Below are positions 1-64,000 of a DNA stretch of 64,000 nucleotides, piece after piece (the first letter of the stretch is position 1; the number at the start of each line of letters is the position of its first letter). Origin of the DNA: a virus; the IMG/VR virus record IMGVR_UViG_3300035698_016128, positions 1-64,000 of that record. One strand, written 5' to 3'. The position numbers were made by a program, and so were the translations under genes. A model generated the notes under the pieces. The model made no database searches. It was not told the DNA's origin and saw only the letters and a list, made by a program, of their open reading frames with translations.

Positions 1-1
1 C

Positions 2-1453
2 TTTGGCATGAGTTGGCTGACTGCAAGGAACTGCATCATCTGCGGTGATTCCACCGAGGACACATTCACCTACAGTACAGATAATAAGCGCAAAGAAATC
101 ATTGCAGAAGTAGCTGACATCCTGTACCTTCGCACGGCCCGAGCGTTCGCCGTTACTGAGCGCCGTGAACAGGATAAAGCCCTAGCCGTTGCTGAATCAG
201 TGTGCTTGATTCAATCAGCCGAACTATCCAGGGTTAAGGCAAGGGCCAAGGCCGCAAGGGATAGTGTGAAGGAAAAGAATAAAGAAATTGCCGAAGAAGT
301 AAGAGAACTTACCGAAGAAATAATTCTTAAAACCACCGAAACCCAAAGCGTAACAGTGATTGAACACAAGATAGCAATGGAACGTAGCTTTATTGAGGAT
401 AAGAAAAGAAGTATAGAGGGCATTGCAGAAGAAATAAAATGTTACGCCCCACTTACATTGATTGAACTTTCATTACAAAATGCCAAGGATGACAAAGGCA
501 TTGCAGAATTAGAAAAAAAATCTATTGAAAAAACTATAAGAAAATTAGATAAAGATGGTGCATGCCCAGTATGCAATACCAGTGTGGATGATATGGACCT
601 AGATTCCATCTTTGAACGTAAGAAGTTACTCGTTGAACAAATCAAATTAGCTGATGATGAAGTTAAAACATATACAAGAAAGCAATCTGCGCTAAACGCT
701 CTATTTGAACTCAAGGGTGATCTTAGAGATGATCTTAATAAACTAGAGAGAACGAAAGAAGCATTAAAACTTGAACTAGAGAGGGCAGGAAATATAAATA
801 AGAGTATTAAAATACTAAGACTCAAACGTAGTGGCCTCATGCTAGTTGTATCCACCTTAACCGATGATTCACTGGAAGCAGAAACAGAACTTGCCATAGC
901 AAGAGATAAACATAGCCATTCACTATTTGCAAAGCGCTCAGCAAACACCAAACTAGAAGGCGCAAAGTATTGGACAGAGCGCTACAGCCAGCGTGGGCTT
1001 GAGGCCGATTTCATTCAAGACCTTGTCACAGAACTTTCAAACTACACCAGTGAGTATATAAGCTGGTTGACGGACGGTAGTATTGGCGTTACTATAACCC
1101 CATATAAAGCCGTTGGTTCTAAAACGAAAAGTGAAATTGTCATTGATGTAACCGATGGCGGCAAAACAAAAGACTTCAGGCTATACAGTGGTGGACAGAA
1201 GAATAGGATCGAACGCGCCATCAACCTTGGTCTCATGAAGTTGGTCAGTGACCAAGTTGGCTTTAGGATGTTTGATGAAATTGGCAAGAGCCTCCCGGTC
1301 AAGGGGTACGAAAGAGTTGTGCAGTTGATGAAGGATATCTTCCTAGGCCAACAGATATTTCTAATCGCAAATGAACCAGAGATGCTAAAGCACTTTGACC
1401 ATACAATGATTGTTACACTCAAGGGCGGGAAATCGAAAGTGAGGGTCACGTAA
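2..1453 (+). CDS. SbcC/Rad50/gp46-like recombination ATPase, 5' partial
   Basis: ATPase subunit of an SMC-like nuclease complex that processes DNA ends in recombination and replication. The frame is open to the window edge (two codons precede the first ATG at 8), so the Walker A half lies outside. In ATG-based numbering the visible part has a long charged coiled coil split by a CPVC zinc-hook motif at residues 186-189, then the ABC signature YSGGQ at 393-397 and a Walker B-like MFDEIG with D423 and E424. This order (coil, hook, coil, ATPase C-lobe) is that of the Rad50/SbcC/T4 gp46 family. The next gene starts on its last base (TAATG), suggesting coupled translation with the resolvase. The nuclease partner (SbcD/gp47) is not in view and may lie upstream. 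Confidence 0.88.
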   Translation, partial: FGMSWLTARNCIICGDSTEDTFTYSTDNKRKEIIAEVADILYLRTARAFAVTERREQDKALAVAESVCLIQSAELSRVKARAKAARDSVKEKNKEIAEEVRELTEEIILKTTETQSVTVIEHKIAMERSFIEDKKRSIEGIAEEIKCYAPLTLIELSLQNAKDDKGIAELEKKSIEKTIRKLDKDGACPVCNTSVDDMDLDSIFERKKLLVEQIKLADDEVKTYTRKQSALNALFELKGDLRDDLNKLERTKEALKLELERAGNINKSIKILRLKRSGLMLVVSTLTDDSLEAETELAIARDKHSHSLFAKRSANTKLEGAKYWTERYSQRGLEADFIQDLVTELSNYTSEYISWLTDGSIGVTITPYKAVGSKTKSEIVIDVTDGGKTKDFRLYSGGQKNRIERAINLGLMKLVSDQVGFRMFDEIGKSLPVKGYERVVQLMKDIFLGQQIFLIANEPEMLKHFDHTMIVTLKGGKSKVRVT

Positions 1454-2391
1454 TGCCGAAAAAAAAGACATTGAAGAAAGCAGAACGAGTGGAAAGGTTA
1501 TTCGACTCCTTGAAAATCTACGACAAATATCGGCTAAAAGGCGGGTGCGTTGTTGGCATAGATCCAGGACGTGTAAGCCCCGGTATATCAATCATCGACG
1601 GCGAAGAACATGCGTCGTTTGGTTACAGAACCAGAACATCCGGCTTCAGTAAGGTCATGGAAGTTGAGATGTTTGTCAAGCGAACCCTGCGTGGGCGTAG
1701 AATCATGTGGGCCATGATGGAGGATTACGCATATCAATCAGAATGGAACCGGGAAGCAATGGGGGAGATGGGGGGTATCATTCTCAGATACTTCTGGCGT
1801 AGGCGCATACCTGTACTGATGGTTGCCCCTGTGCAGATAAAGAACTTCGTTGGAGCCAAGGCCAAAGAACATATCATGAAGGAGGTTTACAAGCAGTGGG
1901 GAATTGACACTGATAACTCCGATGCCGCCGATGCAGTTGTTTTAGCAAAAATTGGCAGGGCGGTATATAATATGGTGAAGTGGTATTCAATGGTAAGGGC
2001 AGACGGAATTGAATTAAGCGACAAAATGCAAAACGAGTTTGAAACAAATCCCGGCAAACACATTGGCATTGAAAGTAGACAGTCACAGTCAATCATCGTG
2101 AACCGTATTCTAATTTCTCGTGGGGGAAGTGCAAATGTCTTCGCGCAAGGCCGTAAGGAAGTCGAAGAAAAACTTGGAGCAAAAGCCAAAGAAGGAAGAA
2201 AAGGCACCTCCAATAAGAAAGGCACAGGAGGCAAATCACCAAGCAAGAAGAGGCTAGGAAGTACCGCCTTGCAATTGAGCAATCAGTGGTTGCCCTCACG
2301 AAGCTTCAAGCCCACACAAACATGCTGTTGGAGGCCGCTAAGACCGGCAAGAAGCCTGTTCATTTCCTTCGGGTATGGTATGGGGCCATGA
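1453..2391 (+). CDS. RuvC-like Holliday junction resolvase with long basic tail
   Basis: Predicted metal-dependent endonuclease of the RNase H fold that resolves branched DNA, as phages need before packaging. The acidic residues are visible: D37 in GIDPGR, E90/D91 in MMEDYAY, and D157 and D160 in DNSDAADAV, the order seen in RuvC. The catalytic core ends near residue 180. The remaining 130 residues are Lys/Arg-rich and then low-complexity; the last 35 overlap the next gene in another frame and look like a by-product of that overlap. It follows the SbcC-like gene with a one-base overlap, giving a recombination pair. The fold call is firm; that the whole tail is functional is doubtful. Confidence 0.85.
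   Translation: MPKKKTLKKAERVERLFDSLKIYDKYRLKGGCVVGIDPGRVSPGISIIDGEEHASFGYRTRTSGFSKVMEVEMFVKRTLRGRRIMWAMMEDYAYQSEWNREAMGEMGGIILRYFWRRRIPVLMVAPVQIKNFVGAKAKEHIMKEVYKQWGIDTDNSDAADAVVLAKIGRAVYNMVKWYSMVRADGIELSDKMQNEFETNPGKHIGIESRQSQSIIVNRILISRGGSANVFAQGRKEVEEKLGAKAKEGRKGTSNKKGTGGKSPSKKRLGSTALQLSNQWLPSRSFKPTQTCCWRPLRPARSLFISFGYGMGP
2135..2257 (+). CDS. Possible 40-residue basic ORF inside the resolvase tail
   Basis: An ATG at 2135 preceded by a purine run (GGGGGAAG) opens a 40-codon Lys/Arg-rich frame ending at TAG 2255-2257. The frame one base further on is open from 2217 and continues without a stop into the following gene; around the TAG it reads RKYRLAIEQSVV, which looks like normal protein just ahead of the GTG at 2286. 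This could be the true 5' end of the next gene, interrupted by a frameshift (real or sequencing error), or a chance ORF in A-rich DNA. I cannot decide between these. Confidence 0.3.
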   Translation: MSSRKAVRKSKKNLEQKPKKEEKAPPIRKAQEANHQARRG

Positions 2392-2831
2392 ACGGGCCAC
2401 CTTCCCTCATATACTGTAAGGAACGCAATAGCTGGCGTGACGTTGTGGTATGCCACTACAACTGTCCGGTATCAAGTGGGGCATGCCACAAGTTTCAATC
2501 AAGGCGATTCATCTGCAAACTGCTTGCCTGTGACGAAGAGAAACGAAGCAAGTGTGAGGACAAGGGCAATCACTGCTACGCCTTCAACGTTGTTGCCCCA
2601 TTCGTTGACGAATATATCAGGGCGTATGCTCCCGTGCGGAAAATGCAACTTGAGATTGAGGCCGATGGGAAGAAGATAAAAGTCAAGGAGAGTGGTAAGA
2701 AAGAATACCACATGAACGAAACTCTGTTGAAGGATTTGAAGGCAAGCAGGGAGGGTCCCAAATTCAGACGGAGAACTGCAATAAGAAAGGCAGAACGTAA
2801 GCCTACCAGAAAATCCATACGGAAGGCTTAA
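2286..2831 (+). CDS. Hypothetical cysteine-rich protein with basic tail
   Basis: Not recognised. About 180 residues with eight cysteines between residues 43 and 97 (pairs such as CHYNC and CKLLAC), suggesting one or two zinc sites. The last 35 residues are strongly basic (repeated RKAER and RKS segments), suggesting nucleic-acid binding. The GTG at 2286 is the first ordinary start in this frame, but sensible protein sequence continues upstream to 2217, so the start may be wrong. It overlaps the resolvase gene by at least 106 bases. Two bases separate its stop from the next start. Confidence 0.7.
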   Translation: MVALTKLQAHTNMLLEAAKTGKKPVHFLRVWYGAMNGPPSLIYCKERNSWRDVVVCHYNCPVSSGACHKFQSRRFICKLLACDEEKRSKCEDKGNHCYAFNVVAPFVDEYIRAYAPVRKMQLEIEADGKKIKVKESGKKEYHMNETLLKDLKASREGPKFRRRTAIRKAERKPTRKSIRKA

Positions 2832-2833
2832 TC

Positions 2834-3259
2834 ATGCCACTCCATACTCCTGTGGAAATCCTCATGGTACGCTGTATCCGAGAGGAGGTTAAAGCCTACC
2901 TTTCGGAAAGCAATACCAAGGAATCAAGAAGGCGAAAGCGCAGGGCCAAGCTATGGCTATTCGACGATGAATACAGCGACCCCAACAACATATATTCAAT
3001 TCAAAATATTTGTAGCCATCTCAAAAGGAACGTAGAACGATTACGTTCGAGGATTCTTATAGCTGAACACTTCGAACTCACGCTTACTCAGTTTATTCAA
3101 TACTCAGAAACAGGCAAGCTGGATAAAATGATGGAGGAGCTTACAAATGGCAATAAATATGGACAAGCTAAGAAAAAAAGCCAAACAGTCAAAAGACCGA
3201 TTCGAATCCCGTACAAAAGGAATGCCAACGCACGAAAAAATAAAAAACAAAAAAAGTGA
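2834..3259 (+). CDS. Hypothetical basic protein
   Basis: Not recognised. The first 100 residues read like a compact helical domain (EVKAYLSES, then LKRNVERLRSRI). From about residue 105 the sequence becomes almost purely basic and polar, and this tail is encoded over the start of the next gene in a different frame (113-base overlap). A GGAAGG element lies just before the ATG. A small DNA-associated early protein is possible but not shown. Confidence 0.6.
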   Translation: MPLHTPVEILMVRCIREEVKAYLSESNTKESRRRKRRAKLWLFDDEYSDPNNIYSIQNICSHLKRNVERLRSRILIAEHFELTLTQFIQYSETGKLDKMMEELTNGNKYGQAKKKSQTVKRPIRIPYKRNANARKNKKQKK

Positions 3260-3464
3260 GCTCCGGGACATCATCATCGGGTTCGGCGCATGGAAGGGCT
3301 GGCGGGTATCAGAAATGCTTGACGACCCCGAAGGCTTCAACTACGTTGCCAACTTCATCCTGGGTGAAAAACAGAACTTCCCCGATGAATTTAAAAATGA
3401 TATAATCATTGTATGTGGGCATTCTGGTTTCGAAATTACAGGGGACGAGGAAGCTGAGTACTAA
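3147..3464 (+). CDS. Hypothetical protein, weak DUF3820-like motif
   Basis: A 105-residue acidic-ended protein. The stretch IIIGFGAWKGWRVSEMLDD resembles the start of DUF3820-type domains (F-G-x-x-K-G-x-x-x-x-E/D), which occur alone or at the C-terminus of ExoX-like exonucleases; this match is by eye and weak. The start is supported by GGAGGAG upstream with suitable spacing, inside the preceding gene, so the 113-base overlap appears real. An AGGGAGA element follows for the next gene. Confidence 0.65.
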   Translation: MAINMDKLRKKAKQSKDRFESRTKGMPTHEKIKNKKSELRDIIIGFGAWKGWRVSEMLDDPEGFNYVANFILGEKQNFPDEFKNDIIIVCGHSGFEITGDEEAEY

Positions 3465-3482
3465 CAGTAGTAGGGAGACGAA

Positions 3483-3938
3483 ATGAATTACAAGCTAATC
3501 ATTGCGCTCATTACTTTCACCATTCTATTCTCAGTAAATATCTTTGCCGCCGACGATACAGAGATCACTATGGGGTGGTTAATACCGACTCACAAAGTTG
3601 CCAACGAAAATTGTGAGGAACTAGGGGTGGCTGTCACCTTTGAAGAAGCAATGACCTTCAGGTATGAAATCAAATGGAGGCTTAAGGGTGCCGAAGTCTG
3701 GACCCCCATGCCTTATGTCACAGGGGTGTTTGAGCGAAATATAGTGGTGCCGTGGGCTTCGACAATCGAAGTTGTTATCGGTGCGGCTACTCAGAGTGGC
3801 GCTATAGTTTGCTACACTGCCCCCGTTGAAATCATTGTACCGACCGACCCGCCTCCCGCCGCATGTCCAGGCATTACAACCGCATACATGAAAAATACGC
3901 CATTGTCAGAATGGCTCATAAATAATACGGATAAATAA
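3483..3938 (+). CDS. Predicted secreted protein with Sec signal peptide
   Basis: The N-terminus has Lys4, a hydrophobic core over residues 5-20 and a small-residue cleavage region (NIFAADD), a classic Sec signal peptide with cleavage likely after residue 22. The mature part has Ig- or fibronectin-like beta sequence (YEIKWRLKG, VEIIVPTDPPP) and a few cysteines that could form disulfides. AGGGAGA precedes the ATG. It may act in the periplasm or at the cell surface, for example in superinfection exclusion, but nothing shows this. The next gene starts on its last base (TAATG). Confidence 0.7.
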   Translation: MNYKLIIALITFTILFSVNIFAADDTEITMGWLIPTHKVANENCEELGVAVTFEEAMTFRYEIKWRLKGAEVWTPMPYVTGVFERNIVVPWASTIEVVIGAATQSGAIVCYTAPVEIIVPTDPPPAACPGITTAYMKNTPLSEWLINNTDK

Positions 3939-4309
3939 TGACAAGCAAAATACTTAAGAAGAAGGTTCCTGGTCTCAAACATGCGAAGAAAGTACCAATA
4001 AAGAGAAGAACAGGTCGGCCAATCAAATCGTTCATGGGGGTTACCCCAAAATCAACAATCATAAGATTACAATACAACAGCGTCACCAATCAGTTGCTAC
4101 TCGAAGATGAAGATGGTGAGCCTATCAACCTGCCAATCACAAAATTAAGATTCGAAGTAAGCGCCACCGAGATAGGCATCCTACACTTAGAAGTTTCACC
4201 AGTTGATTTAAATATCATAACTCCAGAGAAAAGTGTCTTCGTTGGAGAAAAAGGTAAGGTAACCTCGATGAACTTAATGGAGTTCATCAAGAAAGGAGGC
4301 CGCAAATGA
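3938..4309 (+). CDS. Hypothetical protein
   Basis: Not recognised. 123 residues: a basic N-terminus (about residues 1-30, many Lys/Arg), then a beta-rich middle with alternating hydrophobics (TIIRLQYNSVTNQLLLEDED, KLRFEVSATE). It is linked to both neighbours by stop/start overlaps (TAATG before, ATGA after), so it belongs to the same translation unit. A strong AGGAGG sits near its end for the next gene. Confidence 0.65.
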   Translation: MTSKILKKKVPGLKHAKKVPIKRRTGRPIKSFMGVTPKSTIIRLQYNSVTNQLLLEDEDGEPINLPITKLRFEVSATEIGILHLEVSPVDLNIITPEKSVFVGEKGKVTSMNLMEFIKKGGRK

Positions 4310-4692
4310 ACGGCGAAGTTGCTCACGGTATTCGCAGACGAGCCTACGCAGAAACAGAAGGTAACTACCCACGTGCAAGAGAGTATACCCGCGACGAGAA
4401 AGGCACCATATGGCTCGTTGGCGATTGCATGCGTGGGCTGTACTTGATGATGAAGAAGGAGTACACGCAACCACTTGACGAACATATACCGAGAGTGGCA
4501 ATGCCCACGGTCAAGGCCATACGTGAGGCCAAGCGCCTTGAGCATAAGCATCTCGGTGAACCCACGACCCCCTATTCGAAGCCCAAGAAGAAGGCTCCGC
4601 ATAAAAGGAGGAACCTCAGTGGCACTATTGAACAAGCAAAAAAATCTCGACGAAGAGGAATGCTTGGCAACCCTTTCAGACGGAAATCTTAG
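4306..4692 (+). CDS. Hypothetical basic protein
   Basis: Not recognised. 128 residues, rich in Arg/Lys, starting in an ATGA overlap and preceded by GAAAGGAGG. The last 25 residues (KKSRRRGMLGNPFRRKS at the end) are encoded over the start of the next gene in another frame. Like the earlier overlapping genes on this strand, its overlapping tail is strongly basic. Function unknown. Confidence 0.65.
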   Translation: MNGEVAHGIRRRAYAETEGNYPRAREYTRDEKGTIWLVGDCMRGLYLMMKKEYTQPLDEHIPRVAMPTVKAIREAKRLEHKHLGEPTTPYSKPKKKAPHKRRNLSGTIEQAKKSRRRGMLGNPFRRKS

Positions 4693-4891
4693 CCTGAGCG
4701 CAAGAAAACTGCATCAGCAATTCAGACAGGCAAATGCTGGAGAGCTCCACAGATTCAGGGAGTGCCAAAGACAAGAACCGTGCAGAAGTTGCGATGTGCG
4801 AATGCGCGATTGGGATGAGTTGGATGAAGATCGGCAGATGGAGTTTCTCGATCAGGCCAGAACCGAAATGTATGGAAGTAAACACATGTAA
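4619..4891 (+). CDS. Hypothetical acidic protein, GTG start
   Basis: Not recognised. The frame is open further upstream, but AAAGGAGG at 4604-4611 lies seven bases before a GTG at 4619, and the sequence becomes protein-like exactly there (residues LLNKQKNLDEEE), so I choose GTG 4619 (90 residues). It has a small Cys cluster (CRQ...PCRSC) and an acidic end. It is the last + strand gene and is followed by two hairpins, the second a terminator. Confidence 0.7.
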   Translation: MALLNKQKNLDEEECLATLSDGNLSLSARKLHQQFRQANAGELHRFRECQRQEPCRSCDVRMRDWDELDEDRQMEFLDQARTEMYGSKHM

Positions 4892-4908
4892 TTAAACGCC
4901 CCTGTAAT

Positions 4909-4929
4909 GCCCTAGCAGGTTCTAGGGCG
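4909..4929 (+). other. Perfect 7-bp hairpin after the last + strand gene
   Basis: GCCCTAG and CTAGGGC pair around a 7-base loop, 17 bases after the stop codon. There is no T-run, so by itself it is not an intrinsic terminator; it may protect the mRNA 3' end or assist the terminator that follows. Confidence 0.5.
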
Positions 4930-4953
4930 GGGCGGTACACCCCTGAACGTAGA

Positions 4954-4996
4954 AAACCCCCTGAAGGTACCAAAACGGGCCTTCTAGGGGGTTTTT
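4954..4996. terminator. Bidirectional intrinsic terminator between convergent blocks
   Basis: AAAACCCCCTGAAG pairs with CTTCTAGGGGGTTTT (one bulged base), followed by TTTTTT on the + strand and preceded by AAAA, so it can stop transcription from both sides. It lies exactly where the + strand genes (ending 4891) meet the - strand genes (ending 5018). Confidence 0.85.
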
Positions 4997-5017
4997 TATT
5001 TCCTATTCCTGAGTGAT

Positions 5018-5263
5018 TCAGGCTGGTTCGGGTTCTTCCTTCGGAAAGTAGCTGGCACCATCAGGCACCAAGGCTCTCAGGGCCATGATATCCTCAATGG
5101 TGGGGTCACTTTCCATCTGCCACGTCTGAATAATCTGAATGGTGGCAGGTACGCCGTACTTGGCGATCAATTCGATAATGAATGTGATAAGAGCGAGAGT
5201 AGGGTCCATCGGTGTTTCTCCCTTCATATTGCTGTCAAATTTTTTTAGTTCGTCGAGTATCAT
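5018..5263 (-). CDS. Small hypothetical protein at the end of the lysis-like cluster
   Basis: Not recognised. The ATG at 5263 overlaps the lipoprotein stop as ATGA. A second in-frame ATG at 5208, preceded by AAGGGAG, gives a 63-residue form starting MDPTLALITF and is equally credible. It has a hydrophobic or amphipathic helix (LALITFIIELIAKYGVP) and an acidic, proline-containing end. It is the last - strand gene before the terminator. A role in lysis is suggested only by its neighbours. Confidence 0.6.
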   Translation of the reverse strand: MILDELKKFDSNMKGETPMDPTLALITFIIELIAKYGVPATIQIIQTWQMESDPTIEDIMALRALVPDGASYFPKEEPEPA

Positions 5264-5634
5264 TGATTACGCCTTGCGAGAAACTTGTCGACGAGCACGG
5301 CAATATCGCCAGCCAACACGGTAATCTCAATCATGGCGTACTCAAGCATCTCTTTGTCTTGAACATCACCGCTACGCTTATAAGCTGACAGGGCATCGAC
5401 TGCCACAATGTACGAAGAGCGATACAGCACATGAATCGCCTTGATCTCTTCCACATCATCGCTATTGATGTACCCTTCTGCGTACAGGTCGGCGCTGACC
5501 TTCATTGCGCTGTCAACCATGATAGCTGATGTTTTGATGGAACTGTACGTGTTCTTTGTGAACGTGGAACAGCCAGCCAGAAGCACGAACGCTACCAGCA
5601 CAGCAACCAATACAAACAGTTTGTTTTTCCTCAC
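5260..5634 (-). CDS. Predicted lipoprotein, possible spanin-like lysis partner
   Basis: 124 residues beginning MRKNK, a hydrophobic stretch and the lipobox LLAGC with the lipidated cysteine at residue 21, so the mature protein should sit on a membrane facing the periplasm. The rest is helical with no second membrane segment, which argues against a one-piece spanin. It overlaps the holin-like gene by four bases and the next small gene by four, so the three are co-translated. By position it may be an outer-membrane lysis subunit, but it is longer than typical Rz1 proteins and not proline-rich. Confidence 0.72.
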   Translation of the reverse strand: MRKNKLFVLVAVLVAFVLLAGCSTFTKNTYSSIKTSAIMVDSAMKVSADLYAEGYINSDDVEEIKAIHVLYRSSYIVAVDALSAYKRSGDVQDKEMLEYAMIEITVLAGDIAVLVDKFLARRNQ

Positions 5635-5870
5635 GGGGATACCTCCTCTGTTTTGGGTTCAACGGTAAGCTCGGTAGTACCGGCTACCAAAATGGTTTCG
5701 AGATCTTTCTTCTTCACCATACCCACTCGCATGAACCACACGACGAGTAGTGCCAGTAGCGAGTTGACACCGACAATAACACCCTCGGGTATCACCACGC
5801 CGAAGCCTTGGATGATTTGGAAGACGGCAAGCAGGATCATCGAAACAATAGTTTTCTTTCCTTCAAACAT
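5631..5870 (-). CDS. Holin-like small membrane protein
   Basis: 79 residues with two hydrophobic segments (about residues 8-28 and 32-55), a short turn between them and a charged C-terminal tail (KKKDLE, then an acidic end), the layout of small two-helix phage holins that open the inner membrane. I start at ATG 5870 because AGGAG lies seven bases upstream; a longer frame to 5924 overlaps the gene before it and adds a non-membrane stretch. It ends in a four-base overlap with the lipoprotein gene. No endolysin is adjacent; the only peptidoglycan hydrolase candidate is near 44.1-44.5 kb. Confidence 0.65.
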   Translation of the reverse strand: MFEGKKTIVSMILLAVFQIIQGFGVVIPEGVIVGVNSLLALLVVWFMRVGMVKKKDLETILVAGTTELTVEPKTEEVSP

Positions 5871-5881
5871 GGCGTTTCTCC

Positions 5882-6943
5882 TCAGATGAAGTTTACATGC
5901 TCTGGCGGGAAACTCATAGCCCAAAGCATTTGGTTGTAGGTCTCGAACTTACACGGCTTGCATTCTGCCAGCCTGATACGGTTCATTGCCTTCACATGCG
6001 AATTGCTTTCCCATGCCTGTTTGAAGGACTGCTTGGCAAGGTCGCCGAACCACTGCCCTTCCTTAACAATGTTCTGACAACAAATGGACAACCTGCTGTT
6101 TGCCAGAATGTTCGCTGTGAGAAGATGCCCAAGGCACACAGGGTACGGGCGCTTATACTCCGAAGCACCCTCCTCAAAGTAGTGACCGAGGTAGTGAATC
6201 TTAAACGCATCATCCTCATACATCGAAGTGGCAAGGGCCACAGCTTCGGTTACCCTGCCACGCTCGAAATCATCTTTGCCGTATTTTGACTTCGGAATAA
6301 AGATGGGTTTGACCTGCATGTAATCAACCCCGATATCTTTGAATGTCTTCGCGGCGGCAGATAACTCACTAAGGTTATCCTTATCAATGAGGTACGAGAC
6401 ACCAATCTTACAGCCAGCGCCATCCTTGATTTTCGCCTTGGCCTTGACCAGAAATGCAAGGTAGTGCAGGACAACGACAATATCGAGCTTGGTTCCGTGC
6501 ATGCGCTTGTAGGTAGTATCGGAAATCGCATCAATGCTGACTCGAACGAATGAGCAGTTGCCCACAATGTCAAAGGCATCATCCATAGTGCGGAACAGGG
6601 TGCCGTTGGTGATCAGGCCGACGTCCATGCCAAGGCGCTTGTAGTCCTCGAATGTGTTCAGGAGGTGCGGGTTGGTCAATGGCTCACCGCCCCCAGTAAA
6701 CAAAACAGCCTTCACACCATATTCCGATAACTCTTCCGGCAACCGCCGTAAAAGATCCTTCGGCAACATAGCCTCATTCTTCTGGCGAAACGACCGGCTG
6801 TTACAATGTGGACAATTCAGGTTGCAAAGCGAACTTGGCTCAACGCTTGCAGTCACAGGTGGAGGCATCGTGCCACTTGCAATAGAAACCATTTGTGGCG
6901 TGTGGGAAAGCACCTTATACGGATTAAAAGGCCCAAGTGACAT
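5882..6943 (-). CDS. Radical SAM enzyme with SPASM/twitch-like C-terminus
   Basis: Predicted radical enzyme that uses a [4Fe-4S] cluster and S-adenosylmethionine to start carbon-radical chemistry. The cluster motif CNLNCPHC has C40, C44 and C47 (CX3CX2C); GGGEP at 84-88 is the SAM-contact motif. Near the C-terminus C270, C288/C289, C328 and C331 (CKPC) look like ligands of one or two auxiliary clusters, as in SPASM or twitch enzymes that modify peptides or oxidise sugars and cyclitols. The full TIM-barrel length (353) is present and it looks active. It is the last gene of the modification cluster, separated from it by a gap with a possible promoter. Substrate unknown. Confidence 0.9.
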   Translation of the reverse strand: MSLGPFNPYKVLSHTPQMVSIASGTMPPPVTASVEPSSLCNLNCPHCNSRSFRQKNEAMLPKDLLRRLPEELSEYGVKAVLFTGGGEPLTNPHLLNTFEDYKRLGMDVGLITNGTLFRTMDDAFDIVGNCSFVRVSIDAISDTTYKRMHGTKLDIVVVLHYLAFLVKAKAKIKDGAGCKIGVSYLIDKDNLSELSAAAKTFKDIGVDYMQVKPIFIPKSKYGKDDFERGRVTEAVALATSMYEDDAFKIHYLGHYFEEGASEYKRPYPVCLGHLLTANILANSRLSICCQNIVKEGQWFGDLAKQSFKQAWESNSHVKAMNRIRLAECKPCKFETYNQMLWAMSFPPEHVNFI

Positions 6944-6982
6944 ACGTTTCTCCCATGCTGTTTGTGATTGATAGATAGTTAT

Positions 6983-7012
6983 ATACTACCACAACCCGCT
7001 TTAATTCATCAA
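6983..7012 (-). promoter_or_regulatory. Possible sigma70-type promoter before the SPASM gene
   Basis: Reading leftward, TTGATG (7012-7007) and TAGTAT (6988-6983) are separated by 18 bases, each matching the consensus at four of six positions, in an AT-rich gap of 87 bases. It lies about 40 bases upstream of the radical SAM start, in one of the few gaps in this region. Confidence 0.35.
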
Positions 7013-7030
7013 GCAAATGAAAATTTAATA

Positions 7031-7222
7031 TTATTTTTCAGGACTTTTAAAGAAGAAGCAACTAGAATAATAAACTCTTACTGATGTACATGACGCTCTA
7101 TACTGGAGTAATTCATCTACCTTATCATGAACTATAATGGAAGCTGATACAGAATCATCTATACAAGCGCCCTTATTGGTATCGCACTTCGAAAATATAG
7201 ATTCAAATTGATTCATTATCAT
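7031..7222 (-). CDS. 63-residue cysteine-containing hypothetical peptide
   Basis: Not recognised. I start at ATG 7222 because it forms an ATGA overlap with the sulfotransferase stop. The N-terminal two thirds are mildly acidic; the last 25 residues are Cys, Tyr and aromatic-rich (SCTSVRVYYSSCFFFKSPEK) and unlike the front. It lies between the sulfotransferase and a SPASM-like radical SAM gene. It could be a small accessory protein, a peptide substrate of the neighbouring enzymes (a guess from position and shape) or a chance ORF. Confidence 0.45.
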   Translation of the reverse strand: MIMNQFESIFSKCDTNKGACIDDSVSASIIVHDKVDELLQYRASCTSVRVYYSSCFFFKSPEK

Positions 7223-7782
7223 TCGCCCCACTCATACCCAAGATATTCAATCACTTCAGGAATATATATCGCCCTGACACGCTCTATCAGTTCAATATCA
7301 TCTCCGTAATATACTCTATAGTCTTTATCCCTGGAATAGACAGTGTTTATATGCGGAAGGGGAGTGGTTGGAATCGAAACTATAGAGCAAATTTTATCAT
7401 AATCTTCCTGTATTGTTTCCATCTTGCCAAGGTAGTTGACCGCCAACTTACCTTCATGCATAAAAAATATACTGTAATCATCCACTCCAGGCTTCCTGTA
7501 CTTGAAGGCATAATCCCTTAATGATAAATCCTGTGGAATTTGCTTTAGCCTCTTAACTGCAAACCAAATGGAAACAAAATGATCCCATGGGTTTCTCACA
7601 AACACAAACTTGAAATAATTATTCCAACATTCAATTCCTAAATATTCCATAGCGACATGAACTGGCATGTGGTCCCAATTGCTCAAACTACAGCCAGAAG
7701 ATTTAAGAGCCACAGCAATGCTCCGCGATGCACACTTGGAATTCCTCAAGAACATAATTTTCTTTTCATGACTGAAGACCAT
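7219..7782 (-). CDS. Sulfotransferase (carbohydrate-type, family 2-like)
   Basis: Predicted to move sulfate from PAPS to a hydroxyl, usually of a sugar. The two PAPS-binding segments are present: KIMFLRNSKCASRSI at residues 8-22 (5'-phosphosulfate loop) and FVRNPWDHFVSIW at 61-73 (3'-phosphate loop, with R63, N64, P65 and S71). The order, spacing and His-containing segment DHMPVHVAM between them fit the Sulfotransfer_2 family. At 187 residues it is shorter than animal relatives but near bacterial ones. It lies one base after the kinase-methyltransferase gene and probably acts on the same product. It would use host PAPS. Confidence 0.85.
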   Translation of the reverse strand: MVFSHEKKIMFLRNSKCASRSIAVALKSSGCSLSNWDHMPVHVAMEYLGIECWNNYFKFVFVRNPWDHFVSIWFAVKRLKQIPQDLSLRDYAFKYRKPGVDDYSIFFMHEGKLAVNYLGKMETIQEDYDKICSIVSIPTTPLPHINTVYSRDKDYRVYYGDDIELIERVRAIYIPEVIEYLGYEWGE

Positions 7783-7783
7783 A

Positions 7784-8875
7784 TTAGCTCCCGTTAATTA
7801 TTGTAATGATTGATCTGGGGATTCCGTCGCCAGCCTGATTAACAGAAGGGGATATTGTATAGTTATAATCTGACAACATATCCTTAAGCTTGGACATTGT
7901 CGGGTAATACTTCTTATCGCCTGTGACGATTTTTTCATTCGTGCCGCTAGGGTGAATGCCAATCTCTATCTTAAGAGCGCCACCCGGTTTTAAAATACTC
8001 ACGAACCTTTTTATCTGCGCCTCTTGGTTGTTTAAATAATGAAATAGGCCCAACATTAAAATATGAGAAAAGAGACCTAGCCCATTTATATCATCATTTA
8101 TGTCCATTGTATAAAATCTTGCACTCTTGCAGAAGTAAATTGAGGTCTGTATTGCATTGGCAATATCAACGATTCTTCCAACATTCTCTATACCAATAGC
8201 CTCAGCGCCCCTTCTATCACATTCAACCGCAAAGAGACCAGTGTTACAGCCAATGTCTAACACATTGCACCCTGTCATGTCTTCTGGCAAGGCTAAGGCC
8301 GCAAGCTTCCTGTTACTTCTGGAAGAAGATTGTCTAGGCAGAAACTCATACTCCTGATACCATACATACGCAGGGACTACTCTCTTTATCGCCTCCTTCT
8401 TAATGATATCCTTGATGGCATCACACAGCCCGTCTAAGCCAATATCTCCAACCTCCGCGACGCTTTCGTTCAGAGTTATCCTAGTCATAAACCCAGGCAA
8501 TTTCTCAACGAAGCACACATTGGAATGCTTGGATAAAATATTTTGGTATTCAGGCTTTGTCCACAGATAGCCTTCCGTTATCACAGAGGAGTATAGATTG
8601 ACAGCAGTTTGAATTTCAGAATCAACAGCCTTATGCATTATCATTTTATCAGCATGAGGTAGCTCGTTAAGTATCGCCCCCAAATGCGAGTTATAGTTCT
8701 CACCATATCTCTCTCCAAGCACAATTAATCCCTTTCGGATAGCCTGCACTTGAACCCAATCAGTTTCGATGAGAATGGAATTCGGAAGAACACCGTTTAG
8801 ATGCTTAGACAATGTAGTCTTGCCAGCATTAGAAGCGCCCTTGACTACGATTAAATTATAAATATTCTTCTGCAT
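7784..8875 (-). CDS. Fusion of P-loop kinase and SAM-dependent methyltransferase
   Basis: Two enzyme domains in one 363-residue chain. Residues 1-165: a small-molecule kinase-like P-loop fold with Walker A GASNAGKTT (13-21), an early ETDW and a VITEGYLW strand typical of sugar or nucleoside kinases. Residues 170-363: a Rossmann methyltransferase with motif I VLDIGCNTGLF (205-215) and an acidic IGIE after the second strand; the lead-in (WYQEYEFLP, then a Ser/Arg-rich linker) recalls CmoB/DUF1698 proteins. The fusion suggests that phosphorylation and methylation act in one pathway. Neighbours point to glycan or small-molecule decoration; DNA or RNA modification remains possible. Confidence 0.82.
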   Translation of the reverse strand: MQKNIYNLIVVKGASNAGKTTLSKHLNGVLPNSILIETDWVQVQAIRKGLIVLGERYGENYNSHLGAILNELPHADKMIMHKAVDSEIQTAVNLYSSVITEGYLWTKPEYQNILSKHSNVCFVEKLPGFMTRITLNESVAEVGDIGLDGLCDAIKDIIKKEAIKRVVPAYVWYQEYEFLPRQSSSRSNRKLAALALPEDMTGCNVLDIGCNTGLFAVECDRRGAEAIGIENVGRIVDIANAIQTSIYFCKSARFYTMDINDDINGLGLFSHILMLGLFHYLNNQEAQIKRFVSILKPGGALKIEIGIHPSGTNEKIVTGDKKYYPTMSKLKDMLSDYNYTISPSVNQAGDGIPRSIITIINGS

Positions 8876-8883
8876 TGTTTCCC

Positions 8884-10467
8884 CTAGCGTATTAAGGTGT
8901 GTTCAATTAGGTCTTTCCAAAACCTGCTATTCTTATATACATCAATGTGTTCATCATAATATTGTAAGTATCTTTTATGGCTAATGGTTGACAACATATA
9001 ATGTGCTATCGCTTGCCATGGGTAGCTTCGAATAACGTTTTGAAAATATTCTTCAGCAACATCTAGCTTGCCCATTCTCACATTTGCATTTTCTATAAAA
9101 TTAACCATGATGTTCATGTAGTATGCGTACTCTTCTATCTCCACAGGGTTAATACCCGGAGCCCGTATGTTGCACCGAGATGCCACATGGTCAGAGTAAC
9201 TATCATCCACAAAGTAATCGTTCTCCTTACATATTTCAAAAAGCCTACTTCCTGCAATTGGTATCGCTATGAATATGTATGCCCAATCAATATTCAGTTC
9301 AATTAAAAAATTAAGAGTCTCAGTTCTATGCTCATCGAGTTCTCCTGGAATCCCAATCACAATGAATACATGGATTCTCATTTTATATTTTCTTAATATT
9401 GAAACCACTTCTTTTATCTTCCTGGTAGTCAACGGCTTATCAATGACCTTTCTCAAAACATGATCTGAGCCAGACTCGATGGCAAGCACAACCACCTTAA
9501 CCCCTGCATCACTTAGTGCCATAGCGATATCATCATCTATCTTATACGCAGCAAGTCCGTTTGGAAATTCAACATGAATGCCTTTCTCTTTTATTAACTG
9601 CAATATCCTTATAGCTCTTTCTTTATTATATAGGAAATGATCATCTTCAACAATCAACAGGGTCATACCATAGTTGGTAATATAGTGATCTATTGTTTCG
9701 GCAACACGCTCGAACGACATCATTCTGACCTTCTTGCCATGGAGCCTACCGTTGGCGCAGAATACACAGTTGAAGGGACACCCCCTTGATGTGTGTATGC
9801 TCACTTCGACCTTCTTGATTGATGGGTCTTTCTCTATATAAGATCTTCCATTGTATTTTCTTATATTTATATATGAAAAATCTATTAATGGGATATCATC
9901 AATCTCATATACCATATCGTATTGGGGAATTTGTTCCTGAGCCAACGACGCCTTGGTTATCCATGCAGGACTGATAGAGGGCAGGTCTTCTATTTCAACA
10001 TCTGCCTTAAGCATCTTCCGTACTGGCATCTCGCCTTCCCCAAAACATATTGCATCAATGTCAGGGTACTCTTCAAATAACTCTTTATATAGATTTGTTG
10101 CCAACCCACCACCAACAATAATTGGAACATCAAAATATTTCTTTATCCTACTGACCATACTCATGTGGGGGAAGCTAGTATTGAACAGAGCAGATATGCA
10201 TACGTAATCAGGTTCGAACATCAACATAGCCATTACAATAGAATCAAAGACTACGCCATGCAGAGTTCCACAATGTAGATTTTCAAGGATTATCTTATTA
10301 CAATCAAAAATTTCAAACTCGCACGAATCACTCTTGCCCACATACGATATTACTGATAACGCACCATATGGCGGAGTGAGGAAATACTTCTTTTGGCCAG
10401 GACCCTTTGGCACATAGCTATCAAAGGAGCCATGAGGTGGGATTATAAATAGAATTTTTTTAGCCAA
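8884..10467 (-). CDS. B12-binding-domain radical SAM enzyme
   Basis: 527 residues. The first 150 form a Rossmann-like cobalamin-binding domain (starts KKILFIIPPHG; VPIIVGGGLAT and ICFGEGE near 115-145). The radical SAM core follows, with SRGCPFNCVFC giving C230, C234 and C237, and later conserved elements (IESGSDHVLRKV, IGIPGE). Such class B enzymes methylate unreactive carbons or rearrange rings, many in sugar, lipid or natural-product synthesis. The last 80 residues look like a helical repeat (LDVAEEYFQNVI). All cluster cysteines are present. A second, broken relative lies at 16411-17340. Confidence 0.9.
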   Translation of the reverse strand: MAKKILFIIPPHGSFDSYVPKGPGQKKYFLTPPYGALSVISYVGKSDSCEFEIFDCNKIILENLHCGTLHGVVFDSIVMAMLMFEPDYVCISALFNTSFPHMSMVSRIKKYFDVPIIVGGGLATNLYKELFEEYPDIDAICFGEGEMPVRKMLKADVEIEDLPSISPAWITKASLAQEQIPQYDMVYEIDDIPLIDFSYINIRKYNGRSYIEKDPSIKKVEVSIHTSRGCPFNCVFCANGRLHGKKVRMMSFERVAETIDHYITNYGMTLLIVEDDHFLYNKERAIRILQLIKEKGIHVEFPNGLAAYKIDDDIAMALSDAGVKVVVLAIESGSDHVLRKVIDKPLTTRKIKEVVSILRKYKMRIHVFIVIGIPGELDEHRTETLNFLIELNIDWAYIFIAIPIAGSRLFEICKENDYFVDDSYSDHVASRCNIRAPGINPVEIEEYAYYMNIMVNFIENANVRMGKLDVAEEYFQNVIRSYPWQAIAHYMLSTISHKRYLQYYDEHIDVYKNSRFWKDLIEHTLIR

Positions 10468-11737
10468 GGAGACTCACCCACCCTTTCAGTAATTTATCAT
10501 CTGGAAAATAACTTAGGTACTGCCGGGGACTGCCCTTGCTATGCGAACGCCATTGCAAATTTGAATTAAATAACTCTACTATATCATCATCTTTGTTTTT
10601 TTCAAATACCTTACCGTAATCGCCCAGTGATTCAATAAAAATCTTATAACCACATTCCTTATTATTGTCTAATGCCTTCCAACTTCGCTTTCGTTTTTGC
10701 CCAAGCATTAAGTTATGAAATGTGCTGTTCCAAGAAGAAATCATCTTGCCTGTATCATACAGCCTGATAATATACTTCTGCATTAACTCAATTATACTTG
10801 GTATCTTACTCTTCTCCTTATAAAGAAATTCGATATTGTGTACGTATTCCTCTTCGTTGTTACAAACAAACCTAACCAAACTTTGGAATAGTATATACTC
10901 TTCTGCCGGATTCTTCATGACAATCGGAATGATCCCTGCGGCTATTGCCTCACCCAATACCTGTTCGCAGGTTCCAAAATGATTTGGATTAAGTGGGTAG
11001 CCAAACACATCAATGATTGCAAGGTATGATTTAATATCTTTTATTACACCAGTGAATTCAAACTTAGATTCAAGCCCACGCTCTCTTACTTGTTGTTTAA
11101 TCTTCTCAGCATCACACCCGCCACCTATTATAATAAATTTAACATCCGGTATATTAATCTTGCTACAGATATCAATAAAATTTGGATGTAACTTTGAGTA
11201 ATCCAAAGTCCCTATACAACCAATATTAAACCCATCATGCGAAACTGGCTTTACATCAAGATACTCATCAACATTGCCAGTAGTCCATATTTGCCCCAAC
11301 CTTCCCTTTAACCTTTCCGGTAGCCCTATTATCTCTTTAGCCTTAAGGCTTATGGGCGAAGCAAAAACAAACATATCTGAAAACTCTATAAGCTTCTCAG
11401 AGAATACATATGGGGCATTCAGCCCAGACACGTGAGACCAAAAACACATGCGGCACTCTGGTATATCCGCAGTGGTAAGGAATTTGAATAATAGAGGATG
11501 ATTCCAAAAATGAATAATGACTATATCAGAATTTTTTATATGCTTATATATGCCAGAATAATTGTCGTTCATATTCTCATGAACTATCTTAGAATCATAC
11601 TCTTCATAATAATTATAATTCAGACACAAAATAGTATGCATATTTGTGTCATCCTTATTAATCCAATTCATTAGAACAGTGCCTATGCCACCGCCAAGAT
11701 GAACAGTAATGTGCAAAACCTTATTCGCACGTTGCAT
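10460..11737 (-). CDS. Glycosyltransferase, GT-B fold, GT4-like
   Basis: Predicted to transfer a sugar from a nucleotide donor. The N-terminal half has the glycine-rich GGGIGTVLMNW loop and a helix-strand pattern (VIIHFWNH); the C-terminal half has GCIGTLDYSK, IIIGGGCDAEKIK and the donor-binding CEQVLGEAIAAGIIPIV, which matches the E-x7-E region of GT4 enzymes. The final 110 residues are less conserved. Its start overlaps the FkbM gene by 17 bases and its end overlaps the B12 radical SAM gene by 8. Donor and acceptor cannot be told. Confidence 0.85.
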   Translation of the reverse strand: MQRANKVLHITVHLGGGIGTVLMNWINKDDTNMHTILCLNYNYYEEYDSKIVHENMNDNYSGIYKHIKNSDIVIIHFWNHPLLFKFLTTADIPECRMCFWSHVSGLNAPYVFSEKLIEFSDMFVFASPISLKAKEIIGLPERLKGRLGQIWTTGNVDEYLDVKPVSHDGFNIGCIGTLDYSKLHPNFIDICSKINIPDVKFIIIGGGCDAEKIKQQVRERGLESKFEFTGVIKDIKSYLAIIDVFGYPLNPNHFGTCEQVLGEAIAAGIIPIVMKNPAEEYILFQSLVRFVCNNEEEYVHNIEFLYKEKSKIPSIIELMQKYIIRLYDTGKMISSWNSTFHNLMLGQKRKRSWKALDNNKECGYKIFIESLGDYGKVFEKNKDDDIVELFNSNLQWRSHSKGSPRQYLSYFPDDKLLKGWVSLLG

Positions 11738-12434
11738 GTAAGTCCACCCATCCCAGAGCTAATTCCTGATTGTCAATTCCCTTCAACTCTTTATATTTCA
11801 TGTAACGTGTGAGCGCCTCGTCAATGCCCAACCATTTGTCAGCAGGAAGGTAAACGCCAAATGGCCCCGAAGAGAACTTGGTGAACATAAAGTCTGTGCC
11901 TTTACATCTGTCCTCATGCATAGCCTGATTCACTAACTGAAAACGATTATAACCAGCCACATGAAGGTAGCTGAATATCTCATAGTAATCAAAGCGGGAT
12001 AACTCGAATGATACAAACTTTGGTCGAAAACTTTTAATATCGGCGAGCAATTGTTTGGCAACTATTATATCGTTGCCCTCTATGTCCACCTTCATATAGT
12101 ATGGTTCGCCAAAACGATATAATTCCTTCAGGGATATCGCCCGGATTAACACTTCGATTGCCGTACTGCCATCCCATGTAACTTTGTTTTTTATGCAACT
12201 GCTCCAATCTGTATTTTGAGGGTGAATGTAAAATGCCACATGCCCTTGGTTATTGGAAATTGCGTTGTTCAATAGCACGAGCCTTTCACTCAATATCTCT
12301 TTTGCGAACCTTATCCTTCCAAAATTTGCGAGATTAGGATTTGCCTCAACAGCAATTACCTTAAATCCCTTATGAAGATAATACGCAGTGTCATCGCCGT
12401 TATGGAACCCTAAATCAAAAATATATTCGCTCAT
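11721..12434 (-). CDS. FkbM-family methyltransferase
   Basis: SAM-dependent methyltransferase, usually acting on hydroxyls of sugars or natural products. Motif I is FDLGFHNGDDT at 6-16, the acidic end of strand 2 is VEANP (29-33), and the family hallmark KVDIEGND is at 115-122 with D117 and E119. The last 60 residues extend past the core. It starts in an ATGA overlap with the preceding gene. FkbM proteins are common in capsule, O-antigen and glycosylation loci, which fits the neighbours. Confidence 0.87.
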   Translation of the reverse strand: MSEYIFDLGFHNGDDTAYYLHKGFKVIAVEANPNLANFGRIRFAKEILSERLVLLNNAISNNQGHVAFYIHPQNTDWSSCIKNKVTWDGSTAIEVLIRAISLKELYRFGEPYYMKVDIEGNDIIVAKQLLADIKSFRPKFVSFELSRFDYYEIFSYLHVAGYNRFQLVNQAMHEDRCKGTDFMFTKFSSGPFGVYLPADKWLGIDEALTRYMKYKELKGIDNQELALGWVDLHATCE

Positions 12435-13381
12435 ATATTCAACACCGCCCCTCTGAAACCAATATTTAAAAGCTTTTCCCTGAGTACATTCTTGTGCGCC
12501 ATTGCCGTTATGACCACAGTGGCACTATCGTCAAGCGATGCAAGCACACTCTCATCGTTAACCTTCAACCCATTTACCGTAAGCGTTTGCTTATAAGGAT
12601 TATTATCAACTAAAATCTTATTTGGGAAATCAGAAAATAATTTATTAATAAACATAAACTCTCTTCCAATTCCCCAAAAACATACCTGCCTATCTTTTGA
12701 TAAAGTGTTGACTGCCTTCTCTATCTTACGAACCCCATGATCCAAATACCATTTGATGCTATTTCTGAGCCGAAAATATTTACGATCAATGGCTGGTAAT
12801 TTACAATCGGTATTTCTCTGTAGCAACACAGTCATAACAGGCATCTGCATTGCCTCGCTCATGATGGGCATGCTCCCGCCCTGCTCAACCTTCACCATCC
12901 CAAAACCATTCAGCCTCGCAAGGTACAATAGATGAAGTAAATCAAAGTGATGAATATGCTCTCTTATTATTACCCAATATGGTTTGAAGAAATCGTACTC
13001 AATATACCTTGAGGCATCAGGTGCGCCTATGCAGACATATTCATTGTCCTTATTGAAGAATGTTTCCAAAACATCTGAATGCTCAATCATCTGGTCAAAC
13101 ACACCTACTGATTTAGAATTTCCAATGAAATTTTTTATCTGCTCCTCTCTGACATGATCCATTCTCTTCTCAGAGGCATTCTGATTACAACTGGTATACT
13201 CATGCAGATAATATTCTTGAAGCTCATTGAGTTCTTCATTTATGAGATCATTAAATACATGCCCGCAGCGATCGCAACATACCAACCGCACCACATTGTA
13301 CAATAGTGAACCGTCAAACCTATCGCATGGTATCACGCATATGGTAGTAATGCTCTTTTCCTTGCATATTGGACAATTCAT
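12431..13381 (-). CDS. C-methyltransferase relative lacking most of the SAM domain
   Basis: 316 residues from ATG 13381 (preceded by GGAGAAA and in an ATGA overlap; an earlier in-frame start would lie inside the upstream gene). The N-terminus is a zinc domain (CPIC at 3-6; CCDRC at 35-39) as in sugar C-methyltransferases. The C-terminus has the second Rossmann-like domain (CFWGIGREFMFINKLF, then LVDNNPYKQ). EHIHHFDLLHLL also matches the family. The central SAM-binding part (a VLEIGxGxG loop) is missing, and the protein is about 90 residues shorter than usual. It may be inactive as a methyltransferase, or work as a sugar-binding or isomerase-like remnant. Confidence 0.7.
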   Translation of the reverse strand: MNCPICKEKSITTICVIPCDRFDGSLLYNVVRLVCCDRCGHVFNDLINEELNELQEYYLHEYTSCNQNASEKRMDHVREEQIKNFIGNSKSVGVFDQMIEHSDVLETFFNKDNEYVCIGAPDASRYIEYDFFKPYWVIIREHIHHFDLLHLLYLARLNGFGMVKVEQGGSMPIMSEAMQMPVMTVLLQRNTDCKLPAIDRKYFRLRNSIKWYLDHGVRKIEKAVNTLSKDRQVCFWGIGREFMFINKLFSDFPNKILVDNNPYKQTLTVNGLKVNDESVLASLDDSATVVITAMAHKNVLREKLLNIGFRGAVLNI

Positions 13382-14346
13382 ATTTTCTCCAGAAGTCTTC
13401 CTGCAAGGGCATCTATATTCTCGGGTTGACCAGCAACTAACTGATTGCAACTCGAACACGGATTAAGAAGGTACCTGTTCCCAGCAAGCATCACTCGGCG
13501 CATACGCCTGAAGCGTTCGCTATTCCATACTTCCTTGACGCTCTTGCCAAGCACGTCCCCAATAACAAGCTTCCTGTTCCAATCAAGAAAACAGGCGCTC
13601 ACCTTGCCGTCGTGATTTATGCAGAAGGAGTAGAATATATAAGGACATACGTCTACACTTGTAAGCGGTTGCCCATACACTCCAACATCAGAATTAACTT
13701 TCACATCGTTCATCTCAAAATCATTCCAGCAATTCATGACATGCTCTATCGCAATGCCATCGGAAATAGGTTTGAATATATGAATGAACTTCTGCTGGTC
13801 TTCTTCGGAAATGACATCGCCATTTATCTTAATAAATATAGTACAATTCCCTCGGTTCTCGTAGAGATGCTGTATGTTATCCACATAACGCTGAAAATCA
13901 ATTGTAACGCCACTGAAGCGCTTGTACTGGTCAGCGGTCACCCCGTTGACGGAAACGTTAATACGGTCTATTCCTGCCCCTATCAGGTCCATATTTAACA
14001 CAGGGTTGAACAAACTTCCGTTCGTGGTGGTGTCAATGTCATCGGCCACACCTTTATCCTTAGCCTCCTTCACCATATCTGCAAAGCGGGGATTGAGAAG
14101 AGGCTCGCCAAAGGCATAAAGCCTCAGCGTTTTAATTGGAGTATCAAACTCTTGTATATCGCGCATGATCTTCTGATACAGCCGCCACTCCATGATACCC
14201 TTGCTCGGCATCTTCTTACCAAACTGAAAGCAGAACTTACACTTGAAGTTGCATACAGAGGCAGGGTCCACATTTATTACAAACGGGGTAGCCAACGGCA
14301 ACGCAGGACCAAGCGGCACTTTGCCTTCTTCGCGTATTCTTTTCAT
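13378..14346 (-). CDS. Radical SAM/SPASM enzyme
   Basis: 322 residues from an ATG that overlaps the previous stop as ATGA. The cluster motif CNFKCKFC gives C32, C36 and C39; AFGEP is the SAM-contact motif. The C-terminal segment has the SPASM pattern: CPYIFYSFC, then GKVSACFLDW, a WNSERF helix and a final PCSSC. SPASM enzymes hold extra iron-sulfur clusters and act on peptides or on sugars/cyclitols (BtrN is an example of the latter type of chemistry). Location among glycosyltransferases favours a sugar substrate, by inference. The gene runs directly into the broken C-methyltransferase gene. Confidence 0.9.
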   Translation of the reverse strand: MKRIREEGKVPLGPALPLATPFVINVDPASVCNFKCKFCFQFGKKMPSKGIMEWRLYQKIMRDIQEFDTPIKTLRLYAFGEPLLNPRFADMVKEAKDKGVADDIDTTTNGSLFNPVLNMDLIGAGIDRINVSVNGVTADQYKRFSGVTIDFQRYVDNIQHLYENRGNCTIFIKINGDVISEEDQQKFIHIFKPISDGIAIEHVMNCWNDFEMNDVKVNSDVGVYGQPLTSVDVCPYIFYSFCINHDGKVSACFLDWNRKLVIGDVLGKSVKEVWNSERFRRMRRVMLAGNRYLLNPCSSCNQLVAGQPENIDALAGRLLEKI

Positions 14347-14993
14347 ATTATTTCTGGTAACTCCCAATTGGGCTTCAGGAAGGCTTCTTTTTTATTGTAC
14401 CTGCCGGGTTGAAAGAAGTTACCGAATATAAATAAATCAGGAAGTAAGACTATATCATCAGGGAATTGCCCCCTCAACCTGACAGCATAACGACCATCAT
14501 CCCATTTATGATTATTGCCAAATCTATTTTGTTTTAAAATTTCTCCTTTCACAATATACATTCCCATTCCAATATTACATACTCGAACATCTTCAATAGA
14601 AGAGATTCGTATTGGCGTCCACGGATGCGGTTCCGAATCGTCACCAGTCGGAATGCTATCGCCTCTGTAAACAGAGAACATTATTATTTTGGCAGTCTGC
14701 TCTCTTATTACATCGAAGAATTCTGGCTCATACATATCATCATCACCCATGAAACCATAATAATCATCATCAATGATTTCTTGGGTATCAGCAAAATCAT
14801 CTATTTTTTTATAGCACATGTCCGTAGGCAATAATTCATCAGTACGAACAGGGTGTATCCAATCTCTATCAAAGCGTGCTTCTGAATCGTGCCCTATGAC
14901 AGGATGCCACTCGATACCCATGGGCTCCAAATAATGAATTAGAGTCGGTATAAGATGCGTTCTAAAGAACGGAGTGATTATGTGTATTTTCAT
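14343..14993 (-). CDS. Glycosyltransferase-like protein, GT-A type, copy 2 of a tandem pair
   Basis: 216 residues starting MKIHIITPFFRTHL, with GDDDMYEP around residues 83-90 as the likely metal/nucleotide-binding DXD region after YYGFM. Start chosen at ATG 14993 because the frame upstream of it is short and poor and AGGAAA lies before it. It is strongly similar along its whole length to the next upstream gene (15005-15658): same opening, same DRDWIHP, LLPTDMCY, DDFADTQEII and final FLKPNWELP. A GT2-like donor fold is inferred from motif order and not proven. Confidence 0.75.
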   Translation of the reverse strand: MKIHIITPFFRTHLIPTLIHYLEPMGIEWHPVIGHDSEARFDRDWIHPVRTDELLPTDMCYKKIDDFADTQEIIDDDYYGFMGDDDMYEPEFFDVIREQTAKIIMFSVYRGDSIPTGDDSEPHPWTPIRISSIEDVRVCNIGMGMYIVKGEILKQNRFGNNHKWDDGRYAVRLRGQFPDDIVLLPDLFIFGNFFQPGRYNKKEAFLKPNWELPEII

Positions 14994-15004
14994 ATGATAG
15001 TTTC

Positions 15005-15658
15005 CTAACCTATGATTTGTGGCAATTCCCATGTGGGTTTTAAAAATGCTTCCTTGTTGGTAAATCTTCCTAATTGAAAATAATTAAAAAATGAATACAT
15101 ATCTGGTAAAAGATGTATTTCATTTGGATATGTATTTCTCAGGCGCTCTATATAATGCCCATCGTTACAGGTTGCCGAATTACCGAATCTATGCTTTTTA
15201 AAAATCTCACCTTTGATTATATATTGCGATAAATGAATGTGGCCTGTTCGTATATCTTTTAATCCACTAATCTTAAGAGTGGAGCATGGGTGCTTCGTAG
15301 GCGCATTATCTCTTGGAACGCTATCGCCTCTGTACAATGAGCAAACAATTATCTTGGCAGTCTGTTCTCTTATTACATCAAAAAATCCTGGCTCATACAT
15401 ATCATCGTCACACATAAAGCAATAGTAATCGCCGTCAATGATTTCCTGAGTGTCGGCAAAATCATTAATTTTACGATAGCACATGTCCGTAGGCAATAAT
15501 TCAATAACCTTAACCGGGTGAATCCAATCTCTATCGAATGGAATATCTTCCTTCGGCGCAACTACGGGGTGCCACTCGATACCCATAGGTTCTAAATGTT
15601 GAATAAGGGTATTCACCAAGTGTGTCCTGTAGAAAGGAGTGATTATGTGAATCTTCAT
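15005..15658 (-). CDS. Glycosyltransferase-like protein, GT-A type, copy 1 of a tandem pair
   Basis: 217 residues; paralogue of the gene that follows it. Shared blocks are DRDWIHPV, ELLPTDMCYRKI, DFADTQEII, CDDDMYEP, FDVIREQTAKII, YRGDS and KEAFLKPTWELP. Differences concentrate in residues 33-45 and 120-165, the regions expected to touch the acceptor or sugar, so the two may use different substrates. The gap between the copies is 11 bases, and two bases separate this gene from the GT2 gene upstream. Confidence 0.75.
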   Translation of the reverse strand: MKIHIITPFYRTHLVNTLIQHLEPMGIEWHPVVAPKEDIPFDRDWIHPVKVIELLPTDMCYRKINDFADTQEIIDGDYYCFMCDDDMYEPGFFDVIREQTAKIIVCSLYRGDSVPRDNAPTKHPCSTLKISGLKDIRTGHIHLSQYIIKGEIFKKHRFGNSATCNDGHYIERLRNTYPNEIHLLPDMYSFFNYFQLGRFTNKEAFLKPTWELPQIIG

Positions 15659-15660
15659 TA

Positions 15661-16380
15661 TTACCCTCTTTTATTAAAGGCATTATCGTGATACACATAT
15701 GTGACAGGCTCCATATAAGGCAGAAGGCCGAACTTCTTTCTTATCAGGCCGCACCACCAACTGTCGCTACCATAATGGTTACTGTGTTCTCCAATTTTAA
15801 TGTGATTGATAAGTTCTCGCCACATGACACAGCACGAGAAATTATTATAGCAACACTCAACGGGGGTAGTGGGAATGCGGGGGTCAGTGTATGGGACATG
15901 CAGGAAGTCATGAAGTTTTTCTCTGGAATTTTCCTTTTTCTTTCCAGCCCAGTAAACAGTTTTATTTGCATACAACACGAGGGGGGTTATAGAACTATAC
16001 GTAGGATTTGCCTTCAATCCATCCACAAGCTTCTGTAGCCAATCTGGGTTTTCCTCTGGTATGTACGCATCATCGTTGAATAGGCAAATGAATTGCCCAT
16101 CGGATACCCTGAAGGCCCGCATGATATTTGCACCATACAGCAATTGGGCATCTCCAAAAACAACTTTTATCTTTTCTGATTGGATACTTTCGAGGTATGC
16201 CTTTAGCTCGTCATTGGGGCTGGCATCATCAGAAATGCATATTTCAAAATCAGGGTAGGATGTATAATTCAAGATACTCTCTATACATCTCTTTGCTTCA
16301 TTTGGAAGATTGAAGGTGGGAATTAAAATTGAGACCTTACCAGCGACACCAGACTTAGCTACGTCAACTTCTTCAAACAT
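15661..16380 (-). CDS. Glycosyltransferase family 2
   Basis: 239 residues. Start ATG 16380 is chosen because AAGGAGG lies five bases before it. The GT-A fold is clear: VSILIPTFNLP at the N-terminus, CISDDASPND as the first acidic nucleotide-binding motif, and FICLFNDDAYIP as the DXD region holding the metal and UDP/GDP-sugar. A later SDSWWCGLIRKKFG region fits the acceptor side. Lengths and motifs match bacterial GT2 enzymes building surface glycans. It is the first well-defined glycosyltransferase reached by transcription coming from the tail genes. Confidence 0.88.
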   Translation of the reverse strand: MFEEVDVAKSGVAGKVSILIPTFNLPNEAKRCIESILNYTSYPDFEICISDDASPNDELKAYLESIQSEKIKVVFGDAQLLYGANIMRAFRVSDGQFICLFNDDAYIPEENPDWLQKLVDGLKANPTYSSITPLVLYANKTVYWAGKKKENSREKLHDFLHVPYTDPRIPTTPVECCYNNFSCCVMWRELINHIKIGEHSNHYGSDSWWCGLIRKKFGLLPYMEPVTYVYHDNAFNKRG

Positions 16381-16410
16381 TACAACCTCCTTATACATTT
16401 GAGGTTTATT

Positions 16411-17340
16411 CTACGCCTTATTACTATTGGCGTATTTCTTTACCTGCCGGAGGATGACCCGGATGCCGGTTTCCTCTTCAACCTTCGTTCGCATTGAGTC
16501 AACAAGCGCCTGACTGCTGGCACCGTATGGGTTGAGAGTTGCCTCCTTGCACCCAAGTTTGCCAAGCTTCGCAAGCAATTCTATGTTGACATTCGTTATA
16601 GCATCATTGAACGCAAAACTCAAACCATGTTCGCTCAACGCAGTGGCGATACTTATGGCCCGTTGGCGGTCAAAACAGAAGGCTTCATCCCCAAAATAAA
16701 AACTCTTAATGCCATATGCCTTGACCACGTTGATGACTTCGTTCATGATGCGCTTCACACCGAATGTCTTCAGCCCCGGACAAAGCCACGTGTTGCGGTA
16801 GGGGCTTCCACGGGTGGACATAATCATCACAGCCTTCTTCTCATTGAGCTTCCGGTTGTAGCTTCCCATGTCCACAAGGTGACGGCTCGGAAGGGGCAGT
16901 TCATTCAGGTTCCGTACTTCAGCTTTGTACACGTTCTTTGCTTCCGAAGTGCGGTTGTGAAAAGAGTCCTGCAGGAACAGGCGCATTGCATTCTCAGCTT
17001 CTCCGCGGATGACCACATCAAACAGATCGTCGTTGGCAAATGTGGGAACATCCTTGCTTGGGCCTGAGCCACAAACAATGATGCTACAGTTTTTATTTAC
17101 CTCACGACACTGCTGTGCAATTTCTCTTGCAAGGGCGAGCCGCTTCCTGTCCACGTACATCACGTACAGAACGCAGTGACCGAAGCTCCACATGTTTCGC
17201 TCGATGCCATTGAGGTCGTTGACTCTGACCTTCAGGCCATGCTTCTCAAGCCGGGGGGCAAGCTGGAGCAGAAACATAGGGGGATCAAGTCGCCTACGGA
17301 ATACATTTGAAAATGGCAGATTGATAAGTTCTACTCTCAT
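16411..17340 (-). CDS. Shortened B12/radical SAM-like protein without cluster cysteines
   Basis: 309 residues from ATG 17340 (GAGG upstream; a GTG at 17352 in a GTGA overlap is an alternative). It has an N-terminal B12-binding-like domain (INLPFSN, IVCGSGPSK, VVIRGEAENA) and then the place where these enzymes read STRGCPYxCxxC. Here it reads STRGSPYRNTWLC: the three ligand positions are S179, N183 and L186, with a single C187 shifted by one. The rest of the barrel follows (YFGDEAFCFDRQRA) but stops about 100-150 residues early. It cannot bind the cluster in the usual way. It may be a scaffold, a binding protein or a decaying gene; the frame is intact. Confidence 0.78.
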   Translation of the reverse strand: MRVELINLPFSNVFRRRLDPPMFLLQLAPRLEKHGLKVRVNDLNGIERNMWSFGHCVLYVMYVDRKRLALAREIAQQCREVNKNCSIIVCGSGPSKDVPTFANDDLFDVVIRGEAENAMRLFLQDSFHNRTSEAKNVYKAEVRNLNELPLPSRHLVDMGSYNRKLNEKKAVMIMSTRGSPYRNTWLCPGLKTFGVKRIMNEVINVVKAYGIKSFYFGDEAFCFDRQRAISIATALSEHGLSFAFNDAITNVNIELLAKLGKLGCKEATLNPYGASSQALVDSMRTKVEEETGIRVILRQVKKYANSNKA

Positions 17341-17348
17341 GGCGTGCC

Positions 17349-17633
17349 TCACACATTTACGATTTTTTGTGCTCCTTTTCTCTTCGTACTCTTGCCAAGA
17401 ATCTTGGCAGTTTCCTTAGCCGCACCAACGAAGCTCACATTTACGACATCCCCCAAACGCAACACAACATCTTCCCTCATGTTAATTGCATTCTTCTTTA
17501 TGGCACCACTTGGCAAAGTAAGATCATAGGTACCATCCGCATTCTTGGAATATATGGTAGCATCCGTGATGTTATCAATCTGTTCACTCTTCGAAACTTC
17601 ACGGATAAGTCCTAACAGGTTAGTCTGTGGCAT
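17349..17633 (-). CDS. Small beta-rich protein, possible baseplate OB-fold
   Basis: 94 residues. The segment DGTYDLTLPSGAIKKNAIN followed by LRLGDVVNVSF and AKILGKS resembles the OB-fold found in phage baseplate hub and spike proteins (gpV/gp5 type), judged by pattern only. It starts on the last base of the upstream gene (TAATG). It is the last gene of the tail block before the radical SAM/glycosyltransferase genes. Confidence 0.55.
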   Translation of the reverse strand: MPQTNLLGLIREVSKSEQIDNITDATIYSKNADGTYDLTLPSGAIKKNAINMREDVVLRLGDVVNVSFVGAAKETAKILGKSTKRKGAQKIVNV

Positions 17634-17944
17634 TATTCGCCCTCCTCATGTTGTTCAATGCCAACAAAGGAGAAAACACCTTGCCGTGAAATATTGATCC
17701 TATGCTTCGTTATGATATGATTGCCTGCAATATTTAGGGCGCTTTCGTTTACTGAAGCCACAGAAGCAATGTCTGTGCTGTCCTTAAATGGCGCACGCAC
17801 TTCCCGCCCCCTCACCTTGTACCACTTGCTGTCGATGAAGTGCTTCCCACGCTGTACGGCAATATGCTCGGTGACAATGAGCGGATCACTGATCTCTGAG
17901 GCTTCCTTATCGCCAAGGCCACGAATACAAATAATATCAATCAT
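17633..17944 (-). CDS. Hypothetical tail-region protein
   Basis: Not recognised. 103 residues of mixed alpha/beta character with no motif that I can name. Its last base is shared with the next start (TAATG), and its length and position suggest a baseplate or tail accessory protein co-translated with the OB-like protein. Confidence 0.6.
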   Translation of the reverse strand: MIDIICIRGLGDKEASEISDPLIVTEHIAVQRGKHFIDSKWYKVRGREVRAPFKDSTDIASVASVNESALNIAGNHIITKHRINISRQGVFSFVGIEQHEEGE

Positions 17945-17959
17945 GACATCCCCTGATAA

Positions 17960-18385
17960 TTATTCGGGAGGTAGATTCTTCCCCTTGCCCGTAGACGGAT
18001 TAAGCCTATAGCCAATACCGCAACTCGGGCACCTGTAGATAAACTCCTTGCCGCCACAACAAGGCTTCTTCTTTACGAGGTCAATTTTACACCTGCTGCA
18101 CTTGACTCCAATAGAACCACCGGCCTCTCCAGCTTCTTGAGGTTGCTCAGTCTCCCCCCCAATAACATCCATCTTTTCTGGAACCTTACTGAACATTCTT
18201 TGAATGCCACCCCACATGGCATTACACCAATGCGAAACAGAAACTACATTCTCGAGATCAATGGCTGGGATATTCTCCCTATCCTTTATTTCGAAGGAGA
18301 TGCTACTCAAATAGTTTCCTGTGAACTCAAACTTGACTTTGAAAAAATCATCCTCAATGTTCCTCACAACCTTTTCATCGGCCAT
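17960..18385 (-). CDS. Zinc-ribbon protein in the baseplate region
   Basis: 141 residues. The first 80 look like a small beta domain (FKVKFEFTG, ISFEIKD); the last 50 form a zinc ribbon: CSRC at about 95-98, PCCGGK, then RCPSCGIGYRL. The same C..C, CCGxK, RCPxCGxxY pattern occurs in the 47-residue protein at 29095-29238. Likely a small structural or chaperone protein of the tail; not known otherwise. Confidence 0.7.
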   Translation of the reverse strand: MADEKVVRNIEDDFFKVKFEFTGNYLSSISFEIKDRENIPAIDLENVVSVSHWCNAMWGGIQRMFSKVPEKMDVIGGETEQPQEAGEAGGSIGVKCSRCKIDLVKKKPCCGGKEFIYRCPSCGIGYRLNPSTGKGKNLPPE

Positions 18386-18406
18386 ACCTTAACTCCTTTT
18401 TATAAT

Positions 18407-20431
18407 TTACGATAATATACCCTCAACTTCGCCAACAAAAAATGCGGAAGTTCTAAGATCAGGGACATATTCCCAAGTATACAACGGTTCACCAACTGGC
18501 GCAAGTGCGCCGCCAGTTAAAATCCAATTTGTATATGATAGGACATATGTATTATTCCTGCTAGTGGCAATAGCAAAACCAGGATTGCCAGCATCAAAAG
18601 ACAATAAGCATGCCACTTCATTATTTATATCAAGCGGGTCAGGTAGCCCTTCAGCTAATGACAGATGTGTACCCAAGGCATTTGTACATTGAAAATGATC
18701 AGACCCCCACTTATAAAAATAAGACATACCTGCTTCAGTTTTCAATATTGAACTTTGTAAAACCCAAGATCCATTATCCGGATTTTCTCCAGTTGGTGTT
18801 CCAGGCTCAGAAAATGAAAACCCATGAGCTTGTATTTGTGAATATGTAACTGTATGTTCCCAATCAAAAGCATCAATATAAAAATCATATCTTGTTCTCG
18901 TTATTTTATTGGCGTATTTGTCATCGCCCATTACAACTTCTTGTTTTGAAGCTGTGAAGTTATTAGTCGAAGCTTTATTATCACAATAGGTTCCAAAATT
19001 CAACCAATACCAGCCAGCGTGCCTATTAGTCCACCCTTCAGAGTTTTCTATTGTTCGTATTGGGCTTCCTACCGAATAATCATTCGATAAAGCATTCACA
19101 GAAGCACGATATATATCTATACCGGGAGACCATATAGCCGTTCCACTTTGGGTTGATGGGGCGGAAACGGTATACTGTTGAGTCTCACCATATGGAGCAG
19201 TACATTCCTCACAATCTAAAAGAGCAACATCGGCTGTACACCCCGTACCAGATTTATAATGTGTTTGCTTATACCCATTGCTCCCTCTATAGCCAACGAA
19301 ATACACCTGCGGGGTTCCAGTTTTTTCTAAATACATACCAAAAGGAATAGGCCCGCCAAACTCTTGACACCCAGTTACGTTTACTGCCCCAGGAGTGATT
19401 GTAAATGTAATATTTGAATCACATACTGCTGGATCAGTAAAACATGGGTCTGTTCTAGGTGGCGTGTTTATACATACATCATACGGATGTGTTTCGTAAC
19501 AAGTATGAGGTACTTCTACCCACGAGGTACAAACAAAATCATGATACAGCCCGCAGTAAAGACTACCACATTCCTCAATAGTGCTACAATTATGTCCCGG
19601 CCAACCATCACAATATCCAGCGGCACACTTTGTTATATAATAATCAATTGCTTCTGGTTGCCATTCATCGCCAAAACAACTTCTAGGATCGCTTGTATAA
19701 ACGCAGCTATTGGTAAAAACATAATCATTTGGTTTTGGTATTGTCGAAGTAACTGGGTCGCCATCATACGGATAGGAATCGCCATCACAATTTGTGGCCC
19801 TATAGTGATCGTCATCGACCTGCTGATACAACCCATAATAATATATATTCTCAACAGTCAAGCTGTATGTAATCTCATTTACATTAACAATGACAAAAGC
19901 ATATTTACCAGCAATGTATTCACCATCGTACGAATTCATCTGTAAGGTGACACCTATACGAAAAGGGTAGCCATCAGCAAAGTCAATAGAAAGACATGTA
20001 TTTACTCCATTCCAATTAGAAACACTTCCACCATATTCATTTATATATATCTGTCTAATGGCATATTCTATATCTTTACTTTTATATTGTTCGTTGAATC
20101 TTATTCTTAAATCGCCACTTTCATAATATGCCATACAGAAAAACGAATGGCACTTCTTAGCACCGTCCGCATGCCCAACAACTCGTGTAGGATTTACATA
20201 TTCATCAACCTCTATTAATACAAGATCGCCAACTGCATACACAGAACGAGGCGAACTGGGATCAACACCGCTATTACAATTATAGACCCAAGGAAGTATA
20301 AACTCTTCTGCATCATCCTCTCCAGGTCTGGTGAACGATACAGTAACGCTGATTTCTTCACTGACTTCGATCACATTAGCTGTGCGAAATAAAACCTTAC
20401 ACACATTATCATATGGATTTACAAGCGCCAT
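18407..20431 (-). CDS. Large cysteine-rich tail-associated protein
   Basis: 674 residues, not recognised by family. It starts MALVNPYDNVCK with a beta-rich first 120 residues (VSEEISVTVSFTRPGED). A middle stretch, about residues 240-345, holds twelve cysteines in about 100 residues (spacings such as CAAGYCDGWPGHNC and CGSLYCGLYHDFVC), like disulfide-rich extracellular modules, followed by CEEC. The C-terminal third has aromatic repeats typical of fibre or carbohydrate-contacting domains. No signal peptide is present, so disulfides would have to form after release. Position after the hub-like genes suggests a tail-tip or fibre protein. Confidence 0.68.
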   Translation of the reverse strand: MALVNPYDNVCKVLFRTANVIEVSEEISVTVSFTRPGEDDAEEFILPWVYNCNSGVDPSSPRSVYAVGDLVLIEVDEYVNPTRVVGHADGAKKCHSFFCMAYYESGDLRIRFNEQYKSKDIEYAIRQIYINEYGGSVSNWNGVNTCLSIDFADGYPFRIGVTLQMNSYDGEYIAGKYAFVIVNVNEITYSLTVENIYYYGLYQQVDDDHYRATNCDGDSYPYDGDPVTSTIPKPNDYVFTNSCVYTSDPRSCFGDEWQPEAIDYYITKCAAGYCDGWPGHNCSTIEECGSLYCGLYHDFVCTSWVEVPHTCYETHPYDVCINTPPRTDPCFTDPAVCDSNITFTITPGAVNVTGCQEFGGPIPFGMYLEKTGTPQVYFVGYRGSNGYKQTHYKSGTGCTADVALLDCEECTAPYGETQQYTVSAPSTQSGTAIWSPGIDIYRASVNALSNDYSVGSPIRTIENSEGWTNRHAGWYWLNFGTYCDNKASTNNFTASKQEVVMGDDKYANKITRTRYDFYIDAFDWEHTVTYSQIQAHGFSFSEPGTPTGENPDNGSWVLQSSILKTEAGMSYFYKWGSDHFQCTNALGTHLSLAEGLPDPLDINNEVACLLSFDAGNPGFAIATSRNNTYVLSYTNWILTGGALAPVGEPLYTWEYVPDLRTSAFFVGEVEGILS

Positions 20432-20435
20432 TTCT

Positions 20436-21326
20436 CTACTCCTGTTTATAGTATGGCCCTATAAAATACGTTTCGTCATCAATACTTGGCTCATCAACTG
20501 ATTCAGAAGTTATTGGATTTTCAAAATCATTGTATGTTTCATTTGGGAAATGTGTACCCTTTTTTATAATCATTACATCGTCACCGTATTGCCAATCATA
20601 GTCATCAGTGGAGAACAAACTTGCCGTAATAAGAATCAGTCCATCCACTGCTGTACTATCTGCATCCCTTGAATAAAATCTAACACTATATTTAGGAGGA
20701 TTGGTTTGTATTTTTGAAAGTACAGTACCGCCAGTGAATCCAGTAGTCTGATATAGTACCTCGCCAAGCTCTTTTTGTGCTGTCACGCCCCCGCAACTTA
20801 CATCCCGGAAATATCCAAAAACCTTATACACCTGCCCAGGAACTAAGCCAGAATTCCTATGGATTGATTCGTTACCTGCGGCGTGACCACCATCCGAACC
20901 GCCAATGCCACAGCCGAAACAATATTCGTCATTCCTATAATCACCAACAGGGTATACGGCAACATCTCTATCGCCAGTTCGCTCATGTATATATTCAGTT
21001 CTGGTGTAGCCATACCACCAATTGAAACTCGTAAGTTCTATTTTCTGTAAAACGCATTCATCAGGGTTTGACCATGTAATGTCTATGGTGCATGAGCCTG
21101 TGTCTTCCCAGAGCAAATCATCTACAGCATATTCACACCCGCACTCTTCCCCCTCAGGACACATACCGACACTGGCAATCTCCCCCTGCACGCAGTTTGC
21201 ATCAAGCTCGCACATGAACACGGTGATTTCCTCACCCGTGCCGCTCGTGCCGCTGGTCTTAAACTCATATGATACAGAATCATCCGCAACCTCAAGCGGA
21301 CACATTCCAATTTCATACCTTGACAT
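20436..21326 (-). CDS. Cysteine-containing tail-region protein
   Basis: 296 residues, not recognised. The N-terminal 110 residues carry ten cysteines (MCPEGEECGCEYAV among them) and fibronectin-like strands (CTIDITWSNPDEC). Later segments (VYKVFGYFRDVSC, YSVRFYSRD) are beta-rich. It lies four bases after the large Cys-rich gene in genome order and two bases from the next, so the three are made together. Probably a tail-tip component. Confidence 0.65.
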   Translation of the reverse strand: MSRYEIGMCPLEVADDSVSYEFKTSGTSGTGEEITVFMCELDANCVQGEIASVGMCPEGEECGCEYAVDDLLWEDTGSCTIDITWSNPDECVLQKIELTSFNWWYGYTRTEYIHERTGDRDVAVYPVGDYRNDEYCFGCGIGGSDGGHAAGNESIHRNSGLVPGQVYKVFGYFRDVSCGGVTAQKELGEVLYQTTGFTGGTVLSKIQTNPPKYSVRFYSRDADSTAVDGLILITASLFSTDDYDWQYGDDVMIIKKGTHFPNETYNDFENPITSESVDEPSIDDETYFIGPYYKQE

Positions 21327-21328
21327 TG

Positions 21329-22117
21329 CTAATCCCCGCTTGAAACTATGAAGCTGTCATTATCAAGGAGATCACCGTCAGTAGGTGTATACTGTGGATG
21401 GGTACCTTTAATTTCATGCGAGCCTGCGCCAAGTAATCCTATATAAAGCTCACCGGTCGGGCCTGTTTGCCCACGGGCAATGCCATCCACCAAAACGGTT
21501 ACGCCCTCAATAACTTCCCCCGTCTTAAAATTCTTAAACAAGAGTGTAACGTCGTTGCCACCCTCTTCACAATCGTTGCTGAACTCAACCGAGACACTAG
21601 CTGAAGCGTCTTTACATTCGCCACGACCGACGGCAAAGAAAAGAACTTTGCCCAGCTCAGGGGAAGTAAATTTCCAACGATCAAAAGAAGTAGTATATGT
21701 CAACCGCAATACACCAAAACCACTACCCCTTTCTTCAGTCGCCAAGAGCTGATTCGTTCCGCTTTCATTTCGAACTACCCCAAGATCATCTCCAACCCAC
21801 TCACGCCCTCCCATAGATTTAACAGGATATGCAGTTGTAGCTGACCAGTTTGAAAATTCAATAAGCTCTTTAACAATTGTATCTCCAACACCCTTATTAT
21901 CAACTGTAGGATTACCAAGCGTAGCCCCGGCAGTATACGAATTTCCTTTCGGAGCATACACTCTAGCAAATACGATATCCCCAGGAGCGAAGCAGGTACG
22001 GCCCATATTATATTCAGAATCAAGCGTTACAGATATTTGACACTCTGCCGCTTCTGAAACATTCTCACAAGATGTCGCAATAGGTATTGAGAGTGAACCC
22101 TTAGCACGCTCTGCCAT
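21329..22117 (-). CDS. Tail protein with shared ~70-residue domain and carboxypeptidase-regulatory-like end
   Basis: 262 residues. The N-terminus (GSLSIPIATSCEN, then QISVTLDSEYN) parallels the protein at 23265-23888. Residues about 105-170 hold a domain also found in the next two upstream genes: AYPVKSMGGREWVGDDLG ... GFGVLRLTYTTSF ... SPELGKVLFFA. The C-terminal 70 residues (VTLLFKNFKTGEVIEGVTVLVDG, GPTGELYIGLLGAGSHEIKG) look like a carboxypeptidase-regulatory/Ig-like beta domain. Likely a baseplate or tail-tip protein. Starts in a one-base overlap with the hub-like gene. Confidence 0.66.
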   Translation of the reverse strand: MAERAKGSLSIPIATSCENVSEAAECQISVTLDSEYNMGRTCFAPGDIVFARVYAPKGNSYTAGATLGNPTVDNKGVGDTIVKELIEFSNWSATTAYPVKSMGGREWVGDDLGVVRNESGTNQLLATEERGSGFGVLRLTYTTSFDRWKFTSPELGKVLFFAVGRGECKDASASVSVEFSNDCEEGGNDVTLLFKNFKTGEVIEGVTVLVDGIARGQTGPTGELYIGLLGAGSHEIKGTHPQYTPTDGDLLDNDSFIVSSGD

Positions 22118-23247
22118 TACTCATTCTCCTCTGCGTAAAGCACAGCGCCACCACTTTCAGCTATCAGAACGCCATAGCTTGTGTATTGTGTGACGTAGGT
22201 TATGTGCAAGACACCGAACCCCTCGACTGCGGCATTTATAGTACTGAACCCTGATGTCCAAGAAATTGCACCAAGATCATCGCCGTGCCAAACAGCGCTT
22301 GTGATTGAATGAATGGGGTAAGCCGTTGCACCCTGCCCATCACTGAAGAAGATAGTTTCAGTCTTAACCTCAGTGTATACTCCATTGTGAAAAAAAGAGC
22401 CAATGGTTGTGTCAAACGTGTAATCTAAATCTGTTGGCGAAGCAAACACCTTGACGGCAAACTCCTGGCCTGCGGCAACACAGGAAGATTCACTGTCCAA
22501 TTCAATGTTGATTGATTGCGACTGCGTATCAATGCCATCCTGGAAACCAATGACCCTGACACGGTTGTACCCTACTGCGTTCTCGATGCGCTCATTCGTT
22601 TGAAGAATGTTATCAATGTCGGTGAACTCAACAACAGGGTCTAGGAAATCAGTGCTGTAAGTCTTGTAGTCAATTATAAGGTTTCCATCAGGGCCACTAC
22701 GAACACGCCCACCGGGAACAGATGCGAGCTTGCTAATGATCTTTATTGGGGTGTCATTCTCGACGCTGAAATTATTGCTGTACACACTGAAATCGTCAAT
22801 CAGGAATTGAACAGTTATCCCAGTGCCTATCAGAAGATAATCAACGATAGCACTTGCCTGCCTCACCACAGCAGGCAGTTGCCAATAGTTACCGCTGGTC
22901 GCCGTGTCAGAAATAGGTGAAGTGTATGGCATATCAAGAAGAGCGGCCTTCGACCTACCCCATACCGTAAAGCTCACACCCTGAGCAACGACTGAACTTG
23001 TGCGCTTCTCCAGAAGGAATTTGTAATCAACCCCATTAATCGTTATGGTAATACGCTCAGTCCCCCAATTTGTTTCAGGATTGCATACGGTGTTGAACAG
23101 TTCCCATGCATTCGTCTTGAACGCCATGGTGCACTCGTTGACATATGAGTCTTCACTCATACCAATATCAACAGATTCGACGTAACTCGAAATAGAAACG
23201 CCATCAATCTTGATACTGACTGTGTACGTAACTTCATTCTCGTACAT
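22117..23247 (-). CDS. Baseplate hub-like (gpD-type) tail protein with added C-terminal domain
   Basis: 376 residues. The first 250 residues read like a tail hub of the gpD/late-control type: VTYTVSIKIDGVSISSYVES at the start, WGRSKAALLD, IVDYLLIGTGITVQFLID, and IISKLASVPGGRVRSGPDG followed by DYKTYSTDFLD, the beta layout around the hub ring. From about 255 on it carries the domain shared with its two neighbours (AYPIHSITSAVWHGDDLG, GFGVLHITYVTQY). It lies after the tape measure and distal genes, as a hub should. Confidence 0.65.
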   Translation of the reverse strand: MYENEVTYTVSIKIDGVSISSYVESVDIGMSEDSYVNECTMAFKTNAWELFNTVCNPETNWGTERITITINGVDYKFLLEKRTSSVVAQGVSFTVWGRSKAALLDMPYTSPISDTATSGNYWQLPAVVRQASAIVDYLLIGTGITVQFLIDDFSVYSNNFSVENDTPIKIISKLASVPGGRVRSGPDGNLIIDYKTYSTDFLDPVVEFTDIDNILQTNERIENAVGYNRVRVIGFQDGIDTQSQSINIELDSESSCVAAGQEFAVKVFASPTDLDYTFDTTIGSFFHNGVYTEVKTETIFFSDGQGATAYPIHSITSAVWHGDDLGAISWTSGFSTINAAVEGFGVLHITYVTQYTSYGVLIAESGGAVLYAEENE

Positions 23248-23264
23248 AATGTGGTGTCCTATTA

Positions 23265-23888
23265 TTAAACGTCATTATCAAGAACTTCATGTACATAAGC
23301 GACCACCTTGCCAGCTTCAGGCGAGTTACAAACGTAGGTTTCAAACCTGGAAGTATATGTGATAGAAATGACCCCATACGTAACACCGCATTCTGCCCCC
23401 CCATCAGGGCTCCCAGAGCACGAAGGGCATACAAGGGTGTTCCTACCCTGCGAATACTGAACGGACGCTATAGGACAAGGGCTATCGCCTGACCAGCTAA
23501 TTGAACCAACACTGTAGATTGGGTAATTCGTGCTGCCTTCCCCTTCCGAAATTACGACTTCCTCAGTCTTCGTCACGTACCCGTAACCTGCATGATATAC
23601 GTATGAGACAATGTCCCTATCCGCTGTCACATCTTCACTGTTAGAGTATGTATTTCCGTTTGCGCCGTTGTATTGGTAAATGGTGCCGTTTGTAATGGAT
23701 ATTGTAGAATCATCTTTCATTGTAAGGGGCGAGAAAAAGATTCGAAGATAGATATCCTGATTCGAAAGGAAGCAGGTGTCACTATTGAGATTGTCGTCAA
23801 GCTCCAACTTGATTGAATCAGTCGGTGCAGTTGCGCACGATTCTACAACAGTGATCGTAAGAGATCCAGTGGTTCTCGTTTCAGCCAT
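23265..23888 (-). CDS. Tail protein carrying the shared YPIxS...GVxxITY domain
   Basis: 207 residues. It begins MAETRTTGSLTITVVESC, close to the start of the 262-residue protein at 21329-22117, and ends with the same domain: NYPIYSVGSISWSGDSP, then YGVISITYTSRFETYVC and SPEAGKVVAYV. Between them is an insert with a Cys cluster (VCPSCSGSPDGGAEC). The middle has fibre-like strands. Likely part of the baseplate or tail tip. Function otherwise unknown. Confidence 0.66.
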   Translation of the reverse strand: MAETRTTGSLTITVVESCATAPTDSIKLELDDNLNSDTCFLSNQDIYLRIFFSPLTMKDDSTISITNGTIYQYNGANGNTYSNSEDVTADRDIVSYVYHAGYGYVTKTEEVVISEGEGSTNYPIYSVGSISWSGDSPCPIASVQYSQGRNTLVCPSCSGSPDGGAECGVTYGVISITYTSRFETYVCNSPEAGKVVAYVHEVLDNDV

Positions 23889-23900
23889 GAGAATGTCTCC

Positions 23901-26900
23901 TTATGAAAAGATAATCTTGTAAATCCTAGGTTTGCCAAGCAACGCATTGCGAAGCGTCACTTCGATATCCACTGGATTATAATTAAGCACATCATACCTT
24001 ATTACCTCGACCTGATCAATCGCGCTCATAAGGTTATACGATAATGCGAAGTCTCTGTTAATCACACCAGCTATAGGAATGATCATGATTGAATCCGCAG
24101 TAACCTCAATGCTATACCGCACGCCCCATTCTGTACCGATCGTAGACTCAATCTCATTAAGCAGAATTGTTATCCTGTCAACATCTGTCATGCCAACCGG
24201 CACAGTTCCTATATCATTAAGCAATATTATGATGTTGCTAATGTATTCACGTGCCACAGGAATAGTGCCAATGTCATTCAAGAATACTGAAACCCCATCA
24301 ACATACTCCATCATTGAATTAACCATGACGAAGTCTGGCTGTACCAAGATAGGTATATTTATAATATCAGTGTCATAAACAAGAGTATTAAGTGGATACT
24401 TAATAGTCCAATCCCGATTAAGAAGCAGTTTCCACAGAAGCCCTGTATCATCAACGAACCGCTCTGTTATGGGCCAATTAAGAATGGTATCTTTTTTAAA
24501 CTGAGCGATAATATCCCAACTGATTGTATTATCAGTTGCGAGATTAATACTCCATAATAATGTTTTCTCAGAATCAACATCAAGCACGAGGCGATTCCGA
24601 AGAATGAAATCACTTGCCAATGGTATTTGCCACAAGAGAATCGTATCAACGCTATGGTACGCCTCAAAAATCATATTTCGTAATATAGAATCCTGGCTAC
24701 GGTACGAAGTTAAAGGCATTTGTAGAATACTATCTTGATCTTTTGTCACCGTAAGAGGCCAAGATAAAATAAAATCTCTAGGCGGAGGTACTGGAGGTAC
24801 TGGCGCTGTATACTCTTCAGCATTAACTATAAGACCGAGAAGATGAGTATCATCCTCGGCATTTGTTGTAATAGCAGATAAATTATATGCATCATCAGAA
24901 GTATATACAGACCTATCGGCATCTTCTATAAACCGAGCAGTGTTTGGAGAGTTTGCGAGGAAGTTCCAAAAAATACCGCCGCCCAACACATCAGTAGACT
25001 TAAAGGCAACCCAATATGTTTCCCCGGCAGTAAGCTCTGGTTGATTTTCTAACCACATGAAGCGAATAAAATCATTCATATATGATGTACTATTACAGCC
25101 CCAATCACTATTTAAAAGACCGCTTGTGCCATTGGAAACAACTGTTCCAACTCCATTCTCCCCAACTACATTTCTTATCTCAGCATAGACACTATTATTC
25201 GTTCCAATATGTACTCCACTAATACCAGCTGGAGTAGAAACACTATGCAACTTAAAGACATTACCCTCTGTCTCAGCGTCTGGCATCTTAATCTTCTGGA
25301 AAATATACCTTTCCGTAGCATCATAGAATGTTCTTACTCTTTCATTACCAAAATTTGTCAATCCCTTTAGAGACTGATGGTTGATAATTGTCTTGACATC
25401 TTCAGTCGGTATAACCCAAGTCCTGTGTTGAAAGTCAGCATCCCCATAGTCCCAACTCAGCCCATCACCATCTATTGCGGTACTTGGTTCATCGTTTGAA
25501 TATCCGCCTGGAGCAAGATAATTACCAAGCTGACCACTTCCCTTGGATGTGTACCCACCAACAGACCAATAATTATTTGTATCATAACCATCTGCATACA
25601 AAACTATCCAATACTTTGTATTTGCTACAACATTTAAACCTTCACTACTAAAATCTAAATCCCTGACTTCCCACCTAGTACCAGCCCAAAACGTATCACT
25701 TTCTGCACTTGTAGTATCAGCAATTACTCCAACATCTTTTACCAAAGTCCCTATTTTGCACGTGCTTCCTTCGTCTACATTGTGAACCTTACAACGCAAT
25801 TCACCAGGAGACCCCAATGGCATTCCCTGAAGTTCAATACGATCGAGAACACCACTAACTGTTGGAATTATGGCAAATGCACGATATATATTCGTTGTTG
25901 CATAACCAATCTTATCATTAGAAGCACCATACCGCCCAATGTACCAACTTGACTGATCAGCTATGCATTTTATTGTCGTAGATGGAATAGAATCAAGCGG
26001 CTCTCCATGAAAGGAATAGACCGCTGGAGAATAGTTGACACTGTCTGTTCTGACTCTGTCAGTATTGACTGTAAAGAGATCACCAGCAGTATTTTGATCA
26101 TATGATACTTTAACATCATAAGCAGCATTAAATGTATCTGTCTCAAATAAAACATAATAATCTGTATTTGGTTCTAATACAGGTCTATCTTCTACTTTAT
26201 CCCAACGAAAAATAGCCGGAGGTGCTTCTAGATTATCGCCGAAGAAATTCATCGCTACTTCAGCATTGCGACAAACAACCTCTTCGCCAAAATTGGTGCT
26301 ATCTGTTTCGACCTTGAAAAATTTAGGGTAAACAAAATTATAGGCATATTCTATTTCAAAATGCATAGACCAAACAAAATCTTCTATGCGCCAATATTTT
26401 CCATCATCAGGCGTTGTTATTTTAAAGGCAATATTTCTTTCATCAGTATTGTGGCCCCAATTAACATAATCAGTACCAGGATCCTTACAACTGCTATGAC
26501 TAAGCATGGTCTCGGTAGTATCGTGCGTAGTTAAAATCTGTAAGGCAGGTTGTTCATCGGTAAGTGCGGTCCAGGTAGTTCCAGAATTTCCAGTTCGAAA
26601 CATATTATAAGTATTACCACCGGATAAGCCACTATTCATTCCAATATCTATTTGAGTATAACTTGCAATATAATAACATTCAGTTCCAGATGGAGTACCG
26701 CCAATCGCATCACAAACAATATAATACTTTACTCTAGGAATTAATGAAATTGCATCAGAAGAAAAGTCTACTTCTATCCATTCATAATCAGCATCATCAA
26801 CACTCGCAGCCGTAACTGTCTCAACAGATGATAATAGCGTTTCTGGCTTTGAAAAATTAGTATATGGAGCACTCCTATGTGCACTATAGATACTTACAGA

Positions 26901-27644
26901 TATATCTTGTGGTGTACCAACTTTTTTAAGCCTAAATTTAACCTTATTTAATACAGAACCTTCCATCCCAACCTGAAAGGGCCAACAGATACCCTCGTAC
27001 CCCACACCACCAGCTAGGTTATAAGTTGTTTTTTCATCACCATCAGTGCGCTCGGTAATGGTTGTATAAGCGACTAAATCAGGAGCAGGATCGACCCACT
27101 CTATATGCAACTCTGCTATTTCACTTGCGGAATCATATTCATACGCCGACCAATCATGGTCGTAATCAGTATTATTCGGAAGACCTACGCTTAAAACCTT
27201 GATAATTAAAGCCTCGCCAGCAAAACCTGCACGATCCACAATTTCCTGAATAATAGATGTTATATCTGAAGAATCTTCAACTGCACCATCTGAATAGGTT
27301 CCAGGATTCCAATTTACACTTGCTGTAGTAGTGGCGAGTGCTTTCCACGCTGAAGAACTTGCGGGGGCAGAAGGATTATCCTCATCAACGCCCCATACTT
27401 TAAGGTAATCTTCCCCACCGCCAGATTCACGAGTAGAATTAGCTGTAACACGAATGAACGCAGAGGAAATGACAGCACCCTGCGGAATATCCACACTATT
27501 AAACCTGACTCCAACCTGTTTATAGGTGCCACCAACCACAGCAACGGATATTGCTGTAGCAGAATTATCAAAAAATGTTCCCTCGGAGAGATCCCCGCAC
27601 CAATCATCTCCACCAGCAGCCGGGTAAAAGATTCCACTACCCAT
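23901..27644 (-). CDS. 1247-residue tail-tip or fibre protein with DNRLRE-like and repeat domains
   Basis: The first 190 residues resemble a DNRLRE-type beta domain (VGVRFNSVDIPQGAVISSAF, then IIQEIVDRAGF and a final ELHIEW). Residues about 195-960 hold three or four related beta-sandwich units, each with a start such as GICWPFQVG or AFAIIPTV and an end such as VKYYIVCDA, TKYWIVLYADG or ETYWVAFKS, close to choice-of-anchor domains. The last 280 residues are short repeats built on D-S/T-I-L-x-W-x-I/L. Such proteins form side or central tail fibres. A terminator-like hairpin lies upstream. No signal peptide. Confidence 0.7.
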   Translation of the reverse strand: MGSGIFYPAAGGDDWCGDLSEGTFFDNSATAISVAVVGGTYKQVGVRFNSVDIPQGAVISSAFIRVTANSTRESGGGEDYLKVWGVDEDNPSAPASSSAWKALATTTASVNWNPGTYSDGAVEDSSDITSIIQEIVDRAGFAGEALIIKVLSVGLPNNTDYDHDWSAYEYDSASEIAELHIEWVDPAPDLVAYTTITERTDGDEKTTYNLAGGVGYEGICWPFQVGMEGSVLNKVKFRLKKVGTPQDISVSIYSAHRSAPYTNFSKPETLLSSVETVTAASVDDADYEWIEVDFSSDAISLIPRVKYYIVCDAIGGTPSGTECYYIASYTQIDIGMNSGLSGGNTYNMFRTGNSGTTWTALTDEQPALQILTTHDTTETMLSHSSCKDPGTDYVNWGHNTDERNIAFKITTPDDGKYWRIEDFVWSMHFEIEYAYNFVYPKFFKVETDSTNFGEEVVCRNAEVAMNFFGDNLEAPPAIFRWDKVEDRPVLEPNTDYYVLFETDTFNAAYDVKVSYDQNTAGDLFTVNTDRVRTDSVNYSPAVYSFHGEPLDSIPSTTIKCIADQSSWYIGRYGASNDKIGYATTNIYRAFAIIPTVSGVLDRIELQGMPLGSPGELRCKVHNVDEGSTCKIGTLVKDVGVIADTTSAESDTFWAGTRWEVRDLDFSSEGLNVVANTKYWIVLYADGYDTNNYWSVGGYTSKGSGQLGNYLAPGGYSNDEPSTAIDGDGLSWDYGDADFQHRTWVIPTEDVKTIINHQSLKGLTNFGNERVRTFYDATERYIFQKIKMPDAETEGNVFKLHSVSTPAGISGVHIGTNNSVYAEIRNVVGENGVGTVVSNGTSGLLNSDWGCNSTSYMNDFIRFMWLENQPELTAGETYWVAFKSTDVLGGGIFWNFLANSPNTARFIEDADRSVYTSDDAYNLSAITTNAEDDTHLLGLIVNAEEYTAPVPPVPPPRDFILSWPLTVTKDQDSILQMPLTSYRSQDSILRNMIFEAYHSVDTILLWQIPLASDFILRNRLVLDVDSEKTLLWSINLATDNTISWDIIAQFKKDTILNWPITERFVDDTGLLWKLLLNRDWTIKYPLNTLVYDTDIINIPILVQPDFVMVNSMMEYVDGVSVFLNDIGTIPVAREYISNIIILLNDIGTVPVGMTDVDRITILLNEIESTIGTEWGVRYSIEVTADSIMIIPIAGVINRDFALSYNLMSAIDQVEVIRYDVLNYNPVDIEVTLRNALLGKPRIYKIIFS

Positions 27645-27668
27645 TTCGTTCTACCTTTAAACAAGCAA

Positions 27669-27698
27669 TGGGACGTAGCCACCCGTGGCTACGCCCCG
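27669..27698 (-). terminator. Hairpin after the 330-residue structural gene
   Basis: Leftward RNA forms GGGGCGTAGCCAC paired with GTGGCTACGTCCC around a tiny loop, 10 bases after the stop at 27708. The run after it (ATTGCTTGTTT) is only partly T-rich, so it may attenuate transcription between the structural genes and not fully stop it. Confidence 0.55.
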
Positions 27699-27707
27699 TT
27701 TAACCGC

Positions 27708-28700
27708 TTATGCAGATTCACCACTGACACGAATCTCAGGGTTGTTGCTGCTGTAGCTGGCTGTTCCAGCGTCAACGATTTCCTTGGCCCACATCGCCTT
27801 AGCCGCGTGGTGAGTCGAAAAGTTGAGCTTCTCGGCCTCTACCCAACTTCCGGTAAGCGCCCCCGCTTCCAACTGGAAGTAGTAGCCCTGCGAACCGGAA
27901 ACATTCGGATTGGAAGGCTTGAACTCTGCCGTTTTATCCTGGGCAGTTGCGATCGAACCCGTAACCGTTCCGGTGCACTTGAAGTTGGCATCACCGGATT
28001 CGATTTCGATTTCCCAATCGTCCTCGATGGTTCCCTGATTGTAAGTATGAATCTTCGAAGCATCGTAGGTATTGTCCGTACCTGTTGCAACGAAGGAATC
28101 AACCGAGCTGGTGGTATCGCTCAAGTCTTCATACCCTGCAAAGTACACAGGCGCTTCAGTGGCGTAAGCCGAGTAGCTGTACGTCAGGCCGGAAGCCAAC
28201 ACGATTGTTGCTGTGGCATCCACATACGACACGCTTGAAACCTCAACGAATTCCTCGTTGGTGCCGTCGGACAGCCAAGCATAGTCCCCGTTGGAAATGC
28301 CAAGGCCATCATCCTCGAACAGAACGGTCACGGATGTTTCGTCGGCGCTCGCCGATGCATTGAGTCGCCCGCAACCAAGCCAGCCAGTGTAGTCATCGGC
28401 TTCGGCCTGTGTGTCGGTATTGGTCCCCACCTTGATATAAATGGAATCGGCGGCAGGCGTCTGCTTCTTGACCCACAGCTTGTGGTTGTACAGAACTTCG
28501 TCCCCATCATCATGAAGCTTGGAGAAGAACTTTCTGTAGCGAGTGAGACCAGCGACACGCTCAGCCTGCGTGACGTTGGGAAACAAGTTTGTAGGCACAT
28601 TGCTTACAATCTCGTTCGTACTCATCCGGCCACCATTCGCAAGCCCATCATTTACGGTAGCTGATTTGTAAAGCTTGAGATCCGTTGCTTCGATTGCCAT
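27708..28700 (-). CDS. Putative virion structural protein
   Basis: 330 residues starting MAIEATDLKLYKSATVND; not firmly recognised. A helical segment (TNLFPNVTQAERVAGLTRYRKFF) is followed by an inserted beta module (ETSVTVLFEDDG, NEEFVEVSSV, about residues 115-180) and a C-terminal beta region ending HHAAKAMWAKEIVD. Its strong hairpin, clear Shine-Dalgarno (AAGGAGG region) and higher GC than neighbours suggest an abundant virion protein. Position between the distal tail genes and the large fibre suggests a tail or baseplate component. Confidence 0.65.
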   Translation of the reverse strand: MAIEATDLKLYKSATVNDGLANGGRMSTNEIVSNVPTNLFPNVTQAERVAGLTRYRKFFSKLHDDGDEVLYNHKLWVKKQTPAADSIYIKVGTNTDTQAEADDYTGWLGCGRLNASASADETSVTVLFEDDGLGISNGDYAWLSDGTNEEFVEVSSVSYVDATATIVLASGLTYSYSAYATEAPVYFAGYEDLSDTTSSVDSFVATGTDNTYDASKIHTYNQGTIEDDWEIEIESGDANFKCTGTVTGSIATAQDKTAEFKPSNPNVSGSQGYYFQLEAGALTGSWVEAEKLNFSTHHAAKAMWAKEIVDAGTASYSSNNPEIRVSGESA

Positions 28701-28728
28701 TGTCTTTCCTCCTTATTGAGTTTTCAGC

Positions 28729-29085
28729 TTATTTCTCTATTGTAATCAACCAACGATTTCTTCTATATTCACCAAGGATATCAAATAGCAAATGGTAAAT
28801 ATTTGAAAGCCTGTGGACAAACATCATCAATAGCCCCGCCAATATAACCGAGAATACTGTAATGTCAAAATGGATTAAACAACTCACCGCTATGATAAAT
28901 GCCGATACCCACACGCTCAAGCAATACTTGCACTCAAGCAACGAACTGAAAAAGGGAACCCTTCTACGTATGAAGAAATTACGAATCGGAGCAAACATCG
29001 TCGATGCCCCGATAATCTCCGTTATAGCCTCACATACAATAGGCAGAAAGAAAACAAAAAGAAACCCCCAAATAATCTCTTGCAT
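28729..29085 (-). CDS. DUF1360-like membrane protein
   Basis: 118 residues with a hydrophobic N-terminus (IIWGFLFVFFLPIVCEAI), then the LLECKYCLSVWVSAFIIAV motif and a third hydrophobic helix (VFSVILAGLLMMFVHRL). The C-x2-C-x-S-x-W pattern in a membrane helix is the mark of DUF1360 proteins found in phages and bacteria, of unknown function. It sits among tail genes; it may act at the inner membrane during infection or DNA entry, which is a guess. Confidence 0.7.
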   Translation of the reverse strand: MQEIIWGFLFVFFLPIVCEAITEIIGASTMFAPIRNFFIRRRVPFFSSLLECKYCLSVWVSAFIIAVSCLIHFDITVFSVILAGLLMMFVHRLSNIYHLLFDILGEYRRNRWLITIEK

Positions 29086-29094
29086 GTCGGCCCC

Positions 29095-29238
29095 CTACTT
29101 TTTAACAACGTACTTGCGCCCACACTTTGGGCAACGATGCCACTCACCATCCTTCGGCCTCTTTCTTCCGCAACACGCTTGCCTTACCATCTTCATCAAA
29201 GGCACGTTACATTCCACGCAAGAACTTCTGTTACCCAT
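29095..29238 (-). CDS. 47-residue zinc-ribbon protein
   Basis: A short gene between the distal tail gene and the DUF1360 gene. ATG at 29238-29236, TAG at 29097-29095, with GAGGAG ten bases upstream. It has SSCVEC at 6-10, ACCGRK at 21-26 and RCPKCGRKY at 35-43, a complete four- to six-Cys zinc ribbon. The pattern matches the C-terminal domain of the 141-residue protein at 17960-18385. Conserved cysteine spacing and the ribosome site argue that it is real despite its size. Confidence 0.72.
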   Translation of the reverse strand: MGNRSSCVECNVPLMKMVRQACCGRKRPKDGEWHRCPKCGRKYVVKK

Positions 29239-29242
29239 GAGA

Positions 29243-29665
29243 TTACATCTCCTCTGCTTCAATCACGTAGTCTGTCACGTTACCGCCATAGACATCACTG
29301 AAGTTTGTAATCGAAACTATGTATGAAGGAATGTATCTATAAATCGTCTCACCGTTTACAGTGGTTGTCTCAAGAAGCTCATGCACAGTGCGTGTCATTT
29401 CGTCACGTTCTGATATTGGAATGAAATCAATCAGCACGACATTGTGTTCAGCCGCCGCAGCATTCTTAATATCCTCAATGTCTGATTGGGCAATGCCCCT
29501 GATGCTGAATTTATATTTCGCACTGGAAACATCCTGGCTTAACAGCGAACCCCCGGTAGTACGCCCGAAGCTTCCCATTTTCATTTTCTCTTTAGAGTAT
29601 GTTTCAGGATTCACAAGAAGAGTGTACCCTGCTATGCTTATATTTGCTGTGTATTCCAGTGACAT
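29243..29665 (-). CDS. Probable distal tail protein
   Basis: 140 residues, beginning MSLEYTANISIAGYTLLVNPETYS and continuing with KYKFSIRGIAQSDIEDIKNAA and IPSYIVSITNFSDVYG. The pattern (short beta N-terminus, an F-x-I-x-G strand, a helix and a closing strand pair) is common in small tail-tip proteins encoded after the tape measure. No exact family is assigned. It ends five bases before the zinc-ribbon start. Confidence 0.6.
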   Translation of the reverse strand: MSLEYTANISIAGYTLLVNPETYSKEKMKMGSFGRTTGGSLLSQDVSSAKYKFSIRGIAQSDIEDIKNAAAAEHNVVLIDFIPISERDEMTRTVHELLETTTVNGETIYRYIPSYIVSITNFSDVYGGNVTDYVIEAEEM

Positions 29666-29675
29666 TTCTCGCTCC

Positions 29676-30827
29676 CTAGAATTGATATAAAATAACCGGG
29701 TCTTCGTACATGTACCACGGCGCTGAATCCTGAATAATCAAATCGCCATCATTGTAGTGTGACGGAGTATTAATTCTGACATCGTTCATTGCGAAAATCA
29801 TTCTGTAATTCCCGTAAGCAACCGATATACTCATATGCCTTTTGGTATTGGCCTCATACTGCAACACATGTGAAATTGAATCTTCCGTCCATGTTATCAC
29901 CCCGTATGCCGAACCCCCTCCTAAGATAAACTTTTGAACCTTTCCGTCATACCCAAAATTTGGTGTCTGGATTGAATTGTGGATTTGAATATAAAACTGC
30001 CTGAGTTCTTCATTGCAATGTTCAGAATACACCGAAACATCCGTAAGGTCAATTATTGGATTATCGTCAGTGATACTCGTTGATGGTAAATCAATGGCGT
30101 TTGTTGAGTCAGCGCCTATCATGGTCATGTGCGTATTGATTGTATCGAATACTCGAAAGTTAAAAGTCGCTTCGCTCAAAAACATGCCTGAGTATGCAAA
30201 AAGCGTGCCATCCCTATCGCTAACAGTGGTCATGCTATTGCCAAACTCGCGGAACCCACCAACCTTGTTTCTATGGCACATTACAATCTCTCTTGCGCCA
30301 TCAGCAACCACTCCGTATACCAAGTCCTTTACGGCGTGCGCCCTTGCGGTCGTGCCTTCCTGCGCCCGTGTACACCCTGACGCAATATTAGAACTGACAG
30401 CGCCAACAGAAATGAATTCATCATTTACGATAAGAGCTTCAACGCCATCAAACAGAGTTGCAGAATCGCCATTTATCTCCACGGTAGTACTGTCGGCTGT
30501 GACGGCGGTATCAACGTAGCCTATGACAATACCCCAAGGCTTTGCCGTGTTCTCTTTAAATTTGTAACCCGAAATACTCGTTCGCTTACCGAGAAGAACG
30601 CCAGCAAGCTGAGACCAAGCTTCGTTCTGGAAGGTTAACTCGGATATAACAGCACCGCCAGAAATATCATAATCAGAAAGTCTTCCACTGGAATGCCCTT
30701 TCATCATTTCGTTGTAGTGTCTGTATTCCATATTACGCTGAACACGTTCGTTGCTTATGTCAACAACATAAGAACGATCAAGATTCGGAACGTTGAAAGC
30801 GCCTTCTATGTCGAACCAAAACTTCAT
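29676..30827 (-). CDS. Tail-tip protein next to the tape measure (distal-tail-like)
   Basis: 383 residues opening MKFWFDIEGAFNVPNLDRSY. Residues about 100-175 form an inserted beta module (TTVEINGDSATLFDGVEALI, then RAQEGTTARAHAVKDLVYG) of a type common in phage tails, similar in kind to that of the 330-residue protein at 27708-28700. Encoded directly after the tape measure with a one-base overlap (TAATG), the usual place of distal tail or tail-tip proteins in siphoviruses. The family name is an inference from gene order. Confidence 0.62.
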   Translation of the reverse strand: MKFWFDIEGAFNVPNLDRSYVVDISNERVQRNMEYRHYNEMMKGHSSGRLSDYDISGGAVISELTFQNEAWSQLAGVLLGKRTSISGYKFKENTAKPWGIVIGYVDTAVTADSTTVEINGDSATLFDGVEALIVNDEFISVGAVSSNIASGCTRAQEGTTARAHAVKDLVYGVVADGAREIVMCHRNKVGGFREFGNSMTTVSDRDGTLFAYSGMFLSEATFNFRVFDTINTHMTMIGADSTNAIDLPSTSITDDNPIIDLTDVSVYSEHCNEELRQFYIQIHNSIQTPNFGYDGKVQKFILGGGSAYGVITWTEDSISHVLQYEANTKRHMSISVAYGNYRMIFAMNDVRINTPSHYNDGDLIIQDSAPWYMYEDPVILYQF

Positions 30828-33800
30828 TACAACCTCGTGAGATTTTCACGTTCAAGGTGATCCTTAAGGGTAGTTACTACCCCAACATCGCCATACAGAG
30901 GGTAAGTCTTAGCACCTCTGTCACCAGCATTGATTGTTAATTCGAACATGGCCTTTCCACCACCAGAAGCCTCGCGAGTGATACCGGGGTCAGTTTCGGT
31001 ATCACCTTCACCAACAACGCCCCCCAATTGGTACTTATTACGCTCAGAAACGGCCCCTGTGGCCCTTCCAAGGGCTTCCATGCCCCTTCGGCTCACTACG
31101 AAGCTACCACGCGGTAAAGACGTCTGTATGTTGTCTACCCCGGACGGCCCTGTGAACGTAGAGATAGGCAGTCCATTTGTCATGGCAACAGCGTTACCAG
31201 CATTCAGCGCTTGGAGTTTCGAAAGGTTCTGTGAAACATACTCGGGCGACACAAGACCCTCACCAGCGCTCACCTTCGTCGTAGCGGCGAATCCTGAAAG
31301 CCCACCAAACTGCCTCTTCTCTTCAGTCACAATCCTTGTAATATCTTCGCGCACCTTAATGACATGCTCCTTACCTGTAAGAAGCCCAAGGCTACTGGCA
31401 ATATTCCTAATCTTCTCATCAAGCAAATCCATCTGCGTCTTAGCTGCTGTAAAAACAGTACCGAGTTCATCAGCAATATTACTGAAGTCAACATTGGCAA
31501 CTTTGTTTGTGACAATGGCAATGGCCTGATCGACAGAATGAAGAGCTTCCTCAACTTTTTTGAATTTACCAGCTAACTGCGCCTGCAGATTTCCCTGCTG
31601 TTCAATGGCAGAACTCTGCGCCTCTGCCTGCTTTGCCGAAAGAGCTTTCGTCTTCCCTACGCTCTCGGCAAACAACCGTCGTTGGGACGAATAGAAATTG
31701 GCATCTGTTATCAAATCCCGCGCACGAGCAATCTCTAAAGCTTCGCCCTGCTTGGAATATGATGTCTCAGTAAGACGCTGAGCCTTCTCCAACGCCTCTC
31801 TTTCAGATTCAAACGCAGCAACTCTTTGCTCAGCAGTCTTGCTACTATTCTCGCCAAGGCTTCGGTACTGATCGGCCTGACTTGTGAGTAAACTGATACT
31901 CTCACGAATAGCCGTTTGTTCCTGCCTGTTAAGCTGAGTGGCATTAGCAAGCGCTTCGTTTGCTTTGCGTCGTGTTTCGGTCGTCTCCTTTAAATTCTTT
32001 GCAACGAGCGCTTCTGCCTTATATACTTTCTCCTGTGCTTTTTCGATTTTATCAAGATCAGCACCAGAATCAACAAGGTCATCATAGCTCTGCCGTGCGT
32101 CCTTGACCTTATCCCGAAGATCAACCAGATTTTCAGTAAGCTTCTTTGTTTCCGCTGCAAACTTCAGGCCGGAAGAAACGCCAAGGTCGAACATACCGGC
32201 AAGCCGCCTGACACTCTCAACGCCGTTGAGTTGTATATTTGTAAGTTCAAGATTCATCTCACGTAATGATTCCGTAACCGTATAAATCTCATTTGATACT
32301 GATTGCAACTCCTGTGTTAATTTCTTCTGTGCTTCAAGCGCAGTCTCGCCAGAACGCTTCCACCACTCTTCGAATTCGGGTAGCGTTGTCTGATTCGCAT
32401 GCGCGAGAAGTTCATTTAATACTTCAGTATAAGAAGCAAGATTCGACCAAGCCGTTCCAATCTCGGCAGTAGAAGCCGTGGCACTTGTTTTTAACTCCTC
32501 ATGCTTTACTTTTGCACCAGCAACCATCATACCGTATTTTTCTATTGCAGCCTCATTTGCAAGCGCACCCTCATATACATTATTAAGCCCCTCGACAGCG
32601 GCCTTAGTTGAATCTACAAGATTACGCCTCATGACATCATCAAGTCGCTCAGTGGCGGCGGCAGTGTTGCCAATTCCCGTTGCGAGTGCATTGTAAATTT
32701 CTATGCCATAGCGGACATTGGCGACGTAACCAACAAAGGAAGAAGCGAGCTCAACATTCTCCTCCTGCTTATCAAGCAGGCGTTCATATGCGCCAAGCCA
32801 TGCATCAACTGCGCCCTTAGCTTCTTTGAGAAGCTTATTAAGCTCCTTCTGTTTCTCTTCACCTAGATCTGCGTATTCAAGATTTTCAAACTGCGCAAGC
32901 GCATTCTCCCTGTACTGCCGTAAGATATCAACATTGATCGCCCGCTCCCTACCTAGGATAGCTGTGCGTCCAATCAATGTTTCGTTAATATGCTGAGCAA
33001 TAATCTGCATCTCACCCATTGCGCCGACGTAGTCTTCTAAGCCGCCAAGCTTGGCACCAAAGAGTTGCTCGTTAGTCGCAATGAGTTCGCTTGCTATAAT
33101 ATGGTAGCCAATGAGATCGCCAGTAATATTCTCAACGCCTTTTTCTGTTTCATTCATCCCTGCTCGCATTTTAGCAAATGATTGGCGAGTATCATCGGTA
33201 GTAGCCGTAAGCCTCTTCCATATATAAATACCTCCAGCGACTATAGCCGCTAGCACGAGAAGCGCAGCACCGACCCAACCAAGCGACACGACAAGACCAG
33301 CCCAAACAACCTTGGCGACCCAAATGAGGACATTGGCAAAATTCTGCAACACAGTAATGAATCTGAGAAGGCTTGCGGATAAGCCTGTAAATAGACCAGT
33401 AAGACCCGCTGTCTCAAATAACTTTATAGCCGCCGCCGCTCTAATAACAGCGCCCTGTAAAATTTTAAAATGAAGAATGACCATGCCGATGACTTTTATT
33501 AACATATACATACCAGCAACAGCGGCAACGATTTGAAGTATATCCCCAAGCTTGCCAGTTGACCCAAGGGCGTTATTCAAACGCTCAAAGCCCTGTACAA
33601 GAAAGTTAACTCCCTTGACCAACTCAACTACAATATGAACAGGGATAGCAAACAGATTCTTTACAAGAAGGACTAGTGCCTGATTCGCTCTCGCAAACAC
33701 GGCGGCAGGAGCAGCAAGCATAATCTCTGCCATCTCACGAGCAGCACCTTCGGCGGAGTACTTAAGCCTATCCACATTTTTTACCAAAACATCGTAATTT

Positions 33801-35074
33801 ATAGCAAGCGCAATCATGGACTTAGAACCACGAAGACCCATTCTATCAAACACCACACCTAATTGTTCCACAGAGAGGTATCCGGATGGATCATTAAGCG
33901 CCTCGTTCAACTGCCGAAAGATATCTAAAATCTGTATAGGCTTTTCTGGATCAATATCTATATCAAAAGCTTCCGCAAATTTTCTAGGAGTTTTGGCTAT
34001 TCTGGAAATAAGACTCTGAAAAGAACGACCAGCAATACCAGCTTTTATCAAGTGATCGTTCAGGGTGGCGAGTATACCGACGAGTTCGGTAAAGGAAATA
34101 CCAACTGCCACGGATGTCGCCAAACTGTACTTAAGCCCATCAACCATCTCGTTCATTTCAATCTGGTGCCTGTCAAATGCTTTCACAAGCACATCGTTAA
34201 TGGCTACAAATTTTTCAGTCAAAGTTATATTATCAGTAAGAGCTCCAGATAATTTTGTGGATGCACCAACGAAAACAATCGTGCCATCTGAAGCTCTCTT
34301 GATAGAATCTTTCATGTTGTTGTAGACACCGGCAATAAGCTTCGTAACAGTCGTCACATCAGACTCAGTACCGACCATCACATCCATACTCGTTGTGAGA
34401 GCAGCGATTGCCTCCTCAGCACTCAAGCCAGCGCTACCCAACTGGTACAGAACCTCATTGACTTGCTTTGCAGTTTGCCCTGTCCTAACCATCTCACTGT
34501 TCACAGCGCCATAAGCCTGCTCTAGAGCTTCTGACAGCGCAATCACTTCAGGATACAAGACACGCACAGAACGTGCGAACTCGTTATCAACATTAACGGC
34601 CTGACCTATGAGGTCAACGAATTTATACATGGGGCCAAAGATAAGTCCAAAGCCAGCGACCCACGCCGCCTGACTGATCAGCATGGCTTTGAACCCTTGG
34701 GTAGTCGTACGGGCGGTAGCCTTTGCTACGTCGCCCATCTTCGCAATCGACTTGCTTCCCTTCTTTGCGGCAGCACTTGTCTTCGTCATGGCTCCGGTAA
34801 GCCCAGTGACAGAACCTTGGAGTTTAACAACCTTCTTATCGAGATTTGCGTGCGACGTGCCAAGTGTCTTTAAGGTAGTTGCGAGTTTCTTTGCTGCGGC
34901 GGCTTCAGCATTGGCGGCTTCAGCCGTTTTCTTCATGCCAGTTGCCGAGGTTGTAGAAGCCTTGTTGAGAATTTCAGCTTCCTTCACCAAGCCAGCGGCG
35001 GCATCTCGAACGGCGCGAATCTCTTTTACGGCATCCTGCACTGCCTTAATTTTTAGAAGTAATTCTTTTTCCAT
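30827..35074 (-). CDS. Tail tape measure protein (TP901 type)
   Basis: 1415 residues; sets tail length and passes into the host membrane during DNA delivery. N-terminal coiled coil (1-120) rich in Ala/Lys; a TP901/PhageMin_Tail-like domain at about 165-420 (DNEFARSVRVLYPEVIALSE, LGSAGLSAEEAIAALTTS, IAGRSFQSLISRIAKTPRKF); two hydrophobic stretches at about 514-537 and 582-619; then long coiled coils to about 1240 and a Gly-rich end. By the usual rule of about 0.15 nm per residue the tail would be roughly 200 nm, an estimate. No peptidase or lysozyme domain was seen inside. Confidence 0.92.
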   Translation of the reverse strand: MEKELLLKIKAVQDAVKEIRAVRDAAAGLVKEAEILNKASTTSATGMKKTAEAANAEAAAAKKLATTLKTLGTSHANLDKKVVKLQGSVTGLTGAMTKTSAAAKKGSKSIAKMGDVAKATARTTTQGFKAMLISQAAWVAGFGLIFGPMYKFVDLIGQAVNVDNEFARSVRVLYPEVIALSEALEQAYGAVNSEMVRTGQTAKQVNEVLYQLGSAGLSAEEAIAALTTSMDVMVGTESDVTTVTKLIAGVYNNMKDSIKRASDGTIVFVGASTKLSGALTDNITLTEKFVAINDVLVKAFDRHQIEMNEMVDGLKYSLATSVAVGISFTELVGILATLNDHLIKAGIAGRSFQSLISRIAKTPRKFAEAFDIDIDPEKPIQILDIFRQLNEALNDPSGYLSVEQLGVVFDRMGLRGSKSMIALAINYDVLVKNVDRLKYSAEGAAREMAEIMLAAPAAVFARANQALVLLVKNLFAIPVHIVVELVKGVNFLVQGFERLNNALGSTGKLGDILQIVAAVAGMYMLIKVIGMVILHFKILQGAVIRAAAAIKLFETAGLTGLFTGLSASLLRFITVLQNFANVLIWVAKVVWAGLVVSLGWVGAALLVLAAIVAGGIYIWKRLTATTDDTRQSFAKMRAGMNETEKGVENITGDLIGYHIIASELIATNEQLFGAKLGGLEDYVGAMGEMQIIAQHINETLIGRTAILGRERAINVDILRQYRENALAQFENLEYADLGEEKQKELNKLLKEAKGAVDAWLGAYERLLDKQEENVELASSFVGYVANVRYGIEIYNALATGIGNTAAATERLDDVMRRNLVDSTKAAVEGLNNVYEGALANEAAIEKYGMMVAGAKVKHEELKTSATASTAEIGTAWSNLASYTEVLNELLAHANQTTLPEFEEWWKRSGETALEAQKKLTQELQSVSNEIYTVTESLREMNLELTNIQLNGVESVRRLAGMFDLGVSSGLKFAAETKKLTENLVDLRDKVKDARQSYDDLVDSGADLDKIEKAQEKVYKAEALVAKNLKETTETRRKANEALANATQLNRQEQTAIRESISLLTSQADQYRSLGENSSKTAEQRVAAFESEREALEKAQRLTETSYSKQGEALEIARARDLITDANFYSSQRRLFAESVGKTKALSAKQAEAQSSAIEQQGNLQAQLAGKFKKVEEALHSVDQAIAIVTNKVANVDFSNIADELGTVFTAAKTQMDLLDEKIRNIASSLGLLTGKEHVIKVREDITRIVTEEKRQFGGLSGFAATTKVSAGEGLVSPEYVSQNLSKLQALNAGNAVAMTNGLPISTFTGPSGVDNIQTSLPRGSFVVSRRGMEALGRATGAVSERNKYQLGGVVGEGDTETDPGITREASGGGKAMFELTINAGDRGAKTYPLYGDVGVVTTLKDHLERENLTRL

Positions 35075-35098
35075 TCTTTCCCGCCCCGAATGCGTCTG

Positions 35099-35593
35099 TT
35101 ATCGCTTCGCTGTGTGCGGACGGGACTTGAACCCCTTCCCACCGGAAGGTTGACTATGAGAAATACTCTGTGGTCGCTTGTCTTCGTATTCTGATCTGAC
35201 TTGCTGTTGCTCCGTGACGACTAAACCTCTGACTTCAAAGTAATAGTTCGTCTCATCAAGCAACCCACCACCACACGGCGTACTGCCACTTTCCTCAGAC
35301 CAGTTTACAAGCTTTACAAGATAAACCGTGTTAGGGTCTATCCTTCTCATCGGGCAACGCCAAACACGATACTTCTTTCCGATTACAAGCTCAAAGATCG
35401 GCTTCAAGACCTTTTTGCATTCGGGGCATAGAGCCTTACCAGTTTCCTTACTTATTGCTTGATCACCGTACTTTACCTGTCCGTGCCTAGCGCACTCCCC
35501 AATGACTTCGCCACCACAATTCCTCGTCTTGTCAAGTCCCTTGCTCTTACACACTTCACAATCATACGAAGCACTGGATTTGTTGTGTTCCAA
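35099..35593 (-). CDS. Zinc-binding protein ahead of the tape measure
   Basis: 164 residues with several metal-binding pairs: CEVC at 12-15, NCGG, CARHG, CPEC near 56-59 and RCPMRR. The C-terminal half is beta-like and ends in a basic tail. It occupies the slot between tail tube and tape measure where tail assembly chaperones usually lie, but it has no chaperone signature and no slippery site was found. Possibly related to the other small zinc-ribbon proteins of the late block. Confidence 0.62.
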   Translation of the reverse strand: MEHNKSSASYDCEVCKSKGLDKTRNCGGEVIGECARHGQVKYGDQAISKETGKALCPECKKVLKPIFELVIGKKYRVWRCPMRRIDPNTVYLVKLVNWSEESGSTPCGGGLLDETNYYFEVRGLVVTEQQQVRSEYEDKRPQSISHSQPSGGKGFKSRPHTAKR

Positions 35594-35613
35594 GAATGCG
35601 GCCCACCGAATTG

Positions 35614-36255
35614 CTAATCGGAGGTCCGCTTCTTCTCTTCCCCCAACTTCGACTCTCCCCGGATATACTCTGCCAGCTCAATGCGGGCGCTCGGGGGGAT
35701 CTTGTCGATGTTTGTCAGCATGATACGGCGATGCTCATGGATGGTAGTGCCACCGGGTTCTTCGAATGCAACGACTTCACCGCCGTCGAAAACAAAGTTG
35801 TCCCAGCCCTGAAGACCGATGACGAGAGTTTCAAGCGCCTGCGAGCCGGTTACAATCCGTTCCTTACGCTCATCCCCTGTGCCGTCGATTTGGTACAGGT
35901 CATTCTGAATCTCCGCATACTCGATTGAGGAGAGAAAGCGAACCTTCCAGATAACCTGATCATCAGGTGCATCATCCTTCTGGCTCCTCAGAATGAACTC
36001 ATGCTTCTGCCCTGCTTTTACACCTAGAATCTTACCCATGGCTTCGAACCTCCGTTTGTCGAATGCGACTTCGCCAACCCATTTGACGAGCCATTTATAC
36101 ATTTTCCAGAAAAGCTTCCAGTACCACACGTGAAGCCTTCCCTTCCTAGTTCCAAGCATAGAATAACATAGTAGGCATCCAAAGATCAAGGATATACATA
36201 CTATGATAAAAGGCATATAAAATAAGATACGTATAGCTAATAGAACCCTATTCAT
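35614..36255 (-). CDS. Possible tail assembly chaperone with optional membrane N-terminus
   Basis: The full frame encodes 213 residues: a hydrophobic start (IRILFYMPFIIVCISLIFGC) and an aromatic/basic linker, then a soluble domain (GKILGVKAGQKHEF, VIWKVRFLSSIEYAEIQNDLY, ETLVIGLQGWDNF). A second in-frame ATG at 36039, with GGAGG nine bases upstream, gives a 141-residue soluble form. The soluble part looks like the small proteins encoded between tail tube and tape measure that act as tail chaperones. I suspect the short form is the main product; the long one may be a separate membrane variant or an over-long frame. The tail tube terminator lies upstream. Confidence 0.62.
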   Translation of the reverse strand: MNRVLLAIRILFYMPFIIVCISLIFGCLLCYSMLGTRKGRLHVWYWKLFWKMYKWLVKWVGEVAFDKRRFEAMGKILGVKAGQKHEFILRSQKDDAPDDQVIWKVRFLSSIEYAEIQNDLYQIDGTGDERKERIVTGSQALETLVIGLQGWDNFVFDGGEVVAFEEPGGTTIHEHRRIMLTNIDKIPPSARIELAEYIRGESKLGEEKKRTSD

Positions 36256-36270
36256 TTCTTAGCCCCTGAC

Positions 36271-36302
36271 AAAAAGGTGGGGAGGCCCGTTAAGGCCTCC
36301 CC
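36271..36302 (-). terminator. Strong intrinsic terminator after the tail tube gene
   Basis: Leftward RNA has GGGGAGGCC, the hexaloop TTAACG, GGCCTCCCC, then ACCTTTTTG. The 9-bp GC stem is perfect. It lies 35 bases after the tail tube stop and likely ends or thins the tail tube mRNA, so the genes to the left would depend on read-through or their own promoter. Confidence 0.85.
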
Positions 36303-36336
36303 GGATGAAGAAAGCGCGAGGGGGTGCGCGGTGTGC

Positions 36337-38340
36337 TTACAGGTACGACGTGTTGTTGACCAGCGTGATACGAAGCTCGGGAATGTCATTCGTATCATCA
36401 TACAGAGCAACGTAGGGCATATCGACCGTGATGATCCCCTCATCAGCGATGGTGGGGGTAGCGCCGTTAAACTCGATGTTCGGCTGGCGGATGGCCAGAC
36501 TGAACTGCGAGCTGCTGTTTCCGAGTGCGGCGTAATCATCGTTGTCGATATACTCGTCGCTTGTGAAGGTCATGACCAAGTTGCCAGACGTGCCATTGAC
36601 GAAGCGCCGGTACAGGTCCAGGTCATCAAACTCGATGGTAACCGTACCGTCGACCGTTCTGCGCTGTTCAGGCAGGCTCGCCCTGACCTTGCTCCCAAGG
36701 TGGTACTTGTCAGCGTACAGGTTGTTGTTCAAGGTGCCGTTCCACCCCATGATAGGCTGAGCATCACCATCGATGGTCAACGCCCCATCAAAGCCAGCGA
36801 ACGGGTCCAACGACGCATAGGTTGCACCGGATTCCTCTTCCTTGTAGGTATAGAGAACCCACTTGTCGCCGATGATCAAGGCGGCAGTATCGGGAAAGAA
36901 AATGGTGAAGCCGGTATCAACGTTTGCGGCAACACGTGCTTCTGTGGCAGTCGTTGCGCTGGTGGTATAAGTGTCCCCATACGTAGCGCCATCATCAACA
37001 CTGAACTTGATGGTCGCCGTGCCAGGAATGCCACCGAGAACGATTTCCGCCAGAACTTCCGTTGCCACACCAGAATCGGTACCGATGTAATCACCCCACG
37101 TAACCGGAGACGAAACCACATCATCCGTGTCAAACAGGAACAGCGTAGTCTCCGTGGTTGACTTGATGGAGGTTGGGCCTGCCGTAACGAGGTAACTTGA
37201 ATCGGCATCCATTTCCGTGTAGTCTGACATCGTGCAGACGATGTAACTCAGGTCATCCAGGAAATCCACAAGTCCACCAACCGTATGCACAGGATACACC
37301 CGACCATCATCAGGATCTTGCCACGGAATGCTGATGTCCAGCACGAGATCTTCAGTCGCAGTCGCGCTGTTGATAATAAGCTGGTGATTTGTGTTGTCAA
37401 TCTCCAACGTACAGGTTGCGCCCTCACCCGAATATCGGATTTCAAAGGCATCCTTCGCACATCCAGTGTTTGAAGAGTTCGGCGTAGCCCTCGACGCAGT
37501 GGTTCCACCGGAACCCATCAGGCCAAGAACACCGCCCAGGATTTCCCCGGTGTCAGCGGTCAACGCCAGCGTGTTCACCTTACAGCCATTGTAGGTGAAG
37601 GCCGCCACATCCCTGCCGAACTCCCAGGTCATACCGGGGGGCAGTGTGGGCGAGGCATCAATCTGATGCGAATACACACCCCAACCAAAGCAGATCAGAA
37701 TGTTTTTGGTCGCGGTACTCTGGATGAGTTCCACAGCCGCCACAGCCTCAAGCTGATTGGTGTTGTCGGCTGCGCTCGCATAGTCAGCCGCCTGAAGATC
37801 TTCGAGAACACCGCTTGCAGCGTAGCTGGAAGGACTGTAGGCCGCAAGCCCCGTACCGGCTTCGTTGATGGCATCCATGAGTTCCTGAATGGTGTCAGCG
37901 GTGGAATCACCAAGGGCAATGTCCACGCCAGCGCCAGTACCGCCAGTGATGACCACGGCGAAGTTGGTTGCCAATCCGGTAAGGCCAACCGTAACGGTAA
38001 GCTCTGCGCTGGTTGAAGCCGCATCCGTAACCAGAAGGGCAAACGCACTGTCCACCCGTGATGTCTCGACAGACCCAAGGGCATGCTTGAAGATCTGCCC
38101 GTAGCCATCTGCCGATACCTCGAAGTTGATATCTCCACCAGCCGATTCAACGCCACTGATCCGCTTGTGAACAGCACGGTCAGAGCGCATAGCCTCAGAG
38201 ATTAACGACCCGAGTTCACTCACCATCGTTTCTCCGGTGAACTCGATGAAAAACTTGGGCGTCGGTTGCTTCTTTCCCCAGATTCCTTCCTGAGAAAAAC
38301 CCAACTGCCCCCTTGCACCAGTTGCAGGCCCAGTTGACAT
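36337..38340 (-). CDS. Tail tube protein, enlarged by inserted domains
   Basis: 667 residues. The start (TGARGQLGFSQEGIWGK, FFIEFTGETMVSELGSLISE, RISGVESAGGDINFEVSAD) and the end (FNGATPTIADEGIITVDMPYVAL, then PELRITLVN) match the tail tube family of long-tailed phages. Usual members have 300-400 residues; here extra Thr/Ala/Gly-rich beta segments lie at about 110-215 (TADTIQELMDAINEAG) and 320-545, perhaps domains displayed on the tail surface. Higher GC than the surrounding genes and a strong downstream terminator fit a highly expressed protein. Confidence 0.8.
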   Translation of the reverse strand: MSTGPATGARGQLGFSQEGIWGKKQPTPKFFIEFTGETMVSELGSLISEAMRSDRAVHKRISGVESAGGDINFEVSADGYGQIFKHALGSVETSRVDSAFALLVTDAASTSAELTVTVGLTGLATNFAVVITGGTGAGVDIALGDSTADTIQELMDAINEAGTGLAAYSPSSYAASGVLEDLQAADYASAADNTNQLEAVAAVELIQSTATKNILICFGWGVYSHQIDASPTLPPGMTWEFGRDVAAFTYNGCKVNTLALTADTGEILGGVLGLMGSGGTTASRATPNSSNTGCAKDAFEIRYSGEGATCTLEIDNTNHQLIINSATATEDLVLDISIPWQDPDDGRVYPVHTVGGLVDFLDDLSYIVCTMSDYTEMDADSSYLVTAGPTSIKSTTETTLFLFDTDDVVSSPVTWGDYIGTDSGVATEVLAEIVLGGIPGTATIKFSVDDGATYGDTYTTSATTATEARVAANVDTGFTIFFPDTAALIIGDKWVLYTYKEEESGATYASLDPFAGFDGALTIDGDAQPIMGWNGTLNNNLYADKYHLGSKVRASLPEQRRTVDGTVTIEFDDLDLYRRFVNGTSGNLVMTFTSDEYIDNDDYAALGNSSSQFSLAIRQPNIEFNGATPTIADEGIITVDMPYVALYDDTNDIPELRITLVNNTSYL

Positions 38341-38374
38341 TGTTTATACCTCCTTCTATTTAAGGATTACCCCT

Positions 38375-38863
38375 TCAGTCAGCACTCACTACTTGGTGGA
38401 GTTTATGTAGCCTCACTCTTACAGTCCCAGCCGCGATTACTTTCTGCCCTATAACCTGCGGTGCGTATTCCGACGATAAAACTTCGCAACCAAGCTGGGG
38501 ACAGAAGCCATTGACAGTAACGTGTTGCATGAACATTTGGGCGATCCGCCAAACCACTCTCATAACATCACGCTTCCTCGTCCTCTCATTTTGTTCTTCA
38601 TGATAATAAACAAGGGCCACATCAATGTCAACCGTGTAACGTGTGCTTGTCCTACCACTCCACGCTCGGCTTATAGTAGTGAACCCCTCTATGTCAATCG
38701 CGACAGATTGATTCTTTGGCATGATGTTGGTGCTTTCTGCATAAATCTCTGTGAGACGCACCCCAAGCTCATCCTTCTGGTACAACCGCAAGAGCTCCGT
38801 AATATTCGCCCTTGCGTTGTCCATCAGATTCTCAAGGCTACCAAGATCTATGTCGCGAGCCAT
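38375..38863 (-). CDS. Putative tail terminator or neck protein
   Basis: 162 residues. A beta-rich middle (STRYTVDIDVALVYYHEEQNE, RTRKRDVMRVVWRIAQMF) with a helix and a closing strand (AGTVRVRLHKLHQVV) resembles tail terminator or minor tail proteins of the lambda gpU kind in size and shape. Position between the tail completion gene and the tail tube gene fits. No motif is diagnostic. Confidence 0.6.
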   Translation of the reverse strand: MARDIDLGSLENLMDNARANITELLRLYQKDELGVRLTEIYAESTNIMPKNQSVAIDIEGFTTISRAWSGRTSTRYTVDIDVALVYYHEEQNERTRKRDVMRVVWRIAQMFMQHVTVNGFCPQLGCEVLSSEYAPQVIGQKVIAAGTVRVRLHKLHQVVSAD

Positions 38864-38873
38864 CTCTTATTCC

Positions 38874-39380
38874 TTACTGCCCGATTGCTGCTGTGACACT
38901 TCTTATTACAGCGCCAAAAAAACTCTTTGCCATAAGGTCGCCCTGTTCCCTGTTGAAAGCAATCAACTCACGTCCGTATTTCTGCTTGAGCAACTTGGCA
39001 AAGTATATTGGGTAACGATTTTTAAAATAAGTCTCATCCACTCCGTAAAGCAAGGTCACTGCCTTTGGTGCTCTGATGATCTTGTTAATATTCCCTTCCG
39101 CGTTAGAACCAGAAGTAACCGCTTTTCTCAATGCGCCAGACTGCACCCCGAATGTGTAACCGCCCTTCCTCTTGTTCCAAGCAGAGTTACTTGGCAATCC
39201 GCTAAAAGACTGAAACCTATGTGCCATTACGGCAGGAATAACACTCTGGATAACCTGCATTTCAGCACTCAGATCTTGCAGAACCTTAAGCATTGAATCT
39301 AGCGCTCTGTCTAATTCAAGTCCTCCCTGTATTTCGAATGTAAATGAGATCACATTAGTTCCTTGTGTACCCTGTGTCAT
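38874..39380 (-). CDS. Head-tail joining/virion morphogenesis protein (HK97 gp10-like)
   Basis: 168 residues with ALDSMLKVLQDLSAEMQVIQ helix, AWNKRKGGYTFGVQSGALRKAV and a RYPIYFAKLLKQKYGREL end. The order of a long helix, a segment with SGALRKAV and a positively charged finish is that of HK97 gp10-like and phage virion morphogenesis proteins, which complete the joint between head and tail. The first 26 bases overlap the connector gene in a different frame. Confidence 0.7.
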   Translation of the reverse strand: MTQGTQGTNVISFTFEIQGGLELDRALDSMLKVLQDLSAEMQVIQSVIPAVMAHRFQSFSGLPSNSAWNKRKGGYTFGVQSGALRKAVTSGSNAEGNINKIIRAPKAVTLLYGVDETYFKNRYPIYFAKLLKQKYGRELIAFNREQGDLMAKSFFGAVIRSVTAAIGQ

Positions 39381-40119
39381 CCGTCACATCTTCATCCAAA
39401 TCTAACTTGCCCTCTTCAATCCCAGAAATACCAAGCTCGTTGAACAGGGTTGTTCTGCTTCTCCATGTTGGTGCACCAGCTATTGATTCCTTCACGTACC
39501 ACGCAAGGAAATCATCAACAGCCTGAATACCTTCTTCGTGCCATGCCACCTCTACAGGCGCTTGCTGATCAAAGATAGTACCAGCTAAGCAAGCGGTGTA
39601 GATATAATAAGCGGCGAGGCGTGTGGCCGCAAACTCTAAGCCTCCAGGAATATCAACCGCAAGATCGGCTTCCCACGGGATATTCGTAGAGTCCCCAAAT
39701 ACTGCACCAAGGCGATTGTTGATGTAATTTGACGCATCATCAATAAATGCGTTTGCGTCATCGACGCTGACATCGGAATCGCTTATAAAATGCACACTAT
39801 CCGTATCTTGGGGTATACCGGACCAGAAAGAGGGAGTAATTGTGAACTGAGTGCACGTGAACGCAACACCCGTACTCCCGGCCCCTAAATAGCCAACGTC
39901 CTCGCCGCTAACTTCGAAGTTGGTAGCGTCAGAAAAGGTTACCACGATTCGTTCATGACCTGAGTACGAATCAAGATAGCTCACATCGCTGAGCCTTGCG
40001 GTGCCAAGGTTCCCGGTATCATAACCGAGCTCCTGGTATGCCTCAGAAGTCTTGATCTTCTTATTGGCGGTTCTCAGAAGTCTTTTGACATTCTCAAGGG
40101 TGCAATAATCGCGAGCCAT
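39355..40119 (-). CDS. Head-tail connector protein
   Basis: 254 residues. The helical segments DYCTLENVKRLLRTANKK at the start, VDDANAFIDDASNYINNRL in the middle and a long helix pair (GLEFAATRLAAYYIYTACL) near the end fit the gp6/DUF1320 type adaptor that binds below the portal. Between them is a beta insert of about 90 residues (ERIVVTFSDATNFEVSGEDV), longer than typical. The gene lies between capsid and tail completion genes, as expected. Confidence 0.65.
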   Translation of the reverse strand: MARDYCTLENVKRLLRTANKKIKTSEAYQELGYDTGNLGTARLSDVSYLDSYSGHERIVVTFSDATNFEVSGEDVGYLGAGSTGVAFTCTQFTITPSFWSGIPQDTDSVHFISDSDVSVDDANAFIDDASNYINNRLGAVFGDSTNIPWEADLAVDIPGGLEFAATRLAAYYIYTACLAGTIFDQQAPVEVAWHEEGIQAVDDFLAWYVKESIAGAPTWRSRTTLFNELGISGIEEGKLDLDEDVTDDTGYTRN

Positions 40120-40153
40120 ATTCTAGACCTCTCCTTCCAATCAGAAACGCGGG

Positions 40154-40399
40154 CTACTCGTCGTCATCCTCTTCCTCTTCCACAGCCCGTTTCTTCTTGG
40201 CCTTTTTCTTGCGCTTCTTTGCGGTCACCTCTTCCTGCTCTTCTTCGTCGTCAGCCCCCTCAAACTCCTCCACGTACCCGCCCTTGATTTCGGCCTCCGC
40301 GATTTCTTTCGGAAGATCAACAACATCTCCCATTTCCGGATAAAAATAGTCCTCACCGTTGTAGAGCTTGAGATCTTCTTTCGCAACGATTACCTTCAT
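40154..40399 (-). CDS. Small protein with highly charged tail
   Basis: 81 residues from ATG 40399 (AGGGG upstream; a longer frame adds unlikely sequence). A short beta domain (VIVAKEDLKLYNGEDYFYPE) is followed by a run of Glu/Asp and a Lys cluster (KKRKKKAKKKR) and ends in EEEEDDDE. Lies behind the capsid gene; similar small proteins occur in head modules of phages, function unknown. Confidence 0.65.
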   Translation of the reverse strand: MKVIVAKEDLKLYNGEDYFYPEMGDVVDLPKEIAEAEIKGGYVEEFEGADDEEEQEEVTAKKRKKKAKKKRAVEEEEDDDE

Positions 40400-40458
40400 G
40401 GTATTTCCCCTCGTACCTTCTATGGGTTTCCGCGCATACGCTATTCGCAAATCGCGAA

Positions 40459-40647
40459 TTAAGCCGTCTGGTCACCTACGACCACATACACCGTTCCGTC
40501 AGCCGAAAGCTGAAGCTTGCCATCGGAATCGAGGTACATACGCCCCTGAGTGACCGTGGGCGTGCTGGCCTGAACGTCCAAATCCAGATACTTGCGCACC
40601 CGGACTTTGTCCAACTTCGTTGTTCCCCAAAAGTAACGATCCGCCAT
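40459..40647 (-). CDS. Small head-region protein
   Basis: 62 residues, preceded by AAAGGAGG. VRKYLDLDVQAS and GRMYLDSDGKLQLSADGTVYV suggest a small beta protein. It follows the capsid gene and its hairpins, and the strong ribosome site suggests abundant product; perhaps a minor capsid or fibre component. Confidence 0.65.
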   Translation of the reverse strand: MADRYFWGTTKLDKVRVRKYLDLDVQASTPTVTQGRMYLDSDGKLQLSADGTVYVVVGDQTA

Positions 40648-40671
40648 GATGGTTCCTCCTTTGCAGGATTC

Positions 40672-40709
40672 CCGGTTAAGCCGGTATCAGGGGGGCCGTT
40701 AAGCCCCCC
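40672..40709 (-). other. Two hairpins after the major capsid gene
   Basis: In the leftward RNA GGGGGGC-TTAACG-GCCCCCC is followed by CCGG-CTTAA-CCGG. No T-run follows, so these are probably mRNA-stabilising or weak attenuating structures. The hexaloop TTAACG equals that of the terminator at 36271-36302. Confidence 0.6.
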
Positions 40710-40732
40710 CAATCCATAGCACCTCCACGCCG

Positions 40733-41659
40733 TTAGGCGCTCACACAGTTGGTGAAGATCCAGCCAGCAGAGAGCGTGGTGATCTTCGGTGAATAAACCT
40801 TGTTGACCTTGATGAACTCGCCTTCCCTGTCCTCATCCCGCCAGCGAGCAACCTTCTGCATTTTCGACACGAAGGTGCGCCCGAGGGTGAGGGGGTTGCG
40901 GGGATCGACGAAAGCCACGACCGCATTGTCGTTGATGACGTAGTCGTAACTCGCGTCAACGCCTTCATCGGCTTCGTTGACCAGCGCATCGGTGATAATG
41001 ACCTTCATGTTCCGCAGGGTGGGCGGAAGAGGGTCGCCGGTGATGGCCTGCGTGGTGTGGTACTTCAGAATTTCCATCATCTTGTCATCCTGCCCAACGG
41101 CTTCCGCGATCTGCGTGTTGAAGGAGATCAGATTCGGACGCTTCCCGATGGCCTTGGAAATGTTCAGGATGGAGGTGGAGAGATCACCCAGGATATCGGG
41201 GTTAGTTCCGTCCACCCACGCGGTCGTGGTGGTAAGCACGGTTCTGTACCCGGACTGGTTCAGGCCGGAGGAGCCGATGATCAGGAGCCACAGATCCAAT
41301 TCTTCCGAAAGCATGATCTTTTCGGTCAGGAACTCGGTGGCATCCATCTTCGGCTGTACCGGCGCATCCGCGTACTGCACGGCCCTGTCGGTCACGATGT
41401 CCTTGATGGCCCGCTCGTAACAGGAATACGTACCCTCGTCGTAACTGAGGGTCGCCTCTTCAGTCGACGCGCCATCCGCCTTCTTGGGCGCTCCCTTGAA
41501 GAAACCGTCCCGGTTGAAGATCCGGTATTTCCCGGTTTCTTTCGCAACCCGAAAATCGGGCAGGAAGTTCTTGGCGGTAAACTCGTTGTTGGTGTACTTG
41601 ATGGAAAGCTGAGTCAACACCTGATCGTTGTGAATGTATCCTTTTTGGACGTTAAACAT
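40733..41659 (-). CDS. Major capsid protein (HK97 fold)
   Basis: 308 residues. The N-terminal segment (MFNVQKGYIHNDQVLTQLSI), the E-loop-like part (RIFNRDGFFKGAPKKADG, RAIKDIVTDRAVQYADA), a spine-helix-like stretch (EFLTEKIMLSEELDLWLLI) and the A-domain end (DNAVVAFVDPRNPLTLGRTF, then EFIKVNKVYSPKI) match capsid proteins of the Mu/gpE-like class. Strong AGAAGGAGG precedes the start, and hairpins follow the stop. Neighbours (decoration protein, protease/scaffold) confirm it. Confidence 0.85.
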   Translation of the reverse strand: MFNVQKGYIHNDQVLTQLSIKYTNNEFTAKNFLPDFRVAKETGKYRIFNRDGFFKGAPKKADGASTEEATLSYDEGTYSCYERAIKDIVTDRAVQYADAPVQPKMDATEFLTEKIMLSEELDLWLLIIGSSGLNQSGYRTVLTTTTAWVDGTNPDILGDLSTSILNISKAIGKRPNLISFNTQIAEAVGQDDKMMEILKYHTTQAITGDPLPPTLRNMKVIITDALVNEADEGVDASYDYVINDNAVVAFVDPRNPLTLGRTFVSKMQKVARWRDEDREGEFIKVNKVYSPKITTLSAGWIFTNCVSA

Positions 41660-41738
41660 TGTTTTTTTTCCTCCTTCTCATTCCTTCAGGTTAAAGCAAC
41701 ACCAACGGAGATAGCGGGTCACCCCGCCCTATCATCCG

Positions 41739-42173
41739 TTACGCATTCGCCACAGCTCCCGGCCATCCGCACAGCACAGGCACCAGTTCGCCAGCCGCAT
41801 CCGCGGTCTCCAGGGCGATACCAATGACACCATACATGGTCCCACCATCCGCAAGCGCCTTGGACTGGCACGAACCCGCCGTGGTACCGGAGGCATACAC
41901 GGCTTCACCACGGGTAATGCCGTTGGAATCGCTGATGACCTTCTTGATCGGGCCGAAGCACATCACCGTCACCTCTTCGGTGATAGCCGCGTCTGCGAGG
42001 GCGATACCGATAACGGGCGTGGTAGTGGAGGTGGTGTGCTTGAGGACCTGGGGCCATGCGGTGCCGAGCTCAACGACCATGTTCTTCGAAATCGCGGCCT
42101 CGGCGTTGAAAGAGTGGATGAACCCATCCATCTGGTCACCCTTCGTGTATTTGTTGCTGGTCTGATCCGCCAT
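41739..42173 (-). CDS. Capsid decoration protein (DUF2190-like)
   Basis: 144 residues: MADQTSNKYTKGDQMDGFIH at the start, then VIGIALADAAITEEVTVMCF and GEAVYASGTTAG with a final GVIGIALETADAAGELVPVL. The doubled IGIAL-A plus E-V/L-V-x-V pattern is characteristic of DUF2190/head stabilising proteins, which bind the outside of HK97-fold capsids. It lies between protease/scaffold and major capsid, as in Mu-like head modules. Confidence 0.8.
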   Translation of the reverse strand: MADQTSNKYTKGDQMDGFIHSFNAEAAISKNMVVELGTAWPQVLKHTTSTTTPVIGIALADAAITEEVTVMCFGPIKKVISDSNGITRGEAVYASGTTAGSCQSKALADGGTMYGVIGIALETADAAGELVPVLCGWPGAVANA

Positions 42174-42223
42174 TTTTTCTGTACCTCCTATTCCGTTTGA
42201 AATTCATTTAAGAACATTTGCCA

Positions 42224-42249
42224 GAGGGCCGGTGTTCCCGGTGGCCCTT
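42224..42249 (-). other. GC-rich hairpin directly after the protease/scaffold stop
   Basis: AGGGCC and GGCCCT pair around a 12-base GC-rich loop beginning at the stop codon. No T-run follows. It could slow transcription or protect mRNA between scaffold and decoration genes. Confidence 0.4.
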
Positions 42250-42922
42250 AGACGGTGAGCTTCCCATCGTTGGACAACTTGATCATTGCCTCGCCGTAGG
42301 AGAGCTTGTTCTCAGCCGCATACTTCTCGATGTCCTCAACGGTCATCGAACCGTCAGAGCCGGTCTTCTTCACGTGCTGGCTCGTCTTTTCTTCCAGATC
42401 GATACGGCTTTCCTTGGGAATGCTTTCCAGAACGCGGGTGAGAATGTCCTGGAGGGAAAGCTTCGTTTCCTTGGGTTCCTTACCCTCAACGGGCTCGGAC
42501 AGGGTCACGGTCACATGGCCTTCGGACGGCGCGGCAAGCATAACCTGCTTGACGGTCTTGGTCAGGGCGGGCCACATGCCCTTCTCTTCCAGTTCCTTCA
42601 CGAAGGAATCGACGTCCTGCTCATACAGCCGTCGGGTATCACCCTCACGGCCCTTCAGCAGGGCGGTCACGGAATCGGTCAGGGTCTTGATCTCGCCGGA
42701 GAGCTTGGTGTTTTCCTCCTGCAAATTTTTGACGGTTTCATCGCCGGTACTCTTGGAAGCCTCAAGCTCTTTCGCCTTCTCTTCGAGAGTGACGATCTGC
42801 GCCTGAATGGCATCGGCGAATTTCTTGGCCTCGGGGTCGACCTTCTTATCGTCCTTCGGCTCGGTCAGCGTGGTAAGCTGGCCCTTCAGTTTGTTGAGTT
42901 CCTCGAGGATTTGATTCAGCAT
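42248..42922 (-). CDS. Nested scaffold protein from an internal start
   Basis: An in-frame ATG (42922) at residue 371 of the protease gene, giving 224 residues beginning MLNQILEELNKLKGQLTTL, is preceded by AAAGGAGG eleven bases upstream. It begins just where the coiled-coil scaffold starts and after a Gly/Glu/Lys linker. Phages Mu (gpI/gpZ) and lambda (C/Nu3) make separate scaffold in this way. The ribosome site is seen; its use is inferred. Confidence 0.65.
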   Translation of the reverse strand: MLNQILEELNKLKGQLTTLTEPKDDKKVDPEAKKFADAIQAQIVTLEEKAKELEASKSTGDETVKNLQEENTKLSGEIKTLTDSVTALLKGREGDTRRLYEQDVDSFVKELEEKGMWPALTKTVKQVMLAAPSEGHVTVTLSEPVEGKEPKETKLSLQDILTRVLESIPKESRIDLEEKTSQHVKKTGSDGSMTVEDIEKYAAENKLSYGEAMIKLSNDGKLTV

Positions 42923-44032
42923 TTCGTTTTTGTCCTCCTTTCCAGAGTTGTCTTCCTTCCCGCCATCGGTCTGTTCCGGTGACAGAATGATTTCACCTTC
43001 TTCACTGAGAATGGCGGGTGCCATGCCCTTGATAAAAGGCCGGTTTGTGAGGCCACCACCGAGAATCGTCGGTCCGAACTTCTTCCCAGTGGCGCGATCA
43101 GTGTAGTTGTCCACATACTCAGTACTGAAATACATGAACTCCTTGCTTTGCAGGCTGTCAAAGCCCCGCTTGGTAAGTTCCACGGTCGCCCAAAGCCCGT
43201 CTTCCTTCTCGTAAAGCTTCTTCAGCCACGAGGCCGCACCCCAGTCCGGGCGGTGCTTGAAGTCATAGGCGATGTGATCCTGCGGAACTCCTTCTTCGAA
43301 ATTCTTGATAAAGGTCTCGAACGTCTTAGGCGTGAACTCCAGAGTTCCATATTCGGGATGCTTGAACTTCCCGATTTTGAGAACCTGAATTTCGAACACC
43401 TTGGTTTCATCTGAGAACTCGATCTCTTCAGTCAGCGCTACCACACTGTCAGAAATGGTAAAGCCGATCTGGCTAGGGACGTCGAACTTCCGAGTAAACT
43501 CCTCGATGCTCTCCGCCTTGCGGTTCTTCGAAAGGCACGCTTCAAACTTCGGCTTGATTCTCGCCAGAACGTTCCCCGGCGCTCTCTTGCCCATGCGTGC
43601 ACCATTCGCCAACCGCCATGCCGCCATGACACCGTCGCCGTTGATGGAACCATCTTGGCACCGATAAGGAAAGCGTTTTTCCTCAGGCCAGAAATAGTGA
43701 CTGTCCGGAAGCTCGGCACGCTTCGAAGGCGGTGTCCAAACCGAAACCAGCGCCCCACCGTCATCCGACATCGACATGAGTTCGGCAAGCTCATGCTCAT
43801 CGTCATCGGTCATCGCTTCCATGTCCTCGATCGAAAGCGCCATGAACAGGCCGTCCATGACTTCCAACTTCCGTTTGAGGTCTTCGTCTTCCAGCTTCCC
43901 GCGCTTATCGGCTTCGACGAGGGGCATGCCATGCTTCTTCATGAAACTTTCCGTGCAAATGGCATAAGCAGAACCTTCGCTCTTCCCCTCCGCCTTCAAC
44001 GCAGTGACGCTTTCTTTCCATTCCGTCAGCAT
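42248..44032 (-). CDS. Prohead protease fused to scaffold (Mu gpI-like)
   Basis: 594 residues. Residues 1-150 hold two small helical modules (EWKESVTALKAEGKSEGSAY and GDGVMAAWRLANGARMG, ARIKPKFEAC) often found in phage protease genes. Residues about 195-350 match the Mu I protease family: FTPKTFETFIKNFEEGVPQD, IAYDFKHRPDWGAASWLKKL, FMYFSTEYVDNYTD, GGGLTNRPFIKG. From 371 on the protein is a charged coiled coil typical of scaffolds, cut away after capsid assembly. A separate start for the scaffold part is described at 42248-42922. Confidence 0.85.
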   Translation of the reverse strand: MLTEWKESVTALKAEGKSEGSAYAICTESFMKKHGMPLVEADKRGKLEDEDLKRKLEVMDGLFMALSIEDMEAMTDDDEHELAELMSMSDDGGALVSVWTPPSKRAELPDSHYFWPEEKRFPYRCQDGSINGDGVMAAWRLANGARMGKRAPGNVLARIKPKFEACLSKNRKAESIEEFTRKFDVPSQIGFTISDSVVALTEEIEFSDETKVFEIQVLKIGKFKHPEYGTLEFTPKTFETFIKNFEEGVPQDHIAYDFKHRPDWGAASWLKKLYEKEDGLWATVELTKRGFDSLQSKEFMYFSTEYVDNYTDRATGKKFGPTILGGGLTNRPFIKGMAPAILSEEGEIILSPEQTDGGKEDNSGKEDKNEMLNQILEELNKLKGQLTTLTEPKDDKKVDPEAKKFADAIQAQIVTLEEKAKELEASKSTGDETVKNLQEENTKLSGEIKTLTDSVTALLKGREGDTRRLYEQDVDSFVKELEEKGMWPALTKTVKQVMLAAPSEGHVTVTLSEPVEGKEPKETKLSLQDILTRVLESIPKESRIDLEEKTSQHVKKTGSDGSMTVEDIEKYAAENKLSYGEAMIKLSNDGKLTV

Positions 44033-44059
44033 TTTTTACCTCCTTTGATTCTGGACACT

Positions 44060-44090
44060 TTTATATCCTAACGACTAATGGATATCACAA
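44060..44090 (-). promoter_or_regulatory. Possible promoter before the protease gene
   Basis: Leftward: TTGTGA (44090-44085) and TATAAA (44065-44060), 19 bases apart, in a 60-base gap ahead of the head module. The spacing is long and the -35 is weak. It would give head genes their own start. Confidence 0.28.
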
Positions 44091-44092
44091 CC

Positions 44093-44530
44093 CTATCCAG
44101 TTGTCAATAGGTTTTTAAAAGGGTCCACGAAAAAAGTTCCCCGTATGAGGCGTACTTTTACGTAAGCATTGTGAGCAATCGCATCAGAAATACTACGCAC
44201 CCTACTACCGCCACCGCTTGCTCCCATTGACTGCCACTTGTTCAAACATACCTCAACGTGCGTTGCCCTTCTGGCTTCGTTAAGCCCGAACACAAGACAA
44301 CCAGCATACGGCACCGGCACCGTCTCAGCATAGAACATGCGCATAATTGCATCAGCAGTAAGGTCGATCTTCCGTGAGACAAGCCCCACTGACTTCAGCC
44401 CCTCAAGCACATAGCCGCTGCAATCAAAAGAAGATGGATCATCGCCACCCCATGTGTAGAATGTGCCTATGAAGTGTCTGAGGTATGAAATAAACTCTCC
44501 CCTCAACTCTTCCACATCAAGAAGTGTCAT
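44093..44530 (-). CDS. NlpC/P60-like peptidoglycan hydrolase
   Basis: 145 residues with the catalytic layout of NlpC/P60 cysteine peptidases: YTWGGDDPSSFDCSGYV (nucleophile C37), ATHVEVCL (H91) and H120/N121 as third residue. These enzymes cut peptide bridges of the cell wall. It has no signal peptide, so it would need a holin or delivery by the tail. It is next to a membrane coiled-coil gene and may be the phage endolysin, or a virion-associated hydrolase. Confidence 0.85.
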   Translation of the reverse strand: MTLLDVEELRGEFISYLRHFIGTFYTWGGDDPSSFDCSGYVLEGLKSVGLVSRKIDLTADAIMRMFYAETVPVPYAGCLVFGLNEARRATHVEVCLNKWQSMGASGGGSRVRSISDAIAHNAYVKVRLIRGTFFVDPFKNLLTTG

Positions 44531-44542
44531 GCCAGTATCTCC

Positions 44543-44917
44543 TTAAAATTCGCTATCATCTTGGTCTGACAATAGCGGTAGTCTGCGGGCCGTTGCTATC
44601 TGGTCTAGACGTTTCCGGACATAAGTTATATCCTTGGTTATCTGTAACATCTGTGGCCCCATGACATCCTTCCTCACAAAGACCTCATGGCTCAATTTCT
44701 TATGAGATTCCAAATCTGTCTTCACAGTATTGAGCTCCTTTTCAAACCTAACACAGTCCTCCCTTGATGTGACCGCGATCTCTGCCTTGAGAGCCTCGCT
44801 CTGTGTAAGGCAATACTTTGGCTTAATTACAAACCTGTTTGCTAAGAGCGTTAATACTCCAACCACAAACCCGCTAAGCGATGCCACAATCAGGGGGTGC
44901 GCCCAGTCCCAAGCCAT
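44543..44917 (-). CDS. Membrane-anchored coiled-coil protein, possible spanin-like subunit
   Basis: 124 residues from ATG 44917, chosen because AGGGAGA precedes it by five bases. One membrane helix near the N-terminus (PLIVASLSGFVVGVLTLLA) is followed by a long charged helix (RFEKELNTVKTDLESHKKL, LQITKDITYVRKRLDQI). An N-terminal anchor with a coiled coil is the layout of inner-membrane spanins (Rz), and the hydrolase lies 12 bases downstream; both favour a lysis role. No outer-membrane partner is beside it; the lipoprotein at 5260-5634 might serve. Confidence 0.6.
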   Translation of the reverse strand: MAWDWAHPLIVASLSGFVVGVLTLLANRFVIKPKYCLTQSEALKAEIAVTSREDCVRFEKELNTVKTDLESHKKLSHEVFVRKDVMGPQMLQITKDITYVRKRLDQIATARRLPLLSDQDDSEF

Positions 44918-44948
44918 TGAAATCTCCCTATATGAAAAAAAAACAGAT

Positions 44949-46274
44949 TTATTCTTTCTTGGTTCTCTCATCGTCTCGCGCCCAAACTGAGTGCGAACCA
45001 CGATACCCTGTTTTATCGTAACGCCACGCCTCAACAGATTTCATTGGCTCACCTATAAGCCCTTTTCTGAAATGCCAAGCATCGACATTACATAGACACG
45101 GATTCCTCCTTATTAAAACGCCATTGGTTGGCACAACACCTTCGTACATTTTTTCCCACCGCTGGTGTTTGTGGCCTACCTGTATTTCCCGATACGTGCT
45201 CTGGCTCCAGACCTCACGTGCCTCTGTGCTGAATGTGATTGCAAGCTGGTTCGGGTTCTTCTCAGCCCCATGGTCAAAGCCGAGCAGGGTGCCGCCATAC
45301 ATGCGGAACTTGCGTGGCATCATGCGAAGGTCGGACGTAACCCTAGGGTCTAGATGAAACCGTTGTTCCAAAGCGGCGATGAGCGAGAAAGAACTCGTTA
45401 TGTCATGATTCCCAGGGATGTATATGAGTTCGATATCATTACAAATCTCCAGCGCTCTCTCCACCATGTAAACAAGACATTTCAGAGCCGCCGTATAAAC
45501 CTTGGCGTAGCGAGTATCAACGTCAAGAAAGTGTTCACCCATGGCGGTCGTCATGCGGACAGAATCAAAATGCATGAAGTCATTACCGATAGGCATGAGC
45601 AGTTTCGTGATGGGATACAGGCGTAACTCTTCAATCATGTCATCAACGGAATTCTTGACGCGGTTGTATGCGATGTTCAAATCATAGTCAGCGCCGACCT
45701 CAGCATTCCACGCATACATTCCAATATGCGCATCCCAAAGCCCCCACGCCACCATATAGCCGTCTTTTTCAAGTTTAGGCACCTTGGTAAGCTTCGGCTT
45801 CGGCATGGGCCTAACGTGGTCCCTGACGAAACCAAGTATTGCGTGCTCCATCTCTTCCGTCATAATCCTCTTGAAGGAACACTTGCTCTGTATAAGCTGT
45901 ACCTTCTGATGACCTTCGCCATCCTTCAGCTTGTAAAAACCCTGCCACGTATTCGGTTTGTAGTACTGAGGAATCCATCTCTTCGGGTCAAGCTTGCAGA
46001 GATCCATCAGCTCTTCAACTGTTGCGGGCCTATCAAGCTTGAGAAGCTCGACGGTGCCGTCAATCTCCGTCCTGTCAATCACCCTTCCTACTCCGCGGTC
46101 AAGGGGCGGCTCGCCTTTAATACCGCCAGTGGGTTGATACTTCTGAATGTACCTTTGGGCCGTTGCAGAACCAATACCAAAGTGCCGTGCAATCTCCCGC
46201 ACAGAAGCTCCGTCGTTTCGCATCTCCACGATTCGCACAATCTGTTCGTCTGGCAGTTTTGGTTTAGGCGGCAT
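44949..46274 (-). CDS. Helix-turn-helix/metallophosphoesterase fusion
   Basis: 441 residues. Residues 1-50 form a DNA-binding helix-turn-helix of the resolvase/transposase type (EQIVRIVEMRNDGASVREIA, FGIGSATAQRYI). Residues about 170-400 are a calcineurin-like phosphoesterase: WDAHIG (D181, H183), GNDFMH (N231, H235), PGNHD (288-291) and GHKH (367-370), the full metal-binding set. SbcD/Mre11-like nucleases and phosphatases share this fold. A DNA-binding end suggests a nuclease or regulator that acts on DNA. It is preceded by a 7-bp palindrome at 46308-46333. Confidence 0.82.
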   Translation of the reverse strand: MPPKPKLPDEQIVRIVEMRNDGASVREIARHFGIGSATAQRYIQKYQPTGGIKGEPPLDRGVGRVIDRTEIDGTVELLKLDRPATVEELMDLCKLDPKRWIPQYYKPNTWQGFYKLKDGEGHQKVQLIQSKCSFKRIMTEEMEHAILGFVRDHVRPMPKPKLTKVPKLEKDGYMVAWGLWDAHIGMYAWNAEVGADYDLNIAYNRVKNSVDDMIEELRLYPITKLLMPIGNDFMHFDSVRMTTAMGEHFLDVDTRYAKVYTAALKCLVYMVERALEICNDIELIYIPGNHDITSSFSLIAALEQRFHLDPRVTSDLRMMPRKFRMYGGTLLGFDHGAEKNPNQLAITFSTEAREVWSQSTYREIQVGHKHQRWEKMYEGVVPTNGVLIRRNPCLCNVDAWHFRKGLIGEPMKSVEAWRYDKTGYRGSHSVWARDDERTKKE

Positions 46275-46307
46275 TTAAATCCCCTTCCACATTAAGATTA
46301 ACTCTTT

Positions 46308-46333
46308 AGGTAGAATACGTACAAGATCTACCT
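46308..46333. promoter_or_regulatory. Palindrome upstream of the HTH/phosphoesterase gene
   Basis: AGGTAGA and TCTACCT are perfect inverted 7-mers separated by 12 bases, 34 bases before the start of the HTH-containing gene. The distance between half-site centres is about 19 bases, near two helical turns, as in operators. It could equally be an RNA hairpin. Confidence 0.4.
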
Positions 46334-46347
46334 CACGCTACTGTCTA

Positions 46348-46749
46348 TCAATAAAGGCCAAAAATGAAAATCAAAAGCTCCTCAATGGCATCGAGAATTT
46401 CAGTATAATCACCGCCACCCCCGGTACCAGTAAAGAAGTCATCAGCAACGACCACATAACTTTCGCTTTTGCCCCAAAGAAAATACGTGACGTTCGTTAC
46501 TGATACAAGCCACGTGCCTAATGTGTCTGGTGTATATGTAACCTCATAATACCCTGAATCTACAAATTTCTCAATGATCCCGAAATTAATATCCGCAAGA
46601 CTAGTTGAGTCAGTACGCTCGACACCATTCGAATCATAAATGGCAACAACGAAATCACCCTGAGACAACCCGCCAACTAGCGCCCCAGTATCAGGATGAT
46701 TCACACTGAATTCATCTGAACATGTCTGATCAATTAAGGTGTAATTCAT
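46348..46749 (-). CDS. Putative fibre accessory protein
   Basis: 133 residues. The N-terminal 95 form an Ig-like beta domain (EFSVNHPDTGALVGGLSQGD, VDSGYYEVTYTPDTLGTW) of the sort seen in phage fibre-associated and invasin-like proteins; a Gly-rich linker leads to a hydrophobic end helix (ILDAIEELLIFIFGLY). It lies just after the 536-residue fibre-like gene. Function not established. Confidence 0.6.
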   Translation of the reverse strand: MNYTLIDQTCSDEFSVNHPDTGALVGGLSQGDFVVAIYDSNGVERTDSTSLADINFGIIEKFVDSGYYEVTYTPDTLGTWLVSVTNVTYFLWGKSESYVVVADDFFTGTGGGGDYTEILDAIEELLIFIFGLY

Positions 46750-46809
46750 TTTGCCACTCTCTTAACTGTCTTTCTCAAACATACAGGTTAAACAACTCCG
46801 CATCAAACC

Positions 46810-48420
46810 TTATTCATAGATAATAGTTGCATTTGAGTTCTGAACAGTTATCGCCAAGGTCAGCCCGTTACTAAAAGGTAAATTTTGGAAATCCAAAGAC
46901 TGCGGCTCTACTTTCTTTTCCAAAGTGCCGGATGACCAAATCTTTGTACCGCTTGCCGCCGTGTTGTCATAGAGAGTGATGATACTACCAGCCACTATCC
47001 CGCCTAATATCATCCCCCTTAAAATACCGGCCCCATTCTTCAACACCAACTCGGCAATGTCTCCTTCCTGGTATTTATACTTCGGAGTGGTCTCCAAATC
47101 ACCAAATCTGAATACCGAAGCCGCAAGTATCTCAAATTGATTATCAACAGCCGAAGTGGTATTTATGTTCTCCATTTTAATCGGTAATGAGTTTGTTGCC
47201 ACCAACGATTCAGTTGTAGATGATATTTTATGAAGTAGCTTTCCATTGACAAAGAACATCACTGCCCTTTCCCAATACCAGATTGTAAAATCTCCCATGG
47301 CAGTGGACATAGGCAGGGCTGATCCGTAATCACCGTTGAAGCTTCCAGAAGCAACGATGTTATCTACGGTAGCCTTCCTTGAGCCTACACCGAAGGTAGC
47401 TCCGCCTACTTGGAAGAAAAAACCATTGTCGTCATCATAAGCACCCATTCTTCGGATATTACCATCAACAGGAGCCGTGACCAATCGCCCAGTAAACTTC
47501 ATCTCGTTGGCGGTTCCAGCCACGTGCCTCGACCTATCTACTGTCTCATATGAGGCAGTACTATCTGTCGCAGCGCTTGTAGACAAAGTTATCTCACCAT
47601 TCTGTGTAACTGCTCCGCCACCCTCTGATGTCTCCCCCCAAAAGTTTGTGTCCTTGACTGTTCCACTGAAACTCGTTCCCAATGTTCTTACTGGATTCAC
47701 CACCTTCAGTTTCCCAAAAGGAGTTACCTTCGCCCTGATGCTACTTATGGGGTCATAAAGAGCAGAAGACGTTTTGGCTCTACCATCTTCTGTCAATTCA
47801 CTTGCCATTGGCACAGCAATCGGGCAAAGAACTCCCTGGAGTCTGAAATATGTAGTAGCCGATGGCCCTGCGTTGGTTACCCGTATTCTCCAGTAAGACT
47901 GCGTCGCCTGAATTGTTTCGCCCCTGCCACCCTTTGTAGCGATGTAATCAAACTCATAAGAGATATCCCAATTGGTAGCATCAGGACTTTGTTCGATATA
48001 AATTATACAGTTCTGATCTGTCTTAAGGCTCCATTGCAAGCCAACTACCCCAAGGGTTGACGAAGCCACGCCGGTAAAGGTCTCCGCACTATCAAGATTA
48101 ACGACACTCGAATTATTAGTATCCGCATAGACAGATTGAACAGCGGAAACACCAAGGTGATACCCACCATCTGCATCAAAGTGTGAATCAATAATGTTTC
48201 CATTCGAATCAACCAGACTGGTCTCCGTTACCCCTCCGCCGGTACCAACTAAGTTCACCGACATAGGGTTTTCTGAATCTATGAAGTTTCCGTTCTCATC
48301 GACTAGACTGGTCTCCGTTACCCCTCCGCCGGTACCAACTAAGTTCACCGACATAGGGTTTTCTGAATCTATGAAGTTTCCGTTCTCATCGACTAGCCGT
48401 ACCAACTTAGGATATGCCAT
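46810..48420 (-). CDS. Fibre-like protein with N-terminal repeats
   Basis: 536 residues. It opens with two exact copies of a 30-residue repeat (VDENGNFIDSENPMSVNL core) and a partial third (VDSNGNIIDS). Residues about 85-220 form a beta domain (ATTYFRLQGVLCPIAVP). About 255-430 looks like a lectin or laminin-G type sandwich (GTANEMKFTGRLVTAPVDGN, FTIWYWERAVMFFVNGKLLH), a fold that often binds sugars. The end is a small beta domain. Probably a tail or head fibre contacting host glycans. Confidence 0.65.
   Translation of the reverse strand: MAYPKLVRLVDENGNFIDSENPMSVNLVGTGGGVTETSLVDENGNFIDSENPMSVNLVGTGGGVTETSLVDSNGNIIDSHFDADGGYHLGVSAVQSVYADTNNSSVVNLDSAETFTGVASSTLGVVGLQWSLKTDQNCIIYIEQSPDATNWDISYEFDYIATKGGRGETIQATQSYWRIRVTNAGPSATTYFRLQGVLCPIAVPMASELTEDGRAKTSSALYDPISSIRAKVTPFGKLKVVNPVRTLGTSFSGTVKDTNFWGETSEGGGAVTQNGEITLSTSAATDSTASYETVDRSRHVAGTANEMKFTGRLVTAPVDGNIRRMGAYDDDNGFFFQVGGATFGVGSRKATVDNIVASGSFNGDYGSALPMSTAMGDFTIWYWERAVMFFVNGKLLHKISSTTESLVATNSLPIKMENINTTSAVDNQFEILAASVFRFGDLETTPKYKYQEGDIAELVLKNGAGILRGMILGGIVAGSIITLYDNTAASGTKIWSSGTLEKKVEPQSLDFQNLPFSNGLTLAITVQNSNATIIYE
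48215..48394 (-). repeat. Exact 90-bp tandem repeat in the fibre gene
   Basis: Two adjacent 90-base copies (48215-48304 and 48305-48394) are identical base for base, encoding two 30-residue units. Lack of any silent change points to recent duplication or ongoing conversion; the copy number may vary between phages. Confidence 0.95.
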
Positions 48421-48479
48421 TATATGTTTCCTCCCTCTAATGTTTGCGAATGATGATCAGCCCTCATGAACACCCCTAA

Positions 48480-48938
48480 TTAGTCGTACACCAAAAGCCC
48501 CAACTCCAAGTATACCGTTCCAGTTGCATTAACAGAGTCGTTATTGAGAATGTACAGATACAGCTTGTTGTCCTGGATGGTATCGAGATTACGGGCCAGC
48601 AGGAAACCAAAATCGCTATCTATTTCCTGCAAGTTGACATTGACGAGCGTAACAAGCTCGCCTATCGAATTGACCTTGGTGATGTCGTCCACGTTGAGGA
48701 TGGCGATATCGAAATCAGTGGAGTCACATTCGACATTCAAACTGCAAATTCTCACGACCGCTGCATCGCCAGCCAAATCGCCATCAGCATCCGATTGCAT
48801 ACCCGGGATTGGCAATGCAATAAGTTCCGTGCATGCCACGCCAGCGCCTACGCCTGTGGAATCCGAATACATGACCATGGTTGCTCTCGGGTAGTTCTTA
48901 CCTGCTATGACGTTGATTACGGTTGCGGTAACAGACAT
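48480..48938 (-). CDS. Putative virion protein
   Basis: 152 residues, not recognised. Beta-rich throughout (ATVINVIAGKNYPRATMVMY, DFDIAILNVDDIT, KLYLYILNNDSVNATGTVYL). Composition suggests a small head or fibre decoration protein. It sits between the two fibre genes with good ribosome sites. Confidence 0.6.
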   Translation of the reverse strand: MSVTATVINVIAGKNYPRATMVMYSDSTGVGAGVACTELIALPIPGMQSDADGDLAGDAAVVRICSLNVECDSTDFDIAILNVDDITKVNSIGELVTLVNVNLQEIDSDFGFLLARNLDTIQDNKLYLYILNNDSVNATGTVYLELGLLVYD

Positions 48939-49008
48939 GGTTGATTCTCCTTTGAGTTAATGAAATTCCAATATAAACAACTTCAGCCTATTTAATTATC
49001 TACGCCCC

Positions 49009-49347
49009 TTATTGAGTAATCTCTGGGATATCCGCCAACCTGTCGTTCTTTTCCTGAATAACGATATCCACTCTATCCTGCGCAGTTAATCCTCCTTCTC
49101 GATACACATTTAGCAATTCCCGAATCAACTCCAAATCATGCAAAGATAAATTATTCTTTAGCTGTTGAACCCGTGTAATATCTGCGATAAGCAGATCACG
49201 TTTAGCGATTAAATCAGCCTTAGTCATTACAGTTGAAGATGACCACATCGTATAGGTCAACCCATCAACGCTTGGCTGATAATACATTCCCGCAAAACAC
49301 GGAGACACAAACGATAAAACTAACAAAATCGAAAATAAAGTTCTCAT
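49009..49347 (-). CDS. Small secreted protein with signal peptide
   Basis: 112 residues. A Sec signal peptide is clear: MRTLFSILLVLSFVSPCFAG, cleavage likely after the Ala at position 19. The mature part has a short YY-containing segment and a helix (KADLIAKRDLLIADITRVQQ). It follows the giant fibre, which also has a signal peptide, and may be exported with it, for example as a fibre chaperone. Function unknown. Confidence 0.68.
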   Translation of the reverse strand: MRTLFSILLVLSFVSPCFAGMYYQPSVDGLTYTMWSSSTVMTKADLIAKRDLLIADITRVQQLKNNLSLHDLELIRELLNVYREGGLTAQDRVDIVIQEKNDRLADIPEITQ

Positions 49348-49364
49348 CTTAACTTCTCCTTATT

Positions 49365-52300
49365 TTATGTATCAGATAAATATACAAGAGAGAGCACTCC
49401 ATATATTGCATATAGTGTGGAATTTGATGTGTAGTTCATCACCGCCGGTCTTATGGCAAAAGCATCAGTTGTTGCATCAATATACACTGGAATAGAAACA
49501 GACTCCCAACCAGATCCCTCATGGTTCGTGCATGATCTGCCCCCAAGTTGTGTGCCAGACACATTAATTATGCCAATGCAAATCATATCAGAATCGTCAC
49601 TATTATCATAAGTAAGCGTGAGCGTTCCTCTGTAAATTCCAGCCGTGGTGATTGTAAATACATCGCCGGTCTCAGTAACCCCATTAGCAGCATCAAGGGT
49701 CCATAAAGGTGGTGAAGAGGTTGTAATATGATACCAAACCTTTGAAGAGCTCAGGGTAATATTATTATTTGCACCATTCCCAAACGTTGCAAATGCATGG
49801 CCCTTCTCTGTAACCAATACTTGCCCTGTAATTTCGAGTTCGTCGTTCGTGTCATCCCATATTAAACCGGCATCCCCGCCAAAAGCAGACCCACCATTGT
49901 TGTACTGAATCTGTCCGTCAGTGCCCGCCACTCCGCCAGCGTTATCATCTACGTAACCCTGAGTTACAAACTTATCGTTATCTGCAACTCCAGCAGTAAC
50001 AGAAGCGATTCCATTAAGAAGCCCAAGTTCAGTAGTTGAAATTGTAGCAGACTCGATAATAGCACCAGCACTGGAGACCATCACAAGGTCATTGCCTAAT
50101 GCAGCGCTGGAGTTAGTTCCCCCTTCAGCAATAGCAATATCTGTACCGTTCCATGTTGAAGAAGTGATAGTGCCGAGTACGGCAGATCCGGCAGCAAGCG
50201 CACCCACAATAGTAAGGGCGTCGGTTGCCTTAACGTATGTTAATCCAGCATCACCACCGAAGGAACCAGAATCATTAAACTGTACCTGAGTATCCGCCCC
50301 GCCAGGAGAAGTGGAGCCGCCAGCACTATCGTCCACATATCCCTGGGTTACGAACTTATCGTTATCACCCGCCCCTGTTGAAACAGAAGCAATTCCATTG
50401 AGCAAGCCAAGCTCGGTGGTTGAAATCGTAGCAGACTCAATAATGGCACCAGCACTGGAAATCATCACAAGATCGTTTGCTAATGCTGCGCCCGAATTCG
50501 TACCGCCATCTGCAATAGGTACATCTGTTCCATCTGCACGATAAATGTATTTTGCTCCTATGGTTACTGCCGTAGGAAGATCGGTTCCAAATGCTGGAAC
50601 ACCAGCTCCTGTGGTGGCAAGAATCGAAGAGTTTCCGGTAGCCAGCCCTGCCACTACGTTGGCCCCATTGCTGTAAAGCAACTCAGAAGCACCGTAGGTA
50701 TCAGCAAAGGTTGCGGTAGACCAAGACATGGTACCATCCGCATCAGATTGAAGAACTTGGTTTGCAGTGCCGTTTGCGAGGCTAGTGCCTGTCCCACCAT
50801 CAAGTAGGGGAATGTCTGTTCCGTCTGCACGATAGAGATATTTTGTTCCGATAGTTACTGCTGTAGGGATGTCCGTTCCAATTGCAGGAATTCCGCCTGC
50901 GCCTGTCACTAGAACTCCACTGTTAGCTGTAGCAAGCCCACCTACAATGTTCGCCGTACCTGACCAAAGAATTTCATTTACCGTTGTTGTGGCAGGATAG
51001 GTGGCTGTTGACCACGCCGGAGCTGTGCTTGATCCAGACTGAAGCATTTGCAGGGCTGTTGCGGTAGCCGCAAGCACTTCCATTGAATCAGCATCAGTAT
51101 ATACGATTCCACCGTCACTTGCGGTTAAGTTTTTTGCCGACCCACCGTAGGTAAGACCAACCACATCCCCAGTCCAGGTTGAGGAAGTGACAGTACCGAG
51201 TACAGCGGACCCCGCAGAGAGTGCGCCGACTAAAGTAAGAGCATCGGTCGCCTTGACATATGTTAATCCAGCATCTCCGCCAAAGGACCCACCATCATTA
51301 AACTGCACTTGGGTATCCGCCCCACCGGGAGAAGTAGAACCAGCATTATCATCTACATACCCTTGAGTTACAAACTTGTCATTATCACCTGCCCCGGTAG
51401 AAACAGAAGCTATACCGTTGAGTAGGCCAAGCTCGGTTGTTGAAATTGTAGCGGATTCAATAACGGCACCGGCACTGGAAACCATTACAAGGTCGTTTGC
51501 CAATGCTGCACTCGAATTCGTTCCACCATCTGCAACAGGTACATCTGTACCATCTGCACGATAAAGATATTTAGTTCCTATGGTCACGGCTGTCGGAATA
51601 TCTGTTTCAATAGAAGGAATGTTCCCGGCTGAGGTAACAAGTACACCTGATGCACCAGCAGCGATACCGCCTACAACATTAGCAGACGAACCGAACAGGA
51701 TCTCATTCACACCAACAGCCGTAGGGTATGTAGCCGTTGACCATGTAGGAGCAGTGCTTGAACCTGACCTAAGTATTTGCCCTGCCGTTGCAGTTGCGGC
51801 GAGTACTTCCAATGAATCAGCATCCGAATATATTATTCCACCATCACTTGCGGTCAAGCCCTTATTCGTTCCACCATCAGCCAGCGGTACATCTGTTCCA
51901 CCCGCACGGTAAATATAACCGGCCCCAATGGTCACTGCCGTAGGAAGGTCCGTTCCCAATGAGGGAACACCGCTTCCATCCGTTGCCAGAATCGAAGAAT
52001 TTCCAGTAGCCAGTCCCGCTACTATATTGGCACCGTTACTGTAGAGAAGTTCACTTGCGCCGTAAGTATCAGCAAAGGTAGAAGTGGACCAAGACATGGT
52101 ACCATCTGCATCGGACTGAAGAACTTGATTTGCAGTACCATTTGCAAGAGATGTTCCCGTACCACCATCTAACATTGGAATATCTGTCCCCCCTGTACGG
52201 TAAATATAACCAGTTCCGATGGTTACCCCCGTGGGGATGTCGGTCGCTATTGAGGGAACTCCCGCAGCACTCGTTATCAGAATCCCACTGTTAGCCGTAG

Positions 52301-55300
52301 TAAGGCCAGCCACAATGTTCGCCGTACCTGACCAAAGAATTTCATTTACCGTAGTGGTGGCAGGATACGTTGCGGTAGACCATGCAGGTGCGGTACTTGA
52401 CCCCGACCGTAATATTTGTCCCGCTGTTGCGGTCGCCGCCAATACCTCCATTGAATCAGCATCAGTATATACGATTCCACCGTCACTTGCAGTCAAATTC
52501 TTTGCTGATCCGCCGTAGGTAAGACCAACTACATCCCCAGTCCATGTCGAGGAAGTGACAGTACCGAGTACAGCAGAGCCAGCAGAAAACGCACCGACTA
52601 AAGTAAGGGCATCGGTAGCCTTGACGTATGTTAATCCGGCATCTCCACCGAAGGATCCACCATCATTAAACTGAACTTGAGTATCGGCACCACCAGGAGG
52701 TGTAGCCGTAACGCTATCATCTACGTAACCCTGAGTTACAAACTTATCGTTATCTGCTACTCCTGCGGTAACAGAGGCGATTCCATTAAGGAGTCCAAGT
52801 TCAGTCGTTGTGATTGTAGCAGACTCGATAATAGCACCGGCACTAGAAATCATTGCAAAATCATTTGTTAATGCAGCGCTTGAGTTTGTACCACCATCAG
52901 CCACAGGAACATCCGTTCCGCCTGCTCGGTATAGGTACGCCGCGCCAATGGTGACCGCCGTAGGAAGGTCAGTTCCCCACGCTGGAACACCAGCTCCTGT
53001 GGTAGCAAGAATCGAAGAGTTTCCGGTAGTAAGGCCAGCCACTACGTTCGCACCATTGCTATAGAGAAGTTCGCTCGCCCCGTAGGTATCAGCAAAGGTT
53101 GCGGTAGACCAGGACGCAGTGCCATCAGCATCAGAGTTGAGAACCTGATTTGCTGTACCGTTTGCAAGAGATGTTCCCGTACCGCCGTCCAACAACGGAA
53201 TGTCAGTGCCGTCTGTACGATAGATGTATTTGGCTCCTATGGTAACTGCTGTAGGGATGTCCGTTGCTATGGAAGGCACTCCGGCGGCACTCGTTATTAA
53301 AACCCCACTGTTAGCTGTAGCAAGACCAGCCACGATGTTTGCTGTACTAGACCATAAGATTTGATTCACCGTAGTGGTAGCCGGGTAAGTGGCTGTTGAC
53401 CATGCAGGTGCGGTACTTGTGCCAGACTGAAGCATTTGCAGGGCTGTTGCTGTTCCTGCCAGCACCTCCATTGAATCAGCATCAGTATATACGATTCCAC
53501 CGTCACTTGCGGTTAAGTTTTTTGCCGACCCACCGTAGGTAAGACCAACCACATCCCCAGTCCAGGTTGAGGAAGTGACAGTGCCAAGAACAGCGCCCGT
53601 AGAAGTAAATGGACCTGCGATGGTAAGGGCATCGGTTGCCTTGATGAAGGTCATCCCGGCATCACCAGCAAAAGACCCGGCATCGTTGAACTGTACCTGA
53701 GTGGTCGCACCACCAGGAGGCGTAGCCGTAGCGCTATCATCAACGTATCCCTGGGTTACAAGCGCCGCGTTGTCTCCGGCACCCGTGGAAACAGAGGTCA
53801 TGCCGTTAAGAAGCCCAAGTTCAGTCGTTGAAATTGTAGCAGACTCGATAATAGCACCGGCACTAGAAACCATAACAAGGGAGTTCGACAGGGCCGCACT
53901 GGAGTTTGTCCCACCATCTGCGACAGGTACATCGGTTCCGCTGGCACGATAAAGATACGCAGAGCCAATGGTCACCGCAGTCGGAAGATCGGTTCCCCAG
54001 GCCGGAATACCAGCCCCCGTGGTTGCCAGAATTGAGGAGTTCCCGGTAGTCAGCCCTGCTACTGCGTTGGCCCCATTGCTGTAAAGCAACTCACTTGCCC
54101 CGTAGGTATCGGCAAAAGTTGATGTAGACCAAGAGGGAGCCGCGCTCGTTCCTGACCTAAGCATTTGACCAGCGGTTGCTGTACCTGCCAGCACTTCCAT
54201 GGAATCAGCATCAGTATATACGATTCCGCCATCACTTGCAGTTAAGCTCTTGGCTGTACCGCCCTTTGTCAAAGCCAAGGGGTCTACAAGACCGATAGTG
54301 ATTGTGCCATCCCCATCATCGGCAATATCAATCTCAGAAGCAGTACCCGTTACCCAAGAGTTAAGATCAGTAGAAGTTACATCGCTCGAACCATTCGAAG
54401 CCATTAACCTAGAGGCTGTAAGCACAGAAAGAGTAAGAACATCAGTAGCTTTATCGTACACCATACCAGCATCGCCACCGAAGATTCCACCATCATTAAA
54501 CTGTACCTGCGTATCAGCCCCGCCAGGAGAAGTAGGGCCAACATTATCATCTACATATCCTTGAGTTACAAATTTATCGTTATCAGCCGCCCCAGTTGTA
54601 ACAGAAGCTATACCGTTGAGTAAGCCAAGTTCAGTCGTTGTGATTGTAGCGGATTCAACAATTGCCCCGCCACTAGAAATCATTGCAAAATTATTGTTTA
54701 ACGCCGTGCTTGAATTAGTACCGCCATCAGCAACGGGAATGTCTGTGCCGCCTGCGCGGTAGAGGTACGCCGTGCCTATAGTGACTGCCGTGGGAAGATC
54801 AGTACCCCATGAGGGGACTCCACTTCCGTTCGTCGCCAGAATCGAAGAGTTACCTGTAGCCAACCCCTCCACAGTATTCGCGGTATTGCTATAAAGCAAT
54901 TCACTTGCACCGTAGGTATCAGCATGGGTCGCCGTGCTCCATGCTCCTGCTACCGCACCGTCAGAGCGCCACATTTCCCCTGCGGAACCTGCGGAAGATA
55001 TGAAATATTGACTTACATCAGTTCCAGCGAGCAGAAGTGCGCCAACAGAAATATTGAAATTCTGTGGGGAAACAAGGTTGCCGGTACCAGTAGCAATCAC
55101 ACCATCCGTCTTATTATGGGTAAATGACAACCACTGATCGGTAGCAACATCGTCCGCGGTGGCCGAGTGCAGGAATATAGTAGTATCTGGCGACAACGTA
55201 TCGTGCCCATACTTCTCATCGTACGCTTGCCCATCAACGAAGATAATATTCCTATTTCCCTTTCCATCTGAATAGCCTGGATAAATATAGGCTCCCTCAT

Positions 55301-55679
55301 CCTCAACCACCTTTATCGAAAGATAATTATAGTTCCCATCCCAAAGACGGAAAAGGGTTCGTTGGTAAAACCCCCCATTGCTCCATTGGGCGTTCGACGT
55401 CCCATCAATATAAAGTTCTGTTCCATATGTTCCAGCGGCGAAGAGTATTACTCCGCTACTATTGTATAAAGTATCGGGATATGCCCAAGATACCGTACCT
55501 GCTCCATTTGTTTCCAGAGTTTGGTTAGCGCTCCCATGTGTTCCGTCTATATAGAGATCGCCCTCAAGATAAGTATCGCCCTTAATGATATGCTTATCAT
55601 CATAGTCTGTACCGGCGTAGGCAATGCCCGTTATCAGCAAAGCAATCATTACGATTACTAATTTTGTATTGAGCCTCAT
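49365..55679 (-). CDS. Giant 2104-residue repetitive fibre with signal peptide
   Basis: The N-terminus (MRLNTK, hydrophobic LVIVMIALLITGI, then AYAG) is a typical Sec signal peptide. Residues about 25-230 form a capping beta domain. Residues about 230-1940 are repeats: nine related units ending in IPTAVTIG-type and GTD-P-DGGT segments, five with ADTYGASELLYSN, four with NEILWSGTAN-like starts, six with TTELGLLNG. The last 150 residues (WYHITTSSPPLWTLDAANG, ITTAGIYRGTLTLTYDN, YAIYGVLSLVYL) look like a C1q/TNF-type jelly roll, a receptor-binding head. It overlaps the upstream small gene by four bases. A tail or surface fibre; export is unusual for phage. Confidence 0.78.
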   Translation of the reverse strand: MRLNTKLVIVMIALLITGIAYAGTDYDDKHIIKGDTYLEGDLYIDGTHGSANQTLETNGAGTVSWAYPDTLYNSSGVILFAAGTYGTELYIDGTSNAQWSNGGFYQRTLFRLWDGNYNYLSIKVVEDEGAYIYPGYSDGKGNRNIIFVDGQAYDEKYGHDTLSPDTTIFLHSATADDVATDQWLSFTHNKTDGVIATGTGNLVSPQNFNISVGALLLAGTDVSQYFISSAGSAGEMWRSDGAVAGAWSTATHADTYGASELLYSNTANTVEGLATGNSSILATNGSGVPSWGTDLPTAVTIGTAYLYRAGGTDIPVADGGTNSSTALNNNFAMISSGGAIVESATITTTELGLLNGIASVTTGAADNDKFVTQGYVDDNVGPTSPGGADTQVQFNDGGIFGGDAGMVYDKATDVLTLSVLTASRLMASNGSSDVTSTDLNSWVTGTASEIDIADDGDGTITIGLVDPLALTKGGTAKSLTASDGGIVYTDADSMEVLAGTATAGQMLRSGTSAAPSWSTSTFADTYGASELLYSNGANAVAGLTTGNSSILATTGAGIPAWGTDLPTAVTIGSAYLYRASGTDVPVADGGTNSSAALSNSLVMVSSAGAIIESATISTTELGLLNGMTSVSTGAGDNAALVTQGYVDDSATATPPGGATTQVQFNDAGSFAGDAGMTFIKATDALTIAGPFTSTGAVLGTVTSSTWTGDVVGLTYGGSAKNLTASDGGIVYTDADSMEVLAGTATALQMLQSGTSTAPAWSTATYPATTTVNQILWSSTANIVAGLATANSGVLITSAAGVPSIATDIPTAVTIGAKYIYRTDGTDIPLLDGGTGTSLANGTANQVLNSDADGTASWSTATFADTYGASELLYSNGANVVAGLTTGNSSILATTGAGVPAWGTDLPTAVTIGAAYLYRAGGTDVPVADGGTNSSAALTNDFAMISSAGAIIESATITTTELGLLNGIASVTAGVADNDKFVTQGYVDDSVTATPPGGADTQVQFNDGGSFGGDAGLTYVKATDALTLVGAFSAGSAVLGTVTSSTWTGDVVGLTYGGSAKNLTASDGGIVYTDADSMEVLAATATAGQILRSGSSTAPAWSTATYPATTTVNEILWSGTANIVAGLTTANSGILITSAAGVPSIATDIPTGVTIGTGYIYRTGGTDIPMLDGGTGTSLANGTANQVLQSDADGTMSWSTSTFADTYGASELLYSNGANIVAGLATGNSSILATDGSGVPSLGTDLPTAVTIGAGYIYRAGGTDVPLADGGTNKGLTASDGGIIYSDADSLEVLAATATAGQILRSGSSTAPTWSTATYPTAVGVNEILFGSSANVVGGIAAGASGVLVTSAGNIPSIETDIPTAVTIGTKYLYRADGTDVPVADGGTNSSAALANDLVMVSSAGAVIESATISTTELGLLNGIASVSTGAGDNDKFVTQGYVDDNAGSTSPGGADTQVQFNDGGSFGGDAGLTYVKATDALTLVGALSAGSAVLGTVTSSTWTGDVVGLTYGGSAKNLTASDGGIVYTDADSMEVLAATATALQMLQSGSSTAPAWSTATYPATTTVNEILWSGTANIVGGLATANSGVLVTGAGGIPAIGTDIPTAVTIGTKYLYRADGTDIPLLDGGTGTSLANGTANQVLQSDADGTMSWSTATFADTYGASELLYSNGANVVAGLATGNSSILATTGAGVPAFGTDLPTAVTIGAKYIYRADGTDVPIADGGTNSGAALANDLVMISSAGAIIESATISTTELGLLNGIASVSTGAGDNDKFVTQGYVDDSAGGSTSPGGADTQVQFNDSGSFGGDAGLTYVKATDALTIVGALAAGSAVLGTITSSTWNGTDIAIAEGGTNSSAALGNDLVMVSSAGAIIESATISTTELGLLNGIASVTAGVADNDKFVTQGYVDDNAGGVAGTDGQIQYNNGGSAFGGDAGLIWDDTNDELEITGQVLVTEKGHAFATFGNGANNNITLSSSKVWYHITTSSPPLWTLDAANGVTETGDVFTITTAGIYRGTLTLTYDNSDDSDMICIGIINVSGTQLGGRSCTNHEGSGWESVSIPVYIDATTDAFAIRPAVMNYTSNSTLYAIYGVLSLVYLSDT
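49900..54990 (-). repeat. Modular repeats inside the giant fibre gene
   Basis: Units of about 60-110 residues recur in changing order. Some stretches are almost identical at DNA level, such as 51083-51190 and 53478-53585 (both contain GCATCAGTATATACGATTCC), while others have drifted. This is the pattern left by unequal recombination and shuffling of modules. Confidence 0.9.
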
Positions 55680-56005
55680 AACAATTTCCTCGTAAAAGTT
55701 ATTGTCCAGGAATTCGAAGTAGTTGACTGAAGAATGACATTGCCACCGGAAATTACCACGGCAAATGCTAAGTCAGAGGTATCATTCAAGTCATTGGTTG
55801 CACGTTCCGATTTTGCAACCTCGTCAGAACTGTTCCAATTCGCATGGACATAGCCAGTCCTCATATTGTCGCCATTCTGCGCAACGTAATCCCAATGACA
55901 TGCCGTAGCCAACAGCTTCGAGAAACTATCGACAGTCTGCGCCGAACCAGAAACCGTCACTGATGTTTTCGCAGGGTATGTCGTCGTGATGTTATCGCGT
56001 AGCAT
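55676..56005 (-). CDS. Hypothetical protein ahead of the giant fibre
   Basis: 109 residues, not recognised. Beta-rich (TSVTVSGSAQTVDSF, DLAFAVVISGGNVILQST) with WNSSDEVAKSERATND in the middle. It overlaps the fibre start by four bases (ATGA), so both are co-translated. Perhaps a small head or fibre attachment protein. Confidence 0.6.
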   Translation of the reverse strand: MLRDNITTTYPAKTSVTVSGSAQTVDSFSKLLATACHWDYVAQNGDNMRTGYVHANWNSSDEVAKSERATNDLNDTSDLAFAVVISGGNVILQSTTSNSWTITFTRKLL

Positions 56006-56013
56006 AACAGCGC

Positions 56014-56271
56014 CTACAGCCTTAAGATTGAAGTTGTGAACCCGCCAAGCGTAGTGCCGTCATAAATCATTGTGAGAATCTTACTCAGAAACCCATCGCT
56101 TATTGTTACCGTATTAATCTTGCCATCAAGCACACCACCGGAATGCCGAACGATAGCCACAGCATTCTTTGTAACTATATTGGTTACAGGCTGATAGGAA
56201 TAAAGAGTCTTCTTGGGGTCCTCATTATCTATCGGCCTTCTTGTGAGTGAGCTATTCCCGCCTCCAGGCAT
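56014..56271 (-). CDS. Hypothetical protein after the portal gene
   Basis: 85 residues, not recognised. The second half has beta pattern (INTVTISDGFLSKILTMIYD) ending GGFTTSILRL. Starts three bases after the portal stop. May be a small head protein. Confidence 0.6.
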   Translation of the reverse strand: MPGGGNSSLTRRPIDNEDPKKTLYSYQPVTNIVTKNAVAIVRHSGGVLDGKINTVTISDGFLSKILTMIYDGTTLGGFTTSILRL

Positions 56272-56274
56272 GAT

Positions 56275-58371
56275 TTACTCCTTCGCTTTCTTCGCTGGCT
56301 TTCTGCCAGTCTTCTTTGATGCGTCCAGCATACTGCGTAGCTTCTTGCCTTCCGGTTCAGAAAGCTTCTTTGTGATAGCCTCATTTAGAATTTCCAAATG
56401 AAAGTCCATCATGTACCGAAGGGCTCGGACGATTTCTTCCGGCCCCATGAGTTCGAAGTTGGGGATGTACTCAAGACCACTTGACCAGATCTTTAACCGC
56501 ATCAGGCCAGCCTTAACCGCCATAAGCCCATCAGGACTCTCAGTAGCTATGCGCATAAGCCCCATACGAATATGGTCAACCTCGCGAATCTTTCCATCCT
56601 CATCGGGTTCCGGTCTGTATATATCAAGATATGAAAAGTCTTGCCCCTCTGTTGGGAAAACACCGATATCAGCCTCAGCAAGCTTTGCCTTCAGACTCTC
56701 CGCACGGTCACCGCCGGGGCGCAACACTTTCCGATCAGCCTCACGCGTCCCAGGGAAGCTTTTACGTGTTGCACGCCTAGTGGGGTTCCCCTTCACCGGA
56801 ACACGCTCAGAACCGGGTTTCTGTGCGTCTAAGGGGGGTGTTTGCGCCCCATCACCTTCTTCAGAAGCATTCGGGGGCGCAACTTCCGTCATTACTTCAT
56901 CAAATTGCTGAACCGGCACGTTAAGAACAGTTGCCAACTCCTCAAGCGACGGAATGACATTCGGGCGAAGACCACCCTGAACCATGTTGTCCATGTTGCG
57001 AATCATTTCGATGAAAATTTCCTTCAGGGCAATCTTCCTGTTCCAATCGAGACTGTCGAGCATCAACCTTGCCGGTGCACGCTCTTCAGGCGGGAAGTTC
57101 CCCTGAATCAAAATCGGTAGCAACTGCTCGTCAACCGTTGCCTCAATGTCGTTGACCAGCCCGAGCTCTGACTGTAGAAACAGATCAGCGTGCAGGCTTG
57201 CCATGCTATAACCACCGCCACCGCTTGTCTCATTCGTCACGGCTTTTTCGGGAATCCAAAGAGCGCGAAGGATGCCGACGTCCATGTGGTTAATGGCCTG
57301 AATAAACATTTCCCCGCGCTTGTCATCGGAGAGGTATTCAACCTTCCACATATTCTCCTTGCCGCTTTTTGATTCCTCATACGGCAGAACACCAATGGTG
57401 TTTGAAAGCAGGGACGAGCCAAGGTCCAGAGCCAACTGCATATTGTTTATGCGCTGACCACTTTCTGTCTGGGAATCGCCCGGAGGTGCCGTAGTAAGAA
57501 TGGGCGGAGAGCCACGACGCTCGAAATACATGAGCATGAACTGATACAGGACTTCCTTCCAGTACCAGAACTTATATGCGGCCACGAGTCGGCTATTCCC
57601 AAACGGGTTACCGAACTCTTCATCATGGGTAAAGAAGAAACACTTATCCTTGTTCAGCCGGACTTCCTTACCATAGGCGCTTTGAATGATACCATTGAAG
57701 TTCTCTTTATCGTCAAGCAGTACTTCTATACTGCTAGGGTGATGCGCCTTGAATTTCTTGTAGACAAGAGCCTTTCCGTCGTAGTACACCTTCTTGTCTT
57801 TGGCCTTTGATTTCTTCTCGACCTTTACATCCTCAATCATAAAAACTTTCTCATGAGAAGCAAAGCCGTATTCGACCGCCGTAAGCGTCGACTTGATCAG
57901 CCTGCGCCAAACCTTCCGCAGTGCATTCTCAAGAAAGAACTTGACCTTATCGTCATCACACTCGATACGCCACGGCAGGGCAATGATTGGCAATTTGATA
58001 AATGCCAAACCAGCACTGACCATGGAATCATTCTTCATGAGATCGAATGTGTCAACGGTAATTGTCTCGGGATTGTACACCCCGTGCGACCCCTCGACGT
58101 TTGCTATGGCAGGGTTGTCATAGCGCGAAATCTCCTTCAAATCAATCTTGGCAGGAGACTTCTTCTTCTGGCGCTTGCTACCACTGACCTTTACGTCCCC
58201 GGTCTTGAGGTAAGTTGTAAAATCATCTTGCAACTTACGGTCAAAGAAGGCTTTCGTAAAATCAGCAATCTCCCTCGCACCCTCCCTGTTTAACGGGGTC
58301 TTCCCTGTGGGCGGAGCCAACCGAATGCCGCTCGTTCTTGTTTTCTTTGGTATTCTTTTTTTATCAGCCAT
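56275..58371 (-). CDS. Portal protein (DUF935/Mu gp29-like)
   Basis: 698 residues from ATG 58371 (a GTG two codons earlier is possible). The dodecameric ring through which DNA enters the head. Family segments: ALPWRIECDDDKVKFFLENA, LTAVEYGFASHEKVF, FGNSRLVAAYKFWYWKEV, ALWIPEKAVTNETSGGGGYS and LHADLFLQSELGLVNDIEAT, all typical of DUF935. The basic N-terminus (first 80) and a long C-terminal extension after residue 500 with a Pro/Arg linker make it longer than Mu gp29. Overlaps the terminase end by 8 bases. Confidence 0.9.
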   Translation of the reverse strand: MADKKRIPKKTRTSGIRLAPPTGKTPLNREGAREIADFTKAFFDRKLQDDFTTYLKTGDVKVSGSKRQKKKSPAKIDLKEISRYDNPAIANVEGSHGVYNPETITVDTFDLMKNDSMVSAGLAFIKLPIIALPWRIECDDDKVKFFLENALRKVWRRLIKSTLTAVEYGFASHEKVFMIEDVKVEKKSKAKDKKVYYDGKALVYKKFKAHHPSSIEVLLDDKENFNGIIQSAYGKEVRLNKDKCFFFTHDEEFGNPFGNSRLVAAYKFWYWKEVLYQFMLMYFERRGSPPILTTAPPGDSQTESGQRINNMQLALDLGSSLLSNTIGVLPYEESKSGKENMWKVEYLSDDKRGEMFIQAINHMDVGILRALWIPEKAVTNETSGGGGYSMASLHADLFLQSELGLVNDIEATVDEQLLPILIQGNFPPEERAPARLMLDSLDWNRKIALKEIFIEMIRNMDNMVQGGLRPNVIPSLEELATVLNVPVQQFDEVMTEVAPPNASEEGDGAQTPPLDAQKPGSERVPVKGNPTRRATRKSFPGTREADRKVLRPGGDRAESLKAKLAEADIGVFPTEGQDFSYLDIYRPEPDEDGKIREVDHIRMGLMRIATESPDGLMAVKAGLMRLKIWSSGLEYIPNFELMGPEEIVRALRYMMDFHLEILNEAITKKLSEPEGKKLRSMLDASKKTGRKPAKKAKE

Positions 58372-60211
58372 TCTCACGTCTCGAAGTTGGGTTAGGAAAC
58401 TTTAGCCCAAAGCTAATCATTCGTGAACCGTCAAGTGGCTGAACCATCCCACCACGTGACGGCACGAACAATCTCTTATCAGGGCGGACAATTGAAATTG
58501 GCACCGTACCCCTATCTTCTTGAGTCTCATCACGAAAATTCACTGGGTAACAAGTCCTGGGCTTACTCCTGATATACATGCCCATCATGGCTACTGCCCA
58601 AAAGATGTCTCCGTGATGATCCTTATTTTTTTCAGCATCAACACGTATATTACCGTGGTCTGTCACTGAGCGTTTAATCGAATGAAACTGGTTCTTGAAA
58701 TCACGCTGATCAGGAAATGCCAAACATTGGTTCTCCATCAGCATGCGAACCGTTGATGCGCTTTCGTCCTTCCAAGTGCCGGTAAAATTAACCGCATCGA
58801 CAACACTTGGGTACCTTGAAAACAAATTCTCACAAAGGTGCATGCCCATGCCTGTCTCATCAATGCCAAGCTTTCTCACATTACCTTTGCGTATGGCGTA
58901 ATCTATTTCAGCTTCCATCTCTCTGAAAGGTTCATTCCTGAATGAGCGCCTGAACCGTATTATCGCCATATCATCGTTTATTTCCTCGGCCAGAATAAAC
59001 TCAGCCGTATGATGCCTACGCCCAACATCGAACCCGCCAATCAACCGCCCCTTGATATGCCCAAAGCGTACTGCATCCAACACACCCTCAATATTATCAT
59101 AAAACCGAAATGAAATGCCAGGATACTTTTCCTCAATCGGCAACTTCCTCAAATCAAGTGCATTTTCGTCATCTTCATTGAATATGTCGTCAGTGACATG
59201 ACGATACACGCATTGATTGATGAGACTCATTGGAATGTAGGCAACGCTCTCATCTATGTGGTGGCATTCGTATTCCTGACAGAATGATTCGATGTCCATA
59301 CCAATAAAGATATGGCGAAGCTTCTGACCACCATAAGTCTTCACCCTCTCTATTGTCTTCATTAACGGCGCTTTAACCTGAGCCTCTTCAAACAATCCTT
59401 CGCCAACGAACTCAGGGCAATCCCACCAGAACACTCGGTAGAAGCTGTACAAGCTTCGGAACTCTTCGTTGTTCATCACTTCCCAGTGAATGCCGTTCTT
59501 ACCAAGCGGGGTACTTCCAATTGTAATGCCCCCATGCCCACGGGAGATAATAGGCATAGCGGCTACATAAATTTTATCACCATATGTGTAATGTGCGGCC
59601 TCATCCAAAATGATCTTGGTGTTACCACCCTTACCACGTGGCTCCCGCTGTGCATGCGATATGATGCGGGTTCGTCCACGCCTATGGCCCGTTGTTGATT
59701 CGAATTCAAGGCTCTTTTTATTATCAACGATTAACCGCTTCTGAAACCCAAGTGGCATTGACTCAAAAAGTTCGCGTGCATAGACAATCTTCTCGTTGGC
59801 TTCTTCCTGATTGATAGAAATGAATATTTCAGTGTGCCTGTCCATCAGGTGTGCCTCGGCCACACCCTCTGTGGCAAACACATACGAGAACCCTGTCTGC
59901 CGGGACTTATCAATATGCTTGAATGGGTTTGGGTCAATGAGATAATCAATCTGGTATTGATACAGGGACGTTGGCGCACCGTTGGTCTCGGTAAGCCCCT
60001 CAACGAACCCCGGCTTTGTGGCAAGCCATTTGCCAAGGTCTTCCCTTGTAGGTTCTTTTTTAACAATAATCAAGGGGCTCTTCATAGGAATGCGCTTTAC
60101 CTTTACAGATAGCGCGGCCTTCTTCTTTACTGGCTTGCGCACAGGCTTCTTCTCGGCCTCGTCCATGAACTCACCAAGCGAAACCGTCTTCTTCTTAGTC
60201 GCCACGTACAT
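58364..60211 (-). CDS. terL: Terminase large subunit (Mu gp28-like)
   Basis: 615 residues. ATP-driven DNA packaging motor with nuclease. A Lys-rich N-terminal 50 residues is followed by the variant Walker A DKSRQTGFSY (101-110, in which the lysine lies before the loop as in several terminases), Walker B IILDEAAH (D203, E204), and the nuclease acids D395 in GGFDVGRR, D451 in GIDETGMG and D531/D535 in DHHGDIFWA. The match to gp28-like terminases is supported by the gp29-like portal behind it. It starts 17 bases inside the small-subunit gene. Confidence 0.93.
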   Translation of the reverse strand: MYVATKKKTVSLGEFMDEAEKKPVRKPVKKKAALSVKVKRIPMKSPLIIVKKEPTREDLGKWLATKPGFVEGLTETNGAPTSLYQYQIDYLIDPNPFKHIDKSRQTGFSYVFATEGVAEAHLMDRHTEIFISINQEEANEKIVYARELFESMPLGFQKRLIVDNKKSLEFESTTGHRRGRTRIISHAQREPRGKGGNTKIILDEAAHYTYGDKIYVAAMPIISRGHGGITIGSTPLGKNGIHWEVMNNEEFRSLYSFYRVFWWDCPEFVGEGLFEEAQVKAPLMKTIERVKTYGGQKLRHIFIGMDIESFCQEYECHHIDESVAYIPMSLINQCVYRHVTDDIFNEDDENALDLRKLPIEEKYPGISFRFYDNIEGVLDAVRFGHIKGRLIGGFDVGRRHHTAEFILAEEINDDMAIIRFRRSFRNEPFREMEAEIDYAIRKGNVRKLGIDETGMGMHLCENLFSRYPSVVDAVNFTGTWKDESASTVRMLMENQCLAFPDQRDFKNQFHSIKRSVTDHGNIRVDAEKNKDHHGDIFWAVAMMGMYIRSKPRTCYPVNFRDETQEDRGTVPISIVRPDKRLFVPSRGGMVQPLDGSRMISFGLKFPNPTSRRENG

Positions 60212-60701
60212 CCCCCATATTAACTACCTTATCGCCCTTTGTAGGCTTGAGCTTCTTCTTCTTGTGCAGACTACCGGAGAGACTATCCTGATACCTGTCG
60301 GAAATGGTATCAAGCGAACCAGTTGCGGTCTTGGAAGTAACATCCCCAGGAGTATCGAGCCGTTGCTCGTGCTGGAGCTTTGCCACGATGTCCACAAGCT
60401 TCTTCGTGGACACCTCTTCCAAATCACCCTCGACAGCACGAACCTGTAACTCCTCATACAGCGTAGGCAACAGCCTTGCCACCTGTATGCGACGGAAGTC
60501 CTGGTCGACACCTTCGATCTGATTAATTGCCGAATCAATAGCCTCAATAAAATCAGGACGCCGGGTCCACTTGCCAACGGCATTCTGCGAAACGCCAAGG
60601 CGTTCGGCTATCTCAGCCTTTGAAAGATTAGTTTGTGCAAGGTATTTCACAGCTTTCTTCTGCTTTGCACTTAGCGAAGTAGGGAATTCAATCTCGGGCA
60701 T
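60195..60701 (-). CDS. terS: Terminase small subunit
   Basis: 168 residues from ATG 60701, preceded by AAGGAGG. Helix-turn-helix at about 10-45 (LSAKQKKAVKYLAQ, LSKAEIAERLGVSQNAVGKW) followed by a long helical part (IQVARLLPTLYEELQVRA) for ring formation and a basic tail (KKKKLKPTKGDK). The small subunit recognises viral DNA for packaging. The adjacent large-subunit gene and the promoter-like region in front agree. Confidence 0.85.
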   Translation of the reverse strand: MPEIEFPTSLSAKQKKAVKYLAQTNLSKAEIAERLGVSQNAVGKWTRRPDFIEAIDSAINQIEGVDQDFRRIQVARLLPTLYEELQVRAVEGDLEEVSTKKLVDIVAKLQHEQRLDTPGDVTSKTATGSLDTISDRYQDSLSGSLHKKKKLKPTKGDKVVNMGDVRGD

Positions 60702-60722
60702 GGTATTCCTCCTTATGAGACA

Positions 60723-60752
60723 AAAATACAATAGTTTGGTATACAAAGTCAA
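60723..60752 (-). promoter_or_regulatory. Likely late promoter before the terminase genes
   Basis: Leftward: TTGACT (60752-60747, five of six matches) followed after 16-18 bases by TGTATT or TATTTT (60730-60723). It lies just after a strong terminator and 22 bases before the terS start. This is a reasonable start of the packaging and head transcript. Confidence 0.55.
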
Positions 60753-60772
60753 CATGTCACAAACATGTCACA
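60751..60772. repeat. Two adjacent 11-bp direct repeats next to the promoter
   Basis: AACATGTCACA occurs at 60751-60761 and again at 60762-60772 without a gap. The 11-base period is about one helical turn, so a protein could bind both copies on the same face; the first copy overlaps the -35 element. Confidence 0.85.
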
Positions 60773-60797
60773 AAAAAAAACGGGCCAAAAGGCCCGT
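60772..60797 (-). terminator. Strong intrinsic terminator between early-type and late genes
   Basis: Leftward RNA: ACGGGCC, loop TTTT, GGCCCGT, then eight or more U. It lies 45 bases after the exonuclease stop and blocks read-through into the terminase genes. Confidence 0.93.
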
Positions 60798-60841
60798 CTC
60801 AAGTGCGTTCTATTATTGGTAATCATTTTTCTCTTGTAATA

Positions 60842-61813
60842 CTACCGCCCTTTCTTCTGCGGTACCCGCCTCGCCCCCACGCCATACACTGATCCGCTAT
60901 TGCCAAGGAATTTCATTGGCCTCATGCTGGCAATCGAAACCCGTTCGACATTGCGAAGAAAACTGATCATCTTGTATTTGCGCACCACAGCTCTTAACTT
61001 GCTACGCTTATGTGTGAAATGAAACATGCTTCCGATAACGCCTTCACCAGTACGCAACTTAACAAGCTTGCGGTTACGCATATAATCTTCGTACTTATCA
61101 TCCGCTAACTCGCCCAAGGTACCACCACGTATCATAGCCGTCGCTGTCTTGGGGCCAATGCCTTTGACACCTGGGATGTTATCAACCTTGTCACCATCAA
61201 GAGCCAAGTAATCAATATGCTCATTTGGCTCAAACCCGAAACGCTTTCTAAACCGTGCTCTGTTCATGACTACATCACCACGGCAATGCATCTGCACCGT
61301 ACACTTGGCTGTAGCCTCAATGAGTTGAAAGAAGTCCTTATCCTCGGAAACAATCACCACCTTATCATCTGGCCCCTTGCACCGCTTCTTGCATAGCTTG
61401 ACGGCACGGGCCACAACATCATCAGCCTCCCATGCAAGACTGCTGTATATAACCGTAATGCTCATATTGGAAAGGAACTCCATCAGCATCAGGAATCCGT
61501 CACCAACCTCATCGTCTAAGGTTCGCCCTTCCTTGTAGGTAGGCAACAGCTTGGCCCGTTCAGAAATCACCGGCGGGAGCCCCCTAGACGGCGCTACGCC
61601 CCTTTTCATGCTTGCATATAGGTGAGCGCTAGGGTCAAAGGCAATGACCGTGTGACAGGGCTGATACATGGCATTGATGCGAATGATGGTTCTCATTACA
61701 CCGTAGGCAATACCGGTCTTAACGGGTTCGCCATCAATGACCATGGAAAGCTTCGAATGCACGTGCTTACTTTTGTGCAGAGCCAGATTCCCATCTATTA
61801 CCACGAAGTTCAT
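60842..61813 (-). CDS. 5'-3' exonuclease/flap endonuclease
   Basis: 323 residues of the PIN/FEN fold used in replication to remove RNA primers or flaps. N-terminal FVVIDGNLALH, then EADDVVARAV, IVSEDKDFFQL with its acidic set, and a helix-hairpin-helix region DGDKVDNIPGVKGIGPKTA that binds DNA. The C-terminal 60 residues are basic. GGAGG precedes the ATG. Its placement at the end of the right-hand gene block, before the terminator, and the RuvC/SbcC pair on the left suggest replication genes on both sides of the late block. Confidence 0.9.
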   Translation of the reverse strand: MNFVVIDGNLALHKSKHVHSKLSMVIDGEPVKTGIAYGVMRTIIRINAMYQPCHTVIAFDPSAHLYASMKRGVAPSRGLPPVISERAKLLPTYKEGRTLDDEVGDGFLMLMEFLSNMSITVIYSSLAWEADDVVARAVKLCKKRCKGPDDKVVIVSEDKDFFQLIEATAKCTVQMHCRGDVVMNRARFRKRFGFEPNEHIDYLALDGDKVDNIPGVKGIGPKTATAMIRGGTLGELADDKYEDYMRNRKLVKLRTGEGVIGSMFHFTHKRSKLRAVVRKYKMISFLRNVERVSIASMRPMKFLGNSGSVYGVGARRVPQKKGR

Positions 61814-61821
61814 ACCGCCTC

Positions 61822-62100
61822 CTACAGACGAGTTGATTTCAACGTTACATTCTTGAACCCATGCATCGCCATGATTGCAAGATGAGACATTCCTATCGAC
61901 CGAGCCTTCAGTCCACCAAGCTCACGCCTTGCAGTGGCGAGAGCAGTCGTTTTTGTTTTGTCATAATAAAAGCACAGTTCCTTCCTGACCTGTGTGCTAC
62001 CGTCGACTTCCTGCGCCATTATCAAACTCTTCTTGGCAATGCGTACACAGTCACATACCTTCAACTTGCCTTCCGGTGTAAGGACTACGAATTGCGCCAT
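61822..62100 (-). CDS. Hypothetical protein
   Basis: 92 residues, not recognised. A short beta start (AQFVVLTPEGKLKVCDCVRI) and helix (KTTALATARRELGGLKA). It lies eight bases before the exonuclease gene and starts in a one-base overlap (TAATG), so it is co-translated with its neighbours. Confidence 0.65.
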   Translation of the reverse strand: MAQFVVLTPEGKLKVCDCVRIAKKSLIMAQEVDGSTQVRKELCFYYDKTKTTALATARRELGGLKARSIGMSHLAIMAMHGFKNVTLKSTRL

Positions 62101-62309
62101 TACATTCCTCCATTTCGTATGTTGATATCTGCTTGCAACGCCTTCCTCATGAAACTTACCCTACCAGCGTAACCTATCTCTGGTCGTACCTTGGTACCGC
62201 CTGACCTATTGCATAAATCCTCGTCATAATTCGAACACTTTCCAGTTATGCAACGACAACTCATAAAATCTGTTCTCACGAACCGGCAACGCATAGGCTT
62301 GCGTTTCAT
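62100..62309 (-). CDS. Small cysteine-rich protein
   Basis: 69 residues with five cysteines (residues 8, 18, 20, 25 and 33) followed by a basic segment. Likely a metal-binding small protein; no known family. GGAGA precedes the ATG. Confidence 0.6.
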   Translation of the reverse strand: MKRKPMRCRFVRTDFMSCRCITGKCSNYDEDLCNRSGGTKVRPEIGYAGRVSFMRKALQADINIRNGGM

Positions 62310-62329
62310 ATAGTCGTCTCCGCTAGTAA

Positions 62330-62635
62330 CTACCCATTCACCGCAATCGGCTTCTCACAGCGCTCCTCGCTACAGCCATCAGTCCCATAATATACCAGAG
62401 GGGTATCCATTGCTTCTTCATATGCGTCAGCCGCATCGTGTTCTTTCCGTTCAGTGTCTCCGGTCTTATAAATTAAAATGAGCGCACGGCAATGACCACA
62501 TACAAATGCGCCATCGTCGGCACTCATGAAGCTCGCATCATAGAAAAGTCCAAACCCACAATCAGGGCATATTGGGTTCTTCATACGCTTCTTCTCAAAA
62601 GCTTCATTTTGTTTTTTCTTTTTGAAAGGCCACAT
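62330..62635 (-). CDS. Zinc-ribbon hypothetical protein
   Basis: 101 residues. Basic start (KKKKQ), then a zinc ribbon with CPDC near 23-26 and CGHC near 46-49 (20 residues apart), then an acidic half with two more cysteines near the end. Start supported by GGAGG five bases upstream. One base from the gene before it. Confidence 0.65.
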   Translation of the reverse strand: MWPFKKKKQNEAFEKKRMKNPICPDCGFGLFYDASFMSADDGAFVCGHCRALILIYKTGDTERKEHDAADAYEEAMDTPLVYYGTDGCSEERCEKPIAVNG

Positions 62636-62636
62636 G

Positions 62637-62880
62637 CTAACCTCCCCGCCTCTTCAGCTTCTCGCGTATTGCTTCCAACGAACCAACCACAACCGACCCA
62701 AGTGACTCCTCAGCACATACCTCCTCCAACGTCACCTTTGGTCCAGTGTAAACGCTATTAAAAGATTTACCAATTGCCGTCATAGCCTCACTGAATTCAT
62801 TTACTGAAAAGGTGGTATTCGCCATGGCTTCAGAGAATGCCTCCAGGTTGATACTTAAGCCCTCTGGTAGCAGTGCCATT
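62637..62880 (-). CDS. Hypothetical protein
   Basis: 80 residues from ATG 62880 (AAGGGGC upstream); an earlier in-frame ATG at 62930 lies deeper in the neighbouring gene. Contains two similar helices, INLEAFSEAMANTTF and SVNEFSEAMTAIGKSF, suggesting an internal duplication (F-S-E-A-M). Ends basic. Function unknown. Confidence 0.6.
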
Positions 62881-63258
62881 CTTGCGCCCCTTACGGTATG
62901 CGTTAAACTCATGCAGTGGCATTGCGCCACAGTCTAGCCTAAGCATCTTACTTTGCTTTTCACGCTTCAGAATATTGTCCCAATTCATATAGCGCCAGAT
63001 CAACTCTCTTATGTTCGGTATTTCTTTTGATTCAGGGTAGTGCTTCCGCATGCTCCTATCAAACGCCCTTCCCTTGATCGGGCCACGCAACGGAACGCCA
63101 TAGTGCTTCAGGAATGCCTTGTTAAACCGCGTAGAGTACCTCTCAACACTCTTGTGGACTTTGATTGCATCATGGACTAGCCCGAAACCGTATGCCATCT
63201 CAACACGGAGTCTAAACACATATCGCTTAGCCATTCCCTCAAGTGTCTTTCCGCCCAT
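62830..63258 (-). CDS. Hypothetical basic protein
   Basis: 142 residues rich in Arg/Lys and aromatic residues (RYVFRLRVEMAYGFG, PNIRELIWRYMNWDNIL), not recognised. AGGAGG precedes the start. The last 50 bases overlap the next gene in another frame. Composition suggests nucleic-acid contact. Confidence 0.62.
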   Translation of the reverse strand: MGGKTLEGMAKRYVFRLRVEMAYGFGLVHDAIKVHKSVERYSTRFNKAFLKHYGVPLRGPIKGRAFDRSMRKHYPESKEIPNIRELIWRYMNWDNILKREKQSKMLRLDCGAMPLHEFNAYRKGRKNGTATRGLKYQPGGIL

Positions 63259-63341
63259 GAAGCCCTCCTAGTATCACCCCCAAACTCATACAATCAATTC
63301 ATCCAGTTCACAGTATACAACAAGGATTACCTTATTACAAA

Positions 63342-63731
63342 CTAATGCAGAGGGTCACCCGGTTGCCATAACACTCGCCTGCTCATGACTTCCCTTATTT
63401 TTTGGCTACGCAGGAACTTCTGAAGCAAATCCATGATGAGGCCAACAGCCAGATCCTTATTCGTGCAATTGTGGTCCCAACCAAAGGTCTCGGTATCGGT
63501 ATTGAAGCCAATATCAACTTCGTAAAGCTCCTTGTACTTTGCGGCCCGAATGTCCTTGCCTCTATCAAGCTGAGTTTCAAGGAAGGCACTCAGGAACTTT
63601 ATAGCGGCCTCTTCGTCGGCAAGGTTTGTGTAGAAGCAGGTATCGCGGAACTCTTCATCAACCACAGCCACATCAATCAGCATCCAAATATTCATATCCA
63701 CATCATCAGGACTACCAGTGTCCGTTTCCAT
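63342..63731 (-). CDS. Hypothetical acidic protein
   Basis: 129 residues, not recognised. Mixed alpha/beta (NIWMLIDVAVVDEEF, EEAAIKFLSAFLETQL) with a helical C-terminus. GGGGGAG precedes the ATG. An 83-base gap separates it from the next gene; I see nothing firm in that gap. Confidence 0.62.
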   Translation of the reverse strand: METDTGSPDDVDMNIWMLIDVAVVDEEFRDTCFYTNLADEEAAIKFLSAFLETQLDRGKDIRAAKYKELYEVDIGFNTDTETFGWDHNCTNKDLAVGLIMDLLQKFLRSQKIREVMSRRVLWQPGDPLH

Positions 63732-63741
63732 ATTTCTCCCC

Positions 63742-63999
63742 CTACGGCAAATTGTTGATTGCGTCCTGGGCTTCCATAAGGACTAAATCTCTGTCGAGTG
63801 GCACTTCTGAGAACCACGATATCGACGCGTCCTTCTTATCACCGGCATTGCACATGACATAATACCACACGTACCCCGGAGGCGCATACTCAAGCAGGGT
63901 CCACATGCCGTCAGCGGTTCTGAACCCAAAGGAGGAATCGCCTTCGCGTATGATCGTATTGATTGGCACGTATGGCGAAAGCTCTGCCTCCGTAAACAT
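63742..63999 (-). CDS. Hypothetical protein at the window edge
   Basis: 85 residues if it starts at the ATG 63999, which is one base from the edge; the true start could lie outside. Beta-rich (FGFRTADGMWTLLEYA, YVWYYVMCNAG) with an acidic end. Not recognised. Confidence 0.6.
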   Translation of the reverse strand: MFTEAELSPYVPINTIIREGDSSFGFRTADGMWTLLEYAPPGYVWYYVMCNAGDKKDASISWFSEVPLDRDLVLMEAQDAINNLP

Positions 64000-64000
64000 C

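Follow-up and report, generated by a model that had tools for sequence, protein, structure and literature searches.

The window analyzed here, bases 1-64000 of a viral record of 124,119 bases that represents a contig of an uncultured tailed phage, carries a cassette that appears to be expressed late and to encode soluble enzymes that build and tailor a glycan on a virion protein from sugars of the host; we assign this reading a probability of roughly 0.58. The cassette runs from 17352 to 5882 on the minus strand, consists of twelve enzyme-like genes and one remnant, and lies between the tail genes and the putative lysis genes; the minus-strand structural genes are the terminase (60211-58364), a Mu-like portal, the major head protein (41659-40733) and the tail genes, after which the cassette follows. 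Intergenic gaps in the cassette range from -25 to +12 bp, with the single exception of 87 bp before the last radical SAM gene. Late timing and linkage to virion genes are well supported predictions from gene order and conserved structural linkage; the acceptor (a virion protein, probably of the tail), the chemistry of each enzyme, the glycan and its benefit are what we infer. The genes listed in a first-pass annotation of this DNA, made from the sequence alone, were all found in place, in the same range and on the same strand, and are given here with their flanking genes.

17349-17633, minus strand: small conserved gene on the tail/baseplate side, immediately upstream of the cassette and overlapping it by 4 bp; same place in L194-L196, 48-61% identity; Pfam matches weak only
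16411-17352, minus strand: B12-radical-SAM-like protein lacking the cysteines for the [4Fe-4S] cluster, with CxxxCxxC replaced (RGSPYRNTWLC); 50-57% identity in relatives
15661-16398, minus strand: GT2 glycosyltransferase; Pfam PF00535, 84 bits; 47-50% in L195 and L196
15005-15658, minus strand: GT-A-fold glycosyltransferase, copy 1, seen so far in phages only; AF2, Foldseek to GT-A enzymes, alignment A9
14343-14993, minus strand: GT-A-fold glycosyltransferase, copy 2 of the same family; 64% identical to copy 1
13378-14367, minus strand: radical SAM, BtrN-like, with twitch/SPASM-type C-terminus; Pfam; 42-63% in viral contigs, 44-52% in cells
12431-13381, minus strand: sugar C-methyltransferase-like protein with the SAM domain deleted in frame; alignment A7
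11721-12434, minus strand: FkbM methyltransferase; Pfam PF05050, NCBIfam TIGR01444; 38-59% to cellular cassette copies
10460-11737, minus strand: GT4 glycosyltransferase; Pfam PF00534; 59-64% in the closest phages; tree
8884-10467, minus strand: B12-binding radical SAM with intact CxxxCxxC; Pfam; orthologues of 37-44% in cells, 50% in L212
7784-8875, minus strand: fusion of P-loop kinase-like and methyltransferase parts; Pfam methyltransferase; 48% in L194
7219-7782, minus strand: sulfotransferase; PF03567, phrog_3347
7031-7222, minus strand: remnant of 63 aa, left by in-frame deletion within a methyltransferase-like gene of ~187 aa; alignment A8
5882-6943, minus strand: second radical SAM, SPASM-like C-terminus; Pfam; 37% in L194
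5631-5924, minus strand: small holin-like gene with two TM segments; hydropathy
5260-5634, minus strand: lipoprotein-like gene, possible lysis gene; one TM segment and lipobox-like LAGC; 34-38% in L195 and L196, close behind the cassette
5018-5263, minus strand: small conserved gene at the end of the run; 55-56% in L195 and L196

Pfam supports the family assignments of the first-pass annotation for the pair of radical SAM proteins with a SPASM match, the B12-radical SAM, GT2, GT4, FkbM, the methyltransferase domain and the sulfotransferase. The C-terminal SPASM match is above the cut-off for 13378-14367 (52.5 bits) and slightly below it for 5882-6943 (20.1 bits). In the proposed kinase-methyltransferase fusion, the methyltransferase is borne out by Pfam, and the kinase part displays a Walker-A motif and weak matches only. 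The CxxxCxxC cluster motif is present in the sequences of all three radical SAM genes beginning at 13378, 8884 and 5882, for the first of these also in alignment A4. A PDB search showed that the radical SAM at 13378-14367 resembles BtrN and DesII, and AprD4 is the best PDB match of the B12-radical SAM; judged from sequence, these likenesses would point to sugar chemistry and leave the exact reaction unfixed. By hydropathy, all cassette proteins are soluble, with zero TM segments, which fits cytosolic protein glycosylation. Epimerase and NTP_transferase families (NDP-sugar synthesis) were not found by family search in this genome, the record of which may be incomplete, and therefore host nucleotide sugars are the probable donors; 6 of the 18 other carrier contigs encode an epimerase above the cut-off.

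The two GT-A-like paralogues lack a Pfam match; the AF2 model is confident (pLDDT 95), and Foldseek matches it to GT-A glycosyltransferases in PDB and viral libraries, with a Che8 glycosyltransferase among the fold matches. Fourteen phage copies of this family were aligned (A9), and it was not found in 80 cellular loci, 26 cassette-bearing whole cellular genomes or 395 genomes of one phylum, so that "phage-specific" here denotes a family for which this limited search has so far turned up no cellular copy. Viral scans that used one protein as query, either the B12-radical SAM or a GT-A paralogue, and an alignment of the two paralogues, returned no matches; profile alignments including outside members did recover homologues where the single-protein scans failed.

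The small genes downstream of the cassette may function in lysis; family searches gave no match for the two-TM gene (5631-5924) or the lipoprotein-like gene (5260-5634). Late expression had originally been proposed because no terminator is visible between the baseplate genes and the cassette; this is true and is a weak argument by itself, given that promoter-like and terminator-like sites occur at chance-level frequency.

Comparison of the gene set, as the first-pass annotation had suggested, recovered homologous cassettes in phages and in cellular flagellin- and surface-glycan loci. With the twitch radical SAM and FkbM as queries, scans yielded 34 viral loci, and a search of the phage collection with the DNA sequence of this phage gave no match. 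In L194-L196, the same tail genes are located upstream, and the cluster-less B12 relative, GT-A, radical SAM, C-methyltransferase and GT4 follow in the same order; the small downstream genes are also common to L195 and L196. Shared cassette genes in these relatives mostly display 45-64% protein identity. The contig of L194 matches this phage in the major capsid protein (MCP, 72% identity) and the large terminase subunit (TerL, 54%), and that of L241 matches it in MCP (74%). For the other carriers, some of which are partial contigs, a TerL or MCP match to this phage is not detectable, and among them are six further phage contexts in which the cassette is embedded in, or adjoins, genes for the head, the tail or packaging. 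It is flanked by the genes of the tail terminator and the major tail protein in L203 and by those of the portal and the scaffold/major head protein in L201 (in L198 by homology); in L206 and L208, the radical SAM and neighboring genes adjoin the major head protein; in L197, the cassette follows a baseplate wedge gene, in L204 it adjoins TerL and the head-tail adaptor, and in L205 (and, by homology, L192) it is upstream of TerL. This linkage was read from the carrier loci themselves; in L199, L210 and L212-L215 no structural neighbor is shown. A search of 28 TerL relatives did not detect FkbM, which thus is not a lineage marker. One TerL relative, G002 (51%), encodes at about 67.2-84.4 kb (L106, L107), adjoining a tail-like gene, a different glycan cluster with five GT2, sugar dehydratase/epimerase-like, WxcM-like, sulfotransferase-like and GT9-like genes, which has a single GT2 (31%) in common with the present cassette; the presence of a different cluster in a tail-like setting implies that glycan genes in this neighborhood turn over.

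The radical SAM tree excludes the copies of L194 and L205, whose aligned sequences opened with a stop codon; in it, the window copy falls inside an all-virus group of 11 (support 99/95). The virus and cell labels require at least five changes over the entire tree, which points to repeated exchange having taken place; in the GT4 tree, with 17 viral rows, two such changes are needed.

The cassette core (twitch/SPASM radical SAM, FkbM, GT4 and B12-radical SAM) recurs in surface-glycan loci of bacteria and archaea, which were identified by scanning genomes for the B12-radical SAM and by tblastn of all cluster genes. The core genes are found together in Methanoperedenaceae, Falkowbacteria, Desulfocapsaceae, Clostridium hydrogenum and others, with FkbM present in four of the core loci (L112-L115), and the nearest cellular cassettes are phylogenetically scattered. 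The loci of Methanoperedenaceae (L112), Falkowbacteria (L113) and Desulfocapsaceae (L115) share the four-gene core with the phage, the best-conserved genes showing 38-59% identity; they add CDP-sugar synthesis (RfbF/G-like), a C-methyltransferase, an epimerase and sometimes Wzm/Wzt or flagellin genes, and lack the GT-A family seen in phages. Among the cellular neighbors, named by eye from sequence without profiles, are genes for CDP-glucose-type sugars and for a sugar C-methyltransferase, and L113 has Wzm/Wzt as well. FliC, FliD or FliS genes lie within ~10 kb in 10 of the 42 cellular orthologue loci, compared to none of the 38 loci of more distant B12-radical SAMs (Fisher p = 0.001), the loci being non-independent; the 10 include related Chromobacterium and Rhodocyclales loci, so that the events number fewer than 10. 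Flagellin is absent from the phage cassette setting, where tail genes are found instead. In one Desulfocucumis locus (L118, 14132-18420), the twitch radical SAM is present in four tandem copies.

We propose that the soluble GT-A pair, GT2 and GT4 would draw on host nucleotide sugars to assemble a short glycan in the cytoplasm on a structural protein of the virion, much as flagellin is glycosylated in bacteria. The sugars of this glycan could then be altered by oxidation or epimerization, C- or O-methylation, and addition of phosphate and sulfate, for which the cassette offers the two radical SAMs, the B12-radical SAM, FkbM, the kinase-methyltransferase and the sulfotransferase. By analogy with flagellin loci, in which the cassette adjoins its likely substrate, the likeliest acceptor would be a neighboring virion protein; the benefit might be shielding, or evasion or exploitation of surface recognition. 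Glycan tailoring, late expression and glycosylation of the virion, all three anticipated in the first-pass annotation, gain support mainly from the conserved place of the cassette in relatives, from the cassettes in head and tail blocks of unrelated phages and from the orthologues beside bacterial flagellin genes.

Among the known systems, the gtr seroconversion clusters of temperate phages encode glycosyltransferases that require a membrane flippase and an integral-membrane transferase; neither a GtrA-like flippase nor a membrane glycosyltransferase is encoded in this cassette, the products of which have no TM segments. Phage-encoded glycosyltransferases, the hallmark of virion glycosylation, are represented here by GT2 and GT4 (Pfam) and the GT-A fold, and adjacency to flagellin, the hallmark of cytosolic glycosylation of the flagellin type, is observed for the cellular orthologues. 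The system of mycobacteriophage Che8 employs few glycosyltransferases, unlike this cassette, and we know of no set of radical SAM, B12-radical SAM or sulfotransferase genes in Che8-type virion glycosylation. The glycosyltransferases of Che8 and its relatives have been reported to modify structural proteins (Freeman 2023, as cited in PMC11256854). Pelagimyophages carry glycosyltransferase clusters in the tail-fiber region, some with added radical SAM cassettes (PMC7029224). The suggestion that no described phage pathway has this gene set holds for the literature searched, in which no paper joining phage, radical SAM, glycosyltransferase and FkbM was found; it has to be qualified by these previously reported pelagimyophage clusters and by mycobacteriophage virion glycosylation, the latter to the extent that it is cited in PMC11256854.

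The main alternative, which we consider unlikely, is that the cassette remodels the host surface late in infection, acting on the LPS O-chain, capsule or flagellin, and thereby prevents superinfection or keeps progeny from readsorbing to debris. Published work has interpreted in this way the similar LPS/glycosyltransferase regions of pelagimyophages (PMC7029224) and cyanophages (PMC7824862), which likewise contain glycosyltransferases in a variable tail-module region and sometimes radical SAM cassettes but involve other families (GT8), the likeness being one of gene content and location as described there. The orthology of the core enzymes to cellular surface-glycan and flagellin-glycan enzymes also suits this alternative; among the cellular loci are settings of the O-antigen type (Wzm/Wzt in L113), whose product is something other than a protein glycan, and structural linkage, which indicates late timing, also fits a late change of the host surface. 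However, the cassette encodes no membrane protein, flippase, polymerase or ligase; a search of the phage for integrase and tRNA genes found none, and without an integrase there is no obvious long carrier state; late timing would leave little time for protection; and the cassettes inside head and tail blocks of unrelated phages suit virion proteins better.

A further alternative, non-adaptive cargo in decay, with host genes acquired and now being lost, appears improbable. Two methyltransferase genes do carry internal deletions. The partial C-methyltransferase of the first-pass annotation (12431-13381) is indeed incomplete, having lost in frame ~75 internal residues around the SAM-binding motif that are present in 5 of 5 aligned relatives (A7); a full-length relative matches Methyltransf_23. 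The presumed small peptide gene turned out to be a 63-aa ORF that aligns only to the two ends, ~15 N-terminal and ~45 C-terminal residues, of a ~187-aa protein intact in L192, L194, L196 and L213 (A8); the intact form has no Pfam match and is classed as methyltransferase-like by its motif. With these two genes damaged, the pathway of this phage may be simpler than the cassette implies. Against decay, the core and its place are kept in relatives, most shared genes retain the identity given above, and the other genes are intact, including CxxxCxxC in both SPASM-type radical SAMs and the B12-radical SAM. The B12 relative at 16411-17352, initially described as broken, does lack the cysteine motif; however, all three cluster cysteines are replaced at the same site in 4 of 4 aligned phage copies, and the viral scan detected homologues in five viral contigs in all. 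This conservation with shared cysteine loss rules out a fresh pseudogene and identifies the protein as a maintained cluster-less member of the B12-radical-SAM fold; its AF2 model was poor (pLDDT 55) and was set aside. In L192 (12149-14623), an 824-aa B12-radical-SAM ORF is split by ~1 kb of extra in-frame sequence, with halves that match the window protein.

The replication module of the phage is on the opposite strand (L005-L007). It contains a fourth radical SAM (G000 83339-84091; 37 bits to PF04055). A divergent thymidylate-synthase-like protein, which may be a hydroxymethylase, is encoded at G000 111495-112685 (L007:7495-8682), and a GT9-like gene is located between DnaB-like and primase-like genes in this phage (G000 101813-103561; L006:17813-19558), where it carries a fused methyltransferase-like C-terminus, and in G002 (61026-62216); a GT1-like gene near a DUF2284 gene was noted alongside these. 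A role of the GT9-like and GT1-like genes in DNA or surface modification is possible. Hypermodification of phage DNA, with the glycosyltransferases decorating modified bases, could draw on the thymidylate-synthase-like gene and on the position of the GT9-like genes in both phages, but we consider it highly improbable for the cassette, which comes after the structural genes, is far from these genes of the other-strand module, and has its relatives in protein- and polysaccharide-glycan loci rather than in base-modification clusters.

SPASM radical SAMs often mature peptides, and the genes for the sulfotransferase and the second radical SAM flank a small ORF, yet the small-molecule or modified-peptide (RiPP-like) product raised in the first-pass annotation is hardly credible, because alignment A8 shows this ORF to be a methyltransferase-like deletion remnant, leaving no precursor peptide, and because the first radical SAM resembles the sugar enzymes BtrN and DesII and travels with glycosyltransferases.

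Extending glycosylation of the virion beyond this phage, we tentatively suggest that several unrelated tailed-phage groups might carry a cassette centered on the twitch radical SAM and embedded among virion genes, which would put flagellin-like glycans, made from host sugars and tailored by radical SAM and cobalamin enzymes, on head or tail proteins, and that one group might keep the cluster-less B12 relative in a new, non-radical role. The twitch radical SAM, often with GT-A, inside or beside structural genes provides a sequence-recognizable marker for possibly glycosylated phages. The cassette ties decoration of the phage particle to bacterial flagellin glycosylation, adds a conserved but cluster-less version of the B12-radical-SAM fold, and opens to test the question of whether glycosyltransferase clusters of phages, commonly interpreted as modifiers of the host surface, act on virions instead.
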